From Porphyromonas uenonis 60-3 (GTDB lineage Bacteria > Bacteroidota > Bacteroidia > Bacteroidales > Porphyromonadaceae): DNA of 64,000 nucleotides. Below the pieces are notes generated by a model. The model was not told the origin of the DNA, made no database searches, and saw nothing but the letters and a program-made list of their open reading frames with translations. The translations under genes and the position numbers were made by a program. The stretch is taken from contig NZ_ACLR01000120.1 in assembly GCF_000174775.1 (NCBI RefSeq), forward strand, positions 27,319-91,318. The letters run 5' to 3'. Of the stretch, positions 1 through 64,000 are shown piece by piece (positions within the stretch are counted from its first letter, which is position 1; each line of letters starts with the position of its first letter).

Positions 1-158
1 CCTATCCCTCCGAACTGACCTACGACCTAGTTCCCTCGCACGAAGAGTCTATCGGCGTATGCGGAGCCACGAGCACCTCTCGTGAGCAGCTACAAGAGAT
101 CGCCGAGATCATCACCCGATGGATGCAACAGCGCCAAAACGCTGCTCAGTCAAATTAA
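1..158 (+). CDS. ispH: Probable IspH (4-hydroxy-3-methylbut-2-enyl diphosphate reductase), C-terminal end only
   Basis: Only the last 51 codons are inside the window, read in the frame starting at base 3 and ending with TAA at 156-158. The tail contains SIGVCGATSTSREQLQEI, which resembles the C-terminal SxGxxGATSTP segment of IspH, where the late Ser/Asn residues contact the diphosphate. IspH is the last enzyme of the non-mevalonate isoprenoid pathway and carries a 4Fe-4S cluster; its cysteine ligands would lie upstream of the window. The family call rests on this short stretch only. IspF of the same pathway is encoded 4 kb downstream (4016-4492), which fits but proves nothing. Confidence 0.5.
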   Translation, partial: YPSELTYDLVPSHEESIGVCGATSTSREQLQEIAEIITRWMQQRQNAAQSN

Positions 159-170
159 ACAATACACCTT

Positions 171-1214
171 ATGAGACGCCTGCCCCACCCCTTTACCACC
201 CTAACGTCCCTGCTCACCTGCCTGCTCCTGCTCGTATCTTGCGGTAGTGGTGAGGTGCAGATAAAGATTGATAGCGAAAAGGCCGACAACACTGGCTACA
301 CGGCACTCCTCTACACGCTACAGGATGGCGGAGCACGCATTGACACGCTCGCCTTCACCAAGGCGGGGGAAACTTTTACCTACACCTTCGATCGAGACTC
401 TATCCACGGAGCGTACATCGTCGTGGGAAACTTTGAGCAGTACTACCCGCTAGACCTGCAGAGCCAGAGTAAGGTGCGCTTTCATCTAGAGGTCGCCTCA
501 CCGCACAACTGCTACGACCTGGACGAAGCTAAGAGGACGGGCTACAAAGCTTTCCTCAAGAAGGCAACCCCGCTCCTACGCACCTACGACCAGGCGGTAG
601 CGGACAATGATTTGGACAATGCCAACAAAGAGGCAAAGCTGGTGATGCAAGAGTTCATCGCCTTTGCCTCAAACCTCAAAAAGAAGGAGCAGAAGCGCTA
701 TGCTGGGCAGATGGACTGGGCGCTGGAGATCATGTCTCTCTATGAGGACGGCTTGTCGCAGTTGCGTCAGGCACTTATGGACGGCACGATAGACTCCGCA
801 CTCTTCACGCCTGAGATCTATCAGTTTGTCATCACCCCTTCGTCAGCTAGCCAAAAGAGCTATCCCACCCTACGAGCCATCAATAAGAGCGACACCATCA
901 CATGGCGCCCCTCTAGCTATCCTCAGGGACGCATCCTCTTCGGCTCAGACATAGAGTGGACGCATGTGCGCATACCGCAAGGCACCCAGCAGTCGATCAC
1001 GTTGCTCCTGCCCCTCGGGAGCGTAGACTCGCTAGGACAGATCGCCAATCGCCTAGGAGCTTACAACTACGTCATTGATGCGCCCGAGCCTCTCCGTGTG
1101 CAGCTCTACAGAGCCTTAGCTCCAGACGAACAGGCTGGCGTGATGCACTACCGTACCGACAGTAATCACGCTCTGGTCGTGGACTCCATCTCTTATTTCC
1201 AATACAATGAGTAA
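171..1214 (+). CDS. Predicted lipoprotein with DUF4369-like N-terminal domain
   Basis: 347 aa. The first 25 residues form a lipoprotein signal (two basic residues, a Leu-rich stretch, then LLLVSC with Cys at about 24), so the product is probably anchored in the outer or inner membrane facing the periplasm. The next 90 residues (VQIKIDS...DTLAFTKAGETFTYTF) have the beta-rich pattern of DUF4369 domains that often precede thioredoxin-like domains in Bacteroidota, but no CxxC thioredoxin motif follows; instead there is a charged helical middle (about 120-210) and a beta-rich end. The gene starts 12 bp after the upstream stop and overlaps comM by 8 bp, so it is probably co-transcribed with both. 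I do not recognise a specific function. Confidence 0.6.
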   Translation: MRRLPHPFTTLTSLLTCLLLLVSCGSGEVQIKIDSEKADNTGYTALLYTLQDGGARIDTLAFTKAGETFTYTFDRDSIHGAYIVVGNFEQYYPLDLQSQSKVRFHLEVASPHNCYDLDEAKRTGYKAFLKKATPLLRTYDQAVADNDLDNANKEAKLVMQEFIAFASNLKKKEQKRYAGQMDWALEIMSLYEDGLSQLRQALMDGTIDSALFTPEIYQFVITPSSASQKSYPTLRAINKSDTITWRPSSYPQGRILFGSDIEWTHVRIPQGTQQSITLLLPLGSVDSLGQIANRLGAYNYVIDAPEPLRVQLYRALAPDEQAGVMHYRTDSNHALVVDSISYFQYNE

Positions 1215-2760
1215 GCTCGTCAAGACCTATTCCTCAGCCCTCGTCAGCCTCGATGCGCTCCTCGTCACCGTCGAGCTCAGTGTCTCCAAGGGCTTCAACA
1301 TCAGCATGGTGGGACTGCCCGATGCAGCCGTACGAGAGTCGCTCTCTCGTGTTTACACCGCCTGCCACTCCTGCGATGCGCACCCTAAGAGCTTTAAGAC
1401 GGTCATCAACCTAAGCCCAGGCGATGTACGCAAGGAGGGGACGGTCTTTGACCTCCCCATCGCTGTGGCACTTCTTGCCGCCAATGAGATCATCCCCGAG
1501 GAGCCACTCTCAGACTATGTGATGGCTGGCGAACTATCTCTCGATGGCACCTTGCAGCCTGTCAAAGGTATACTCCCGATGGCCATCATGGCTAGAGAGC
1601 AGAAGTTCAAAGGAGTCATCGTGCCCAAAGAAAACGCTCGCGAAGCTGCCGTCGTCAACGACTTAGAGGTCTACGGTGTCGAGTCGCTTAGAGAGGTGAT
1701 AGACTTCATCGCTGGGAGAGCGAAGCTAGAGCCGACGACAGTCAACACCCGCGAAGAGTTTGCTCAGCAGCAGTGCTTCTCTTCGGTAGACTTCAGCGAA
1801 GTCAAGGGACAGCCCGCCCTCGTTCGAGCCATGGAGGTCGCAGCCGCAGGGGGACACAATATTATTATGATCGGTTCGCCAGGATCAGGCAAGTCAATGG
1901 TCGCCAAGCGTCTGCCCACGATCCTACCGCCACTCACCCTCCACGAAGCACTCGAGACCACCAAGATATACTCCGTAGCGGGTGCTCTCAAAGGTAATGT
2001 GTCCCTGATGAAGAGCCGCCCCTTCCGTGCGCCCCACCACACCATCTCCAATGTAGCACTCGTCGGTGGTGGCACGACCCCTCGTCCAGGCGAGGTGAGC
2101 TTGGCACACAACGGGGTACTCTTCCTCGATGAGCTCGCCGAGTTCAATCGCGTAGCCCTCGAGTTGCTACGCCAACCGCTTGAAGACCGCACCATCACCA
2201 TCTCTCGTGCCAAAGCAACCTTCAGCTATCCCGCTTCCTTCATGCTGGTGGCTGCGATGAATCCCTGTCCTTGTGGTTACTACAACGACCCCAACCGTGA
2301 GTGTACCTGTCCTCCAGGTGCTCCCGCTAAGTATTTGCAAAAGCTTTCCGGTCCTCTCTTAGACCGCATAGACATACAGATCGAGACCCGTCCCGTGGAC
2401 TTTGACTCCCTCTCCGATCGTCGCCCCTCCGAGAGCAGTGCTGCGATCCGAGAGCGCGTTATCAAGGCGAGAGAGATACAGCTTCAGCGCTTCGCTCCCT
2501 ACCCTGGTATTCACTGCAATGCGCAGATGACCCCACGCTTGATGAAGCAGTTCGCCTATGTCGAGGGTGACGCCATGCAGATACTTCGACAGGCCATGAT
2601 ACAGCGCGACCTCTCTGCGAGAGCGTACGACCGCATCCTCAAGGTGGCTCGCACCATTGCCGACCTTGACGGTTCCGAGCAGATCTCGCTTAAGCATATC
2701 AGTGAGGCGATCAACTACCGCAACCTGGACCGCTCCTCTTGGGGCATCGTCTCCGTCTAG
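1207..2760 (+). CDS. comM: YifB/ComM family Mg-chelatase-like AAA+ ATPase
   Basis: 517 aa, the usual length of the family. It has an N-terminal ChlI/Lon-protease-like domain (to about 165), an AAA+ Mg-chelatase domain with Walker A GSPGSGKS at about 223-230 and Walker B GVLFLDEL at about 303-310, and a cysteine cluster (NPCPCGYY...CTCPPG, about 353-375) typical of ComM. Known ComM proteins are hexameric helicases that promote branch migration during natural transformation. The ATG overlaps the end of the upstream lipoprotein gene by 8 bp, indicating translational coupling. The family assignment is firm; a role in DNA uptake here is inferred. Confidence 0.93.
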   Translation: MSKLVKTYSSALVSLDALLVTVELSVSKGFNISMVGLPDAAVRESLSRVYTACHSCDAHPKSFKTVINLSPGDVRKEGTVFDLPIAVALLAANEIIPEEPLSDYVMAGELSLDGTLQPVKGILPMAIMAREQKFKGVIVPKENAREAAVVNDLEVYGVESLREVIDFIAGRAKLEPTTVNTREEFAQQQCFSSVDFSEVKGQPALVRAMEVAAAGGHNIIMIGSPGSGKSMVAKRLPTILPPLTLHEALETTKIYSVAGALKGNVSLMKSRPFRAPHHTISNVALVGGGTTPRPGEVSLAHNGVLFLDELAEFNRVALELLRQPLEDRTITISRAKATFSYPASFMLVAAMNPCPCGYYNDPNRECTCPPGAPAKYLQKLSGPLLDRIDIQIETRPVDFDSLSDRRPSESSAAIRERVIKAREIQLQRFAPYPGIHCNAQMTPRLMKQFAYVEGDAMQILRQAMIQRDLSARAYDRILKVARTIADLDGSEQISLKHISEAINYRNLDRSSWGIVSV

Positions 2761-2821
2761 CCATAGGTTAATACAATAAACAGGCTTCCTCCGCCGTTAG
2801 TTCAGTAAAACAATAGACTCT

Positions 2822-4003
2822 ATGAAACTTCGCAATCTATTCATAACCACTCTTATGCTCCTAGGCTTGGGGGCGCTAACGTCTCACCTCACAGCGCAGG
2901 AGGTGAGCCAAGACAGACGCTTCAACCCAGTGCTCACCTCAGTACCCTCGCTCAATATCAACCCGAGCGCCCGTGCTGCGGGTCTAGCCGATATGGGTGT
3001 CTCGACCACGCCAGACGTACAGTCTCAGTACTTCAACCCCGCTAAGTACGCCTTCCTCAGTAGCAAAGCTGGGATCAGTATGTCCTACACTCCTTGGCTC
3101 GCTAAGCTGGTCAAGGATATCAAGCTCATGGAGCTAGTCGGCTACTATAAGATAGGTCGTGAGAGCAACCAAGCGCTGAGTGCCTCGGTACGCTACTTCT
3201 CCTTTGGTGCTATTGAGCAGTTTGACAACATGTCCAAGTCTCTCGGTGAGGCGCACCCCAATGAGTTTGCCGTAGACTTTGGCTACGGGCTACAGCTCTC
3301 TGACAGCTACTCGATGGCGGTCGCTCTACGCTACATCCGTGCCGACAACAACCTCGCAACGGGTGAGAAGAGCGCAGGCAATGCCTTTGCAGCAGACATT
3401 TCGGGCTTCTACAACCGTTACTTTGACCTAGGCTCTGCCGAGAGCTTGTGGACCTTTGGTTTCAACATTAAGAACATCGGTACCAAGATCTCTTACGACA
3501 ACGGCGGCACCAGCATGTTTATCCCGACCAATCTCTCGCTTGGTACGGGACTCCTCTACCCCTTTGATGAGTACAATGCACTGGCAGTCAATATGGAGGC
3601 AAGCAAACTCCTTGTACCGACCCCTCCCGTAAAGGATCAAGCCAACCCCGAGGCATACGATGCTGCTCGCCAAAAGTATCTCAACACCTCCTCCATCGCA
3701 GGCATCTTCACCTCCTTTGCTGACGCCCCTGGCGGATTCAAAGAGGAAATGCAAGAGATCTCTTACAGAATCGGTGCTGAGTACAGCTACAACAACCGTT
3801 TCTTCCTACGTGCTGGCTACCACTACCTGCACCCCTACAAGGGTAACCTGCAGTACTTCACCGCTGGTGCTGGCTTCAAGATGAACGTCTTCAGCATCGA
3901 CGCTTCCTACCTCGTCTCGACCGTCCAGAGCAACCCGCTCGACCAAACGCTCCGCTTCACCATCGCCTTCGACTTTGACGGCATCCGTGAGCTACTCAAG
4001 TAA
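2822..4003 (+). CDS. porV: PorV (LptO), type IX secretion outer-membrane shuttle protein
   Basis: 393 aa with a signal peptide ending near residue 25 (TSHLTAQ), followed by the PorV-type start SVPSLNINPSARAAGLADMG and a long beta-barrel region rich in alternating aromatic residues, ending in IAFDFDGIRELLK. PorV is a FadL-like 14-strand barrel of the type IX secretion system. It picks up cargo at the SprA translocon and delivers it to the PorU sortase. In P. gingivalis the gene also lies just ahead of ispF, as here, but there porU precedes it; here comM does. The 61-bp gap after comM suggests it could be read with the upstream genes. Strong family match. Confidence 0.93.
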   Translation: MKLRNLFITTLMLLGLGALTSHLTAQEVSQDRRFNPVLTSVPSLNINPSARAAGLADMGVSTTPDVQSQYFNPAKYAFLSSKAGISMSYTPWLAKLVKDIKLMELVGYYKIGRESNQALSASVRYFSFGAIEQFDNMSKSLGEAHPNEFAVDFGYGLQLSDSYSMAVALRYIRADNNLATGEKSAGNAFAADISGFYNRYFDLGSAESLWTFGFNIKNIGTKISYDNGGTSMFIPTNLSLGTGLLYPFDEYNALAVNMEASKLLVPTPPVKDQANPEAYDAARQKYLNTSSIAGIFTSFADAPGGFKEEMQEISYRIGAEYSYNNRFFLRAGYHYLHPYKGNLQYFTAGAGFKMNVFSIDASYLVSTVQSNPLDQTLRFTIAFDFDGIRELLK

Positions 4004-4015
4004 GCCACCACGAGC

Positions 4016-4492
4016 ATGACCTGCAGCTACCGCATAGGCTCTGGCTACGACATCCATCGCACCACGCCAGACCGACCGCTCATCCTCTGTGGCATACAGA
4101 TTCCCAGTCCGCTAGGACTGCTCGGTCACTCCGATGCTGACGTAGCGCTACACGCTCTGATGGACGCACTCCTTGGGGCCATCGGACAGCGAGACATCGG
4201 CTACCACTTTCCCGACACCGACGAGCGGTACCGTGGAGCCGACAGCACGAAGCTCCTCGCCACCGTCATGCAGATGGTACGCGAGGAGGGCTGTCAAGTA
4301 GTCAATGCCGACCTCACCATCATCGCTCAGCAGCCCAAGCTCTCGTCCCATATCCCGCAAATGATAGTGCGCCTCAAGGAGCTACTCGACACCCCGTGTG
4401 TCAACGTCAAGGCGACCACCCACGAGCATCTCGGGCCGCTCGGCAATAGCGAGGGCATCGCAGCGCAAGCCGTTGTACTGCTTACTTACTGA
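4016..4492 (+). CDS. ispF: 2-C-methyl-D-erythritol 2,4-cyclodiphosphate synthase
   Basis: 158 aa, standard length. It cyclises CDP-ME-2-phosphate to MEcPP with release of CMP in the non-mevalonate isoprenoid pathway. The metal ligands are visible: Asp12 and His14 in GYDIH, and His46 in GHSDADVALH. The C-terminal SEGI and TTHEHLGPLG (about 130-145) match the nucleotide-binding part. The start is 12 bp after porV, so the two are probably one transcript, which ends at the strong hairpin at 4538-4578. No unusual residues seen. Confidence 0.96.
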   Translation: MTCSYRIGSGYDIHRTTPDRPLILCGIQIPSPLGLLGHSDADVALHALMDALLGAIGQRDIGYHFPDTDERYRGADSTKLLATVMQMVREEGCQVVNADLTIIAQQPKLSSHIPQMIVRLKELLDTPCVNVKATTHEHLGPLGNSEGIAAQAVVLLTY

Positions 4493-4537
4493 TCATTTAG
4501 CGGTAAATAGCGCAGCAATCTCCGCAATACTATATCT

Positions 4538-4578
4538 ATAGCCACGAAGGAAATCAGCGTTCCTCCGTGGCTATTTTT
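4538..4578 (+). terminator. Intrinsic terminator after ispF
   Basis: A stem of ATAGCCACG with an AGGAA extension pairs with TTCCT plus CGTGGCTAT (one mismatch), followed by TTTTT. It closes the lipoprotein-comM-porV-ispF run. Confidence 0.85.
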
Positions 4579-4621
4579 CATTCTCCCGAGGAAATCTCCT
4601 CGCGCCTCCGAGAGCAACTTT

Positions 4622-4676
4622 ATTTTCATGCCTATGAAAATCCATTTTCATTAGAAGGAAACAGGCAAACAGGGGC
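4622..4676. repeat. 22-bp palindromic repeat array (array 1, short)
   Basis: One full 22-bp unit begins at 4636 with the perfect 6+2+6 palindrome GAAAATCCATTTTC followed by an 8-bp spacer. A partial unit (GAAACAGG) starts exactly 22 bp later at 4658, and a half palindrome (TTTTCATGCC) precedes. It is the degenerate end member of the arrays described at 13283, 24036, 50382 and 56390. R1 copy 1 follows about 60 bp downstream. Confidence 0.6.
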
Positions 4677-4730
4677 TAATGACGGTAAATTCGCTTTGAT
4701 CTGCTCGGTAACTTCCCGACTAATCTTGGT

Positions 4731-4911
4731 TTCTCCTGAGGAAATCGGAAAACTCCAGGGAGCAAACGAATATTCTCCACGGAGGGCCGAAATAAAAGTT
4801 CGGAAGAATGAAATGAAACTTCGGAAGAAAGATTTCGAAGTTCCGATGAATTTTTCATTTTCTCGCTGGATAATCCAAAAGCTCCACCGAGGAATTGTCC
4901 GATTTCCTTGA
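4731..4911 (+). repeat. R1 interspersed repeat, copy 1
   Basis: About 180 bp nearly identical in its centre (4795-4860: CCACGGAGGGCCGAAATAAA, then TTCGGAAGAA twice, then TTTCGAAGTTCCG) to four other copies at 13038, 34156, 50092 and 56146. Imperfect inverted ends (CCTGAGGAAATCGG at the left, CCGATTTCCTTG at the right) frame it. Open frames through it are broken differently in the different copies, so it is not a gene. With the short 22-bp array it fills most of the 566-bp gap before the mechanosensitive channel gene. Confidence 0.85.
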
Positions 4912-4995
4912 TAGTGTCGGATTTGCAGTTACTCAGCATCGCCCGTCAGCCCCAGTTGTAATTAACCGTTGTGAGGTTAGGTTGTCGCTTTTTTG

Positions 4996-5003
4996 TACCT
5001 TTG
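4996..5003 (+). promoter_or_regulatory. Promoter -7 box (TACCTTTG) for the mscS-type gene
   Basis: TACCTTTG matches the Bacteroidota sigma-ABfr -7 consensus TAnnTTTG and lies 56 bp before the start codon. A -33 TTG at the ideal distance is not evident (nearest is about 24 bp upstream), so the call rests on the -7 box and position. Confidence 0.55.
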
Positions 5004-5058
5004 GCACTGCTAACTGAATGCTGTCGCACGAGCGATAGTCCGAACGAAACAGAAACGT

Positions 5059-5979
5059 ATGCCTGAGATAAATCCAGAAAACATTATCCTCCCCGACTCG
5101 GCTCTTACGAAGGAAGAAATTGTTGATAGCATCGTCAACTTCAACCTGGCTGACACCCTCGGCTCTTGGATTGATGCAGCGCTTGATATAGGTATCCGCG
5201 TACTGCTAGCACTTGTCATATTCTATATAGGTCGCTGGCTGATACGCATCGTCATGAAGGGCGTGACTAAGATCCTCGACAGACGTATTGAGCCGCTGGG
5301 ACTACGGCACTTCATACGCTCTATAGCTCGTGCGGGGCTCTGGATCGTATTGGTCATCATGGTGATCAATATCCTTGGCTTTGCAGCTGTATCCTTCGCT
5401 GCCTTGCTCGCCTCTCTCGGTGTGGCTATCGGTATGGCACTCTCTGGTCAGTTGCAAAACTTTGCGGGTGGAGCTATCATCTTGATTACACACCCCTTCC
5501 GCATTGGCGACTACATTGTTTACCAAGATGTTGAGGGTACGGTACAGGATATTGGTATCTTCCACACCTCTATCACCACTACGGACAATACAAAGATCTA
5601 CCTGCCTAATGGTAATCTGAGCACCAATATCATCAAGAACACCTCCGAGATGCCTAATAGACGGTGTCAGTGGAAGTTCCTTGTGGACTACGACGTACCT
5701 TTTGAGCGTGCCAAGGGGATCCTCCTCACGGAGCTTCTCAAGGATCCGCGCGTGCTACAGGATCAAGGGGTGCTAGCCGTCATCTCTGATATGACGGAGA
5801 GCAACTATACAATCATGATCCGCGTGTGGTGTACTAATGACAATATGTGGGATCTCTTTTGGGACTTCAATGGTAAAGCTACCGAGCTCTTTGCGGGCGA
5901 AGGCTTCCCACGTCCATACTCCAAGGTTGAGCTACGTAATAGCACGCCATATAATAAGGAGACCAAGTCTGACGACTAG
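5059..5979 (+). CDS. MscS family small-conductance mechanosensitive channel
   Basis: 306 aa. Three predicted membrane segments (about 42-63, 85-110 and 112-135) are followed by the Gly/Ala-rich pore helix (ASLGVAIGMALSGQLQNFAGG) and then the beta domain beginning HPFRIGDYIVYQDVEGTVQDIGIFHTSI, which is characteristic of MscS. Such channels open under membrane tension and release solutes on osmotic downshift. The length is close to E. coli MscS (286 aa). It stands between its own promoter and pheT, which starts 62 bp after it; co-transcription with pheT is possible. The ligand-free assignment is safe; substrate preference is unknown. Confidence 0.92.
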   Translation: MPEINPENIILPDSALTKEEIVDSIVNFNLADTLGSWIDAALDIGIRVLLALVIFYIGRWLIRIVMKGVTKILDRRIEPLGLRHFIRSIARAGLWIVLVIMVINILGFAAVSFAALLASLGVAIGMALSGQLQNFAGGAIILITHPFRIGDYIVYQDVEGTVQDIGIFHTSITTTDNTKIYLPNGNLSTNIIKNTSEMPNRRCQWKFLVDYDVPFERAKGILLTELLKDPRVLQDQGVLAVISDMTESNYTIMIRVWCTNDNMWDLFWDFNGKATELFAGEGFPRPYSKVELRNSTPYNKETKSDD

Positions 5980-6041
5980 TCTCTTGTGTCTCGCTTTTTA
6001 ACTCTATTCATCGGCTACTAGAGAGCCCTTGTCTGATTCGT

Positions 6042-8531
6042 ATGAATATATCTTTCAACTGGTTACAGCAATACCTACCTCGTCTAGAGGGTTATAATCC
6101 AAATGAAGTAGCGGAGACGCTCACGGCCATCGGTCTTGAGGTGGCTGGCGTCGAGCAGACTGAGTCTGTACGAGGCGGTCTGCGTGGTGTCGTCATAGGA
6201 CGCACGCTCACTTGCATCCCCCACCCTAACTCTGACCACCTGCATGTCTGCACGGTCGATCTCGGCGAGGAGGAGCCTGTGCAGATTGTCTGTGGAGCGC
6301 CCAATGTAGCTGCTGGTCAGACGGTCGTCGTCGCTACTGTCGGCACCACCCTATACGGACCCGATGGCGAGCCTTTTAAGATCAAAAAGTCCAAGCTACG
6401 TGGCGAACCTAGCATGGGTATGATTTGCTCGCAAGTGGAGATAGGTATGGGGGCTGACAGCTCTGGCATTTGGGTGCTAGAGGATGAGACGGTGCGGCCT
6501 GGGACACCTGCAGCTGACTACTTTGACCTAGCCAGTGACACCGTCATAGAGATAGACATAACGCCTAACCGTGTTGATGCGACCTCGCACTATGGCGTGG
6601 CGCGCGACCTAGCAGCTTACTACTCCTATCGTGAGGGTCAGGTAATCCGTGCGGAGCGTCCGACCCTGACGAAGCCTCAGGCGGTCGATGCGAAGGCTCC
6701 TGCCATACAGGTTGAGATGGAGGTCTCCGCTGAGGATTGTCCTCGCTACCAGGGGGTGACGATACGTGGTCTGAAGTGTGTCGAGAGCCCAGACTGGCTC
6801 AAGGAGCGACTACAAAGCATCGGCCAGCGTCCTATCAATGCGGTGGTTGATGTGACCAACTTCGTCTTACACGAGATCGGGCAACCGCTGCACGCTTTTG
6901 ACGCTCAGAAGATTGCTGGCGGGAAGCTGCGCATAGCTCATCTACCTGCTGGCACGCCTTTTACCACCTTGGATGGCGTAGAGCATAAGCTCACAGGCAT
7001 GGAGAATATGATCTGCGACAGCCAGCTCACACCGCTTTGCATCGGAGGCGTGATGGGCGGACTGGACTCGGGCGTGACGATGGATACGACAGACATATTT
7101 ATAGAGGCGGCCAACTTCAATCCGACGATCACACGTCGCGCTGCCAGAAGTCACGGGCTGAGCACCGACTCCTCCTTCCGCTTCGAGCGTGGACTAGATC
7201 CCGAGGCGACTGACTGGGCGCTCCAGCGTGCTGTATCGCTCATTCTGGAGATTTGCGGAGGCACCATAGCTGGTGAGACGGTGGATCACTATCGTATGCA
7301 CCTGGATCCAGTAGAGTTGACAATCTCTACGGACTATGTCTCTCGGACCATCGGTCGTGACCTGACGGCAGAGCAGCTACAGCTCATCTTAGACGCTTTG
7401 GAGATGTCGCCTAAGGCTGTGGAAGGTGGAGCTTTTGCCATCTCTGTGCCTCGCTATCGCTACGATGTGACACGTCCAGTGGATGTCGTCGAGGAGGTAC
7501 TGCGCATCTACGGTTACAATGCCGTCCCGCTATCGGGTTATGTGCATGCGAGTCTCTCTAAGCAGAGCGACCAAGACCATATCTACCATGCTCAGCTCAA
7601 GCTTTCGGAGCTACTCACAGGCTTTGGCTATCGAGAGATATTGAATAATTCGCTCACCTCTCGGCAATACTTTGAGGGGCAAAAGGCTTTTGACCTTAAT
7701 CAGCTCGTACCGATAGAGAATCCGCTGAGTCAAGAGCTCAACGTGCTGCGCCCCACCCTCCTCGTGGGTGGTCTAGAAACGATCTCTGACAATGTGCACC
7801 GCAAGCAACCTTACTGTGCGCTCTATGAGTGGGGCAACGTCTACCGCTACAAGCAGAACGACCAGGCGACTACGCCCCTAGACCAGTACACCCAAGCGCA
7901 CAGACTAGGCCTGTGGCTCTCGGGGACGCTCATGCCAAACAACTGGACGACCGCTGGCGAAGCAACTTCTCCCTATATGCTGCGAGGAGTTGTTGAGAAG
8001 CTCTTAGCGCACATGGGCTTTACGGCAGAGGACTACTCGGTGACTACACCTGCCGAGTGCCACGACCTGTGGAGCGAGGTGGTCTGCTACACCGATAGAG
8101 AGGGCAAGAGCCTCGCCTATGTAGGAGTCATTAGTAGCTATTGGCTCACGAAGTGCGATATCAAGCAACCAGTCTACTACGCCGAGCTATACAGCGACAC
8201 CTTGATGGCTCATCTGCTACAGCACAAGGTGGTTAGCACGGAGCTTAGCAAGTATCCAACGGTGAAGCGTGACTTAGCGCTACTCATCGACAACAACATT
8301 ACCTACGAAGCATTGGCTAGCACCGCTCGCAAGGCTGAGCGTAAGCTACTTCAGCGGGTTGAGCTCTTTGATGTCTACACGGGCAAGGAGCTACCTTCGG
8401 GCAAGAAGAGCTACGCCTTGAGCTTCTACCTACGTGACGACAAGGGCACCCTACGAGATGCCCAGATCGATGCCGCCATGAAGCGCATCTGGCAAGCCAT
8501 CGAGCAGGAGTACCACGCCACGCTTCGCTAG
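6042..8531 (+). CDS. pheT: Phenylalanyl-tRNA synthetase beta subunit
   Basis: 829 aa. Domains in order: N-terminal helix plus EMAP/OB tRNA-binding domain (about 40-150) with HPNSDHLHVC; B3/B4 editing domain (about 215-400, with SSFRFERGLDPE); B5 (about 415-485); a catalytic-like core with QSDQDHIYHAQLKLSELLTGFGYREI; and C-terminal FDX-ACB anticodon-binding domain (about 735-829, starting KYPTVKRDLALLID). It forms the alpha2-beta2 enzyme with PheS, whose gene is not in the window. Length and domain order are normal. Confidence 0.97.
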   Translation: MNISFNWLQQYLPRLEGYNPNEVAETLTAIGLEVAGVEQTESVRGGLRGVVIGRTLTCIPHPNSDHLHVCTVDLGEEEPVQIVCGAPNVAAGQTVVVATVGTTLYGPDGEPFKIKKSKLRGEPSMGMICSQVEIGMGADSSGIWVLEDETVRPGTPAADYFDLASDTVIEIDITPNRVDATSHYGVARDLAAYYSYREGQVIRAERPTLTKPQAVDAKAPAIQVEMEVSAEDCPRYQGVTIRGLKCVESPDWLKERLQSIGQRPINAVVDVTNFVLHEIGQPLHAFDAQKIAGGKLRIAHLPAGTPFTTLDGVEHKLTGMENMICDSQLTPLCIGGVMGGLDSGVTMDTTDIFIEAANFNPTITRRAARSHGLSTDSSFRFERGLDPEATDWALQRAVSLILEICGGTIAGETVDHYRMHLDPVELTISTDYVSRTIGRDLTAEQLQLILDALEMSPKAVEGGAFAISVPRYRYDVTRPVDVVEEVLRIYGYNAVPLSGYVHASLSKQSDQDHIYHAQLKLSELLTGFGYREILNNSLTSRQYFEGQKAFDLNQLVPIENPLSQELNVLRPTLLVGGLETISDNVHRKQPYCALYEWGNVYRYKQNDQATTPLDQYTQAHRLGLWLSGTLMPNNWTTAGEATSPYMLRGVVEKLLAHMGFTAEDYSVTTPAECHDLWSEVVCYTDREGKSLAYVGVISSYWLTKCDIKQPVYYAELYSDTLMAHLLQHKVVSTELSKYPTVKRDLALLIDNNITYEALASTARKAERKLLQRVELFDVYTGKELPSGKKSYALSFYLRDDKGTLRDAQIDAAMKRIWQAIEQEYHATLR

Positions 8532-8598
8532 ATTAGACTAGCTTATCCAATCATCTGACATATCAATCAACTAACATAGTTAAGTATCCAATCCAATC

Positions 8599-9324
8599 AT
8601 GGGAAGAGCATTTGAATATCGTAAAGCACGCAAACTAAAGCGTTGGGGCAACATGGCTCGTGTCTTCACGAAGCTAGGTAAAGAGATCACCATTGCCGTT
8701 AAGGCTGGCGGACCTGATCCTGACACCAACCCACGACTACGTGTCCTCGTCCAGACGGCAAAGAAGGAGAACATGCCTAAGGAGAACGTGGAGCGTGCTA
8801 TCAAAAAGGCTACCGACAAGGACAGCAACACCGATTATAAGGAGATGAACTATGAGGGCTACGGTCCGCATGGCATAGCCATCTTTGTAGAGACGGCAAC
8901 AGACAATACGACTCGCACGGTCGCCAACGTACGTAGCTACTTCAATAAGTTTGGCGGTAGTCTCGGGACGACAGGTAGCTTGGAGTTTCTCTTTGATCAC
9001 CGCTGCGTCTTCCACGTTCAGCCTAAAGCAGAGGTAGACCAGGAGGAGCTAATCCTTGACTTGATCGACTATGGCGTGGAGGATATAGAGCAAGACGAGG
9101 AGGAGTGGGTCATCGAGGGAGACTTCTCTCAGAACGGTGCTCTCCAAGCCAAGCTTGAGGAGCTGGGATTTGAGATTAGCTCGGTCGAGTTCATCCGCGT
9201 CCCCAAGGACACCCGCTCGGTCAGCGCAGAGGAGCGCGAAGAGCTCAACAAGCTCATCGAGCGACTCGAAGAGGATGAAGATGTGCAGAACGTCTTCACC
9301 AATATGGAGGACGAAGAGGAGTAA
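8599..9324 (+). CDS. yebC: YebC/PmpR family regulatory protein
   Basis: 241 aa, usual length. The N-terminus (MGRAFEYRKARKLKRWGNMARVFTKLGKEI without gaps in the family pattern), the segment GGPDPDTNPRLR, and an acidic C-terminus identify the YebC/TACO1 family. Members have been described both as DNA-binding regulators and as translation factors that relieve ribosome stalling at prolines. Here it sits between pheT (67 bp upstream) and lepA, itself a ribosome-associated factor, which fits a translation role. The acidic tail after residue 220 (EEDEDVQNVFTNMEDEEE) is low complexity. Confidence 0.93.
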   Translation: MGRAFEYRKARKLKRWGNMARVFTKLGKEITIAVKAGGPDPDTNPRLRVLVQTAKKENMPKENVERAIKKATDKDSNTDYKEMNYEGYGPHGIAIFVETATDNTTRTVANVRSYFNKFGGSLGTTGSLEFLFDHRCVFHVQPKAEVDQEELILDLIDYGVEDIEQDEEEWVIEGDFSQNGALQAKLEELGFEISSVEFIRVPKDTRSVSAEEREELNKLIERLEEDEDVQNVFTNMEDEEE

Positions 9325-9424
9325 TCTTCGCCTCCCCTCTCGGTTCCGTCCTTTATTCCCTTTCTTACAGCAGATAAGCTGTAGCACAGTTGCCCTTTGT
9401 TTAGCGCACGAATCCCTTTAGCAC

Positions 9425-11212
9425 ATGCAGCACATACGTAACTTTTGTATCATAGCTCACATTGATCACGGCAAGAGTACCCTCGCCGATCGTCTCTTGG
9501 AGTATACCAATACAGTCCAAAAGAAAGATCTGCAGGATCAAGTCCTGGACAATATGGATCTAGAGCGTGAGCGTGGCATCACCATCAAGAGTCACGCCAT
9601 ACAGATGTCCTATACTAAGGATGATGTGGAGTACACGCTCAATCTGATTGACACGCCAGGACACGTGGACTTCAGCTACGAGGTGTCTCGCTCCATAGCT
9701 GCATGTGAGGGTGCGCTACTCATCGTAGACGCTTCGCAGGGAATACAGGCTCAGACCATCAGCAACCTCTACATGGCGATCGATCATGACCTGACCATCA
9801 TCCCAGTGGTCAACAAGATTGACCTGCCAGGCGCTTCGCCCGAAGAGGTGCAGGACCAGATCGTTAGTCTGCTGGGAGTAGATCCAGACGAAGTGCTCTT
9901 TGCCAGTGGTAAGACGGGACAAGGCGTCAACGAAATCCTCGATGCCATCATAGAGCGTGTGCCAGCGCCCGTAGGAGATCCCGAAGCTCCCTTGCAGGCG
10001 CTTATCTTTGACTCTGTCTTCAATCCCTTCCGTGGCATCATCGCCTACTATAAGATTGTCAACGGCTCCATAGCCAAGGGCGACAAAGTCAAGTTCATCA
10101 ATACAGGTATGGAGTACGACGCCGATGAGGTAGGCGTGCTTAAGCTTGACATGATGCCGAGAGATCGGGTCAACACAGGCGACGTGGGCTACATCATCTC
10201 TGGCATCAAGACCAGCAAAGAAGTCAAGGTGGGTGATACGATCACGCACATTCAGCGCCCCGCCTCAGAGGCTATTGCAGGCTTTGAGGAGGTCAAGCCG
10301 ATGGTCTTCGCTGGTGTCTACCCCATTGACACGGAAGACTTTGAGGACTTGCGCGCTTCGCTCGAGAAGCTACAGCTCAACGATGCTTCGCTCACCTTTA
10401 CACCTGAGAGCTCCGCAGCTCTAGGCTTCGGCTTCCGCTGCGGGTTCCTCGGTTTGCTCCATATGGAGATCATACAGGAACGTCTCGACCGTGAGTTCAA
10501 TATGAACGTCATCACGACCGTCCCCAACGTCTCCTACCTCGTTTATGACAAGAAGGGTGGCGTGACCGAGGTGCACAACCCGTCTGGCCTGCCCGATCCG
10601 ATGCAGATTGATCACATCGATGAGCCGTACATACGAGCTACGATCATCACAGACACCGCCTACATCGGTCCTATCATGACGCTCTGCCTTGACAAGCGTG
10701 GCATCCTCATCAAGCAGGAGTACATCAGTGGCAATCGTGTCGAGATCTACTTTGACCTGCCTCTCGGGGAGATAGTTATCGACTTCTATGACAAGCTCAA
10801 GAGCATCTCACGAGGCTACGCTTCCTTTGACTATCATCTGAGCGACTTCCGCCCCTCCAAGCTGGTCAAGCTAGACATCCTCCTCAATGGAGAGCCCGTC
10901 GATGCGCTCTCGACGCTGACGCACTTTGACAACAGCGTCCCCTTCGGTCGCCGCATGTGCGAAAAGCTGAAAGAGCTCATCCCGCGCCAGCAGTTTGACA
11001 TAGCCATCCAAGCCGCCATCGGCGCTAAGATCATCGCCCGTGAGACCGTCAAGGCAGTTCGCAAAGATGTGACAGCCAAGTGCTACGGTGGTGATATCAG
11101 CCGTAAGCGTAAGCTACTAGAGAAGCAGAAAGAGGGTAAGAAGCGTATGAAGCAGATCGGCAACGTGGAGATACCGCAGAAAGCCTTCCTCGCTGTCCTC
11201 AAGCTCGACTAA
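9425..11212 (+). CDS. lepA: Elongation factor 4 (LepA) GTPase
   Basis: 595 aa, standard. The N-terminal GTPase domain carries G1 AHIDHGKST (about 10-18), G2 around RERGITI, G3 DTPGH and G4 NKIDLPGA. It is followed by an EF-Tu-like domain 2, two EF-G-like domains and the LepA-specific C-terminal domain ending [25 protein letters not shown]4 binds ribosomes and affects translation initiation and elongation under stress. The start is 100 bp after yebC; ATG chosen because it begins the conserved [13 protein letters not shown]. Confidence 0.97.
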
Positions 11213-11315
11213 AGCCCCTCCACAGCTCATCTTATCGCCACAGCCTAGGCTCCAACGTCTAGGCTACTGACTTGTCCCCCTCACGCAACACTCACCTAGC
11301 CAAAACATCTAGATC

Positions 11316-12908
11316 ATGCCATCCCTAAAGCCTACACAGCAGAAGCAGCTCCGCAAGCCGCAAGCCTCTCTCGACCGCACGACCGAGGGGCGCGTACCAC
11401 CTCAAGCCACAGATATTGAGGAAGCTGTGCTGGGCGCCATACTACTGGAGAAGGAGGCCTTCTCCGAGATCAGCACCATCCTAGAGCCCGAGAGCTTCTA
11501 TATCAATGCGCACCAGATCATCTTCGAGGTCATGCGCGACCTCAGTCTGGAGGAGCAGCCGATAGATCTGCATACCGTCAGCCAGAGACTACAGCGTGAT
11601 GGCAAGCTGGACCAGGTCGGGGGGATGCCCTTCCTCGTCGAGCTATCCAACCGTGTCATCAGTGCGGGCAACCTCGAGTACCACGCCATGATTGTGGCGC
11701 AAAAAGCCCTCAGTCGCAACCTGATCAAGTTCTCTACCGAGGTACTCACCGCAGCTTACGAAGACACCATCGACATCGAGGATCAGATGGAGACCGCCGA
11801 GGGAACACTCTTCGCCCTCTCGCAGAAGCATCTTCGCAAAGATGTCCAGCCCATCAATACGGTCCTCAAAGTTGCCATCGATGATATCAAGGCTGCCGCC
11901 AATAGTGCCGAGGGTATCAGCGGTATCTCCTCAGGCTTTGACGGCATCGATGCGATGACAGCTGGGTGGCAGAAGTCAGACCTCATCATCATCGCCGCGC
12001 GCCCCGCTATCGGTAAGACAGCTTTCGTCCTCTCCATGGCCAAGTACATTGCTGTGGACAATAAGATACCCGTTGCCCTTTTCAACCTAGAGATGAGCAG
12101 CGTGCAGCTAGTCAAGCGTCTGATCAGTAACGTCTGCGAGCTCCCTGGCGAAAAGCTCAAGAGCGGTCAGCTCGAGCAGTTTGAGTGGACCCAACTTGAT
12201 GAGCGTATCAGCGTCTTGGAGAATACGCCCCTCTACATTGACGACACGCCCAGCCTCTCCGTCTTCGAGCTGCGTACCAAGGTGCGCCGTCTCGTACGAG
12301 AGCACGACATCAAGATCATCATCATTGACTACCTCCAGCTTATGAATGCCAGCGGGATGAACTTTGGCAACCGTGAGCAAGAGGTCAGTACCATCTCCCG
12401 CTCGCTCAAGATGCTAGCCAAGGAGCTAGACATACCCATCATCGCCCTCTCACAGCTCAACCGTGCTGTCGAGCTACGCAAGAACGACAGCGGGACCAAT
12501 AGCAAGGTGCCTCAGCTCTCCGACCTGCGTGAGTCAGGCGCTATCGAGCAGGATGCCGATATGGTTTGCTTCCTGCACAGACCCGAGGTGTATGGCATCA
12601 TGCAGGATGACAACGGAGACACCAAGGGCATCGGCTACTTCATCATTGCCAAGCACCGTAACGGTCCGATTGGAGATGTGCGTATCGGCTTCCGAGGCGA
12701 GTTTGCCAAGTTCTACCCACTCGAAGAGGCAAACATGCACTACACCTCCCAGATCAATGGCGTCAAAGCAAGACAAACATCATCTGCTACTCCAGGAGTC
12801 ACACCAGGCGCAGAGGCTGGTAATCCCTTCGGTCAAACCTTTAACGTCGGCGCCTCAGACTTCAACCCGATGGCCACCGACGACGAGGAGAGCGACTTCC
12901 CCTACTAG
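11316..12908 (+). CDS. dnaB: Replicative DNA helicase DnaB
   Basis: 530 aa. An N-terminal DnaB domain (about 30-135, PPQATDIEEAVLGAILLE) is linked to a RecA-like C-terminal domain with Walker A ARPAIGKTAF (about 229-238), IIIIDYLQLM (Walker B) and the RESGAIEQDADMVCFLHR arginine-finger region. The last 50 residues are a Gly/Thr/Asn-rich tail. It unwinds DNA ahead of the replisome as a hexamer. No intein or internal frameshift is seen. A terminator follows at 12977. Confidence 0.97.
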   Translation: MPSLKPTQQKQLRKPQASLDRTTEGRVPPQATDIEEAVLGAILLEKEAFSEISTILEPESFYINAHQIIFEVMRDLSLEEQPIDLHTVSQRLQRDGKLDQVGGMPFLVELSNRVISAGNLEYHAMIVAQKALSRNLIKFSTEVLTAAYEDTIDIEDQMETAEGTLFALSQKHLRKDVQPINTVLKVAIDDIKAAANSAEGISGISSGFDGIDAMTAGWQKSDLIIIAARPAIGKTAFVLSMAKYIAVDNKIPVALFNLEMSSVQLVKRLISNVCELPGEKLKSGQLEQFEWTQLDERISVLENTPLYIDDTPSLSVFELRTKVRRLVREHDIKIIIIDYLQLMNASGMNFGNREQEVSTISRSLKMLAKELDIPIIALSQLNRAVELRKNDSGTNSKVPQLSDLRESGAIEQDADMVCFLHRPEVYGIMQDDNGDTKGIGYFIIAKHRNGPIGDVRIGFRGEFAKFYPLEEANMHYTSQINGVKARQTSSATPGVTPGAEAGNPFGQTFNVGASDFNPMATDDEESDFPY

Positions 12909-12976
12909 CACAGAACTAGCCTACCACACCTGCCGCTGTCGCTCCTTCTGACAGTGTACAGAGACTATACAAATAA

Positions 12977-13019
12977 GGCTCAATCGCTGAACAAAAGGCG
13001 GTTGAGTCTTTTTCTTTTT
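12977..13019 (+). terminator. Intrinsic terminator after dnaB
   Basis: GGCTCAATCGC pairs with GCGGTTGAGTC (G-U pairs included) around a 10-nt loop, followed by TTTTTCTTTTT. Confidence 0.85.
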
Positions 13020-13037
13020 GCGCCTACCACAGTTCAA

Positions 13038-13202
13038 TTCTTCGGAAGGAATACTCAAATAGCTCGGAGGAAAGCCAAAATCCCCACGGAGGGGCGAAAT
13101 AAAAGTTCGGAAGAATGAAATGAAAGTTCGGAAGAAAGATTTCGAAGTTCCGAAGAATTTCCGATTTCCTCCATGGAGATTTCCGAATACATCAGGAGGA
13201 AA
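13038..13202 (+). repeat. R1 interspersed repeat, copy 2
   Basis: The core at about 13075-13160 matches the other R1 copies (CCACGGAGGGGCGAAATAAA, two TTCGGAAGAA units 21 bp apart, TTTCGAAGTTCCG), but the flanks diverge from copies 1, 3 and 4 and the second unit has AAAGTTCGG rather than AAACTTCGG. It is followed about 80 bp later by a 22-bp palindromic array. Confidence 0.83.
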
Positions 13203-13282
13203 CATGATTCGTCAAGAAGTTGCCGAGCCTGTCCAAGCAGATTCGCAACCCTTAACCGCACTTTTGCTTGTTTCCTCCTTAT

Positions 13283-13380
13283 GAAAATGGATTTTCTCCC
13301 GCATGAAAATAGATTTTCATCCGTATGAAAACAGATTGCCGTGCGCAGGACAATAAAGTTTCGTCCGTATGAAACGGAGG
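13283..13380. repeat. 22-bp palindromic repeat array (array 2)
   Basis: Units start at 13283, 13305, 13327, 13349 and 13371, exactly 22 bp apart. Units 1 and 2 begin with perfect palindromes GAAAATGGATTTTC and GAAAATAGATTTTC, each followed by an 8-bp spacer ending CGCAT or CGTAT. Units 3 and 4 are mutated. The array ends 27 bp before the TACATTTG box ahead of murG. Confidence 0.85.
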
Positions 13381-13407
13381 AGAGGCAGGCGGTTGGGTGC
13401 TTTTTCG

Positions 13408-13415
13408 TACATTTG
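13408..13415 (+). promoter_or_regulatory. murG: Promoter -7 box (TACATTTG) ahead of murG
   Basis: TACATTTG fits TAnnTTTG and gives a leader of about 75 nt to the murG ATG. No good -33 TTTG is seen at 20 bp; the 22-bp array occupies that side. Confidence 0.5.
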
Positions 13416-13497
13416 TAAGCGATAGCAGTCGGGCTTGCTAGCACTGACTGCGACAGACCTTTTTTATCTCAGTAGACTTTATTGATCTCATCGTGCT

Positions 13498-14610
13498 ATG
13501 CAAGAGCCAAACAAACCTAGAGTGATCATCAGCGGAGGCGGTACCGGTGGACATATCAACCCCGCCCTAGCTATTGCCGACGAGGTACGTCGACGCTATC
13601 CAGAGAGTCAGATACTTTTCGTCGGAGCCTTGGGACGTATGGAGATGGAGCGTGTCCCCGCTGCAGGCTATGAGATCGTTGGTCTGCCTGTCATGGGGAT
13701 GGATCGCAAGCGTCTCTGGCGCAACTTTAAGGTGCTGCGCTCTCTGATCAAGAGCCGCCTGATGGTTCGCAAGACTTTGGCAGACTTTCATCCCGATCTA
13801 GCCGTCGGTGTGGGTGGCTATGCGAGCGCCCCTACGCTCAAGGAGGCTCAGCGTAGCGGTATCCCGACGCTCCTACAGGAGCAAAACAGCTATGCTGGTG
13901 TGACCAATAAGTTCCTAGCCCGTGAGGCGAAGTGTATCTGCGTCGCTTACCCAGGTATGGAGCGCTTCTTCCCGAGTGATCGGATCATCCTAACGGGCAA
14001 TCCCGTACGCCACGCTATCGAGTACAACCATACGACCCGTGAGGAGGCGTGCGCTTATTTTGCGCTCCCCTCTTCACTGTCACGTACTATCTTGGTCATG
14101 GGCGGTAGTCTAGGGGCTAGGACGATCAATGAATCGGTCGTGGCTGCGCTACCTGAGTGGAGCAAGCTAGGCTATCAATTGATCTGGCAGACGGGACGCA
14201 GCTACGAGCATGAAGCACAGGAGCTGATCAAGGAGTATGATATTAGCAAGCGTGCTTACGTATCAGCTTACGTAGAGCGCATGGATCTAGCTTACAAGCT
14301 GGCCGATGTGGCGGTGTCTCGTGCGGGTGCCCTGAGCGTCTCGGAGCTTTGTCTCTCGGAGCTACCAGCCATCCTAATTCCTTCGCCCAATGTGGCTGAG
14401 GATCATCAGACGAAAAATGCGCGTGCACTCTCTACTCGTGGCGCTGCAATCCTCCTTCTAGATAGCGAAGCGGTAGGCCAGATGGGACTCACCATCACTG
14501 AGCTACTCAAAGATGAGACGCGGAGAGAGAAGATGAAGGCAGCGCTTCGTGACCTCGCTACACCGCAAGCTGTAGAGCGCATCGTGGATCAGATGGAGCT
14601 ACTGTGGTAG
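13498..14610 (+). CDS. murG: UDP-GlcNAc transferase MurG (lipid II synthesis)
   Basis: 370 aa, normal. It adds GlcNAc to lipid I at the inner face of the membrane. The N-terminal Rossmann domain has the glycine loop GGGTGGHINPALAIA (about 12-26). Further signatures are GVGGYASAP, LLQEQNSYAGVTN and, in the C-terminal domain, MGGSLGAR and VSRAGALSVSEL (UDP-GlcNAc site). It opens a run murG-murC-ftsQ-ftsA-ftsZ with gaps of 10-50 bp and has its own promoter region, so the usual upstream dcw genes (mraY, murD, ftsW) are not contiguous here. Confidence 0.97.
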   Translation: MQEPNKPRVIISGGGTGGHINPALAIADEVRRRYPESQILFVGALGRMEMERVPAAGYEIVGLPVMGMDRKRLWRNFKVLRSLIKSRLMVRKTLADFHPDLAVGVGGYASAPTLKEAQRSGIPTLLQEQNSYAGVTNKFLAREAKCICVAYPGMERFFPSDRIILTGNPVRHAIEYNHTTREEACAYFALPSSLSRTILVMGGSLGARTINESVVAALPEWSKLGYQLIWQTGRSYEHEAQELIKEYDISKRAYVSAYVERMDLAYKLADVAVSRAGALSVSELCLSELPAILIPSPNVAEDHQTKNARALSTRGAAILLLDSEAVGQMGLTITELLKDETRREKMKAALRDLATPQAVERIVDQMELLW

Positions 14611-14645
14611 TCTCTTTTTACTTTGCAAAGACCTTTCGCTAACGC

Positions 14646-16019
14646 ATGAGTTACGTTTATTTTATCGGTATCGGAGGTGCTGGCATGAGTGCTCTAGCAC
14701 GTTACTATCACCTCAAGGGATGCAATGTGTCGGGCTACGACCGCTCACACAACATGTACACCGACGAGCTAGAGCAGCTAGGCATCGCTATACACTACGA
14801 CAGCGATGCCTCGTGGCTGGAGAGCGCTCCGATGACTCCTGACAATACGCTAGTCATCTACACGCCTGCTATACCGCACGACCACCCTGAGCTATGCTAT
14901 CTGCGTAGTCATCACTTCCGTGTGCTAAAGCGCGCTGAGGCGCTTGGCGTCATAGCCGAGAGCTATCGCACACTGGCTGTTGCTGGTTCGCATGGCAAGA
15001 CCACGACGACCAACATGCTAGCGCATATCCTAGATGGTGCCAAAGAGGTGGGCTGTACAGCCTTCATCGGTGGCCTGGCTGTGGATACGGGATCTAACTT
15101 TATCTACTCCGACCACTCCAATCTGCTGGTGGTAGAGGCGGACGAGTATGACCGCTCGTTCCTACACCTCAACCCTTATATGGCTGTCGTGACCTCGACT
15201 GATGCAGATCACCTAGACATCTACGGAGACTATGCGGGGTACCTAGCAGGCTTCGAAGAGTTTTGTAGCCAAATACAGCCTGGTGGCACGCTACTGATGA
15301 AGGAAGGGCTACCGATCAAGCCACACCTAGCAGAAGGCGTACGTACATTGACCTATGGCAGTGCCTCTACGGCGGACGTTTACTACGACCATGTGACCGT
15401 CGGAGATGGGACAATCCGCTTCGACTGGCACTACCCAGAGGCGGGGATTCATCTAGAGCAGGTCGCTCTCGGGGTGCCTGTACGTACTAACCTGGAGAAT
15501 GCTACGGCAGCTATGACCATCGCTTATCTCAACGGGGTCGCTCCTGCGAACATCGTACGAGGCGTGGAGAGCTTCCGAGGTACCAAGCGACGCTTCGAGC
15601 TGGTACTGCAGACAGATCGTCACCTACTCATTGACGACTATGCGCATCACCCAGTGGAGCTAGACAGTTCCATTCGCTCGATCAAGGAGATCTACGGTTC
15701 GGAGGATGTGCTGGCTATCTTCCAGCCACACCTCTACTCGCGTACGGCAGACTTTTATCAGGACTTTGCCAAGAGCCTCTCACATGTAGATCAGGTGATC
15801 GTGCTAGACATTTACCCAGCCCGTGAGGAGCCTATGCCCGGCGTCACATCGGAGCTTATATACAAGGAGTTGACAGCGCCACACCGCTGGCTATGTACCA
15901 AGGAGGAGCTGCTCCCTCTGCTTCGACAGATAAAACTGCCACGCGTGGTGGTCACGGTCGGTGCGGGAGACATTGATAAGCTGGTTCTCCCAATCAGAGA
16001 TTATCTAGCTACACTATAA
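14646..16019 (+). CDS. murC: UDP-N-acetylmuramate--L-alanine ligase
   Basis: 457 aa, normal. N-terminal UDP-binding loop GIGGAGMSALARYYH (about 8-22), ATP-binding P-loop GSHGKTTTT (about 114-122), and the Mur-ligase Glu/His motifs around VVEADEYDRSF and IDDYAHHPVE. It adds the first amino acid of the peptidoglycan stem. It lies 35 bp after murG and 10 bp before ftsQ. Confidence 0.97.
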   Translation: MSYVYFIGIGGAGMSALARYYHLKGCNVSGYDRSHNMYTDELEQLGIAIHYDSDASWLESAPMTPDNTLVIYTPAIPHDHPELCYLRSHHFRVLKRAEALGVIAESYRTLAVAGSHGKTTTTNMLAHILDGAKEVGCTAFIGGLAVDTGSNFIYSDHSNLLVVEADEYDRSFLHLNPYMAVVTSTDADHLDIYGDYAGYLAGFEEFCSQIQPGGTLLMKEGLPIKPHLAEGVRTLTYGSASTADVYYDHVTVGDGTIRFDWHYPEAGIHLEQVALGVPVRTNLENATAAMTIAYLNGVAPANIVRGVESFRGTKRRFELVLQTDRHLLIDDYAHHPVELDSSIRSIKEIYGSEDVLAIFQPHLYSRTADFYQDFAKSLSHVDQVIVLDIYPAREEPMPGVTSELIYKELTAPHRWLCTKEELLPLLRQIKLPRVVVTVGAGDIDKLVLPIRDYLATL

Positions 16020-16029
16020 TAATTAAGGG

Positions 16030-16809
16030 ATGCGCTACCTATACCTCTCTCTCGCTCTGCTCCTCGTAGGACTGCTCTGCTACATGGCACTCGTGCCTCC
16101 TCAGATAGCGCCAGCACGTATCGTCGACGTGAAGGCGGATATTAGGTATGAGGGTGAGCACCCATTGATGCCGGAGCGAGACCTCGTGAGCGAACTGAAG
16201 GCGCTAGGCTTTCGCCCCATAGGTCAGTCGGTAGACTCACTCTCCACGATGGCTATCGAGTCACAGTTGATACGCAACGGACTCTTTAGCCACATAGACC
16301 TCTACACCACTCCAGGGGGTGTGCTGCACGTATCCATGCTACAGCGTGAACCTCTCTTTACGCTCCTCACACCACAGGGTAACTACTTCGTCTGCAAAGA
16401 TCAGACGGTGGTGCCGATAGAGCGTAGCGAGGACTACTATACGACCTTCCTGCCAGTCAGCGGGAGCATATCTGTAGAGCAAGCCTCTCATCAGCTTTAC
16501 CCATTGATGCAACTAATCCTTTCTGACCCTCTCTGGCGAGATCTATTCATACACATCTATGTAGATCCATACCGAGGGGTCATCGCCACGCCACGAGCTA
16601 GCAACACGGAGATTATCCTTGGCTCTAGCTCTAACTGGGAGGAGAAGCTGGACAAGCTCAAGCTCTTCGTAGAGCAAGTGATACCCATATTTGGCTGGAA
16701 TAGCTTTATTTCAGTAAATTTGGAGTACAAAGACCAGATAGTAACTGTCCCGTCGGAGGAGGGAGCACTACAACACTCCCGACCAAGCCTCCCGGCACAG
16801 ACTTTATAA
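16030..16809 (+). CDS. ftsQ: Cell division protein FtsQ
   Basis: 259 aa with a single membrane segment at residues 4-22 (LYLSLALLLVGLLCYMALV) and a periplasmic body; the position between murC and ftsA and the short cytoplasmic N-terminus identify FtsQ, which links early and late divisome proteins. Sequence similarity in this family is low, so the assignment leans on gene order and topology. Confidence 0.85.
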   Translation: MRYLYLSLALLLVGLLCYMALVPPQIAPARIVDVKADIRYEGEHPLMPERDLVSELKALGFRPIGQSVDSLSTMAIESQLIRNGLFSHIDLYTTPGGVLHVSMLQREPLFTLLTPQGNYFVCKDQTVVPIERSEDYYTTFLPVSGSISVEQASHQLYPLMQLILSDPLWRDLFIHIYVDPYRGVIATPRASNTEIILGSSSNWEEKLDKLKLFVEQVIPIFGWNSFISVNLEYKDQIVTVPSEEGALQHSRPSLPAQTL

Positions 16810-16842
16810 TACCACTCTCACGACTTAATCTCAAGCACTCGA

Positions 16843-18306
16843 ATGTCATACAACGAAGATCTCTACACCGCCATAGACTTAGGTAGTGCTACCATACGGG
16901 GTATGGTAGGTACTAAGAAGGATGGCAAAGTCCTCCCTATCGCAATAGCCGAGGTGCCCACAAGCAACGCAATCCGCAAGGGGGTCGTCAACAATATGGA
17001 GGAGCTACACAACAAGCTCAAGGTACTTATAGATCGGCTCAACGAGCAGCTCCCCGACAAGCACACAGAGATCAAAAAGGTCTACGTAGGCTTCGGTGGC
17101 AAGTCCCTTATGTCTCGCTCCTACAAGATCAATCATAAGATGGACAACCCTGACGGGGAGGAGATCAGCGACTACCATATCAACCTAATCAATGAGCGTG
17201 TCAAGAACTACCGACTCAACGCTCACGAGGTGCTAGACGTCTCTGACCCTTATTGTCTCGTAGACGGACGCGTGGAGCGGAATATCAAGGGTCTGCTCTG
17301 CACGGAGTTTTCAATCCACTTCAACCTCATCACGACCCGCTCTAGCAATGTCAACTTCATCCGTATGGCTATCGAGGACCGTCTAGGACTTGAGCTAGAG
17401 GCTATCCTTCCCTCACCATGCTGCGAGGCGGACGTGCTCCTCTACCCCGATGCTAAGACGCTCGGCGTAGCGCTAGTCAACATTGGGGCGGGTACTTCCT
17501 CTGTCGCTATCTACAAAAACGACACGCTGAAGTGCCTACGGGTCATCCCCTTTGGTTCGAAAAACATTACCAACGACCTGATGTCCCTCCACATCACCTA
17601 TCCCGAGGCAGAGAAGATCAAGCTGGAGAGTGCAACCCCCTTTACCGATGCCTACGATGACGAGACGCTCACGCTCAGCTCTCCCGATGGAACCCGTGAC
17701 CGTGAGCTTAAGATGCGTGATGTCAACAGCCTCGTGACTGCTCGCATGAAGGAGATCACAGCAAACGTACTCCGTGTCATCCACGACTTCGAGGCTGGTG
17801 CTCGGCTGGGCTCTGGCATTGTCTTAGCGGGACAAGGCGCTCTGATGACAGGCTTCGTGAACTACCTACAGGGCGAGAGCAAGTTTGTTTCGCTAGCTCG
17901 TGAGTTCAACGATAAGGTTTACAAGGGCGATACGCCTCTCTCTGGAGATGTAGACTACGCTGGTTGTGCAGGACTCATCTATCGTGCGGAGGTCAACTGC
18001 ATCGGCTCCTTTGATGCACCTCAGAGTACCCCCGTTGCGTCAAGCAAGGTCGCTACACCAGCGCCACAAGCCACGGTACAAGCCAGTCAGCCTGTGGAAG
18101 CTCACGAAGAGAATCATAGCACTGCTACACCTCAAGAGACTATCGAGGAGCAGCCCCAGCAGCAACCTCAGACATCGCTCTTTGACCTGCCCGACATTGA
18201 TCAGCCTCGCAAAGCCACAAAGCGGGAGCATAAGAGTGCCAAGCGGAAGAAGTCCTTCAATTGGTTCTCCAAGATTAAGGATGTGCTGACCGACGACATT
18301 GACTAG
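16843..18306 (+). CDS. ftsA: Cell division protein FtsA
   Basis: 487 aa, longer than the usual 420. The actin-like fold is shown by TAIDLGSATIRGMVG (phosphate 1), the SHS2/1C region, and GVALVNIGAGTSSVAIYKND (phosphate 2). After about residue 390 comes a Gln/Thr/Pro-rich linker, then a basic amphipathic end (KRKKSFNWFSKIKDVL) that should anchor it to the membrane. FtsA tethers FtsZ filaments. Long linkers are common in Bacteroidota FtsA. Confidence 0.95.
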   Translation: MSYNEDLYTAIDLGSATIRGMVGTKKDGKVLPIAIAEVPTSNAIRKGVVNNMEELHNKLKVLIDRLNEQLPDKHTEIKKVYVGFGGKSLMSRSYKINHKMDNPDGEEISDYHINLINERVKNYRLNAHEVLDVSDPYCLVDGRVERNIKGLLCTEFSIHFNLITTRSSNVNFIRMAIEDRLGLELEAILPSPCCEADVLLYPDAKTLGVALVNIGAGTSSVAIYKNDTLKCLRVIPFGSKNITNDLMSLHITYPEAEKIKLESATPFTDAYDDETLTLSSPDGTRDRELKMRDVNSLVTARMKEITANVLRVIHDFEAGARLGSGIVLAGQGALMTGFVNYLQGESKFVSLAREFNDKVYKGDTPLSGDVDYAGCAGLIYRAEVNCIGSFDAPQSTPVASSKVATPAPQATVQASQPVEAHEENHSTATPQETIEEQPQQQPQTSLFDLPDIDQPRKATKREHKSAKRKKSFNWFSKIKDVLTDDID

Positions 18307-18357
18307 TCAGTCACACCCTCTCTCCCATTTTATCTAACCTCTTACCTCTTTCGACAA

Positions 18358-19779
18358 ATGGATAACGCAGACAAGCTCGTCAACTTCAAATACAACAAAG
18401 CGGTTGCTCAGAAAAAGCTGATCAAGGTGATTGGCGTAGGTGGTGCTGGAGGCAATGCCGTCAAGCACATTCACGCTTCTGGACTCCAAGGGGTATCCTA
18501 TCTGCTCCTCAACACAGATGAGCAAGACCTCGCCAAGAGTGGGCTAAAAGATGTAGCCGTCATCGGACAGAAGCTAACCCAGGGACTGGGTGCGGGAAGT
18601 AAGATCGAGGTCGGCGAAGAGGCCGCCCTAGAAGACCGAGAGCTCATCCACTCCCTCCTCGATGACAACGAGACCCAGATGGTATTCATCTGTGCTGGTA
18701 TGGGAGGTGGCACAGGTACTGGCGCTGCGCCTGTCATTGCGAAGATAGCTCGCGACATGGGACTGCTCACGGTCGGCTTTATCTTCATGCCTTTCGTCCG
18801 TGAGGAGAGACAGCGTATGATCAAAGCTGCGCAAGGGGCCGAGCGCATGCGCCAAGAGGTGGACTCACTGGTTATCATTGCCAATGAAAACATCAACCAA
18901 GTCTACGGAGAGCTACCCTGGGACGAGTCTCTCAACAAAGCAAACGAGATCCTAGCCAATGCCGTTCGCGCCATCACCATGGTCATCACCAACGAGATGG
19001 AGATGAACCAAGACTTCGCCGACGTACGCACCACGCTCAAGGACGGAGGAATCGCACACATCAGCATCGGCTACGGCGAGGGATCCGACCGTGTGAGCAA
19101 GGCTATCGACTCAGCACTGCGCTCTCCGCTACTCAACAACGACGACATCACCACGGCGACGAGGCTACAGCTCGCTATCTTCTACGACCCGTCCGACGCG
19201 TTGACGACCGACGAAATGGACGAGATCAAGAAGCTCACCTCCTCTATCCGCAATCTGCAGAACAACAAGTCAGGTCACGCCTTCAACGAAGAGCTTGGCA
19301 ACAAAGTAATGGTCGTCATCATCGCTTCAGGCTTCCAAAAGGAGGCGCACATGCCTATGACCGCTATGGATGTAGAGGACTATGTGCGCCAGACAGAGAT
19401 CGAGAAGGAGCAAAACAAGCTACTCAACCAGTATTACTCCGAGTTCGACCTTGAGCCTCGTAGCTCCCTGCCCACCTTCGTGCCTATCGTGCTGACCGAC
19501 GACGAGCTAGATCGTGACGACCTGATTGACTACCTCGACGAGGAGCCCGCTAAGAACCACAGCTACTCAGAGGTGGAGGAGCGACGTGCTAAGTATAAGT
19601 ACGGCAACCAGACACCTGCTATGTCGCAAACGTTGGACACTTCAAAGGTTGCTCAGCGCTCCACGCCAACTAGGATGCCTAGCGCAGACGTAGAGGAGCT
19701 CCCCAGCGTAGATCCGACACAGGAAGGTGCCGAGCCCACCCCCCAACCAGTCAATCAACCCAAGATCATCAAGTTCTGA
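18358..19779 (+). CDS. ftsZ: Cell division GTPase FtsZ
   Basis: 473 aa. The tubulin signature GGGTGTGAAP (about 117-126), KVIGVGGAGGNAV near the N-terminus, and the T7 loop region NQDFADVRTTLKDGGIAHISIG identify FtsZ. After about residue 330 a variable acidic linker leads to a conserved end QPKIIKF rather than the proteobacterial DIPAFLR-type peptide; this is expected to be the FtsA-binding tip. It polymerises into the division ring. Confidence 0.97.
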   Translation: MDNADKLVNFKYNKAVAQKKLIKVIGVGGAGGNAVKHIHASGLQGVSYLLLNTDEQDLAKSGLKDVAVIGQKLTQGLGAGSKIEVGEEAALEDRELIHSLLDDNETQMVFICAGMGGGTGTGAAPVIAKIARDMGLLTVGFIFMPFVREERQRMIKAAQGAERMRQEVDSLVIIANENINQVYGELPWDESLNKANEILANAVRAITMVITNEMEMNQDFADVRTTLKDGGIAHISIGYGEGSDRVSKAIDSALRSPLLNNDDITTATRLQLAIFYDPSDALTTDEMDEIKKLTSSIRNLQNNKSGHAFNEELGNKVMVVIIASGFQKEAHMPMTAMDVEDYVRQTEIEKEQNKLLNQYYSEFDLEPRSSLPTFVPIVLTDDELDRDDLIDYLDEEPAKNHSYSEVEERRAKYKYGNQTPAMSQTLDTSKVAQRSTPTRMPSADVEELPSVDPTQEGAEPTPQPVNQPKIIKF

Positions 19780-19794
19780 TCAAGAGCTAGTCGC

Positions 19795-20547
19795 ATGTTC
19801 CCCTCCATTGTCCTGCTATGCGCCATGAGTAAAGAGCGCATGGCGATACACTCTGCTATAGAGGCTCTAGCTCCCGCCGTGAAGCTAGTGGAGCGTACTT
19901 TGGTTGAGGAGAAGCCATTTGCTAGTTACCGCTACACTTTACGAATAGAAGGGCATCAGACGGAGTGGACCTTTCACCTCCTTGAGACAGGCATCGGCAA
20001 GGTTCACGCAGCGCTTGCCACACAGCTAGCGATAGTGCGCTACCAGCCCCAGCTCTTAGTCAATGTTGGTGTGTCGGGAGGACTTTACGCAGGAGCGCAG
20101 GTCGGCGACCTCTGCCTCTCGACAGCTTACCGCTATCACGATGTATGGTGTGGCGAGGGCAACGAGCGTGGACAAGTACAGGGCATGCCCGCACAATATT
20201 CAGCAGATGCGACAGCCATGGCGACTGTGGCTAAGCAACTACGCATACCACTTCACGAGGGACTGCTCCTCTGTGGCGACACCTTCATCCCCGAGGCCGA
20301 TCATCTGAGAGCCTTCGCGCAGCAATACCCCGACCTCGTTGCGGTTGATATGGAGAGCGCCGCCATCGCTCAGACAGCTTACCTATATCATACGCCACTC
20401 GTCAGCCTACGCATCGTCAGCGACACCCCGCTCACGAGCCAAGACCACAGCAAGCAATACGCAAGCTTCTGGCAGCAAAGAGCCAGCGCTCTAGCCCCCT
20501 TTGCAGATGCCATGCGGATTATCTGCACACTGGCTGGAAGCCTTTAG
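19795..20547 (+). CDS. mtnN: 5'-methylthioadenosine/S-adenosylhomocysteine nucleosidase
   Basis: 250 aa. The purine nucleoside phosphorylase fold is seen in LLETGIGKVHAALATQLAI and NVGVSGGL. The catalytic region reads GDTFI...VAVDMESAAIAQTAY...VSLRIVSD, matching MTAN VDMExxAIA and the final Asp. It hydrolyses MTA and SAH, removing inhibitory products of SAM use. The start is 15 bp after ftsZ, so it may be read with the division genes. MqnB (futalosine hydrolase) belongs to the same superfamily and is the main alternative. Confidence 0.8.
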   Translation: MFPSIVLLCAMSKERMAIHSAIEALAPAVKLVERTLVEEKPFASYRYTLRIEGHQTEWTFHLLETGIGKVHAALATQLAIVRYQPQLLVNVGVSGGLYAGAQVGDLCLSTAYRYHDVWCGEGNERGQVQGMPAQYSADATAMATVAKQLRIPLHEGLLLCGDTFIPEADHLRAFAQQYPDLVAVDMESAAIAQTAYLYHTPLVSLRIVSDTPLTSQDHSKQYASFWQQRASALAPFADAMRIICTLAGSL

Positions 20548-20580
20548 TATACCCAAAGGCACCAGCCCAATTCGTTTCAC

Positions 20581-20588
20581 TATATTTG
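20581..20588 (+). promoter_or_regulatory. Promoter -7 box (TATATTTG) that fixes the downstream start
   Basis: TATATTTG fits TAnnTTTG. A TTG codon at 20586 is part of this box and cannot be a start if the box is used; the ATG at 20613 follows about 19 nt after the expected transcription start. Confidence 0.6.
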
Positions 20589-20612
20589 CAAGCAAATAAC
20601 CCCAAATCAATT

Positions 20613-21779
20613 ATGAATCACTTGTATCGCAATCTACTCCTACTCTGTATCCTCAGTCTAGGACTTCTCAACTCTTGTCGCGAGGACGACCCCGTCGTAC
20701 CCTCCGACTCTGAGGTCATCGCAAATAGTTCGCAGGTCAGCGGTGGTATCACTGGCTTCTACCTGCTCAACGAGGGTAACTTCCAGGCAAACAACAGTTC
20801 GCTGGACTACATGAACCTCGTCAGTGGCACCTACAGCCGAAACATCTACGCTACGATCAATCCCAACGTCGTCAAGGAGCTTGGCGACACAGGCAACGAT
20901 CTGCAGATCTACGGCTCTAGGCTATACGCAGTCATCAACAGCTCTAACAAAGTAGAGGTCCTCGATGCTCAGAGCGGTAAGCGCATCGGTCAGGTAGACA
21001 TTCCCAACTGTCGCTACATCTGCTTCGATAGTGACAACGCTTACGTCTCTAGCTACGTCAGCACGAGCACACGAGACGCTAAGGGGGAAGTCCGTGGCGC
21101 CGTCTACCGTGTCAACCTCAACACGCTTGCTATCACAGGTCAGGTCGTCGTAGGCTACCAGCCTGAGGAGATGGTTGTCAAGGGCGAAAGACTATACGTC
21201 GCTAACTCTGGTGGCTACATGAAGCCAAACTATGAGCGCACCCTATCAGTCATTGACCTTAAGAGCTTCACCGAAGTAGACAAGATTGAGGTCGGTATGA
21301 ACCTCCACCGCCTCAGAATGGACCACAACGGTAGACTATGGGTCACCTCTCGTGGTAACTACGGCAACGTGCCCTCGAACCTCTACTACATAGACCTAGA
21401 TCCAGCTACGCAAAAGGTTGCGAAGCTCGACTCGCTCAATATGCCTTGTGCTCAGATGGCCTTCTATGGTGACAAGCTCTACTACTACAGCAGCGTCTGG
21501 GACAGTGAGGCTAATAAGATGAAGATAGGCTTCGGTCTGGTCGACATCAACGCAGCTAAGCCTCTCGCCGAGAGCTTTATCACAGACGGTACGGATGCAA
21601 ACATTCAGACCGCTTATTGTCTTGCTATCCACCCCGCTTCAGGCGACATCTACATCACGGATGCCAAGGACTATGTCTCTAGTGGTACGCTATACTGCTT
21701 CACCCCCGATGGCAAGCTCAAGTGGCAGATCAACCGCACAGGTATGCTACCCGGTCACATTGCATTCGTAAAGAAGTAA
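20613..21779 (+). CDS. DUF5074/YncE-like beta-propeller lipoprotein, BtuG-like
   Basis: 388 aa from the ATG at 20613. The signal ends in LGLLNSC, a lipobox, so the mature protein is lipidated. The rest shows repeated YVANSGG/VIDL/VTSRGN-type blades of a YncE-like seven-bladed propeller. In Bacteroides such DUF5074-like lipoproteins (BtuG) bind cobalamin at the cell surface and sit on the TonB receptor BtuB; the next gene here is such a receptor. Cobalamin as ligand is inferred from this pairing; other small ligands are possible. A terminator-like hairpin (21835) separates it from the receptor gene. Confidence 0.72.
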   Translation: MNHLYRNLLLLCILSLGLLNSCREDDPVVPSDSEVIANSSQVSGGITGFYLLNEGNFQANNSSLDYMNLVSGTYSRNIYATINPNVVKELGDTGNDLQIYGSRLYAVINSSNKVEVLDAQSGKRIGQVDIPNCRYICFDSDNAYVSSYVSTSTRDAKGEVRGAVYRVNLNTLAITGQVVVGYQPEEMVVKGERLYVANSGGYMKPNYERTLSVIDLKSFTEVDKIEVGMNLHRLRMDHNGRLWVTSRGNYGNVPSNLYYIDLDPATQKVAKLDSLNMPCAQMAFYGDKLYYYSSVWDSEANKMKIGFGLVDINAAKPLAESFITDGTDANIQTAYCLAIHPASGDIYITDAKDYVSSGTLYCFTPDGKLKWQINRTGMLPGHIAFVKK

Positions 21780-21834
21780 GCCGACAGCACAAGGCACACG
21801 ACTAGGTGCCCATCTCTGTCCGTTAGACAGCTAC

Positions 21835-21874
21835 GTAGGGGCGGACTCTTAGGGAGTTCGCCCCTACTCTTTTT
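21835..21874 (+). terminator. Terminator-like hairpin between propeller lipoprotein and TonB receptor
   Basis: GTAGGGGCGGAC pairs with GTTCGCCCCTAC (11 of 12) around a 9-nt loop, followed by TCTTTTT. The receptor ATG is only 21 bp downstream, so read-through or a promoter within the hairpin region would be needed for the receptor. Confidence 0.75.
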
Positions 21875-21895
21875 ACATCTAGGACTTCTATCCCG

Positions 21896-23920
21896 ATGGC
21901 TACTCTCATCCTCTCTCTACTCCTCCTCTGCGCCACCACACCTCAGCTATGTGCGCAGCAACCCTCCCCACGCGACACCGTACAAACGCATCTATTAGAG
22001 ACCGTAGTGGTACGAGCTCCCCGTGAGCCAGACTACAAGCGTGGCATCATACCCGCACAGCAACTCTCAGGGCAAGAGCTCAAAGCGCTCAGTGCCTTCT
22101 CCATAGCCGATGCGCTCCGCTCCTTCTCGGGCGTTCAGGTCAAGGACTTCGGCGGAGTCGGTGGACTCAAGACGGTCAACATCCGCAGCATGGGCACCCA
22201 CCACGTTGGTGTCTTCTACGATGGTGTCGAGCTGAGCAATGCGCAAAACGGGCAAATAGACCTCGGCCAGTACTCCCTCGACAATATGGAGGCGATACAG
22301 GTCTTCAATGGGCAAAAGGGTAGCTACCTCCAGCCTGCCAAGGACTTTGGCTCTAGCGGTACCGTCTACCTTCAGACACGCAAGCCTACCTTTACCGATG
22401 GTGCGCAGACCAATCTGAGAGCAACTCTACGGACTGGCTCCTTTGACCTCTTCAACCCCGCCATACTGATCGAGCACCGCTTGGAGCCTAGAGTCTCCAT
22501 GTCCTTCAATGCAGAGTGGATCAAGAGTAGCGGCAAGTACAAGTTTAGATACAGGAAAGTCCTTCCCCTCACCCACGAGATAGCCTACGACACCACAGCC
22601 GTCCGGCACAATGGAGACATCAACGCCACACGACTCGAGGGCAATCTCCACATCGGGCTCCCCGATGGTCAGATGCTCGTCAAGGTGTACACCTACAACA
22701 GCGAGCGAGGCATCCCCGGCGCTATCGTCAATAATGTGTGGCGTCGTGGCGAGCGCCTCTGGGACAACAACAGCTTCGTCCAGACCACCTATGAGCAGCA
22801 GCTCAGCGACCGCATACGTCTACATGCCATCGCCAAGTATGCCTACTACCAGACCCACTTTGTGCGCAACGAGCCGACAGCCGCCTTCAAGGTGGACAAC
22901 CTCTACCAGCAGCAAGAGCTATACAGTTCGGTCGCCTCAGCCTTTCAGTTGATTGACCACTGGTACCTCTCCGCCGCCTATGATCTGCAGTGGAACAAGC
23001 TCGACGCCAATCTCTACGACTTCGTCTACCCGCACCGCTTCACCCACCTGCTCGCCCTCGCCTCGACCTATACCAATGAGTGGATCAATGCGCAGGTCAG
23101 CCTCCTCGGCACGCTAGCTCAGGACAAAGCGAAGCTACTCACACGTGCTCCCCTCTTTCGCAAGCTCACCCCCGCAGCCATCCTGTCGGTCAAGCCGTGG
23201 GAGGCGATTGATCTACGACTTAACGCCTTTTATAAGCAAAGCTTTCGCCTACCCACCTTCAACGATCTATACTACACCGAGATAGGCAATGTCAAGCTCG
23301 ACCCTGAGCACACCACCCAGTACAACGTGGGTCTGCAGTACCAGCTCGCACCGCAAAAGCCGTGGCTCCACACCCTGGACTTCAAGGTAGACGCTTACTA
23401 CAATCTCGTGACCAACAAAATCATCGCCTACCCCAAGGGACAGCAATTCCGCTGGACCATGATCAATCTCGGCAAGGTCGACATACGAGGCATCGACGCT
23501 CAGTGCACCTGGAGCCTCATCCCTATCCGTGATCTGCAGCTATCGCTGCGGGCTCAGTACACCTACCAGAGAGCCATCGAGGTCACCGATCCTAAGGAGA
23601 GCTACTACCGCCACCAGATCCCCTACATCCCCTGGCATAGCGGCTCCGCCACAGCAATCCTGCAGTATAAGGGGTGGCAGCTCAACTACAACTTTATCTA
23701 CGCTGGCGAGCGGTACAGTCAGCTGGAGAACTTCCCCGAGAATCATCTCCAGCCGTGGTACACCAACGACCTAGCCCTCGCCTACGAGCGCACCGTCCGA
23801 GGGTACGGCCTGCGTCTGCAGTTCGAGTGCAACAACCTCCTGAGCCAAGCCTACGATGTTGTCGCCAACTACCCCATGCCCCTGCGCAACTACCGTCTTA
23901 CGCTCATCGTGAGCCACTAG
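21896..23920 (+). CDS. TonB-dependent outer-membrane receptor, BtuB-like
   Basis: 674 aa. Signal peptide to about residue 21 (TPQLCAQ), then a TonB-box-like LLETVVVRAP, a plug domain (about 45-165, with SIADALRSFSGVQVKDFGGVGGLKTVNIRSMG) and a 22-strand barrel. Length and the short N-terminus (no carboxypeptidase-like SusC extension) place it with BtuB/cirA-type receptors rather than SusC. Together with the upstream propeller lipoprotein it resembles a BtuG-BtuB pair for vitamin B12. No cobalamin riboswitch is seen ahead of this pair. Confidence 0.8.
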   Translation: MATLILSLLLLCATTPQLCAQQPSPRDTVQTHLLETVVVRAPREPDYKRGIIPAQQLSGQELKALSAFSIADALRSFSGVQVKDFGGVGGLKTVNIRSMGTHHVGVFYDGVELSNAQNGQIDLGQYSLDNMEAIQVFNGQKGSYLQPAKDFGSSGTVYLQTRKPTFTDGAQTNLRATLRTGSFDLFNPAILIEHRLEPRVSMSFNAEWIKSSGKYKFRYRKVLPLTHEIAYDTTAVRHNGDINATRLEGNLHIGLPDGQMLVKVYTYNSERGIPGAIVNNVWRRGERLWDNNSFVQTTYEQQLSDRIRLHAIAKYAYYQTHFVRNEPTAAFKVDNLYQQQELYSSVASAFQLIDHWYLSAAYDLQWNKLDANLYDFVYPHRFTHLLALASTYTNEWINAQVSLLGTLAQDKAKLLTRAPLFRKLTPAAILSVKPWEAIDLRLNAFYKQSFRLPTFNDLYYTEIGNVKLDPEHTTQYNVGLQYQLAPQKPWLHTLDFKVDAYYNLVTNKIIAYPKGQQFRWTMINLGKVDIRGIDAQCTWSLIPIRDLQLSLRAQYTYQRAIEVTDPKESYYRHQIPYIPWHSGSATAILQYKGWQLNYNFIYAGERYSQLENFPENHLQPWYTNDLALAYERTVRGYGLRLQFECNNLLSQAYDVVANYPMPLRNYRLTLIVSH

Positions 23921-23962
23921 CCCAGCTAGACGCAGCGGTAAACTTCGCCCCACCATTTGATC

Positions 23963-23999
23963 AGAGGAGATGTCGTCATCGGCGTCTCCTCTCTTTTTG
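23963..23999 (+). terminator. Intrinsic terminator after the TonB receptor
   Basis: AGAGGAGA pairs with TCTCCTCT around a 14-nt loop, followed by CTTTTTG. Confidence 0.85.
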
Positions 24000-24035
24000 T
24001 CGTCTCATCTGTCTCTTTCCTTGGTTCCATCGGAT

Positions 24036-24182
24036 GAAACTAAAGTTTCAAGGGGGCTGGCACAAAAGTTTCATCTAGGTGAAACTAGAGTTTCATACCG
24101 AAGAAACTGAAGTTTCATACCGAGGAAACTAGATTTTCCTACCGAGGAAAATGGATTTTCATGGGCATGAAAATCTTTTGCC
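24036..24182. repeat. 22-bp palindromic repeat array (array 3, clearest)
   Basis: Units start at 24036, 24058, 24081, 24103, 24125, 24147 and 24169; all intervals are 22 bp except one of 23. Heads are perfect 6+2+6 palindromes: GAAACTAAAGTTTC, GAAACTAGAGTTTC, GAAACTGAAGTTTC and GAAAATGGATTTTC; GAAACTAGATTTTC has one change. The 8-bp spacer is mostly ATACCGAA/G. The array ends about 58 bp before the -7 box of the MATE gene. Confidence 0.92.
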
Positions 24183-24239
24183 ACCCTGAGGGCACGGTTG
24201 TTTCGCCCGTGGGGGTGGGTTCGCTGCCCCCATTTTTGA

Positions 24240-24247
24240 TACCTTTG
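24240..24247 (+). promoter_or_regulatory. Promoter -7 box (TACCTTTG) for the MATE gene
   Basis: TACCTTTG at this place gives a leader of about 50 nt to the proposed translation start. The expected -33 position is G-rich and does not match TTTG. Confidence 0.55.
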
Positions 24248-24304
24248 CACCAAGTTTGTAACCGAGGCTGTCGCAATAGATGACAGCGCTCACTAGAAGG
24301 TAAA

Positions 24305-25657
24305 ATCATCAAAACTAATAGCATAAACTTCACTCAAGGTCCGATCCGTAAGCAACTACTGCGACTGGCGGCTCCGATCGTCGCCACCTCGTTTGTCCAG
24401 ATGGCGTACAACTTCACCGACATGGCGTGGCTCGGACGTCTCGGCAGTCGTGAGGTGGCCGCCGTCGGAGTCATCGGAGTGCTCCTATGGATCGCTACGT
24501 CAATCGCTCAGCTCACCAAGACCAGTGCCGAAGTGTGCGTCTCGCAGAGCCTCGGAGCTCGTAATAAACCGCTTGCGATCAAGTTCGCCCGCCACTGTAC
24601 CACCTGGGCGCTCATCGTCGGGACGCTCCTAGCGCTCGTCTACCTGCTCTTTGGCTCTCCGATCGTGGGCATCTACAATCTAGAAGCGGATGTGCACCAG
24701 ATGGCGCTCCGCTATCTGCGCATCGTATTGGTTGGCTTGCCAGGCTACTTCCTGACGCTCGCCATGAGTGGCATTTACAATGCGCATGGACGGAGTATGA
24801 CCCCATTCAAGATCAATTCGCTGGGGCTACTCTTCAACATGATCCTTGACCCGCTACTCATCTTCGTCTGCCATCTAGGAGTCATCGGGGCAGCCCTCGC
24901 CACACTCCTCTCTCAGCTGGCCGTCTGCGCTATCCTCTACTATCGCATGCAGCACCGCGACAAGATACTGGACGGGAGCTCTATCGTAACAAAGCTAGCG
25001 GGAGAGCAGAGCCGACGCATCTTCGCTATTGGCGTACCAGTGGTGCTACTCAACTCGCTCTTTGCGCTGATCAGCATATTTATGGGACGCTTAGCATCTG
25101 AGCAGGGTGGCGCTATCGGCGTGGCGGTCATGACGACTGGCGGACAGCTAGAGGGCGTAACGTGGAATGCGTGCCAAGGCTTTTGCACTGCCCTAGCCAC
25201 TTTCGTAGGGCACAACTATGCGGCACGTCAGTTTGACCGTGTGTGGCGTGGCTACAAGACGACGATCCTCATGACGCTGTCGATAGGTCTCTTCGGGACG
25301 CTGCTCTTTCTCTTCCTCGGCAGGGCGTTCTTTGCGCTGATTGTGCCAGATCCTGAGACCTATATAGAGGGCGGACGATACCTGTACATCGCCAGCTTCT
25401 CCCAGCTCTTTATCATGGCGGAGATTACGACGCAGGGGCTGTTTTACGGTGTAGGACGGAGCAATACACCAGCCATAATCAGCATCGTAGGCAATCTGCT
25501 CCGCATACCGCTAGCGCTCCTACTGATATACTTGGGCTGGGGACTGCCAGCCGTCTGGTGGGCTATCTCCCTCTCATCCATCGGCAAAGGGATCACCGCC
25601 ATCATCGTACTACTCACCAAGAGAGACAAACTAGCCCCAACGAACTTAGCTGCTTAA
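24305..25657 (+). CDS. MATE family efflux transporter, probable non-AUG start
   Basis: 450 aa if started at ATC 24305, 418 aa from the first ATG at 24401. The codons before 24401 encode INFTQGPIRKQLLRLAAPIV, the conserved MATE N-terminus and first half of membrane helix 1, in the same open frame (stop at 24281). No ATG, GTG or TTG lies between. AGAAGG at 24295-24300 is well placed for ATC 24305 or 24308. Twelve membrane helices are predicted in total. MATE proteins export cationic drugs or metabolites with Na+ or H+. The ATG 24401 product would lack half of helix 1. The start is therefore uncertain. Confidence 0.85.
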   Translation: MIKTNSINFTQGPIRKQLLRLAAPIVATSFVQMAYNFTDMAWLGRLGSREVAAVGVIGVLLWIATSIAQLTKTSAEVCVSQSLGARNKPLAIKFARHCTTWALIVGTLLALVYLLFGSPIVGIYNLEADVHQMALRYLRIVLVGLPGYFLTLAMSGIYNAHGRSMTPFKINSLGLLFNMILDPLLIFVCHLGVIGAALATLLSQLAVCAILYYRMQHRDKILDGSSIVTKLAGEQSRRIFAIGVPVVLLNSLFALISIFMGRLASEQGGAIGVAVMTTGGQLEGVTWNACQGFCTALATFVGHNYAARQFDRVWRGYKTTILMTLSIGLFGTLLFLFLGRAFFALIVPDPETYIEGGRYLYIASFSQLFIMAEITTQGLFYGVGRSNTPAIISIVGNLLRIPLALLLIYLGWGLPAVWWAISLSSIGKGITAIIVLLTKRDKLAPTNLAA

Positions 25658-25664
25658 CTACGCT

Positions 25665-26582
25665 ATGTACCATCACTATACCTTTACCACGGAGCAACTC
25701 GGCGAGACGGAATGGGCGATGCCTTTGCTTGCGCAAATGCTAGCCGACTGGGGCTTCGAAAGCTTTCAGGAGGAGCCTGACAAAGGGTTGCTTCAGGCCT
25801 ACATTTCCGATGACGCTTGGCGGGAGAGCAGGGAGATTGACAGCCAGCTCGCCACAGATGCGGGAGCCCTGACACTATATGATATAGCGTGGCACTACCG
25901 CCACGAGCTGGCGCCCTCCAGTGACTGGCTGGCAGCGTGGCGCAGCACGACCTTCGAGCCGATATCGCTACGGGGGCGCATGCTGGTCACCACGCCTGAG
26001 CTGGCTCCGACACTACCAACGCATGAGCTACAGTTACTCATCGAGGCGTACAATTCGTTTGGCTCGGGCGAGCACCACACGACTCGTATGATCCTAGAGC
26101 ATCTACTCGACTACGACGTGACGGGCGCTCAAGTGATCGACATGGGGTGCGGGACGGGCATCCTCGGCATAGCGGCTCTGCTGCTCGGTGCCGACTCGCT
26201 CGTAGCGATAGACATATCGTCCGAATGCGTGACCAATACGCTACACAACCTCCAGCTCAATGGCTTCGCACCCACGGAGCGGATCAGCGTACTACATGGT
26301 GACGCTGCGCGCCTCTCCGCCTACCCCAGCAAGGCGGATCTGCTCTTTGCCAATATCCACCGCAACATCATCCTACAGGACCTCCCCAGCTACGTAGCGG
26401 CCGTACGATCGGGTGGCGAGGTGTGGCTCAGTGGTTTCCTCCTCTCGGATCGCACAGCCATCTGCTCAGGGTTAGCCTCCGTGGGGCTAGAGATAATCGA
26501 CGAAGCGACCTCCGAGGAGTGGCTCTTCGTACGAACCCGCAAAGTGCGACCAAAACAGTCACAGGATAAAGCTTCAGAGTAA
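25665..26582 (+). CDS. prmA: Ribosomal protein L11 methyltransferase
   Basis: 305 aa. The SAM-binding motif VIDMGCGTGILGIAALLLGA (about 155-174) follows the PrmA-specific FGSGEHHTTRMILE (usually GTGxHxTT); NIHRNIILQDLPSY corresponds to the NxxxxxL catalytic region. PrmA trimethylates L11. The ATG is 8 bp after the MATE stop, so the two are co-transcribed. Confidence 0.92.
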   Translation: MYHHYTFTTEQLGETEWAMPLLAQMLADWGFESFQEEPDKGLLQAYISDDAWRESREIDSQLATDAGALTLYDIAWHYRHELAPSSDWLAAWRSTTFEPISLRGRMLVTTPELAPTLPTHELQLLIEAYNSFGSGEHHTTRMILEHLLDYDVTGAQVIDMGCGTGILGIAALLLGADSLVAIDISSECVTNTLHNLQLNGFAPTERISVLHGDAARLSAYPSKADLLFANIHRNIILQDLPSYVAAVRSGGEVWLSGFLLSDRTAICSGLASVGLEIIDEATSEEWLFVRTRKVRPKQSQDKASE

Positions 26583-26611
26583 AGGATGAGAGATTATCCT
26601 CGCATTTTCTG

Positions 26612-26619
26612 TATCTTTG
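26612..26619 (+). promoter_or_regulatory. gyrB: Promoter -7 box (TATCTTTG) for gyrB
   Basis: TATCTTTG lies 84 bp before the gyrB ATG and fits TAnnTTTG. No convincing -33 TTTG. Confidence 0.55.
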
Positions 26620-26639
26620 TACTGTTCAAGATTAGATAG

Positions 26640-28676
<2,037 letters not shown>

Positions 28677-28685
28677 CGCCTAACT

Positions 28686-29531
28686 ATGGAAACCAAGCGT
28701 GTTGCCGCCCTAACGATGGTGCGCAACGATGACTTTTACCTGCGCCGGTGGACGGCTTACTACGGGCGAGAGCTGGGCGAGGAGCACCTCTACATCTATC
28801 TAGATGGCAAGGATCAGCCCCTACCCGACTGGTGCCCGCAAGCTACGGTCGTGGCGGTGGATAAGATCCAAGGACAGGTAGTCTCTGCCGAGAAGGAGCG
28901 ACTAGCCTTCCTCTCGGAGCGCGCCAAGGAGCTACTCACCACGGGAGGCTACGACCTCGTCATCGGAGTCGATGCCGACGAAATACTTGTCGTCGACCCA
29001 CTCGTTGGCATGGGACTCAAGGAGTACCTGAGCCAAATCCAGGTAGGCGTCAGCGTCTCAGGATTAGGCGTCGATGTAGGACAGCATCTAGAGAAGGAGG
29101 ACGACATCCGAGAGGATAGCCCCTTCCTCCAGCAGCGTCACTACGCACGGCTATCGACACGCTACACCAAGCCTTGCGTCATCGCTCAGCCAGTCGTCTG
29201 GGGATCGGGCTTTCATCGTATCAAAGGGCACAACTTCACCATTGATCCGCAGCTCTACCTCTTTCACTTCGGCTACTTTGACATGAAGCGTATCGAGGCT
29301 CGCTTTGCCGATCCCGACCGACGAGAGGCGGGCTGGACCAAACATATCGCTAAGCGATCGAAGACTATCCAGCAGGTGACCAATCATAAGGCTCGTCCGT
29401 GGGACAGTACGACAAGACTAGCCCGCAAGCTCCAGACTTATATACGTCCCCCTTATGCGTGGAATAAGCCCGCCATGCTGGGACTCTGTCTCATCGTCGA
29501 GATACCCGAGCGCTTTCACGACACAGTCTGA
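28686..29531 (+). CDS. Glycosyltransferase family 2-like protein
   Basis: 281 aa. The start VAALTMVRNDDFYLRRWTAYY and the metal-binding GVDADEILVV (about 97-106) are typical of the Glyco_tranf_2_4 (PF13704) type. It starts 9 bp after gyrB and is followed by two more glycosyltransferases, so it probably belongs to a cell-surface glycan cluster reading through from gyrB. Donor and acceptor are unknown. Confidence 0.8.
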   Translation: METKRVAALTMVRNDDFYLRRWTAYYGRELGEEHLYIYLDGKDQPLPDWCPQATVVAVDKIQGQVVSAEKERLAFLSERAKELLTTGGYDLVIGVDADEILVVDPLVGMGLKEYLSQIQVGVSVSGLGVDVGQHLEKEDDIREDSPFLQQRHYARLSTRYTKPCVIAQPVVWGSGFHRIKGHNFTIDPQLYLFHFGYFDMKRIEARFADPDRREAGWTKHIAKRSKTIQQVTNHKARPWDSTTRLARKLQTYIRPPYAWNKPAMLGLCLIVEIPERFHDTV

Positions 29532-29554
29532 AACATATACGTAGTCCATCTCTT

Positions 29555-30571
29555 ATGCCCAAGATCTCTGTCATCATCCCCGTATACAATGTAGAGAAGT
29601 ACCTGCGACGCTGTCTAGATAGCGTCCTAGCGCAGACCTTCACCGACTGGGAGGCTATCTGTGTCAATGACGGGAGCCCTGACAATAGTGCGCAGATCCT
29701 AGCGGAGTACGCCGAGAGAGACCCACGCTTTAAGATCGTTACGAAGGCGAATGGAGGACTATCCGATGCCCGCAACGCAGGTATGGCCGTGGCTAAGGGA
29801 ACTTTTATCAACTTCTTGGACTCAGACGATCTGATCCATCCTCAGACCTTTGAGATCGCCTATGCCCTAGTCGAGCAAGAGGATGCCGACATCGTCTCTT
29901 GGTACAAAGATCCACTCTTTCGTCCACGCCTACTCGTACGTCATGCGCTAGGCTTTAACATAGATAATACGATGCCTTGCGGACTCAAGCGTAGATTTTC
30001 GCTAGACGAGGTCAAGTACTACACGACCGACGACATCTTCGCTCATGTAACGGAGTACAGCCATACGAGGATTGAGTACCCGATCAAGCACTTCTACGTG
30101 TGGCGCCACTTACTTCGTAGGAGTTTGGTGCAGGATGTGCCCTTTCTCAAAGGGGTTATCTTCGAAGACTTCCCCTGGTGGAGCGAGGTGATTCTCAAGA
30201 ATCCTCGGACGGTAATCACGGATCTGCCCTTTTACTACTACTTTCCCAATATAGGCTCCATAGACCGATCCTCTAGTCGGACCAAGAAGATCAAAAACTG
30301 GATCCAAGGCTTGGAGCACAGCTATCAGCTCTATGAGGAGCGAGCCACGCCCTACCAAAAAGAGCACTGGCAGCGTGAGTGCATGTGGGCTATGATCACT
30401 TATCGTATCGCTCACAAGCTAGAGCAGCGTGTCACCGAGCCTGAAGATCGGCGAGAGCTTGCTCAGGCTCTGAGTCGTCTGAACGAGCTGGGGACATTTG
30501 ACAATCCCTTTACGATTGAAGGAGTCAAGGCTCGTCAGCGGATTCTTCGCTTCATCAGCAAATACCAGTAG
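29555..30571 (+). CDS. Glycosyltransferase family 2
   Basis: 338 aa. The GT-A fold is clear from SVIIPVYNVEKYLRRCLDSV (residues 5-24), NDGSPDNS, GGLSDARNAGM and the DxD equivalent FLDSDD. The C-terminal 150 residues are variable. Inverting transfer from a nucleotide sugar is expected; substrate unknown. It lies 23 bp after the preceding transferase. Confidence 0.9.
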   Translation: MPKISVIIPVYNVEKYLRRCLDSVLAQTFTDWEAICVNDGSPDNSAQILAEYAERDPRFKIVTKANGGLSDARNAGMAVAKGTFINFLDSDDLIHPQTFEIAYALVEQEDADIVSWYKDPLFRPRLLVRHALGFNIDNTMPCGLKRRFSLDEVKYYTTDDIFAHVTEYSHTRIEYPIKHFYVWRHLLRRSLVQDVPFLKGVIFEDFPWWSEVILKNPRTVITDLPFYYYFPNIGSIDRSSSRTKKIKNWIQGLEHSYQLYEERATPYQKEHWQRECMWAMITYRIAHKLEQRVTEPEDRRELAQALSRLNELGTFDNPFTIEGVKARQRILRFISKYQ

Positions 30572-30592
30572 TCATCTAGTCGTGATGGTGAG

Positions 30593-31702
30593 ATGAATAT
30601 AGCTTTCTTCAACTGGTATGCGATCGATCTGCTCTTTAGTGGCATCGAGAAGGTCTCTCATCGAGTAGCCACGGCTCTAGAGGAGCGAGGACACCATCTC
30701 TGCTATGTTTGTGTGGATAGTTGGGGGAAGACCGCTCTTCAGAAAAACACCTTCATACTACCTAATGCCTCTAAGATCGAGGCTGAGGAAAACCGCATAG
30801 CGCTGAGAGACTTCCTGCGCTCTCACGACGTGTCCGTCTTAGTCTCACACTCTGCCTATAGTCGTAGGTTAGCTGGCATGCTCCGTGAGGCTACCTATGA
30901 GGCAGGAGCCAAGCTCGTACAGGTACTACACACCACCCCCGACTCCTATCACTACAGGTACTGGCAGTGCAAAGTGGTCAATCGAGCTGTCAGAGCCTTT
31001 ATGAATCGCAAATGGGGTAACTCGTGGAGTAAGATCTATAGTCTCTCCGATGCTTTTGTCGTGCTGTGCCAGCCTAGCGCAGAGTTCATCACACGGATTG
31101 CGCATATCCAAGATCCCTCAAAGTTTGCCGTCATACACAATGCCAATACCTATCTACCCACAGAGCTAGCCCCCGCCTACGACAAGGAGCCTATCGTCCT
31201 CTACGTCGGGCGCCTCGTCAAGGGTAAAGGCATCGAGCACATCCCCACTATCTGGCGTCAGGTCTCAGCGCAGCATCCCGACTGGCGACTGGTCGTACTC
31301 GGTGATGGTCCCTACCGAGCCACTCTAGAGAAAGCACAACTAGCGAACTGTGACATCTTAGGGACTCAAGAGCCAAAACCTTACTACGAGCGGGCTGCTA
31401 TCTCAATCTTGACCAGCAATGCCGAGGGGTGGTCGATGGTACTCACGGAGGCTATGCAGCATGGGGTCGTACCCGTTGCTTTTGACTCCTTTCTAGCCAC
31501 TGGAGTAGTCCTAGACGAGGGGCGTGCTGGCGTACTAGTACCGCCGTTTGATCTAAACCTCTTTGCTCAGGAGGTCTCCTCGCTAATAGCAGATAGCGAT
31601 AGACGCACCGCTATGGCAGAGCACGCTAGAAGGTACGTGCAGGCCTTTGATATAGACCATATTATTGCGGACTGGGAGAGACTCTTCGAGAGATTGTCAT
31701 AA
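30593..31702 (+). CDS. Glycosyltransferase family 4
   Basis: 369 aa. The GT-B fold C-terminal domain shows VLYVGRLVKGKGIEHI (about 203-218), VVLGDGPYR and the Glu-x7-Glu region NAEGWSMVLTEAMQHGVVPV. A retaining enzyme is expected. It lies 21 bp after the GT2 gene. It fits lipopolysaccharide or surface polysaccharide assembly; acceptor unknown. Confidence 0.9.
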   Translation: MNIAFFNWYAIDLLFSGIEKVSHRVATALEERGHHLCYVCVDSWGKTALQKNTFILPNASKIEAEENRIALRDFLRSHDVSVLVSHSAYSRRLAGMLREATYEAGAKLVQVLHTTPDSYHYRYWQCKVVNRAVRAFMNRKWGNSWSKIYSLSDAFVVLCQPSAEFITRIAHIQDPSKFAVIHNANTYLPTELAPAYDKEPIVLYVGRLVKGKGIEHIPTIWRQVSAQHPDWRLVVLGDGPYRATLEKAQLANCDILGTQEPKPYYERAAISILTSNAEGWSMVLTEAMQHGVVPVAFDSFLATGVVLDEGRAGVLVPPFDLNLFAQEVSSLIADSDRRTAMAEHARRYVQAFDIDHIIADWERLFERLS

Positions 31703-31757
31703 TCAGTAGAGTCTGGAACACGCTACACCAAATCCGAACTTAAAGCTTCTATAGAGG

Positions 31758-33758
31758 ATGATTATAACCAAATCACGCTGGATCGCGATAGCCTCTCATA
31801 CACTCCTGGCGATCGTAGTCATGCAGCTGTGCCGATTGCTCTACTTCTTCTACAATCAGTCCTTCTTCCCTTCGGTAGACGGCTGGCAGTTGCTCCGCCT
31901 CATGCAGGGAGGCTACATACTAGACATGGTCGCCATCGCATATGGCCTGCTCCTCTACTACCTCATGATGATCGTAGGGGCTTACCTACCTAGACGGGTT
32001 GAGATGAGTCGCTGGTATCGCTGGGTACGCCATGTAGCATACGTCTTGCCACTAGGGGTCTTCATCTTCCTCAACGTGTCAGACACGGGCTACTATCCGT
32101 TCGTCCTGAGGCGAGCCAATAGTGACATCTTCCGAGAGTTCCAGGGGAAGAGCATGTTTAGCTTCTACAAAGACTTCGTCGTAGAGTTTTGGCCTCTGAC
32201 GATAGCCTTTTTAGTCTTGCTAGCTCTCACCATCGCTGGTTACTGGCTGGTGCAGTATCAGCGCAAGGAGCGCTCCTCTCGTCGCTCTTATTGGGTAGAC
32301 GCATCCTGTACTCTAGGGATGGTCATCTTCCTCTTTTTCAGTATGCGAGGCAGTTGGGACCTTTACAGCAAGCCTGTATCCACGCTACACTTCTTCTCTT
32401 ACGCCACAGATCCAGAGCAATTTCCCTTACTGCAAAACACGCCTGTAGCCTTGACAAAAGATGTGGCTACACGGCAACTCTTCACCTTCTACACAGACGA
32501 AGAGCTCCCGACCATCTTCACGCCCTACTATCAGGCGGCACCGCTCTCTGAGAGCGACACGCTCTTTGGCTCCATGCAGGGGCGCAACGTCGTCGTCATC
32601 ATCTTAGAGAGTATGGCGCGAGAGTACACTGGCTACCTTAATAGATATATCGACGGGTATCCGAGCTACACCCCTTACCTCGATAGCTTGATGCCACACA
32701 CGCTCTATGCGCAGTACGGCTTTGCCTCTGGCAAGCGCTCGGTTGAGTCCTTTCCCTCCATCTTTGTCTCGCTACCCTCGTTTGGGGGTACCTTTGATGA
32801 CGAGGCATTTACTATGGACAACTACCAGCACTTCGACTCCTACGACACGGGGCTACCGCTATCACTAGGAGACAATGGCTATCACCTCAAGTTTTACCAC
32901 GGTGACGAGGCGGGGGCTATGGGCTTCTACTCATTTCTCAACCGCCTAGGTGTCCAGGATCAATACACCGCTCAGGACTACCTAGCAGCACATCCCGATG
33001 AGTCTAGTGCTAAGGTCGGTACATGGGGTATACACGACCTGCCCTTCGAGCAGGCCATGGCGAAAGATCTGAAGTCGCTCCAGGAGCCCTTTGGAGCCTT
33101 CTTCTTTTCGCTATCTAATCATAGTCCGTTTAGTATGCCCAAGGGATATAAGGGACACTTGAAGAAAGGCACCCTCCCGATCCATCAGACGGCTCAATAT
33201 GCGGATGAAGCTCTCCGAGAGTTTTTCGAGCGGGTCAAAGAGGAGCCGTGGTATCGTAACACGCTCTTCGTCATCACGGCAGACCATACCAGCCTCAGCG
33301 ACCAACCTCTATATGCCAACTTAGCGGGACATGCTGCAGCGCCTATCTTATTTTTCGACCCGCAGGGCAAGCTACAAGGAGAGGTCAGCGACTATGTCGT
33401 GCAGCACATAGATATCCTCCCCACCCTCCTCTACCTGCTCGGTATCACGGAGCCTGTACTGAGCTACGGGAGTAACATCTTCGACCAGCAGGCAGAGCAC
33501 TATGCGCTCAACTTCTATCACAACCAGTACCTCTTCTTCACGAAGGCGCTCACGCTCACGATGACCGCTGATGGTCAGGTCACTGTCAAGGCGCCCGCAG
33601 CCTACCTGCAGACGGAGCCCAGTCGTGCCACCGCCCCCACATCGTCAGCGGTAAAGCACTACACGGCACTCTTTAAGGCAATCGTGCAGGACTACAACAA
33701 TCGTGTCCTCAAGAGCTCCTTCTCCATCAGAGATGTGACCCCAAAGTCGTCAGACTAG
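31758..33758 (+). CDS. LTA synthase-like membrane sulfatase-fold transferase
   Basis: 666 aa. Five N-terminal membrane helices (within residues 8-195) precede a periplasmic alkaline-phosphatase-like domain. Metal and nucleophile positions are visible: Glu in VVVIILESMAREYTG, a Ser nucleophile candidate in GKRSVESFPS, His in SLSNHSPF and Asp-His in ITADHTS. Such enzymes transfer phosphoglycerol or phosphoethanolamine groups from phospholipids to glycans or lipids. In a Gram-negative background it probably decorates a surface glycan made by the three transferases upstream. Substrate is unknown. Confidence 0.85.
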   Translation: MIITKSRWIAIASHTLLAIVVMQLCRLLYFFYNQSFFPSVDGWQLLRLMQGGYILDMVAIAYGLLLYYLMMIVGAYLPRRVEMSRWYRWVRHVAYVLPLGVFIFLNVSDTGYYPFVLRRANSDIFREFQGKSMFSFYKDFVVEFWPLTIAFLVLLALTIAGYWLVQYQRKERSSRRSYWVDASCTLGMVIFLFFSMRGSWDLYSKPVSTLHFFSYATDPEQFPLLQNTPVALTKDVATRQLFTFYTDEELPTIFTPYYQAAPLSESDTLFGSMQGRNVVVIILESMAREYTGYLNRYIDGYPSYTPYLDSLMPHTLYAQYGFASGKRSVESFPSIFVSLPSFGGTFDDEAFTMDNYQHFDSYDTGLPLSLGDNGYHLKFYHGDEAGAMGFYSFLNRLGVQDQYTAQDYLAAHPDESSAKVGTWGIHDLPFEQAMAKDLKSLQEPFGAFFFSLSNHSPFSMPKGYKGHLKKGTLPIHQTAQYADEALREFFERVKEEPWYRNTLFVITADHTSLSDQPLYANLAGHAAAPILFFDPQGKLQGEVSDYVVQHIDILPTLLYLLGITEPVLSYGSNIFDQQAEHYALNFYHNQYLFFTKALTLTMTADGQVTVKAPAAYLQTEPSRATAPTSSAVKHYTALFKAIVQDYNNRVLKSSFSIRDVTPKSSD

Positions 33759-33870
33759 CACTGTTCATCACACTCTATCAAGCTTAGCCTTTGTGGTAAC
33801 CATTGTCAGCACAGAAGGAGCTGTTCTTAGTCTATTCTTATTGTGTTTTGCTCTGCCAGTAAGGTGATCG

Positions 33871-33902
33871 TTTGATCAATTGATATTTAGTTGCTACCTT
33901 TG
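33871..33902 (+). promoter_or_regulatory. Promoter P1 upstream of gyrA (TTTG-N20-TACCTTTG)
   Basis: A -33 TTTG at 33871-33874 and a -7 TACCTTTG at 33895-33902 are separated by 20 bp, the textbook Bacteroidota arrangement. The transcript would begin near 33908. Confidence 0.75.
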
Positions 33903-33907
33903 CTAGC

Positions 33908-33985
33908 AAGAGGAGAAGTCAATGGTGCGCGATAACTTCAAGCCGACACTCTTCTTGAATAAGGCGTTGAACTTCTATCCCTCCC
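33908..33985 (+). ncRNA. Candidate structured RNA after promoter P1
   Basis: From the expected start, GAGG-AGAAGT-CAA can pair with TTGA-ACTTCT-ATCCCTC, enclosing a perfect 6-bp hairpin TTCAAG/CTTGAA. No coding sense and no recognised RNA family. It may be an independent small RNA or the first part of a long gyrA leader. Confidence 0.3.
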
Positions 33986-34155
33986 GAGTACGAAATCGGA
34001 AGTTATTAGTTCTTCGCCTTATCTTCGTTTATGTGGGAACTTGATTTTACGCTCAGCAGATTCCGCAAGTATCGTATCAAGTATGCGTTTGTAAGTAGAA
34101 TCCACAGCAAGCCCGGGCTGACACCTGATATAGGATGACTTTATCAACGGCACTA

Positions 34156-34340
34156 TCAAGGAAATCGGACAATTCCTCGGTGGAGCTTTTTGATTATCCA
34201 GCGAGGAAACGAAAAATTCATCGGAACTTCGAAATCTTTCTTCCGAAGTTTCATTTCATTCTTCCGAACTTTTATTTCGGCCCTCCGTGGGGAATTTTCA
34301 TTTGCTCCGTGAAGATTTCCGATTTTCTCGGGAGAGATTG
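34156..34340 (-). repeat. R1 interspersed repeat, copy 3 (reverse orientation)
   Basis: The reverse complement is nearly identical to copies 1 and 4 across about 150 bp, including the right flank CCACCGAGGAATTG and end CCGATTTCCTTG. It is the only copy in this orientation and the only one without an obvious 22-bp array next to it. Confidence 0.87.
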
Positions 34341-34382
34341 CACTTGAGGATGGAAATAGAAGGAGATCGTCCCGCCTCTCTA

Positions 34383-34414
34383 TTTGCTTATTTCTGATAT
34401 AGTTGTTACCTTTG
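34383..34414 (+). promoter_or_regulatory. Promoter P2 upstream of gyrA (TTTG-N20-TACCTTTG)
   Basis: TTTG at 34383-34386 and TACCTTTG at 34407-34414 with a 20-bp spacer, the same spacing as P1. Transcription would begin near 34420. Confidence 0.75.
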
Positions 34415-34419
34415 CAACA

Positions 34420-34504
34420 AGAACGGTGAGATTGCTCGAAAGAGTAATCGCGCCACTCTTCCGTCTGAAAGTCTCTTGCTGGCGGTCGTATTTTAAAGAG
34501 ACTT
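34420..34504 (+). ncRNA. Candidate structured RNA after promoter P2
   Basis: Two stems lie directly after the expected start: GATTGCTC-GAAA-GAGTAATC (34430-34449, a GNRA tetraloop) nested inside ACGG/CCGT, and the perfect AAGTCTCTT/AAGAGACTT stem (34469-34504, 18-nt loop). No known family recognised. Confidence 0.35.
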
Positions 34505-34576
34505 GCGGAGTCTATGTACTCTGCTCTAGTGGTTATTTTACCATTTGAAGTATAGTTACTATCTTCGCACCAAGAG

Positions 34577-34654
34577 GGAGAAGTTTCTGAAGTCAGTCTT
34601 ACTCACAGTCGTAGAACCAGAGCGGAGCATTCAGATACTTCTCCTTTGTCTTTT
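34577..34654 (+). terminator. Long-range terminator-like stem inside the gyrA leader
   Basis: GGAGAAGTTTCTGA (34577-34590) pairs with TCAGATACTTCTCC (34631-34644), 13 of 14, across a 40-nt loop, followed by TTTGTCTTTT. It could end transcripts from P1 or P2 about 220 bp before gyrA or act as an attenuator. Confidence 0.5.
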
Positions 34655-34874
34655 ATAGAAGTCTAGAAGCCCAGGACGTAAGTCTTCTGCCGAGCATCTT
34701 ACTGAGGCGGATAGAGATATTTTTCGTAACTTAGCCTTCTGAAAGTAGAGGTCTCTCTAAAGCTGTCAGCCCGACTAGTGGCACCAGCTGAGTGAGCATG
34801 GCTGACGAGGAGGAATTGGATCTGAGTGCGTCTGCCAGCCTCTACGACCAAGCGAATAAAACACAATTGACTCT

Positions 34875-37457
34875 ATGGAAGATAGTATAGATAGGATTAT
34901 CCCAGTGGACATTGAGGACGAAATGAAGACCTCTTACATTGACTACTCAATGTCTGTCATCGTATCTCGAGCGCTACCCGATGTACGCGACGGTCTCAAG
35001 CCGGTGCATCGTCGTGTACTCTACTCGATGAATGAGAGTGGCAACACTTACAATAATCCTACCCGCAAGTGTGCACGCGCCGTCGGTGACATCATGGGTA
35101 AGTACCACCCCCACGGTGACAGCTCCGTATACAATACATTGGTACGTCTCGCTCAGGGCTGGAACATGCGCTACCCGCTCGTACAGGGGCAGGGTAACTT
35201 TGGCTCTATCGACGGGGACTCGCCCGCTGCGATGCGTTACACTGAGTCGAGGCTCAATCAGTTTGCCCAGGAGATGCTCCGTGATATTGACATGGAGACA
35301 GTTGACTTTCAGGACAACTTCGACGGGGACTTCAAGGAGCCGACAGTCCTTCCTTGTCGTATCCCTAACCTTCTGATCAATGGTGCTGCCGGTATCGCCG
35401 TCGGTATGGCGACCAATATGGCTCCGCACAATCTTACGGAGACACTCAACGCTTGTATCGCTTACATTGACGCTCGTGGTGAGATTACGGTCGATGAGTT
35501 GATGCAGTATGTCAAGGCTCCAGACTTCCCCACGGGGGGTGTCATCTACGGCTACGAGGGGGTCAAGGAAGCTTTCCGCACGGGACGTGGACGTATCGTC
35601 ATACGTGGCAAGGCGGACATAGAGGAGTACCACAGCCATGAGCGGATCATCATCCGTGAGATACCCTATCAGGTGCGCAAGAGCGACATGGTCGCTAAGA
35701 TTGCCCAGCTGGTCAACGAGAAGAAAATCGACGGCATCAGCGACATCTCCGATGAGTCGAGCAATAAGGGTATCCGCATTGTCATAGATATAAAGAAGGA
35801 CGCCAACGCTGGTGTCGTACTCAACTACCTATATAAGTACTCCGACCTGGAGAGCTACTTCAGCGTCAATAACATTGCACTAGTCAATGGTCGCCCTCGT
35901 CAGCTCAACCTTAAGGATCTCATCGGTCACTTCGTCGATCACCGCCACGATGTGGTGACACGACGCGCCCAGTATGAGCTTCGTAAGGCGCAGGAGCGTA
36001 TCCATATATTGGAGGGTTTGATCATTGCGGTAGACCACATTGACGAGGTCATACGCATTATCCGCTCTAGTGAGGAGACTCGCGAGGCTATGAATCGACT
36101 GATGGAGGCTTTCAACCTCTCGGAGCTACAGGCGCGAGCCATCGTCGATATGCGTCTACGACAGCTCACGAAGCTTGATATTGACAAGTTGCAACATGAG
36201 TACAATGAGCTCAAGGAGCGCATTGACTACTTGAACCTCTTCCTCAGCGACATCAATATGCGTATGGAGCTAATACAGGAGGAGTGCCGTGAGATCATTG
36301 AGAAGTATGGCGACGAGCGTCGCTCGGAGATCGTATACGCCTCGGAAGATCTGAATCCTGAGGACTTCTACGCCGACGAGGACATGGTTATCACCATCTC
36401 TCACCTAGGATATATCAAGCGTACGCCACTCTCAGAGTTCCGCACGCAGACACGTGGCGGTGTCGGTGTCAAGGGTGCCGACAGTCGTGACGAAGACTTT
36501 GTCGAGTACATCTACTCAGCGACGATGCACGCCACGATGATGCTCTTTACCGCTACAGGTCGTGTCTACTGGCTCAGAGTCTTTGAGATACCAGAGGGCT
36601 CCAAGAGCTCTAAGGGCAGACATATCCAGAACCTTCTAGACCTTGACGAGGAGAACCGCATCACGGCCTTCCTACGTATTAAGAACTTGACGACCGATGC
36701 GGATTTTGTCAATACGCACTACCTCGTCTTCGCTACAGAGCAGGGCTTGATCAAGAAGACACTCCTAGCTCACTACGCTAATCCTCGCAAGACGGGCGTC
36801 CGTGCGATCAACCTACGTGACGATGATCAGGTTGTTTCTGTGGCTCTCTCAAATGGTAACTGCGAGATATTCCTTGCCAACCGCAATGGACGCTGTGTCC
36901 GCTTCAACGAGCAGGAGGTCCGTCCTATGGGACGCACGGCGACGGGCGTTCGTGGTATCCGTCTTGACAATGATCCTAACGACAAGGTCGTCGGTATGGT
37001 AGTGCATCGCCTGAAGAACAGCGATGAGACCATCCTCGTCATCAGCGAGAAGGGCTACGGCAAGCGCTCACGCATCGATGACTACCGCATCACCAAGCGT
37101 GGCGCCAAGGGTGTCAAGACGATCAACGTGACCGACAAGACGGGTCAGCTCATCGATATACGTGCCGTAGAGGACGACGACAACATTATGATCATCAATA
37201 AGAGTGGTGTCGCCATCCGTCTCTCTATGGAGCAGGTACGTGTCATGGGACGTGCTACTCAGGGAGTCAAGATGATCGACCTCAATAAACGTTCGGACGA
37301 AATCGCATCTATATGTAATGTAGTGGCCGAGGAGGAGGAGCCAGAGCTCGTAGACGAGGCTGACCTAGACGATCCCTCAGAGTTTGTCCCACAGGAGGAG
37401 GATCTCAATGACTTTGACGACTCTCCTGCACAAGATGAGGAGAGTAGCGAGGATTAG
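34875..37457 (+). CDS. gyrA: DNA gyrase subunit A
   Basis: 860 aa. Breakage-reunion domain with the catalytic Tyr122 in [11 protein letters not shown], the QRDR region around [10 protein letters not shown], and a C-terminal beta-pinwheel; the GyrA box-like [10 protein letters not shown] (about residue 530) is present. The last 45 residues are strongly acidic ([18 protein letters not shown] onward), a feature seen in other gyrase A subunits where it tunes supercoiling. ParC is excluded by the GyrA box. The leader upstream is unusually long. Confidence 0.96.
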
Positions 37458-37521
37458 CCTCCAACCGCAAGCCATCTATAATAAAGAGTAAGACAACAAA
37501 CTAGTAACACCAATTTAGAAT

Positions 37522-38724
37522 ATGAAGACAACACGTAAAGTAACCCTAGTGCTACTCGTGCTGATGAGTGCACTGACACTTGGATGCGCACAGACCTCCA
37601 ACGTCAGAGGTGCTGACCGTCTATCCGATGCTAGCAAGCCAGACTATCCTGGAGCTCGCGCCCTAATCCAACAAGCTCTAGAGAATCCAGAGACCAAGGA
37701 CGATGCCAAGACTTGGTACACAGCGGGACTCATTGAGGAGCGTGCCTTCACTGGCGAAAATCAAAAGAGCCTCAAGAATGAGCCTCAAGACCTGCCTAGC
37801 ATGTACAAGGCTCTCCTAGATATGCACGCATACTACACGAAGACTTATGAGGTCGATCACCAGCCCAACGAGAAGGGCAAGGTACGTCCTAAGTTTGAGA
37901 AGAAGATTGCTAACGCATACAAGGACAACCTCCTCTACTACATCAATGCAGGAGGATACTACATGGAGCAGAAGGACTTCAAGAATGCGCTCAAGGCATT
38001 CCAGTCATTCAGAGAGATCAAGCGCTCTCCCCTATTCGAGGGAGAAAAGTTCGCTCAGACAGACTCCAACTCGCTGATGGTTGACTTTTTTGCCATCATC
38101 ACCGCTTATCAGGCTGGCGACAAGCAGCTAGCTATTAAGTACGGTGAGGAGCTCAAGGGCAGTGGTTACCGTCAGAACGAGGTCTACCAGATACTCGCTC
38201 AGACCTACATTGAGGAGGGCGACACGACTAACTATATCTCGACGATGCGCGAGGGGCTCCAGCTCTTCCCCAAGGAGCCATACTACTCCGTCAACCTGAT
38301 CAATACCTACATCGTACAGAACAAGTATGACGAGGCACGAACCTTCCTCAACCAAGCTATCGAACTCAATCCTGAGAACCCCCAGCTCTATGACGTGATG
38401 GGCAAGCTCTACGAGGGTAGTAACGAGGAGGAAGCCATCAAGTGGTTTACCAAAGCTCTAGATATAGATCCTAACTATGTCGAGTCTCTATGCAATATCG
38501 GACGAGTCTACTACAATCAGGCTGTAGCTCTCTCTGACAAGGAGGAGGGCGGTGCAGCAGTTGCTCAGAAGAAGCGCAACGAGCTTCTCAACAAGGCGCT
38601 TCCCTACCTTGAGAAGGCTTACAGCATCAATCCGGATGCTTCTTACTACCTCCTTGGGAACATCTACTACGCACTGGGCAACAACGCTAAGTACGAGGAG
38701 ATCCAAGCTGCTCACGGCAACTAA
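37522..38724 (+). CDS. Exported TPR-repeat protein
   Basis: 400 aa. Signal sequence at 1-22 with a Cys at 22 (LTLGCAQT); the lipobox is weak, so it may be either a lipoprotein or cleaved by signal peptidase I. Tetratricopeptide repeats run from about 150 to 390, for example YYSVNLINTYIVQNKYDEARTFL as a pair of helices, ELNPENPQLYDVMGKLYEG and DPNYVESLCNIGRVYYNQA. TPR domains are protein-protein scaffolds. It starts 64 bp after gyrA and ends at a strong terminator. Specific role unknown. Confidence 0.8.
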   Translation: MKTTRKVTLVLLVLMSALTLGCAQTSNVRGADRLSDASKPDYPGARALIQQALENPETKDDAKTWYTAGLIEERAFTGENQKSLKNEPQDLPSMYKALLDMHAYYTKTYEVDHQPNEKGKVRPKFEKKIANAYKDNLLYYINAGGYYMEQKDFKNALKAFQSFREIKRSPLFEGEKFAQTDSNSLMVDFFAIITAYQAGDKQLAIKYGEELKGSGYRQNEVYQILAQTYIEEGDTTNYISTMREGLQLFPKEPYYSVNLINTYIVQNKYDEARTFLNQAIELNPENPQLYDVMGKLYEGSNEEEAIKWFTKALDIDPNYVESLCNIGRVYYNQAVALSDKEEGGAAVAQKKRNELLNKALPYLEKAYSINPDASYYLLGNIYYALGNNAKYEEIQAAHGN

Positions 38725-38768
38725 TCACTAGTCTACGCTAGCGCTCTAGCTAGCCAACTGACAATATA

Positions 38769-38809
38769 GGAGACAGATCCACACTGCGGGGTCTGTCTCC
38801 TTTTTGTTT
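38769..38809 (+). terminator. Intrinsic terminator after the TPR gene
   Basis: GGAGACAGA pairs perfectly with TCTGTCTCC around a 14-nt loop and is followed by TTTTTGTTT. Confidence 0.9.
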
Positions 38810-38851
38810 GCTCTCTGCGAAGGCACATAACGAGAGTATGTCCGTGGACTC

Positions 38852-38882
38852 TTGGTCATTCCATCAAAGAGCTGTAACTTTG
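38852..38882 (+). promoter_or_regulatory. Promoter (TTG-N20-TAACTTTG) abutting the next start codon
   Basis: TTG at 38852-38854 and TAACTTTG at 38875-38882 are 20 bp apart. The ATG of the next gene is at 38888, so the message would have almost no leader. The TTG at 38852 is the -33 element, not a start codon. Confidence 0.6.
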
Positions 38883-38887
38883 GGACG

Positions 38888-40159
38888 ATGAATAAGCTAT
38901 GGACGCTTTGCTTGCTCCTCCTAGCCCTTGCCAGCTCACTCTCAGGAGGAGAGATATTCCCGCATCACATCTACACGACAGAGGTACAAACTCTACAGTG
39001 TCAGGTGTGGCGTGACGGGGAGCCAGTCGCTATACCCTATCCAATCGCCCGCTTGGCTAGTAGCGATGAGGAGATCGTGGTGAGCTTTGACCTCGCAGAC
39101 CCTGTCCCGCATCGCATTCACTACCAGCTGGAGCTGTGCGATGCCGACTGGCAGGTCAATGACCGTATGGCGCTCAGCGAATATCTCGATGGCTGGATCG
39201 GAGCGCGCTGGCAGACAGACGAAAGCACCCCTTCTGAAGCCACGAGCGTCGCTTACCGTCACTACGAGCTACGCCTCGGAGGTGCCTCCGTACTACAACC
39301 GCTCCTCTCGGGCAATTACCGCCTCACCGCTTGGTGCGAAGAACTGCAAGAGGAGCCTATCTTCGTCACCAGCTTTGCTCTTTACGAACCTCTCGCCGAG
39401 GTCGCTCAGCAGGTAGTGCCGACAACGCCTCAGGGCAACTACTCCCGCTTTCAGCAAGTGGAGCTAGAGCTAACCTTTTCCCCCACACTAGCCAGCGACC
39501 CGCTCACGGAGCTACTCGTGACTGTCGGCCAAAACGGTTCCTCCACCCGCTACCAGCGACTCACTCGCCCCACCTCCCTCGCTCCTGGGCGTCTCACCTT
39601 CAGAGGCCATGACGGAGCCACCTTTGCTGCGGGCAATGAGTGGCGAGCCTTCGAGATTTTGTCTCCCTATCAGGCGAATATGGGCGTGGAGCACCTGAAT
39701 AGTCAGGAGACGCCCCCCGAGGCTTACCTTTATCTAGACCGCCCGACAAGCGGTAGCTACATCACAGTCCCCGATGCCAATGGGTATCGCAAAGTTCGCC
39801 AGACAGACTACGACCCGTACTACGACGAGACCATGACAGATTACTATCTTGTCACCTGGCGACTGGCTCTAGATGACCCACTCAGGTATGGTACCCCGCT
39901 CATCGAGGGAGCTGCCTTTGACGCACTGCCTAAGGAGCAGCGCACGCTACGCTACAACCGCGAGACAGGGCACTTCGAGCTGTCGCTCCTCGTCAAGGGG
40001 GGCTACGTCAGCTACCGATATAGCACCTCGCCATCTCCCGCTCCTCTAGCCAGCAACGCTATCGAGGGCGACTATTACCAGACAGAGAACCAATACACTA
40101 CCCTCGTCTACCTCATCTCCCCCATGCTACGCTATCAGAGATTGGTAGCCGTAAAGTAA
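38888..40159 (+). CDS. DUF5103 protein, type IX secretion plug family
   Basis: 423 aa from ATG 38888. Signal peptide to about residue 19 (ALASSLSG). The first domain (GEIFPHHIYTTEVQTLQCQV, then YQLELCDADWQVNDRMALSEYLDG) is the PF17116 type now named T9SS plug domain 1. In Flavobacterium johnsoniae the Plug protein closes the periplasmic side of the SprA translocon in the form not bound to PorV. PorV itself is encoded at 2822-4003. The start was chosen because the upstream TTG is inside the promoter. Confidence 0.82.
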   Translation: MNKLWTLCLLLLALASSLSGGEIFPHHIYTTEVQTLQCQVWRDGEPVAIPYPIARLASSDEEIVVSFDLADPVPHRIHYQLELCDADWQVNDRMALSEYLDGWIGARWQTDESTPSEATSVAYRHYELRLGGASVLQPLLSGNYRLTAWCEELQEEPIFVTSFALYEPLAEVAQQVVPTTPQGNYSRFQQVELELTFSPTLASDPLTELLVTVGQNGSSTRYQRLTRPTSLAPGRLTFRGHDGATFAAGNEWRAFEILSPYQANMGVEHLNSQETPPEAYLYLDRPTSGSYITVPDANGYRKVRQTDYDPYYDETMTDYYLVTWRLALDDPLRYGTPLIEGAAFDALPKEQRTLRYNRETGHFELSLLVKGGYVSYRYSTSPSPAPLASNAIEGDYYQTENQYTTLVYLISPMLRYQRLVAVK

Positions 40160-40176
40160 TCCCCAGCTGTAAAACT

Positions 40177-41688
40177 ATGGACAGAAAGACCGCAACCATC
40201 TATCGCCTCATGTACCTCCGGCTCAAGAGCATCGAGCGGTACGCTAAGCAGAGCGAAGCTATCCAAATGCGTCAGTTCAAGCGCATCATGCGTGTACTAC
40301 GTGGCACCGCCTACGAGCAGTCCCTCACGAGTGAGCCTATCCGCACCTACAGCGACTACCAGCGCATCGTCCCGATCGTTGAGTACGAGGAGCTGCGTCC
40401 CTGGGTAGAGCGTATGCTACAGGGAGAGCGCAATCAGCTCATCAAGGGTAGCTGTCGCTGGTTCGCCACCTCCAGTGGCACCTCGGGAGGTCGTAGCAAG
40501 TACCTTCCCGTACCTGGGTTGCATCTGCAGAGTTGCCACTATCAGGGAGCCAAAGATGCGCTCTGGCTTTACCTAGACACACGACCCGACAGTGAGTTCT
40601 TTGCACACAAGAGCTTAGTCATCGGGGGAAGCCACAAGCCCACCGCTTTTGCCGCAGGCACCCACACGGGCGACCTCTCCGCCATATTGGTGGAAAACAT
40701 GCCTGCCCTAGGCGAATGGCATCGCGTTCCCTCGAAGCAAACCCTCCTCATGAGCGAATGGACCGCCAAGATGCGACAGATCGTCCAGGAGGTCGCAACA
40801 GCAGACGTGGGCAGTCTCTCGGGCGTGCCGAGCTGGATGCTCGAGACCATCATGGCGATCCTAGAGCATACAGGACGGGAGAACCTTTCAGAGGTGTGGC
40901 CTCACCTCGAGGTCTTCTTTCACGGGGGCATCAGCTTCGATCCGTACCGTGAGCGGTACCGTCAGATCATCCCGTCCGAGCGGATGCAGTACCGTGAGAC
41001 CTACAATGCGAGCGAGGGCTTCTTTGGCATTCAGGATGACCCCACCTCTAGCTCTATGCTCCTGATGCAGGACTACGGCATTCTCTACGAGTTCATCCCG
41101 ATGTCTCAGTTTGACGCACCCGACCGTCAGGCTATACCGCTAGCCGACGTACAGAAAGGGGTCAACTATGCGCTCGTCATCTCCACCCTCGGAGGGCTTT
41201 ACCGCTACATCATCGGCGACACAGTCATGTTCACCGAGTTGCACCCCTACAAGTTCATCATCACGGGACGTACGCAGAGCTTTATCAATGCCTTCGGCGA
41301 GGAGCTGATGGTCCACAACACGACCACAGCCATCTCACGCGTCGCTCAGGAGATGGGCGTCACGGTGCTAGACTACACGGTGGCACCGCGCTTCTGCCTA
41401 GACACGGCGAATGGCTATCACGAGTGGATCGTAGAGTTTGAGACGCCGCCAGCCGATCCAGAGCACTTCATCGAGCGCATTGACCAAGAGCTCCGCACGC
41501 TCAATAGCGACTATGAGGCAAAGCGCTATGCCAATATGGCGCTCCTAATGCCCCGTCTGGTGGTTGCTCGGAGAGGGCTCTTCAACGACTGGCTCGAGGA
41601 GCAGGGCAAGCTCGGCGGGCAGCACAAGATACCCCGCCTACGGAGCAACGCCGAGCTCAACGATCGCCTCATCGAGCTCAACAAATAG
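40177..41688 (+). CDS. GH3-family acyl-acid amido synthetase
   Basis: 503 aa, typical of GH3. Motif 1 FATSSGTSGGRSKYLPV (ATP/AMP phosphate loop, about 92-108), motif 2 YNASEGFFG (about 275-283) and motif 3 YRYIIGDTV (about 345-353) are all present. Plant GH3 enzymes adenylate jasmonate or auxin and couple it to amino acids; bacterial members are common in Bacteroidota with unknown substrates. It starts 17 bp after the plug gene, probably the same transcript. Confidence 0.88.
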   Translation: MDRKTATIYRLMYLRLKSIERYAKQSEAIQMRQFKRIMRVLRGTAYEQSLTSEPIRTYSDYQRIVPIVEYEELRPWVERMLQGERNQLIKGSCRWFATSSGTSGGRSKYLPVPGLHLQSCHYQGAKDALWLYLDTRPDSEFFAHKSLVIGGSHKPTAFAAGTHTGDLSAILVENMPALGEWHRVPSKQTLLMSEWTAKMRQIVQEVATADVGSLSGVPSWMLETIMAILEHTGRENLSEVWPHLEVFFHGGISFDPYRERYRQIIPSERMQYRETYNASEGFFGIQDDPTSSSMLLMQDYGILYEFIPMSQFDAPDRQAIPLADVQKGVNYALVISTLGGLYRYIIGDTVMFTELHPYKFIITGRTQSFINAFGEELMVHNTTTAISRVAQEMGVTVLDYTVAPRFCLDTANGYHEWIVEFETPPADPEHFIERIDQELRTLNSDYEAKRYANMALLMPRLVVARRGLFNDWLEEQGKLGGQHKIPRLRSNAELNDRLIELNK

Positions 41689-41723
41689 CGATAACATCAG
41701 GCTACCCTCTCCACAAATACGTA

Positions 41724-41762
41724 GAAAGCGTCAGCCCCGTTCGTGCGAGACTGACGCTTCTT
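41724..41762. terminator. Bidirectional terminator between GH3 and the efflux operon
   Basis: AAGCGTCAG pairs with CTGACGCTT around a 16-nt loop, flanked by T- or A-rich bases on both sides. It lies between convergent genes. Confidence 0.85.
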
Positions 41763-41783
41763 ACTGTGCTAGCGCTGTATCCG

Positions 41784-42086
41784 TCAGATCATGTCGGTGA
41801 CCTCCCAGGCGAAGGCTCGCAGACCTTGCTGGGGGTTGTCTAGATCGATCTGATGAAGTGCCGAGAGGATTCGCTCGGCTCGCTCAGCGTCCGTGATAAC
41901 CATCATAGCGCCATTGGTCGTCGGCCAAGCGTGGCTCCCGAGATGCGGTTCGCCCGTTGCGGAGCCACGTCCGTAGACTTCGCTCCACTCGGTATAGCCC
42001 TTGGCATTGTGCTGCTCGAGGGTGCGTAGGACGAGCCCATGCAGGGCGCTGTTGTAGACGATGAAGAGTGCCTTTTGTCTATTCAT
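41784..42086 (-). CDS. PII-like small protein at the end of an RND efflux operon
   Basis: 100 aa. The pattern ALFIVYNSALHGLVLRTLEQ, then GYTEWSEVYGRG...GEPHLGSHAWP and AMMVITDAERAERILSAL, has the beta-alpha-beta ferredoxin-like layout of PII/CutA-like signalling proteins. It starts 3 bp after the RND pump gene stop, so it is translated from the same message. Similar small proteins next to efflux genes occur in Bacteroidota; a regulatory or metal/nucleotide-sensing role is inferred, not shown. Confidence 0.6.
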   Translation of the reverse strand: MNRQKALFIVYNSALHGLVLRTLEQHNAKGYTEWSEVYGRGSATGEPHLGSHAWPTTNGAMMVITDAERAERILSALHQIDLDNPQQGLRAFAWEVTDMI

Positions 42087-42089
42087 AGC

Positions 42090-45000
42090 TTAGAGGTGGT
42101 TGTTTTTGAGACTTTTCTTGCGCCGACGCCGTATCTGACGGCGAGAAACCAGCGCATAGATACAGGGAATCAGGAGGAGCGTGACCAGCGTCGAGATAGT
42201 CAGACCGAAGGCTACCGTGACACCCATCGGTTGCCACATCTCGCTACCCTCTCCGATGCCGATAGCCATCGGGATCATACCGAAGACGGTCGTGAGGGTC
42301 GTCATCAGCACAGGACGCAGACGCGATGCCCCCGCATGGAGTAGCGCTGTGCGTACGGACATGCCACGCTCACGATTGAGTATGGTGTAGTCAATCAGGA
42401 CGATACCATTCTTCACCACGATACCGACGAGCATGATCGCTCCGATGAAGGCAATGATGCTCAAGGGGACACCCGTCAGGAGCAAACCGAGGATGACGCC
42501 TGTAAAGGCAAAAGGCACGGAGAACATAATGACAAACGGGGAGGCCAAACTCTCAAACTCCGCAGCCATAACGATGAAGACTAGGAAGACAATGAGGAGC
42601 AGGAGCGTCCCTAAGTCTGCAAAAGCCTCTTGCTGCTGCTCGAAAGCTCCCGTGATTTCGTAGCTTACGCCCTCGGGCATATCCATCCCGTCAAGCGTCT
42701 TCTGAGCGGTGCGAACGAGATCTGAGAGGGCTGCCTTGGGCGCTGGCGTGAGGGCAATGGTGACGACACGTGAGCGGTCTTTCTGGTAAATGGCGGGGGG
42801 CGCAAAGTGCTCCTCGACCTTGCCCAGTTCACCTAGTCGTACACTCGTTCCCTGCGGGGTACGTACGAGTGTCTGAGCGACATCGTCTAGGCTGCGTCTG
42901 AACTCCGGAGCTAGTCGCACACGAATCTCATACTCCTGCCCGTCCTCACGATAGAAAGAGGCGGTAGCCCCGTAGATACTGTTGCGCAGGTAGCTAGCTA
43001 CCATACTATTGGTCAAGCCATGCTCGGCGAGACGTTGCGGGTCGAAGAGGACTTGGTACTCAGGCATAAACTCATCCCGATTGCTCAGAGCCTGAGCGCA
43101 AGCTGGAGACTTCCTAATCTCTGCCATAAACGCTTTGGAGATCTGATCGGTGACGGCAAAGTCGTGCCCGTAAATATCAACATTGACAGTGCTCTGCTGC
43201 CCCCCGCCACCAGTCTGAATGGAGACGTTGTACTGCTTGATGCCAGGCGTGGCGCTTAGATCACGACGTATCTCGGCCGCAACCTCTTGCGTAGAGCGTG
43301 TGCGCTGATTCGCTTCAACGAGCTTGATACTAAAGGAGAGGATATTATCCGCATTGTCCTGAGCTAGCGTCGAGGCTCCAGACTGAAAAGCATCCGCTTG
43401 CCCCGTGGAGAACTGAAGCATCGCTATCTCGGGATACTTCTTGCGCCACTCATCGGTGAGGCGATGTCCCTCAGCGAGTGGACGGTCTATGGTTGTGCCT
43501 ACGGGATAATACGCCTTGACAAAGATATATCCGCTGTCTCCCTGTGGCATGAACTCGGTCTTAACCAGCGAACCCAGCGTGAGTGATAGCACAAAGATAG
43601 CTAAGGACAAACCTACCGTGAGCCACTTGTGTCGTAGCACCCAGGCTAGCGTCCTCTGGTAAAAGAGTGTGAGTCGCTGGATGAAGTCGTTGAATGGGCG
43701 TAGGATCTTTTGCGCTACTCTCCCCTCCTGACGCTGGCGATTGGCTCGGAGCATGTGAGCACAGAGCGTAGGTGTCAGGGCAAGCGCACAGATGGTCGAG
43801 ACGATCATCACGATACTGACGATCCAGCCGAGCTGACGGAAGAGCAGTCCCGCCATGCCCTGCATCATCACCATCGGGAGGAAGACCGCCAGCATCGTCA
43901 GCGTGGAGGCGATGACTGAGAGAGCCACCTCATTCGTCGCATGGACGGCAGCTTGCTTGGGATAGCTTCCCCGCTCGATGTGGTTGGTAATGTTTTCCAG
44001 CACCACAATAGCATCGTCCACCACCATACCGATGGCTATAGAGAGCGAGCTAAGCGAGATAATATTGAGCGAATTGCCCGTCAGCAGTAGGTATATGAAA
44101 GCCGAGAGCAACGAGATCGGAATCGTCAATACGATGATAAAGGTGGCGCGCCAACGACCTAAGAAGAGCAGGACGATGAACATTACGACGCAGAAGGTGA
44201 TAGCAATCGTTGAACTCAGACTATTGATCGAGCGCACGATGAAGTCGCTCTGATCCATAACCACCTCTATCTTGATATCCGATGGGAGATTCTTCACAAT
44301 CTGAGGGAGTGCCTTGAGGACACGCTTATTCACCTGAACCGTGTTGGCTCCCGATTGCTTCATCAGCATGAGCATAGCACCCCTTTGATTATCCACGTAG
44401 GAGAGCGTCTGTTGCTCAGGGTCGCCATCGACGACACTCGCCACGTCTCGCAGGTAGATCGTCTGACCACCGAAGCTCGTTATGGGTAGCTCCTCTAGCT
44501 GCTTCGGGTCTACGATTTCACCGATAGCTCGGAGGGAGATTTTGCTCGTCTCTAAGTTCATCGATCCTGCCGAGACGTTTCGATTTGCCACTGCTATGAG
44601 GTTGCTCACATCTCCGACCGTGATGCCGTAGCTCTCGAGTTTGTGCGGGTCGCAGTAGACATTGATCTGACGCTGCCTAGCGCCTAGTAGGTTGACGCCC
44701 CCCACCCCGTCAATGCGTCCTAGAGGGGTTATCAACTGATCGTTTAGGATTTTGTAGAGCGACTTAGAGCTAGCGTCAGACTTGATCGAGAGCATGAGGA
44801 TTGGGATGTCATCCATGCCAAACTTGATAATGTTTGGCGTGCCAGCTCCGTCGGGGAGCGCCTCCGTGATAGCACTGATCTTGTCGCGGGTATCGTTGAT
44901 CGCGCTTTCGATGTCCAGTCCCTCTCGGAGCTCCAGCGTGACGACAGAGACATTTTCCTTGCTTTGCGAGGTGATGTGCTTGACTCCGTTGATACCGTTG

Positions 45001-45212
45001 AGGACGTTTTGGATCGGCTTGGTAACGTTGTTTTCCACCTCTTCAGGAGCGGCTCCTGAGTAAGAGGTGACGATCATAATCCGATTGACCTGCATATCGG
45101 GCAGGAGGTCTATCGGCAGGCGTGTCAGGGCAAAGAGACCCAAGACGACCACCCCGACGAAGATCATGATCGTGGTGACAGGACGGCGGACGGCTGATTG
45201 ATAAAGACTCAT
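42090..45212 (-). CDS. RND efflux pump inner-membrane transporter (HAE1/AcrB type)
   Basis: 1040 aa, full length. It has twelve membrane helices in the AcrB arrangement and two large periplasmic loops. The start MSLYQSAVRRPVTTIMIFVG, the TM4 segment IAIGMVVDDAIVVLEN with the paired Asp of the proton relay, and SYSGAAPEEVENNVTKPI are typical. It trades protons for drug or lipid export with the adaptor and TolC-like genes upstream. Cation (CzcA) type is less likely from the TM4 motif DD. Confidence 0.94.
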   Translation of the reverse strand: MSLYQSAVRRPVTTIMIFVGVVVLGLFALTRLPIDLLPDMQVNRIMIVTSYSGAAPEEVENNVTKPIQNVLNGINGVKHITSQSKENVSVVTLELREGLDIESAINDTRDKISAITEALPDGAGTPNIIKFGMDDIPILMLSIKSDASSKSLYKILNDQLITPLGRIDGVGGVNLLGARQRQINVYCDPHKLESYGITVGDVSNLIAVANRNVSAGSMNLETSKISLRAIGEIVDPKQLEELPITSFGGQTIYLRDVASVVDGDPEQQTLSYVDNQRGAMLMLMKQSGANTVQVNKRVLKALPQIVKNLPSDIKIEVVMDQSDFIVRSINSLSSTIAITFCVVMFIVLLFLGRWRATFIIVLTIPISLLSAFIYLLLTGNSLNIISLSSLSIAIGMVVDDAIVVLENITNHIERGSYPKQAAVHATNEVALSVIASTLTMLAVFLPMVMMQGMAGLLFRQLGWIVSIVMIVSTICALALTPTLCAHMLRANRQRQEGRVAQKILRPFNDFIQRLTLFYQRTLAWVLRHKWLTVGLSLAIFVLSLTLGSLVKTEFMPQGDSGYIFVKAYYPVGTTIDRPLAEGHRLTDEWRKKYPEIAMLQFSTGQADAFQSGASTLAQDNADNILSFSIKLVEANQRTRSTQEVAAEIRRDLSATPGIKQYNVSIQTGGGGQQSTVNVDIYGHDFAVTDQISKAFMAEIRKSPACAQALSNRDEFMPEYQVLFDPQRLAEHGLTNSMVASYLRNSIYGATASFYREDGQEYEIRVRLAPEFRRSLDDVAQTLVRTPQGTSVRLGELGKVEEHFAPPAIYQKDRSRVVTIALTPAPKAALSDLVRTAQKTLDGMDMPEGVSYEITGAFEQQQEAFADLGTLLLLIVFLVFIVMAAEFESLASPFVIMFSVPFAFTGVILGLLLTGVPLSIIAFIGAIMLVGIVVKNGIVLIDYTILNRERGMSVRTALLHAGASRLRPVLMTTLTTVFGMIPMAIGIGEGSEMWQPMGVTVAFGLTISTLVTLLLIPCIYALVSRRQIRRRRKKSLKNNHL

Positions 45213-45245
45213 AAGCTAAAGGCAAAGTGCTGTGTGTTGGGAGGA

Positions 45246-46298
45246 CTATTGCTGAGCCTGCGAAACCTGTACAGGCATCTGATCGGACAGGATGCTGGCT
45301 CCAGTCGTGACTACGACATCGCCTGGCGAAACGCCCTCACTGATGGCCGTGTACTTACCAATGGTACGCTCTACGAGGACCACCTGCCGATGGGCGATGC
45401 CGTCCCGTACGATGTAGACGCACTGCTCAGCACTGCCTATCTGCTTGACGATGCTCTCCGTCGGGACTACCGTGTACTCCTTGTCGCCTAGGTTGATCGA
45501 GATACGGGCGTACTGTCCAGGTACTAGCTTGCGCTCAGGATTGGTCGCCTCAATCTCCATCGTAAAGGTATGGGTCTGTGGATTGATCGTCGGATACTTC
45601 AGCGAAATCTTACCAGCAAAAGTCTCGTCAGGCAGGGACTCCGAAGTAATCGTCACAGGCATTCCTTTGGTCATCTGCCCGTAGTAACGCTCCGAGGGAT
45701 TGACCCGTAGGACCACTGGGTTGACACGCTCCACAACGAGCAGAGGCATCTGCGGAGACATCATATCGCCCGCATCGTAGTTGCGCGCTGTGACCACACC
45801 CGAGATAGGGCTACGGAGCTGCGTGTTCTCCTTTATATTATTGTAGCTCGTCTGAGCCAGCGTGAGGGCTCGCCGTGTCGCCTCCCACTCCGACTGCGAT
45901 ATGCCACCTATCTTGTAGAGCTCGTCTATACGAGCCAGTGCGCTCTTGCGCTCCTCAACCTGTAGACGCGCCTGCTCCAGCTGGCTGTGATCCATCTCAG
46001 CGAGGAGCTGTCCACGAGAGACCTGCTGCCCCACCTCTACATAGATGCGCTTGATGCGGGAAGCCATCTGCGGTGCTATCTGGTTAGTCACCTTAGCCTC
46101 GACCGTGCTGGTGTACTCTTGTAGGTCTGGGAGCGTCTGCACCGAGACGGTCGCCACCTCTACATGCTTGATGTCTGTCGAGTCAATCGTATGCGAAAAG
46201 GAGGTCTTGCCATCCTTGCTCGCAGAGTGACAACTGGTAAGAGATAGAAGAGCTAAGCTCAGTGCTATGGGAGCAACTGTACGTATAGAGAGAAACAT
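45246..46298 (-). CDS. RND efflux periplasmic adaptor (membrane fusion protein)
   Basis: 350 aa. Lipoprotein signal ending LLSLTSC at about residue 24. Lipoyl/barrel-sandwich half motifs (VTNQIAPQMASRIKRIYVEVGQQV and LRSPISGVVTARNYDAGDMM) flank a short alpha hairpin; a beta-barrel with VNPSERYYGQMTKGMPVTI follows. It bridges pump and outer-membrane channel. It is 33 bp upstream of the pump gene in the same operon. Confidence 0.94.
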   Translation of the reverse strand: MFLSIRTVAPIALSLALLSLTSCHSASKDGKTSFSHTIDSTDIKHVEVATVSVQTLPDLQEYTSTVEAKVTNQIAPQMASRIKRIYVEVGQQVSRGQLLAEMDHSQLEQARLQVEERKSALARIDELYKIGGISQSEWEATRRALTLAQTSYNNIKENTQLRSPISGVVTARNYDAGDMMSPQMPLLVVERVNPVVLRVNPSERYYGQMTKGMPVTITSESLPDETFAGKISLKYPTINPQTHTFTMEIEATNPERKLVPGQYARISINLGDKEYTVVPTESIVKQIGSAEQCVYIVRDGIAHRQVVLVERTIGKYTAISEGVSPGDVVVTTGASILSDQMPVQVSQAQQ

Positions 46299-46333
46299 AG
46301 GATAGTCTGTTTGTCTTGAAATGGTTTGTATCG

Positions 46334-47785
46334 CTAGAAGTATCGTGTCATTCGTTTGATCGAGTTGAGACGCTCCTCGTAATCACTGCGTGGATCAGCG
46401 GAGAGCGGTGTCTCGGGGGCTATGAGTTGCTCTATCTCCACGCCCGCTATGAGGTAGTCGTAGAGCGCCTGAGTCTGATTAAGCCGAGCCTGTAGGAGCG
46501 CCAGCTCAGCATCGTTGACCTCTAGGAGCGTACCCATCCCCTTGTCGTACATACGCTGTGCGATGGTGTAGCCCCGCTCGGCTGTCGCCTGTATCTGCGT
46601 CGCCGTATTGTACTGCTCCTGAGCCTTGCGCGCTTGGTCTCGCTGATGCTGCATGCCGAGCGTGAGTGACCGCTCAGCATCTTGTCGCTGGAGCTTCAGG
46701 AGCAAGGCTCGCCCCTTGGCTTGCCGCGTAGTGTAGTAGTTCTTAAGCCCCGTGAAGAGCGGGAATTGAAACTGTAGGCTCACGACAGAAAAGGGAACCC
46801 AGAGACGACTCTTCGAGAGGTCAAAGTCGTTTGACGAGAAGTTGTAATTGTAGTTCGCCCCTAGTGATATCGAAGGCACCCAGCTCAGCTTGGAGAGCTT
46901 AATACTCTCGTCCGCTATCTGCTGCTGTAGCTCTAGCGCCCGCAAGGTTGGATTGGTTGTGAGCCAAAGCGAGTCGGTCGTCGGCACCTGCGCTATGAGT
47001 TGCTGGCTCTCGGCTTGGTAGTCCTGAAGGTGTCCCACCAGTCGCAGACCTGTGTGTGGGTCTAGTCCTAGGAGCACAGCCAACTGCATATAGGCTAGGT
47101 CAACACCCTGCTCCGCCTGCAGTACCGAGGGCTTGATATTAGCGTACTGTACCTCAGCACGCATCTTGTCATACTCCGCCACGAGCCCCGCTTCGTACCG
47201 CTGAGTGACCCGCTCGAGGTTCAGCTCCGCATTGCGCATACTCTGCTGCAACGTCTCGCAAGACTCCTGTGCGAGGAGCACCGTGTAGAAGGCTTTCTTG
47301 ATCTGTCCGACCAACTCCTGACGAGACTGCGAGGCCTGCTGTAGTGCTAGGTCCACCTGCGTACGATTGATCTGTAGCGCCTGCCAGAGCGTTGCATTGA
47401 CGAGTGGCATACCAGCTTGTAGTCCCAGCTGTATATTGTGCGTACGACCCACCTCAATACCGTTTTCCATGCCAGGCATAGCGCCCATACCAGGCATCCC
47501 GTCGAAGTAGATGCGCTGCTTCTTGAGCGTGTAGCCGTAGTTGCCCGAGAGCGATAGTTGCGGGTAGAGAGCGCTCTGCGCCTCCCGCTCAGCATACATT
47601 TGGTTGACCAGCGCCACATCCTTGCCCAGCACCATCGGGCTCTGCTCCAGTCCGAGAGTGATGCTCTGGTCTAGCGTCAGCACGAGCGTATCCGGTTGCT
47701 GCGCCGAGAGCGTCAGTGTAAGCAGTAATAAGCATGGTAGCATCACATAGCGCCACCCAGAGATGAGATGTTTCTGTTGCCTCAT
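46334..47785 (-). CDS. TolC-family outer-membrane efflux channel
   Basis: 483 aa from the ATG at 47785. A longer frame begins at 47857, but that ATG would fall at the predicted transcription start, and the signal peptide (WRYVMLPCLLLLTLTLSAQQ) fits the inner start. The body has the duplicated TolC pattern of long coiled helices and short strands (LTLDQSITLGLEQSP, YAGLVAEYDKMRAEVQ-type and GTLLEVNDAELALLQARLNQ). First gene of the tolC-adaptor-pump-PII operon. Confidence 0.9.
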   Translation of the reverse strand: MRQQKHLISGWRYVMLPCLLLLTLTLSAQQPDTLVLTLDQSITLGLEQSPMVLGKDVALVNQMYAEREAQSALYPQLSLSGNYGYTLKKQRIYFDGMPGMGAMPGMENGIEVGRTHNIQLGLQAGMPLVNATLWQALQINRTQVDLALQQASQSRQELVGQIKKAFYTVLLAQESCETLQQSMRNAELNLERVTQRYEAGLVAEYDKMRAEVQYANIKPSVLQAEQGVDLAYMQLAVLLGLDPHTGLRLVGHLQDYQAESQQLIAQVPTTDSLWLTTNPTLRALELQQQIADESIKLSKLSWVPSISLGANYNYNFSSNDFDLSKSRLWVPFSVVSLQFQFPLFTGLKNYYTTRQAKGRALLLKLQRQDAERSLTLGMQHQRDQARKAQEQYNTATQIQATAERGYTIAQRMYDKGMGTLLEVNDAELALLQARLNQTQALYDYLIAGVEIEQLIAPETPLSADPRSDYEERLNSIKRMTRYF

Positions 47786-47864
47786 ATAATAATAGGTGTA
47801 TAGCGAACCCCTCTTCACAGCGCTAACGCCCGAGTCGGTTCTTGCAGGAATACCCATTTAGAGG

Positions 47865-47894
47865 CAAATAGGGCTTTGTCGTTTAATACGACAA
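47865..47894 (-). promoter_or_regulatory. Putative efflux-operon promoter overlapping a perfect inverted repeat
   Basis: TTGTCGT-N5-ACGACAA (47876-47894) is a perfect 7-bp inverted repeat. On the minus strand its outer TTG can serve as -33 element, 21 bp before TATTTG (47870-47865). A repressor bound here would block the promoter. Confidence 0.5.
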
Positions 47895-47990
47895 CGACCT
47901 TTTGATGCTCCCGTGACGTTCCATTAAGCGATTATGAACCCTCACCCAGCGCTTTCAGAGGGCAGTACTACATTGCACTGCCGTGTAGTC

Positions 47991-48449
47991 CTATCGTCGT
48001 CCGAGGCGATAGCACTGAGGGCAGACCCCCCAGTAGAGCAGTAGTGGCGTGACATCGCTGAAGCGAGGTGGCGTGACCGTCTGTAGCTCCGTCAGTGCCG
48101 CTGCGCTACGATGTAGCAATGCGGAGCCACAGTGCCGGCACAGCAGTAAAGCCTTGCCATGACACAGTGACTTCCGCACCAATGACCCTGCTAGCCCCAT
48201 CGGTAGAGGTAGCAGGATACCGATCTTGACAAAGAGGTCTATGCAACCATAGATTGAAGACTCTCCGATAGCCATCTGTCGCTCCCGAGCGAGTGCTATC
48301 AGATCCTCCGATGAGAAGATACCCATCTGCTCTCCTATCAGATCTAGGATAGCTTCACGCACACGGCTACGGTTCATCCCCTGCGCCTTGAGATAGGTTT
48401 GCAACAAGAGACGCTCCTTAGCCTTGAGACTATCCGAGAGACGAGGCAT
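47991..48449 (-). CDS. Fur-family-like transcriptional regulator
   Basis: 152 aa. The N-terminal winged helix follows the Fur pattern (GMNRSRVREAILDLIGE, then SSEDLIALARE and ESSIYGCIDLFVKIGILLPL). Two CxxC pairs, C104-C107 (CRHC) and C143-C146 (CPQC), match the structural Zn site of Fur proteins. The His-rich metal-sensing segment (HHDH-type) is absent; only H97 lies ahead of CRHC. So the sensed signal may differ from iron. It starts 14 bp after metK and is probably on the same riboswitch-controlled message. Confidence 0.72.
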   Translation of the reverse strand: MPRLSDSLKAKERLLLQTYLKAQGMNRSRVREAILDLIGEQMGIFSSEDLIALARERQMAIGESSIYGCIDLFVKIGILLPLPMGLAGSLVRKSLCHGKALLLCRHCGSALLHRSAAALTELQTVTPPRFSDVTPLLLYWGVCPQCYRLGRR

Positions 48450-48463
48450 AGACCTAGCAGATA

Positions 48464-49753
48464 TTAGAGTCCGAACTCCTGCTGTATCCGCTCCACATAG
48501 TCCAGCTTCTCCCAGGGGAAGAGCTCGACCTCTATCTCGATAGTGCCTCGGTGAAATGTCTCGAAGCTCTTCTTGACCCGACGCACATCACGTCCGAAGT
48601 GACCATAAGCAGCAGTCTCCTCATAGATCGGCTTGCGTAGGTCAAAGCGTCGCTCGATAGCGTACGGTCTCAAGTCAAAGATGCGCAAAACTCGCTGCGC
48701 TATCTCGCCATCGCTCATATTGATCTTCTTACCCGAAGTGTGGACGTAGATGCTCACAGGCTCTGCCACACCGATAGCGTAGGAGAGCTGTACCAGCATC
48801 TCTGAGCAAATGCCCGCAGCCACCATGTTTTTGGCAATATGGCGAGCTGCATAGGCTCCAGAGCGGTCTACCTTAGAGCTATCCTTGCCCGAGAAAGCGC
48901 CACCACCATGGGAAGCGCGCCCACCGTAAGTGTCCACGATGATCTTACGCCCTGTGAGTCCTGTGTCTCCGTGAGGGCCACCGATGACAAACTTGCCCGT
49001 CGGGTTGACCAGCAGACGATACTCCTGTACTGCAAAGAGGTCTGCGTACTGCGGATAGTACTTCTCCACACGAGGGAGGAGGTAGCGTCGTATATCCGCC
49101 GTTATTTGCTCCTGCATCTTCAGGTCGGCCGCATGCTGCGCCTCGTAAGAGTCGTCGGTAGGCTTGATAAACTCATCGTGCTGCGTGCTCAAGACGATCG
49201 TGTCAATGCGCACGGGGTGGTTATTCTCATCATACTCTACCGTCACCTGGCTCTTGGCGTCAGGTCTTAGGTAAGGCATCAGCTCAGGCTCCTTCTTGCG
49301 TATCTCAGCAAGCTCGAAGAGGAGCGCATTAGAGAGGTCCAGAGGCAGAGGCATATAGTTGGCCGTCTCGGTCGTTGCATAGCCAAACATCATCCCCTGG
49401 TCGCCAGCACCCTGCTCCTCAGGATTGCCACGATCCACACCACGGTTGATATCGTTGCTCTGATCATGGATAGCGCTCAGTATGCCACAGCTACGAGCGT
49501 CAAAGCCATACTCAGGCTTATTATACCCGATACGATCGACGACCCGTCTCACCGTCGCATCTAGATCTACATAGGCATTGCTACGCACCTCGCCCGACAC
49601 GATCACCTGTCCCGTAGTGACAAGCGTCTCACAGGCGACACGCGAGTTAGGATCCCCCGCTAGGAGCTGATCCACGATGGCATCTGACACTTGGTCTGCC
49701 ACCTTATCTGGATGTCCTTCAGACACCGATTCTGATGTAAAGAAGTAGTTCAT
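48464..49753 (-). CDS. metK: S-adenosylmethionine synthetase
   Basis: 429 aa. ATP and Met binding motifs are [14 protein letters not shown] (about 12-25), [12 protein letters not shown] (about 115-126) and [19 protein letters not shown] (about 280-298). A central insert of about 30 residues ([30 protein letters not shown]) makes it longer than E. coli MetK (384 aa); the insert is usual in Bacteroidota. It makes SAM from Met and ATP, and its leader carries a SAM-II-like aptamer, giving product feedback. Confidence 0.97.
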
Positions 49754-49792
49754 ACTGCTGATATACTATTGAGATAAATAAGTGTTGAGTTG

Positions 49793-49819
49793 AGACTTCT
49801 TGACTAAGCAAGAGTCTCT
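49793..49819 (-). promoter_or_regulatory. Second hairpin in the metK leader
   Basis: GAGAC-TTCTTG pairs with CAAGA-GTCTC (one bulge) about 40 nt before the metK start. It may fold alternately with the larger hairpin upstream as part of the expression platform. Confidence 0.4.
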
Positions 49820-49833
49820 CGCCACAACAAGAG

Positions 49834-49872
49834 AGCACCCCACCAGTCTGACGGATCAGCTCGTGGGGTGCT
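49834..49872 (-). terminator. Strong hairpin in the metK leader (possible riboswitch terminator)
   Basis: On the minus strand AGCACCCCAC pairs perfectly with GTGGGGTGCT; the 19-nt loop has its own CTGA/TCAG stem, and CTCTCTTGTTG follows. It lies about 60 nt after the SAM-II-like aptamer and 80 nt before the metK ATG. Confidence 0.65.
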
Positions 49873-49931
49873 TTCGATGTCTCTATGCTTGCTTAGAAAG
49901 GTCCTCCAGCGGTCTCTTCTAGAGAGGTGGG

Positions 49932-49990
49932 GAGGTAAGTTTTTAGCATTTTTCTAAGTGGTTGCAAGCTTATCAAATCCATCCACTACG
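49932..49990 (-). promoter_or_regulatory. SAM-II-like riboswitch aptamer upstream of metK
   Basis: On the minus strand: AGTGG, then GATTT-N7-TTGCAA, then CCACT closing stem P1, then AAAAAT-GCTAAAAA and CTTACC. This reproduces the SAM-II core (GAUUU-N7-UUGCAA between P1 strands, then GCUAAA). The loop GATAAG can pair with the tail CTTACC at the place where the known RNA pairs AACC with GGG, so the pseudoknot is kept with different bases. Two extra bases lie after the first P1 strand. Placement ahead of metK fits feedback by SAM. Confidence 0.68.
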
Positions 49991-50030
49991 ATCCAAGACC
50001 TCTTCGGAGCCTCTTGTCATCACGTGAGGA

Positions 50031-50062
50031 CAAAGGTAAGACAAACTTTTTAATCTCGCAAA
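50031..50062 (-). promoter_or_regulatory. metK: metK promoter (TTTG-N20-TACCTTTG)
   Basis: On the minus strand TTTG (50062-50059), 20 bp, then TACCTTTG (50038-50031). The transcript would start near 50025, giving a leader of about 270 nt that holds the riboswitch and two hairpins. Confidence 0.75.
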
Positions 50063-50091
50063 TCAAGCGTTCAGACCATCCTCACATTCAA

Positions 50092-50273
50092 TTGCTCCCG
50101 AGGAAATCGTAAATATCCAACGAGGAAACGAAAATTCCCCACGGAGGGCCGAAATAAAAGTTCGGAAGAATGAAATGAAACTTCGGAAGAAAGATTTCGA
50201 AGTTCCGATGAATTTTTTGTTTCCTCGCTGGATAATCAAAAATCTCCACCGAGGAATTGGTCGATTTCCTCAA
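50092..50273 (+). repeat. R1 interspersed repeat, copy 4
   Basis: Nearly identical to copy 3 (reverse complement) over its whole length. It begins 30 bp beyond the -33 element of the metK promoter and points away from metK. Confidence 0.87.
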
Positions 50274-50381
50274 GCTGTCGGTGAAGTCATCTAGTAAATC
50301 CGTCAGCCATGCAACGCTTTTTTTGATTTTACCGAAGGCGTCTCTCTTGGCAAAAGGGGGCGCTTAGACGAAAAGCCCGCA

Positions 50382-50447
50382 GGAACCGAAAAGTTCCTGC
50401 TTTGGAACTAAAAAGTTTCAAGAGGGGGACTCTTTTTGGAACTCGTA
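50382..50447. repeat. 22-bp palindromic repeat array (array 4)
   Basis: Units start at 50382, 50404 and 50426, exactly 22 bp apart. Heads here are 16 bp (GGAACCGAAAAGTTCC, GGAACTAAAAAGTTTC) with 6-bp spacers, unlike the 14+8 layout of arrays 2 and 3, yet the period stays 22. Confidence 0.8.
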
Positions 50448-50527
50448 TATACTACTAAACGAGCACGATACAAGACACATTTTATCAAGGCAGGCGCACC
50501 ACTCGTATGAGGAGATAGGAAACGAAG

Positions 50528-50570
50528 AGGTCGCATAGGAACTACGGCAATGTAGTCTCCCATGCGACCT
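50528..50570 (-). terminator. Terminator after formate-THF ligase
   Basis: AGGTCGCAT pairs perfectly with ATGCGACCT, with an inner ACTAC/GTAGT stem. Read on the minus strand it is followed by CTTCGTTTCC. A second hairpin (CTACTG...CAGTAG) lies at 50587-50606. Confidence 0.7.
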
Positions 50571-50628
50571 AACTCTGAGAGAGAGAGCTACTGATCAGTG
50601 CAGTAGTCTCTATGTGGAGGGTAGCTTG

Positions 50629-52299
50629 CTAGCTCAGTCCCTCGATCTGACCATCGATGATGTCCATATGGACGGCCTGTGGCTCCTTGGGGAGGCCTGG
50701 CATACGCATGATGCTACCCATGATGACGACAATCATCTCGGCGCCACTGTTGAGGACAATATCCTCGACCTTCATATCAAAGTCTCGCATGTCGCCATAC
50801 CCCTTGGGATCTGCCGAGAAGGAGTACTGCGTCTTGGCGATACAAATGGGATAACGCTCCATATTAAGCTCTTGGATACGAGCAAGCTTTTTCTCAGCCT
50901 TACTACTATAGGTCACGTTGGCAGCGCCGTAGATGCGCTTGGCGATGTGCTCTACCTTCGTCTTGACTGGCTCGCTGAGCTGGTAGACGTGATCGATAGG
51001 CTCTGAGGGGTGCTCCTTGATCATCTTGACGACCAGCTTCGCCAGCTCGGTAGCGCCCTTGCCACCCTCGCTGTAAGCATTGTTGATCGCAAAGCCACAG
51101 CCTAGGACCTGCTCGCAGTGATTGCGGACGATCTCGATCTCCTCGTCGGTATCGGTAGCGTAACGGTTGAAGGCAACGACCACCGTCTGCCCGAAGTTGT
51201 GCAGATTGTGCACGTGACGGTCTAGATTCGCAAGACCCTTACGGACACCCTCTATGTCCTTCTCGTAGATTTGCTTTTCGTGGACATCACCGTGCATCTT
51301 AAGACCAGCGAGGGTAGCGACGATGACCGTTAGTTTAGGCGCTATACCTGCTACTTGGCACTTGATATCGAGGAACTTCTCCGCACCGAGATCGGCACCG
51401 AAGCCAGCCTCCGTGATGGTGTAGTCGCAGCAAGACATAGCCATCTTCGTGGCGAGGATGGAGTTACATCCGTGAGCAATGTTGGCAAAGGGCCCTCCAT
51501 GGATGAAGGCGGGGGTTCCTTCGGTGGTCTGGACGAGGTTTGGCTTGATTGCATCCTTTAGAAGGATGGTGATAGCGCCACCGATGCCCAGGTCCTTGAC
51601 ACGAAATGGCTCCTTAGTCTTGGTGTAGCCGAGGAGAATGTTGTCGATACGACGACGCAGGTCGTCTAGGTCTGAAGCGAGGCAGAGGATCGCCATGATC
51701 TCACTCGCAGGGGTGATGTCAAAGCCAGTCTCCGTGGGGACGCCATTGCCGACGCCTCCGAGGCCCGTGATGCAGTTGCGCAGAGAGCGGTCGTTAACGT
51801 CAAGGACGCGCTTCCAGAGCACCTCGGAGAGTCCCTCACAGCTATTCCTATTCTGATAGATATAGTTGTCCAGGAGCGCCGTAATCATGTTGTGCGCTGA
51901 GGTGATGGCGTGAAAGTCGCCCGTGAAGTGGAGGTTGATGTTTTCCATCGGGAGTACCTGAGCGTAACCACCACCAGCGGCACCACCCTTCATACCGAAG
52001 CAGGGGCCGAGGGAAGGCTCGCGAAGCGCTACGGCAGCACTCTTGCCGATCTTGTTAAGCCCGAGGGCTAGACCGATAGAGACGGTTGTCTTACCGACAC
52101 CCGCCTTGGTCGGTGTGATGGCGGTCACGAGGATGAGGTTACTCTGAGCTACCTTGTCGGGGTCTATCCGCTCGAGGGCGACCTTGCCAATGTAGTGGCC
52201 GTAAGGCTCTAACTCACTATCTGTGATGTGGAGCTGGTGAGCGATCTCCTCAATAGGCTTGAGCTGACACTCACGAGCTATCTGAATATCTGATTTCAT
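50629..52299 (-). CDS. fhs: Formate--tetrahydrofolate ligase
   Basis: 556 aa, normal. ATP P-loop [20 protein letters not shown] (about 62-81), the family signatures [22 protein letters not shown] without its full length quoted, and [13 protein letters not shown]. It activates formate to 10-formyl-THF for purine and fMet-tRNA synthesis, important in anaerobes. It matters here that NrdD (55.5 kb side) uses formate as reductant in many anaerobes. It is transcribed away from the riboswitch region; tRNA-Thr lies 90 bp upstream on the same strand. Confidence 0.97.
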
Positions 52300-52388
52300 T
52301 GTAGTACTATTTAGTGTATAAGGAAAAAGGCACCCCCTACAGGGTCGGGTAGACCACTATAGACGACGCCCTAGCGAAACAAGATAAG

Positions 52389-52461
52389 AGCCGAAAGCCG
52401 GACTCGAACCGGCGACCTACTCATTACGAATGAGTTGCTCTACCAACTGAGCTATTTCGGC
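52389..52461 (-). tRNA. tRNA-Thr (anticodon CGT)
   Basis: 73 nt. Acceptor GCCGAAA/TTTCGGC, D arm AGCTCAGTTGGTAGAGCA, anticodon stem ACTCA/TGAGT with loop TTCGTAA, and T arm GCCGGTTCGAGTCCGGC-type are all intact. CCA is not encoded. Confidence 0.96.
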
Positions 52462-52715
52462 GTCTCATTGACGATGCAAAAGTACAACAAACTTTTGATA
52501 CTACAAAAAGGTTGCGCTTTGAATTTGCTTTTGCCTCCCACTTTACTAAGGAAAAGCTATCCAATACCGACAACTTAGTAGACAAAGTAGAGAGACCAAA
52601 GATCCTAATTGGAAAACTTCCGAAAAGCTCATTTTTCGCAAACGACTAATATACAAGTTATTGCAATTTACTTTTGGACAACTTTTCAACAACCATCGTT
52701 TTTGAAGTTGTTTTA

Positions 52716-52747
52716 TTTGGTCATCTCGTAGGAAAGCAGTAATATTG
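52716..52747 (+). promoter_or_regulatory. Promoter for the riboswitch-nrdDG transcript
   Basis: TTTG (52716-52719), 20 bp, TAATATTG (52740-52747). The -7 box differs from TAnnTTTG by one base. The transcript would start near 52753, giving a leader of about 370 nt. Confidence 0.6.
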
Positions 52748-52811
52748 CACTCGCAACAAACAAGGATGCCCTACGCAACCCCTTCTTTCGTCAATCTGCG
52801 ATCTATATATA

Positions 52812-53018
52812 ATAGGGTGTACTAGCATATATCGCCTAGTCACTGGGAAACTGGTGTGAGTCCAGTACAGAACCCGCTGCTGTAATTCTCGCCTTGGAGG
52901 AGGATCACATATCCACTGTCTTAGCTTCATAAGATGGGAAGGAGATTACTCCGAGCAGGACTACGCTACATAGAGCATAGTCCCGACGAGATAAGTCAGA
53001 AGACCGACCCTAGCATAC
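52812..53018 (+). promoter_or_regulatory. Cobalamin (adenosylcobalamin) riboswitch ahead of nrdDG
   Basis: The conserved core is clear: GGGAAACTGGTGTGAGTCC (52845 onward), then ACCCGCTGCTGTAA, an internal GGAGGAGGATCAC part, and the closing B12 box AAGTCAGAAGACCGACC at about 52992-53008. The aptamer ends about 100 nt before the nrdD ATG. No clear terminator with T-run is seen after it, so control of translation by masking the start region is more likely than attenuation. B12 would be expected to turn nrdDG off. Confidence 0.92.
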
Positions 53019-53121
53019 AGAGATCGTAAGGGATAAGACGAGGAGTGTCGCTAGAAGAGCGGCAGTCGCACGAGAGATGGACGAAGCGGGAGCAACCTAC
53101 ATTACTTTCGGGAATTGAAGT

Positions 53122-55521
53122 ATGACAACAACTATCAAACAAATCATCAAGCGGGATGGGCTTCAGGAGCCATTTACCCCGTCCAAGATTGAGAACGCCG
53201 TTCTCAAAGCCTACATCGCCACAGGTCAGACCGAGTGTCTCCAAGAGGCGAAGACTGTAACCATGGGTGTCCTCGGACGCATCGAGCAGGAGGTCATCTC
53301 TGTCGAGGAGGTGCAGGATCTCGTCGAGAGCGAGCTCATGAAGGTTCAGCCTGAGGTGGCTAAGCGCTACATACTCTATCGCGAGTGGCGCAACACGGAG
53401 CGTCAGAAGAAGAGCGAGCTCAAGCGCAATCTCGACGGCATCGTAACCATCGACAGCAACGATGTCAATCTGAGCAACGCCAATATGAGCAGTCACACGC
53501 CCGCTGGGCAGATGATGACCTTCGCATCTGAAGTCTCTAAGGACTACACCTACCGCTACCTGCTCCCCACGCAGTATGCTGAGGCGCACCGTCGTGGCGA
53601 TATCCACATCCACGATCTTGACTACTACCCTACCAAGACGACCACCTGTATCCAGTACGACCTAGCGGATCTCTACGAGCGGGGCTTCCACACGAAGAAT
53701 GGTAGCATACGCACGCCTCAGAGCATCCAGAGCTATGCCACGCTGGCGACAATCGTCTTCCAGACGAATCAAAACGAGCAGCATGGAGGACAGGCGATAC
53801 CAGCCTTTGACTTCTTCATGGCTCCTGGCGTCTACAAGACTTTTCTCAAGCATATCGCTGACACGGCCCGCCTATTCCTTCACTGCCAGGGAGCTACAGA
53901 CCTGCCCTCAGTGCAAGAGATACGAGAGCTGGCTGGTCAGCATCTAGATAGTATCGTCCCAACCTCGACGGCGGTGACGAATCTGTGTCAAGCTTTAAGC
54001 CAGCGGGTCAATAAGGAGATACCACGCAAAGAACTGGTCTACCTGATCAATCAAGCGATCGAGCGCACACGTCGTGACACGCATCAGGCGATGGAGGGCT
54101 TCATTCACAACCTCAACACGATGCACTCGCGTGGTGGCAATCAGGTTGTCTTCAGCTCGATCAACTATGGTACCGACACCTCGGCCGAAGGACGTATGGT
54201 CATTGAGGAGCTGATGAAAGCGACCACCGAAGGGCTCGGCGTAGGTGGCGAAGTGCCAGTCTTCCCGATACAGATCTTTAAGGTCAAGGATGGTGTCAAC
54301 TACTCCGAGGCGGACTTCGACCGTGCAATGAAAGACTTCGACCGTGCTGTGGCTGGGGAGATAGAGTTTGAGACGCCAAACTTTGACCTCTTCCTGAAGG
54401 CTTGCGAGACAACGGCGAAGGCGCTTTTCCCCAACTTTGTCTTCCTCGATACGCCCTTCAATCATAGTGATGAGTGGGATGCCAATGATCCGCTACGCTA
54501 CCGCCATGAGATCGCAACGATGGGATGTCGTACGCGTGTCTTTGAGAATATCAATGGGCCACGCACCTCGATCGGTCGTGGCAATCTCTCCTTTACGACG
54601 ATCAATCTACCTCGCCTAGCCATCGAAGCTATGCGCTATGCTAAGGAGCAGATGGGTACGAAGGAGGATATAGGCAAGATGCGCAGTATAGCGATCAATA
54701 AGCTCTACGCTTCAATTCGGGAAATGGCTCAGCTCGTGGGCGAGCAGCTACACACCCGTTACGAATTTCAGGCGACAGCCTTGGCGCGTCAGTTCCCCTT
54801 CATGATGGGCAATGATGTCTGGAAGGGCGGTGGTGCCCTGCGTCCCAACGACCCCGTCGGTCACGTGATAGACAGCGGTACGCTCGGCATCGGCTTCATC
54901 GGTGGGCACAACGCTATGTGCGCCATCTACGGTGAGGGACACGGCACCAACGAAGACGCTTGGCACACGCTCTACCACTGTGTTGAGATCATTGGTGAGG
55001 TAGCACAGGAGTTTAAGGAGCGCTACCACCTCAACTACTCCGTACTAGCCACTCCAGCTGAGGGTCTCTCAGGGCGCTTCACACGCCTCGACCGTAAGCG
55101 CTACGGGGTCATTGAGGGGGTCAACGATAGAGCTTACTATGTCAACTCCTTCCACATTGATGTCAAGGAGGAGATCCACATTGCGGACAAGATACGTCTG
55201 GAGGCTCCCTTCCACGCACTCACGCTGGGAGGACACATTACCTATATTGAGCTTGATGGCGAGGCTAAGAAGAATGTCAAGGCGATTGCCAAGATTGTCA
55301 AGCTAATGCAAGACAACCACATTGGCTACGGCTCTATCAATCACCCGATAGACACTTGTCGCGAATGTCACTACAAAGGGGTCATCTATGCAAAGTGCCC
55401 GATATGTGGTGGCGAAGACATACTACGTATGCGTCGCATCACGGGTTACCTGACGGGCGACCTCTCCTCGTGGAACTCCGCCAAGCGTGCCGAAGAGGCT
55501 GATCGCGTCAAGCATCACTAG
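53122..55521 (+). CDS. nrdD: Anaerobic (class III) ribonucleoside-triphosphate reductase
   Basis: 799 aa. N-terminal ATP-cone ([22 protein letters not shown], about 5-95), a ten-strand barrel core, the Zn ribbon C746-C749-C759-C762 (CREC...CPIC) and the glycyl radical site RRITGYL with Gly775. Active in the cytoplasm without oxygen, it makes dNTPs for replication. Preceded by a cobalamin riboswitch and followed after 29 bp by its activase gene. No missing catalytic residues seen. Confidence 0.96.
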
Positions 55522-55550
55522 CCTCTCAACCTTCGTCTATCGCCTTTCGG

Positions 55551-56021
55551 ATGAACGTCCTCAAGGTCATACCCGAGACCATCCTCGACGGTGATGGGAT
55601 ACGCTGCTCCATCTACTTAGCAGGCTGCTCCCATCACTGTCCTGGGTGTCACAACCCAGAGAGTCACAGTCCGCTCGTAGGCACCCCCCTGACGGAGGAG
55701 TACCTGCAGCAGATCATTGACGAGATCAACGACAATCCCCTCCTCGACGGCATCACGCTGAGTGGAGGGGATCCGATGTTCAGTCCTGGGGAGCTACTCA
55801 CGCTCCTCAAGCGTCTCAAGCACGACACGGGGCTAGAGATCTGGTGCTACACAGGCTACACGCTCGAGCAGATCGAGCAAGACCCTACACGCGCCCCACT
55901 GCTAGACTATATAGATGTACTCGTCGATGGACGCTTCGTACAGAGTCTCTACGACCCTCAGCTCCCCTTCAGAGGCAGCTCCAATCAGCGTATCATAGCC
56001 CTGCACAAAGCGCGGCGCTAG
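55551..56021 (+). CDS. nrdG: NrdD-activating radical SAM enzyme
   Basis: 156 aa. The radical-SAM cluster motif is C26-x3-C30-x2-C33 ([12 protein letters not shown]), followed by [10 protein letters not shown] (SAM-binding GGE-type loop). It generates the glycyl radical on NrdD. It lies 29 bp downstream of nrdD on the same riboswitch-controlled transcript. Confidence 0.95.
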
Positions 56022-56145
56022 CTGAGGTCAAGCCCCACGCCCCTCCTCCGCCACGCTCCGACCAGTGCCAAGATATAACGAAGAAGCAGAAAGAATCCTC
56101 TAACTGCTCCCCCCTCTAATCTCTAACATCTAACCTCTTATTTCT

Positions 56146-56332
56146 AGTCTCCACTAAGGAAATCCGCAACGCTTCGGTGGAGATCTTTTGTTTTCCACGG
56201 AGACGGGATATAAAACTTCGGAAGAATGAAATGAAACTTCGGAAGAAAGAAATCAAAGTTCCGAAGAATTTTCCCGTTCCTCCGTGGAGACTCACCGTTT
56301 CCTCCATAGCCAATTCAGATTCCCTCGGGAGT
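56146..56332 (+). repeat. R1 interspersed repeat, copy 5 (divergent)
   Basis: The core AACTTCGGAAGAATGAAATG plus the following CTTCGGAAGAAAG matches the other copies, but AAATCAAAGTTCCG replaces TTTCGAAGTTCCG and the flanks differ. It lies between nrdG and rpsP, followed by a 22-bp array. Confidence 0.78.
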
Positions 56333-56389
56333 TGCGCGAATCGCATGCGATCTGATCGGCGGCAGGAGCGCCAGAAGGCTCCGCCTCAA

Positions 56390-56484
56390 GATGTTTCCAA
56401 AAACTTTCCAGCCTCGGAAAAGTAAGTTTCCAAGGGTTTTCCAAGGGGGGAAAGTTTGCTTTCCACCGTTGGAAAACGAACGGT
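56390..56484. repeat. 22-bp palindromic repeat array (array 5)
   Basis: Units at 56416 (GGAAAAGTAAGTTTCC), 56449 (GGAAAGTTTGCTTTCC, perfect) and 56471 are separated by 33 and 22 bp, that is 1.5 and 1 periods; a half unit TTTCCAAGGGG lies between. A preceding TTTCCAAAAACTTTCC belongs to the same type. Confidence 0.72.
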
Positions 56485-56554
56485 CCCCTAGAGGAGCGGA
56501 CGGCCAGACGGCAATAAATCTTGGGAAAGTGATGGTGGGGTAAACTTTTTTGCG

Positions 56555-56562
56555 TACCTTTG
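56555..56562 (+). promoter_or_regulatory. rpsP: Promoter -7 box (TACCTTTG) for rpsP
   Basis: TACCTTTG 63 bp before the rpsP ATG. The 22-bp array ends about 70 bp upstream. No TTTG at the ideal -33 distance. Confidence 0.6.
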
Positions 56563-56625
56563 CACGGTTCGTACGAGCCAAGGCTCTTGACGGACATCCA
56601 AATCATTCAAATCTCAATATCAACA

Positions 56626-57219
56626 ATGGCAACTAAAATCAGACTACAAAGATTCGGTCGTCGTGGCTACCCCTTCTACCGTATCGTCATCGCTGATAGC
56701 AGGGCTCCACGGGATGGAAAGTTTATTGAGAGGATAGGTTCTTATAATCCGAACACTAATCCTGCTACAATAGATTTGAAGTTTGACCGCGCTCTCTATT
56801 GGCTCAAGGTCGGTGCACAGCCTAGTGACACCGCACGTCGCATCCTCTCTCGTGAGGGTGTCCTCCTTAAGAAGCACCTCGATGGTGGTGTCGCTAAGGG
56901 CGCATTCACACAGGAGGTCGCAGACCAGCGCTTTGAGGCATGGCACACGAACAAGCAGCAGCTCCTCAAGGGAGTCGCTGAGCGTGACCAGCAGAAGGCT
57001 CAGGATATAGCTCAGAAGCAGCACGAGGCTGAGGAAGAGCAAAACAAGGAGCGTAGCAAGGCTCTAGAGGAGAAGAAAGCAGCCATCGAGCGCGAGAAGG
57101 CTGAGGCAGAGGCCGCTGCAAAGGCTGAAGCTGAGGCTGCCGAAGAGGCTAATGCTACCGAAGAGGCACCAGCTGCTGAGGAAGCTCCAGCTACCGAGGA
57201 GGCTCCCGCTGCTGAGTAA
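56626..57219 (+). CDS. rpsP: 30S ribosomal protein S16 with long acidic tail
   Basis: 197 aa from the ATG at 56626 ([20 protein letters not shown]). The usual S16 body ends near residue 85-115; the rest is a charged helix (about 120-165) and an Ala/Glu-rich end made of near-perfect six-residue repeats of the type [12 protein letters not shown]. Extended S16 proteins are normal in Bacteroidota, the repeat tail is variable. A longer frame starting at 56560 would begin inside the promoter and is not used. Confidence 0.95.
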
Positions 57220-57293
57220 GCTAACAAGCTACATAACCTCTACGACATATCTAGTCGTATAGACACTGATACGTATGTATCACGATATCCAGT

Positions 57294-57338
57294 GAGACCC
57301 AGACTGCATGGCTTTGTGTAGTCTGGGTCTCTCGTTTG
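57294..57338 (+). terminator. Intrinsic terminator after rpsP
   Basis: GAGACCCAGACT pairs perfectly with AGTCTGGGTCTC around a 14-nt loop, followed by TCGTTTG. It is a very stable stem with a short T-run. Confidence 0.8.
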
Positions 57339-57377
57339 AGTTGACCGATCTATGTGACAGTCCCCCTCCCTCTCATC

Positions 57378-58622
57378 ATGACATCTCCACAACTACAATA
57401 CTACACCACTACCCAGGGACTACGTATCGTCTACTACCCTATCCCCAGTCAGGTCACCTATATAGGCTACATGGTACAGACGGGGTCGGCCCAAGATCCG
57501 CAGCCTTACCATGGACTGGCGCACTGTACGGAGCACATGCTCTTTAAGGGAACGCATAGACGACATGCCCTGCACTTGGTCAATCGTGTTGAGGCGGTGG
57601 GTGCCGACCTCAATGCTTTTACGACCAAGGAGGATACGACTCTGCACATATCAATCCCCTCACGCTACGCACTCAGAGCCGTCCATCTGCTCACGGACAT
57701 CGTGCTCAATAGCTACATACCAGCCGAAGAGCTAAGCAAGGAGCAGGAGGTGATCATCGAGGAGATAGCTAGCTACCTAGATGCTCCGAGCGAGCGAATA
57801 TACGATGAGTTTGAGGAGTTGCTCTTCGGTGGCACTCCGCTAGCGCACAACATCCTAGGCTCCGAGCAGTCGGTCAGACGTATCTCCTCGTCTGTGGTAC
57901 GACGCTTTATGGATCAGTACTACCGCCCCGACAATATGGTGCTGGGTATCTGGGGCGAGGTAGACTTTGCCAAGGCAGTGGAGATGATCGAACATCTCTA
58001 CAGCGAGCCACGAGTAACTGCGGGAGATCCATTTAAGGTGCCAAAGGTCAAGCCCGCGACCACTCCCGAGCGACTCATTGCCAAGACACACCACTACCGC
58101 ACTAACCAGTGCCACTGCATCATCGGGACACACGCTCCGAGCCTGCACGACCGTGAGCGCTACGCTATGACGCTCTTCAACAACTTCGTCGGTGGTCCCG
58201 CCATCTCCTCACAACTCAACCTCCATTTGCGTGAAGAGCTGGGACTCGTCTACAGTGTTGAGGCAAGCTACACGCCCTACCTGAGTGATGGTGTCTGGAA
58301 CGTTTACCTAGGTACAGGGAGCGACACGCTACAGCAAGCTGTGGAGGCGGTGCATAGCATCCTGGATCGCTATGTCACTAGCCCCATGAGTGCGGAGCAA
58401 CTAGCCATCAGCAAGCAGCAGATCGTGGGACAGCTACTCCTCGCCAACGACCAGCACGACAGCGAACTCATCACTATGCTCAAAAGCTACCTCTACTTCG
58501 GCAGGGTCAGTAGCGTCGCAGAGGTCGCAGAGCGCATACAGTCGATCACGCCAGAGGAAGTCACCGAGACGGTCGGTCGCTACCTAACGAGAGCACAGCG
58601 TCATACGCTTATATACAGGTAG
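57378..58622 (+). CDS. M16 family zinc peptidase
   Basis: 414 aa from the ATG at 57378 (a GTG at 57354 is the alternative). The inverted zinc motif HxxEH is H49-C-T-E52-H53, with the third ligand expected in the region SKEQEVIIEEIASY about 75 residues later. One N-terminal M16 and one C-terminal inactive M16 half, as in processing-peptidase-like bacterial enzymes. No signal peptide is seen, so it is probably cytoplasmic. Substrate unknown. Confidence 0.9.
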   Translation: MTSPQLQYYTTTQGLRIVYYPIPSQVTYIGYMVQTGSAQDPQPYHGLAHCTEHMLFKGTHRRHALHLVNRVEAVGADLNAFTTKEDTTLHISIPSRYALRAVHLLTDIVLNSYIPAEELSKEQEVIIEEIASYLDAPSERIYDEFEELLFGGTPLAHNILGSEQSVRRISSSVVRRFMDQYYRPDNMVLGIWGEVDFAKAVEMIEHLYSEPRVTAGDPFKVPKVKPATTPERLIAKTHHYRTNQCHCIIGTHAPSLHDRERYAMTLFNNFVGGPAISSQLNLHLREELGLVYSVEASYTPYLSDGVWNVYLGTGSDTLQQAVEAVHSILDRYVTSPMSAEQLAISKQQIVGQLLLANDQHDSELITMLKSYLYFGRVSSVAEVAERIQSITPEEVTETVGRYLTRAQRHTLIYR

Positions 58623-58692
58623 TAGAGCGACACAGAGAGCAATTACAGCGCACTAGATTAAGCAGAGAGTGAGTGTCAAGGGCTTTTTTCAC

Positions 58693-58700
58693 TACCTTTG
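58693..58700 (+). promoter_or_regulatory. Promoter -7 box (TACCTTTG) for the acyltransferase gene
   Basis: TACCTTTG 54 bp before the ATG at 58754, after a T-rich stretch. It probably drives the four-gene cluster that follows. Confidence 0.55.
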
Positions 58701-58753
58701 TGACCTAGAGACAAGTGCTACAGAATCAGTAAGTGAGACAATCCAACTCATCT

Positions 58754-59503
58754 ATGCTACTACGGATACTATACATTATATATATAGTCTTATTTGCAGC
58801 TCCCATTTATGCGGTCCTTACCATCATCTTAGCAGTCATTATGACGGTGGGATGCTTGCTCGGCTTTGGCAAGTTCTTTAGCTATTACCCAGGACTCATC
58901 TGGTCGTGGCTAGGACTAATCCTATCCCTCTGTCCCGTCACGGTGAGAGGGCGCAAGAACTACGACAAGAAGGCCGGTCCCTACGTCGTCATGGCAAACC
59001 ACCAGGGAGCCTACGACATCTTCCTCCTCTACGGCTTCCTCGGCATCCCCTTCAAGTGGGTGATGAAAGAGTCGCTACGGCGTGTTCCCTTCGTGGGCAA
59101 AGCGTGCGCGGTGGCGGGCTTTATCTTTGTCAATGGGCATAGCATACAGAACATTCGCAATTCGCTAGACGAAGCGAAGCGCTCGCTCGGTGATGGCTAC
59201 TCTATCTTTATCTTCCCCGAGGGCAGTCGTACCCGCACGGGGCGTATGCAGCCTTTCAAAAAGGGAGGCTTCGTGATCGCTGATGAGCTAGACATCCCCA
59301 TTATCCCCGTATCCATCTCGGGCTCCTATGGTGTAATGCGTGCAGGTTCGCTCCTACCCCACTGGCGTCGCCTCTACCTAGACATACACCCGCCAGTTCA
59401 CCCTCGTGAGTTCCACACATCGGATCAGCCGATGCAAGACCTACGCGAAGAGGTCTACCACACGATACAGCAAGGCATCCACGATGGCACAGAGCGACTC
59501 TAG
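58754..59503 (+). CDS. plsC: 1-acyl-sn-glycerol-3-phosphate acyltransferase-like protein
   Basis: 249 aa from the ATG at 58754. One or two N-terminal membrane segments (about 5-45). Acyltransferase motif I NHQGAYD (H-x4-D, about 86-92) and motif III FPEGSRTRTG (about 148-157) are present. It esterifies lysophosphatidate or a related lipid. Whether it is the essential PlsC or a lipid-modifying paralogue is not decided by sequence alone; the neighbours are lipid A-type modification genes. Its end overlaps the next gene by 20 bp. Confidence 0.85.
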   Translation: MLLRILYIIYIVLFAAPIYAVLTIILAVIMTVGCLLGFGKFFSYYPGLIWSWLGLILSLCPVTVRGRKNYDKKAGPYVVMANHQGAYDIFLLYGFLGIPFKWVMKESLRRVPFVGKACAVAGFIFVNGHSIQNIRNSLDEAKRSLGDGYSIFIFPEGSRTRTGRMQPFKKGGFVIADELDIPIIPVSISGSYGVMRAGSLLPHWRRLYLDIHPPVHPREFHTSDQPMQDLREEVYHTIQQGIHDGTERL

Positions 59504-59993
59504 CACCACGGCTCCTTATCGCATCCTCTTCGTCTGCCTAGGCAATATCTGTCGCTCACCTCTCGCTGAGGCTATCATGCGGCAGCTCCTAGCCGAAGAC
59601 CCTGTGGCTTCGTCTCGGATTGAGGTTGACTCGGCTGGCATCGGAGGCTGGCACCAAGGCGAACTAGCTGATCCACGAATGCGTGCTCATGCGGCAAGAC
59701 GAAGAATTGAGATGACGCATCGGGCGAGGCAGGTGACGGATAGAGACTTTGACACCTTTGACCTAATCATCGCTATGGACGATGGCAACTACGAGGCGCT
59801 ACGTGAGCTAGCGCCTACACTAGAGCAGCAGGCTAAGGTCGTTCGCATGGCAGACTACCTCGAGCAGATGCCGTGGGACCACATTCCCGACCCATATTAC
59901 GGTGGAGCTTCGGGCTTTGAACTAGTCCTAGACTTACTTACCGAGGCATGTACTCGTCTGTACCAACGTTGCAAAGCGCAGAGCGATAAGTAA
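59484..59993 (+). CDS. Low-molecular-weight protein tyrosine phosphatase
   Basis: 169 aa from the ATG at 59484. The P-loop VCLGNICRS gives nucleophile C18 and R24 (C-x5-R-S). The general-acid loop is IPDPYYGG near residue 132. An in-frame start 78 bp further upstream lies within the acyltransferase gene and lacks support. Such phosphatases act on tyrosine kinases of polysaccharide export in many bacteria; here the neighbours are lipid-modifying enzymes, so the partner is unknown. Confidence 0.9.
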   Translation: MAQSDSSTTAPYRILFVCLGNICRSPLAEAIMRQLLAEDPVASSRIEVDSAGIGGWHQGELADPRMRAHAARRRIEMTHRARQVTDRDFDTFDLIIAMDDGNYEALRELAPTLEQQAKVVRMADYLEQMPWDHIPDPYYGGASGFELVLDLLTEACTRLYQRCKAQSDK

Positions 59994-60062
59994 GCGAGCG
60001 ACGAGCACTAGCCTTTGCGCTGGACTGATAACGATCCTATTAACAAGCAATCTTTGATTCTG

Positions 60063-61823
60063 ATGTTTCCTAAGATAAAAAGGCTTCTCTCCATCTGTGG
60101 CGACTACCTCAAGCAACTGTGGGGGCGTATGTGTAGTATGCCTTCCCTCTTTGCCTTCCTGACACTCCTACAAGTGCTTATGGGGAGCTTGATGATACTA
60201 CATCTTCGCATGGAGATGCCTCTGCTGCTTTGGCTAGGAGGCTATATCGCTGGCACTGCGATACTGATGACGCTTCCTGCCATACTGCCACAGCGGTGGT
60301 GGCGCATCACTTGGACTAGTCTGATCGTACTGCTCTCGGCTGTACTATTTATATATGAGTACTACCTGCTCACTGAGCACGGCACGCTCCTGACGCAGAC
60401 GGTCTTGCTGCAGTACTACATGCCTGCCGATGAGGTGTGTCGCTCGCTACTACCATGGAGTATGCCAATGCACACGCTACTGGAGGCCATTGGGTTGCTC
60501 TGTGGCATCAGCCTAGTGACCTGGTCAACACGCAAGGGCTGGGGAGTACTCTTCATGCTACTGCTGGTACTCATCTCAGGTGTACCACACGCTATGCAGA
60601 TTAGCCCAATAGTGGTCGAAGGTATCTCCAATGATGAGGCTTACACCCTCGCTCATGAGTACAATATGATGAGTCGCTACATCGGGACAACGCTAGGAGT
60701 CTTTGCTAATCAAAAGCGATACGATGACATGGCGCAGAACTTATGGAAAAACGTCCCGACCAACGTTCGCCTCATGCCTCAGCGCAAGCCGCACAACGTG
60801 GTAGTCATCATCGGAGAGTCCCTACGTCGTCTAGATATGCACTGCTACGGCTACCCACTAGAGAATACACCTCACCTAGACTCGCTCGTACGCTCAGGCT
60901 CGCTCACGCTATATGATGATGTCGTCTGCCCACAGCCCAACACAATCACATCACTGCGACGCGTCCTCACCATACGAGGAGAGGATGAGCAAGCGCCTTG
61001 GGATGCCACGACAACCCTACCTATCGCTTTCTCCTCTGCAGGCTACAAAACCTACTGGTGTAGCAATCAGGAGATGGCTGGAGACTGGATCGAGGAGGTT
61101 TCGCTCATAGCCTCTACCGCAGACAGCTCCTACTACACCGAGGGTAGCACCTCGAGTTCTTTTCATTGGAAAGCTGGTCGAGTCAAGTATGATGAACTCC
61201 TCCTCCCACATCTAACGGACTACCGACAGACCACTTCGCCTAGCGGTCATCTACTAGTAATGACCCACCTAATGGGCAATCATGCAGACTTTACCGATAG
61301 ATACCCACATGACCGCTTTGGTCGCTTTACGGCTGAAGATCTCCAGCGCTTGGAGCCACACCTTAGCTCAGGCGAGGCGCAAAACTCGGCAGAGTATATG
61401 AACTCAATCCTCTACAACGACTACATCGTCTCAGAGATTATCAAGTACTACAGCCATAGCTCCTCCATAGTCATCTACCTCTCCGATCATGGACTAGCTC
61501 GCTATGACAACCCCGAGGCTCCTCATCAAGCAGCTCACTCAGTCTCTGAGAGATCCCTCCAGATCCCCTTCATGGTCTATATGTCCGACCAGTTTGTAGC
61601 TGAGAATCCTGACGTCCTACTAGCCGTACAGCGTGCTCGGTACAAGCCCTTCATGACCGACCTCTTCACCTCCTCACTGATGGGACTGATGGGGATCCAG
61701 TCAAACTATACCATTCCTCGCTTACAACTGTGGAGTCTTCAGTACGACGCCACCCGCCCTAGACGTATACAAGGCTTTGGCACTGAGGTCACCTTCACAC
61801 CTAAGCATCCAGATCAGTTATGA
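60063..61823 (+). CDS. EptA-like phosphoethanolamine transferase, catalytic residues intact
   Basis: 586 aa from the ATG at 60063. Five N-terminal membrane helices precede a periplasmic sulfatase-fold domain. Metal and nucleophile sites are present: E252 in VVVIIGESLRR, candidate nucleophile threonines T294/T296 in PQPNTITSLRR, GNH in THLMGNHADF, and D475-H476 in YLSDHGLA. Such enzymes move phosphoethanolamine from phosphatidylethanolamine to lipid A or core sugars and raise resistance to cationic peptides. The next gene overlaps it by 4 bp. Confidence 0.87.
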   Translation: MFPKIKRLLSICGDYLKQLWGRMCSMPSLFAFLTLLQVLMGSLMILHLRMEMPLLLWLGGYIAGTAILMTLPAILPQRWWRITWTSLIVLLSAVLFIYEYYLLTEHGTLLTQTVLLQYYMPADEVCRSLLPWSMPMHTLLEAIGLLCGISLVTWSTRKGWGVLFMLLLVLISGVPHAMQISPIVVEGISNDEAYTLAHEYNMMSRYIGTTLGVFANQKRYDDMAQNLWKNVPTNVRLMPQRKPHNVVVIIGESLRRLDMHCYGYPLENTPHLDSLVRSGSLTLYDDVVCPQPNTITSLRRVLTIRGEDEQAPWDATTTLPIAFSSAGYKTYWCSNQEMAGDWIEEVSLIASTADSSYYTEGSTSSSFHWKAGRVKYDELLLPHLTDYRQTTSPSGHLLVMTHLMGNHADFTDRYPHDRFGRFTAEDLQRLEPHLSSGEAQNSAEYMNSILYNDYIVSEIIKYYSHSSSIVIYLSDHGLARYDNPEAPHQAAHSVSERSLQIPFMVYMSDQFVAENPDVLLAVQRARYKPFMTDLFTSSLMGLMGIQSNYTIPRLQLWSLQYDATRPRRIQGFGTEVTFTPKHPDQL

Positions 61824-63487
61824 AAAAGGCACTCTTCAACTACCTCCAGGGAGTCAAAGCTAGGACTCCACAGCTAGTATGGCTACTGATTGCGATGCTA
61901 GCGATCTTGACGCTCAATAATCTCGTCCTCCGCAGCTTACTCTCCAAGAGTGCCCCTTATCTATCTAGAGAAAATCTCCCCTTGATATGGGACACCCTCT
62001 GGATGGCTACCCTGCTCTACGTCATCCCCATCCTGATACCCCATCGCATCACGCGTCGGGTAGTCCTCATCACTGAGCTAGTACTGGTCAGTGCCGTACA
62101 CATTATGGACCTCTACCTCGTCAGTACCTACCAGATGCCATACTGTGATGCCATCGCCACGCCTATCTTTGCGACCAATAGTTCAGAGGCACACGGCTTC
62201 TTCAAGTCGCTACGACTAGATATGCCCTTCATGCTACGAGAGTGGGGCAAGCTACTACTGGCCATCTTCCTACCGCTCGGCATCTCTTGGCTGATCACTC
62301 TTGCCAAAGATGCTAAAAAGGGACTTCTCCATAAGCGCATCACACGCTTCCAGAAATATAGCTCCACAATCCTCTTCATAGTAGTCCTCGTAGGAGCACA
62401 TATACTCGGCATTGGCTACCTACGCAAGACTCGTGTCGTGGCTCGCGATGGAGCTATACAGTATAGTCTCCACGCTCCTATAGCACGCCTTTATCTGAGC
62501 AGTCGTATGTTATGTCAAAACGCTAAGCACTGCGCTCTCGACTACAGACCTCAACAAGCGACACCTCAAGAGGTGACCGTAGACTCTCTCCTACCACCGC
62601 ACAATGTCGTGCTGGTCGTCGCCGAAGATATCTACCCGCACCTGATGCACTGCTACAACCCTATCGTCAGCGACAACACCCCCACCATAGACTCCCTCCT
62701 GCAGGCTGGCCCTCTCATCAAGCTTGATAGCGTCTATAGCGCCTCGGACAATGCAGCTCTCGCAGCTGCCTGGACACTCTCCCTATGTCCTAAAGACAGT
62801 CCGAATAGCTGGGATACCTACCCCTCTATCTATAGTATCTTTCGGGTAGCAGGATACGACTCCTATTGGCTGGACAACACCCCACGCATAGCTCACGGAC
62901 TAGATGTCTACCCCCCGCTAGCAGCCGACTGCGACGACCTCTTCTTTACCAATCTTCGTGCAGACGATCAGGAGTGGACAAACATAATTCCCTATGACGA
63001 TGCTGTACTCAACCGACTCAAACCGCTAAAGGACCAGTCCCGCCTCACCACCATTCATCTTATGGGAGCGCGCAGTAACATCTGGTGGCGCATCCCCGAG
63101 GAGTTCTATAGGTACAACCGTCTATCTGCAAACACCGACATAAACCTGTCTGGCGATGCCCTAGACCACCTAGCTCAGTACTACAACGTCGTCTACTATC
63201 AGGATGACCTCCTCAAGCGGCTCATAGCGTACTACCAGGACACCCCCACGATACTTATCTTCTGTAGTCCCGTAGGCGTATACGGTGAGTGGCATCCCTA
63301 CTCAGGCGATCAGGTGACTCCCGAGACTAGAGGGCAGGTGCCGATGCTACTCTACCTCTCCCCAGCGATGCAGCGCATATCGCCCACCCTGCGAAATCAG
63401 CTACTACAGCTCAACACAAAGCGACACAACCTCAGTGACCTACCCCAGCTACTGATGCGACTCTCTGGTATCAAGGTCTCTTTGTAA
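61820..63487 (+). CDS. EptA-like paralogue lacking the catalytic residues
   Basis: 555 aa, same topology (five helices, then periplasmic domain) and alignable with the upstream protein: NVVLVVAEDIYPHLMHCYNP against NVVVIIGESLRRLDMHCYGY. However the Thr-bearing NTITS becomes NAALA, GNH becomes GAR and the metal-binding SDHG becomes SPVG (P484, V485). The frame is open and undamaged, so it is not a recent pseudogene. It is probably a pseudoenzyme, perhaps a partner of the active paralogue. Alternatively it has a different, metal-free role. Confidence 0.8.
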   Translation: MKKALFNYLQGVKARTPQLVWLLIAMLAILTLNNLVLRSLLSKSAPYLSRENLPLIWDTLWMATLLYVIPILIPHRITRRVVLITELVLVSAVHIMDLYLVSTYQMPYCDAIATPIFATNSSEAHGFFKSLRLDMPFMLREWGKLLLAIFLPLGISWLITLAKDAKKGLLHKRITRFQKYSSTILFIVVLVGAHILGIGYLRKTRVVARDGAIQYSLHAPIARLYLSSRMLCQNAKHCALDYRPQQATPQEVTVDSLLPPHNVVLVVAEDIYPHLMHCYNPIVSDNTPTIDSLLQAGPLIKLDSVYSASDNAALAAAWTLSLCPKDSPNSWDTYPSIYSIFRVAGYDSYWLDNTPRIAHGLDVYPPLAADCDDLFFTNLRADDQEWTNIIPYDDAVLNRLKPLKDQSRLTTIHLMGARSNIWWRIPEEFYRYNRLSANTDINLSGDALDHLAQYYNVVYYQDDLLKRLIAYYQDTPTILIFCSPVGVYGEWHPYSGDQVTPETRGQVPMLLYLSPAMQRISPTLRNQLLQLNTKRHNLSDLPQLLMRLSGIKVSL

Positions 63488-63565
63488 ACCTACTCCTCAC
63501 ACACAAAGGTTGCCACATGTCCTCTCCTGAAATAGTACACAGTCGGGAAGCCAACCCCAACAACA

Positions 63566-63931
63566 ATGAAACAAGAAAAAAGTAACCGAGGACGAAAGGG
63601 ATATCCCCTAGATTTCAAGTGGAGAGTCATCGATGACCTCCTAGCCACAGGCGAGAGCATCGCCACCACCAGCCAGCGCTACGGCATCACCACACGCACC
63701 ATTCGAAATTGGTTGCGTACCTTTGGTGTAGAGTTACCCAACCAAAGCACTATGAGCAAGACAAACAAGAACAAAGACGTAGATCCAGAGTACGCAGAAC
63801 TCAAGCGTGAAAACGCTCGCCTCAAAGCAGCCCTCTTCCAGGCTGAGAGCAAGGCCTTGGTCAACAAAACACTACTCGAAGTGGTCTTGAATCGCTACCA
63901 CATTGATCTAAAAAAAAAGACCGATTTGTAG
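63566..63931 (+). CDS. IS3-type transposase OrfA
   Basis: 121 aa. A helix-turn-helix region (YPLDFKWRVIDDLLATGESI, then SQRYGITTRTIRNWL) is followed by a leucine-zipper-like coil (YAELKRENARLKAALFQAES). Near the end it reads AAA-AAA-AAG through a run of nine A (63910-63918), a -1 slippage site of A-AAA-AAG form that would fuse it to OrfB. Confidence 0.85.
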   Translation: MKQEKSNRGRKGYPLDFKWRVIDDLLATGESIATTSQRYGITTRTIRNWLRTFGVELPNQSTMSKTNKNKDVDPEYAELKRENARLKAALFQAESKALVNKTLLEVVLNRYHIDLKKKTDL

Positions 63932-64000
63932 CCGTGAGACAGCTTGAACAGGCCAAAGTGAGAGATCAAAAGCTACTCCATAACCTACCTTTGTCAGCAG
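63919..64000 (+). CDS. IS3-type transposase OrfB, beginning only
   Basis: The -1 frame after the slippery run is open to the window end (DRFVAVRQLEQAKVRDQKLL). The DDE integrase core would lie outside the window. The call rests on its position after OrfA and the frameshift signal. Confidence 0.6.

Follow-up and report, generated by a model that had tools for sequence, protein, structure and literature searches.

The nearest described counterpart of the repeats reported here is BrickBuilt, which the available portion of its source presents as a 23-nt minisatellite in a MITE of P. gingivalis (PMC4596501). The same portion mentions 22-nt tandem direct repeats in P. gingivalis W83 and gives neither their sequence nor their place (PMC4596501). 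Here we analyze a 64,000-nucleotide stretch (the window) of contig C131 in the 2.24 Mb draft genome of Porphyromonas uenonis 60-3, and the family of intergenic repeats to which a tandem array within it belongs. Two further systems offer points of comparison: REP/BIME sequences are palindromes dispersed between genes and accompanied by RAYT transposases, and plasmid iterons are direct repeats of about two helical turns.

As far as BrickBuilt is described in the available text, our arrays resemble it in being intergenic tandem arrays of short palindrome-bearing units (TCTCATATGAGA in the unit taken here for BrickBuilt), in changing copy number by whole units and in being carried by a MITE. The unit sequences are unrelated, and the period of BrickBuilt is 23 bp against the 22 bp of the window array, which, unlike BrickBuilt, is without MITE ends. 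As the BrickBuilt unit we took AGACCATAGTATCCTCTCATATG, which forms an 18.9-copy 23-bp array in Porphyromonas genome G006; the available text of PMC4596501 prints no unit. The palindrome TCTCATATGAGA occurs 0 times in our samples of P. uenonis 60-3 and P. uenonis G024 (hereafter the two P. uenonis genomes). A copy of BrickBuilt was rejected because the unit differs and no recurring leader or tail with terminal inverted repeats surrounds the window array. The W83 repeats, as mentioned in the available text, have the period of 22 in common with the window array; most 22-bp arrays of G006 are AT-rich, unlike GAAACT, and one three-unit array in that genome is of GAAACT type.

The likeness to REP/BIME lies in the dispersal of palindromes between genes. 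Across 26 genomes the Y1 transposase (PF01797) has matches in G001, G017 and G024 and no match in P. uenonis 60-3, G022 or G025; a REP/RAYT system was rejected on the ground that the enzyme is absent from three of the four array-rich genomes. With plasmid iterons the arrays share direct repeats of about 22 bp that can be read as phased protein sites, the difference being that those of P. uenonis 60-3 are spread over chromosomal gaps. The initial annotation had excluded a CRISPR, rightly so, as the 8-bp spacers recur, ATGGGCAT and TCCCGTAT eight times each among the units of the two P. uenonis genomes. A known RNA was also rejected: no Rfam family matches at gathering score between 23700 and 24700, where a single match is at chance level (E 0.16).

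Organization of the window array

The array occupies positions 24036–24182, between a gene for a TonB-dependent receptor upstream (21896–23920, forward strand; its matches fall below curated cut-offs) and one for a MATE family efflux transporter downstream (24401–25657, forward strand). It had been described as seven 14-bp palindromes of 6+2+6 design at a strict 22-bp period. Four units are indeed perfect palindromes and a fifth nearly so, while the two edge units are not. The perfect leader unit GAAACTAAAGTTTC (24036–24049) is followed by the edge unit GGCACAAAAGTTTC (24059–24072), a poor palindrome with an outer arm of GGCAC type, and by the perfect palindromes GAAACTAGAGTTTC (24081–24094) and GAAACTGAAGTTTC (24103–24116). 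In GAAACTAGATTTTC (24125–24138) a C-type left arm faces an A-type right arm, giving a single mismatched pair, and the A-type unit GAAAATGGATTTTC (24147–24160) is again perfect. The second edge unit, GAAAATCTTTTGCC (24169–24182), is also a poor palindrome, and its outer TTGCC arm mirrors the GGCAC edge at 24059. Counted from 24036, the first step is 23 bp and the next five are 22 bp, so that the period is strict for all steps but the first; a further 22-bp step leads to a degenerate extra unit, GGCACGGTTGTTTC (24191–24204), which keeps the register. The placement of all palindromes on one face of the helix holds approximately, since a 22-bp step rotates each unit by 34 degrees if a turn takes 10.5 bp and by 0 if it takes 11.

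Downstream of the array stands a TACCTTTG box (24240–24247, forward strand), which matches the Bacteroidetes -7 box. It begins 57 bases after 24182, against the 58 bp given initially, and similarity to relatives on the box side begins at about 24218. The MATE protein is 98% identical to its counterpart in P. uenonis DSM 23387, and the surrounding aligned DNA is 94–95% identical. The MATE frame is open upstream of its listed ATG, with no common start codon there (window 24300–24401).

Relative to P. uenonis G024, the array coincides with a break in synteny (24005–24218) between the TonB-receptor and MATE genes: its left flank adjoins other sequence in that genome, where the right flank is found at another place of the same contig. 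In our samples of the two P. uenonis genomes the left flank has 5 matches, the matches listed comprising the syntenic place and three short ones (about 42–55 bp), and the right flank has 0. Upstream of the orthologous MATE promoter, G025 has a stretch like the mobile element A described below with two units, G022 has an array, and P. uenonis G024 has instead a repeat element of a 21-bp type. No specific link ties the array to the 24240 promoter, because the same promoter in P. uenonis G024 has this different repeat upstream.

A family of intergenic arrays

The paired pattern GAAAMTNNAKTTTC occurs 127 times in the genome of P. uenonis 60-3, against 0 for a reversed-pattern control. In 737,026 sampled bases, a third of the genome, we called 32 arrays with 129 units (the sample is non-random, its contigs besides the window contig having been picked for their arrays and three tiny ones dropped; a few of the arrays are weak calls of two units), and three dinucleotide shuffles of the sample gave 0 arrays. 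Of the steps within these arrays, 90 measure 22 bp, 3 measure 23 and 4 measure 24. With ORF-based gene calls, no array overlaps a gene in either sample (0/32 in P. uenonis 60-3, 0/16 in P. uenonis G024). The window itself holds a two-unit array of the family that adjoins a 21-bp repeat element (4614–4649) and an A-type array (13283–13362) whose syntenic counterpart in P. uenonis G024 is 22 bp shorter. Degenerate related repeats lie at 56417–56473, upstream of a second TACCTTTG. Among titles and abstract openings in the literature, we found none describing a GAAACT-type array family.

Units were called by their likeness to GAAAMT, which limits the arm variety that is visible; among the 129, GAAACT and GAAAAT are the dominant arm types, GGCACT and GGAACT are rarer, and centre and spacer vary. 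In 120 of the 129 units the two bases of the centre dinucleotide are both purines or both pyrimidines. Matched C-to-A changes in opposite arms had been read as selection for dyad symmetry, an argument that does not survive the wider count. The C/A types of the two arms differ within 11 of 126 units (the other 3 have a T at that position); of 97 neighbours, 8 differ in the types of the arms that face each other across a spacer (Fisher p=1.0). Matching is as good across spacers as across the dyad, and compensatory change is rejected as a sign of selection. In P. uenonis G024 arms disagree in any way within 8 of 40 units and across 5 of 30 spacers. Arm type is shared by whole blocks within an array.

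Paired units number 127 in P. uenonis 60-3, 68 in G024, 64 in G022, 11 in G025, 2 in G006 and 1 in G001, and the remaining 20 of the 26 Porphyromonas genomes have none. Of 393 Bacteroidales genomes drawn evenly, 6 have paired units, including G129, of another family, with 8. Single sites outnumber their reversed control in P. uenonis 60-3 (147/1), G022 (96/1), G024 (95/1), G025 (34/12) and G129 (31/1), so that the GAAACT site is over-represented in a Bacteroidales genome outside the Porphyromonas family. The ratio is hardly or not raised in G001 (10/8) and G300 (5/2), and each of the 20 remaining genomes, out of 27 searched, has between 0 and 3 sites. The reversed control pattern itself reaches 12 in G025 and 8 in G001, perhaps through another palindrome family.

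Conservation between relatives

At five syntenic places the arrays of the two P. uenonis genomes differ by multiples of 22 bp. Unit variation of the slippage type, which the initial annotation had named as evidence against its reading, is therefore largely what orthologous arrays display. The sequence within the units changes unevenly. In five syntenic pairs 2 of 216 arm positions differ, against 119 of 1492 flank positions (p=1.3e-5), 17 of 108 spacer positions and 15 of 36 centre positions, a comparison in which repeated units can align to the wrong partner and thereby favour arm identity. Arms conserved more than spacer and centre, as these five pairs have them, are what is expected of an array of dimer-binding operators. 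The count omits C131:33283, with flank identity just below the 0.80 cut (arms 0/24), and C30:42876, where the array has decayed in P. uenonis G024; over all seven syntenic places the contrast is weaker (arms 16/276 against flanks 225/1871, p=0.0015). For 25 of the 32 arrays our two-flank test gave no syntenic place in 800,000 bases of P. uenonis G024. Among these 25, C69:152634, at a contig end, has its left side and units in common with that genome, and at C69:90716 the latter carries another repeat in place of the array. Comparison of 19 stretches around arrays in G022 added one further pair (arms 0/24, flank 47/270). Judged from these alignments, conservation within the P. uenonis group seems stronger in the arms than in the spacer.

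Association with mobile DNA

The arrays are found in three settings: within an element of about 300 bp, which we call element A, beside a very common element made of 21-bp repeats, or without repeated outer flanks, as is the case for the window array. Element A is a MITE with inverted ends CAGGGCTGACGCATTATA (the left end of one copy differs), and three copies have 10-bp direct repeats on both sides. The copy at C71:30989 carries four units, and in P. uenonis G024 (C1, about 42851) the corresponding site is empty; the duplicated sequence is TGCGAGGTGC. This copy is inserted just upstream of a TACCTTTG box. Neither CAGGGCTGACGCATTATA ends nor a 10-bp target duplication were seen around the window array.

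Two elements of G006 are bounded by ends that differ from those of element A at one or two positions; they encode a transposase with DDE_Tnp_1_assoc and DDE_Tnp_1 domains, a make-up that we take to be of ISAs1 type. Seven near-full-length relatives of this transposase (53–55% identity) are present in G025, and none was found in the draft genome of P. uenonis 60-3. Element A thus shares similar ends with a putative ISAs1-type insertion sequence, whereas the available text likens those of BrickBuilt to the IS5 family (PMC4596501). The very common dispersed 21-bp-repeat element (with repeats like GAAATAAAACTTCGGAAGAAT) occurs in the window at 4788–4829, 13096–13158, 34238–34287, 50150–50191 and 56213–56269, and the flanks of arrays beside this element give 72 to 127 BLAST pieces in the samples of the two P. 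uenonis genomes.

A common period in Porphyromonas non-coding DNA

Tandem repeats were called with TRF on non-coding DNA at a score of at least 50, using for four other Porphyromonas genomes 200 kb each in evenly spaced stretches chosen blind to arrays and covering part of each genome. Periods of 21–23 make up 98 of 123 non-coding arrays in P. uenonis 60-3, 88 of 134 in P. uenonis G024, 6 of 11 in G006 (with periods of 44 or 46 in the other five), 22 of 29 in G001, 15 of 16 in G012 (the other one being 44) and 25 of 25 in G017. The corresponding counts in coding arrays are 6/26, 3/22, 0/3, 2/3, 0/2 and 0/7. In 250 kb of E. coli K-12, coding and non-coding, TRF gave 5 rows with periods of 21, 12, 19, 98 and 20. 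Outside the genus, at a score of at least 40, periods of 21–22 account for 3 of 7 arrays in 40 kb of G129 and for 1 of 5 in a 20-kb stretch of G300 that was picked for its known array. The 25 arrays of G017 are mostly of period 22, with many GATATC-containing units unlike those of other species.

In P. uenonis 60-3, 8-mers of non-coding DNA recur most often at lags of 22 (692), 21 (389) and 44 (305), the next highest being 72, and those of coding DNA peak at multiples of 3 (this spectrum was used for P. uenonis 60-3 alone, the baseline in P. uenonis G024 being near 8,000, probably through runs of N). Among the 61 period-21 arrays of P. uenonis 60-3, 33 of the 40 classified belong to the 21-bp element, and some others are heptamer runs. 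A sister family, GGAACT-4-AGTTCC, has a 16-bp core and a 6-bp spacer, and all of its 24 neighbour steps within 40 bp measure 22.

Arms of at least 6 bp occur in 28 of 37 units of period 22–23 in P. uenonis 60-3, in 31 of 55 in P. uenonis G024 and in 7 of 10 in G006 (five of the seven being of BrickBuilt type, in a set that includes 60 kb chosen to find BrickBuilt), against 0.8, 1.6 and 1.2 after shuffling. Such 6-bp arms are less frequent in G001 (3/10), G012 (2/15) and G017 (2/24). A score for symmetry of the whole unit has low power, flagging 5 of the 37 units of P. uenonis 60-3 although 28 have 6-bp arms. Unit sequences differ between species, and some are common to the two P. uenonis genomes. 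P. uenonis G024 also has a 23-bp array family with the palindrome AATTCCTAGGTAGGAATT (26 arrays clustered), the 14-bp core of which is absent from the sample of P. uenonis 60-3. Compared in this way, species seem to differ less in the step than in the sequence of their arrays.

Position relative to genes and promoters

The initial annotation had named a lack of genome-wide enrichment upstream of promoters as evidence against its reading. Of 34 arrays, 13 have a TAnnTTTG box no more than 100 bp away in the direction of a gene start, against 8.2 expected from random placement in the same gaps (p=0.033; convergent and unplaced arrays left out), a weak excess in a family that occurs in all types of gap. 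Boxes within 300 bp point away from the array in 29 cases and toward it in 7 (6 and 3 in P. uenonis G024), an imbalance that location between genes alone would favour. Among the 27 of 32 arrays that could be placed in P. uenonis 60-3, 16 lie in tandem, 8 in divergent and 3 in convergent gaps, which hold 0.69, 0.20 and 0.11 of the intergenic length; the 16 of P. uenonis G024 are distributed 8, 2 and 6, with convergent gaps making up just 0.14 of the length counted. Over both genomes, 9 of the 43 placed arrays are in convergent gaps.

Discussion

We tentatively read the arrays as a predicted platform for stacked dimers of a putative protein, carried by mobile DNA, a reading that we regard as possible though short of probable. 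The window array is one among many intergenic rows of 14-bp near-palindromes spaced at 22 bp. We predict that every such site is bound by a single dimer, and the 22-bp step would allow neighbouring dimers to stack on nearly one side of the DNA. We infer the protein, its dimeric binding and its role alike. A step kept across species, together with arms kept within the P. uenonis group, is fitted best by stacked dimers of a sequence-reading protein. The proposal of stacked dimer sites made in the initial annotation thus remains the best reading, even though its argument from compensatory change has fallen and both the weak promoter excess and the slippage-type variation tell against it. As to role, a general one, in chromosome structure or as a roadblock between genes, would be more likely than control of the MATE gene, because the arrays occupy all kinds of intergenic gap.

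The main rival comes close behind, and we consider it a serious possibility, if one we lean against: the arrays could be a passenger minisatellite, in which palindromic seeds are spread between genes by mobile elements and units are then gained and lost through slippage or unequal recombination, with no host protein involved and with a 22-bp step that reflects the mode of array formation. Carriage by a MITE explains dispersal without any host function, and element A has brought four units to a place where P. uenonis G024 has an empty site, with a 10-bp target duplication. The same account covers the differences of 22-bp multiples between orthologous arrays, a distribution that roughly tracks intergenic length, the homogeneity of arm type in blocks and the decay of one array in P. 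uenonis G024. Neutral drift should, however, strike the arms as it does the spacer and centre, and the retained arrays show otherwise; nor does a passenger give any reason for one step across families with different core lengths.

That the arrays act instead as hairpin chains, whether in transcripts or in exposed DNA, strikes us as improbable. A length of 22 is two turns of the A-form helix, and the window array folds better than its shuffles (z of -4.85 as RNA and -7.40 as DNA), with the array edges at 24059 and 24169 pairing to close the predicted fold. Good folding is nevertheless expected of any palindromic array, arm changes of the wobble type are seldom seen (3 of 129 units have T at arm position 5) and the Rfam search around the array gave no match at gathering score. 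We give slightly less credence still to a promoter element, that is, to an array-bound regulator of the 24240 promoter and similar ones. The excess of TAnnTTTG boxes within 100 bp and the preponderance of boxes pointing away from arrays would suit such a regulator, but the excess is weak and one among several tests, convergent gaps hold a share of the placed arrays, and no such array stands at the orthologous promoter of P. uenonis G024.

The stacked-dimer platform can be extended to the genus in a form that we hold to be rather doubtful: Porphyromonas chromosomes would carry arrays of dyads tied to a spacing of two helical turns, and the 22-bp step would persist as unit sequences are replaced species by species, as a platform with drifting DNA specificity would give. 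If it is the step rather than the sequence that is kept, the arrays of the genus would point to one architecture-dependent process, for which a protein platform and a length-measuring way of making repeats are the candidates, and an overlooked class of repeats would become a source of candidate regulatory or structural sites.
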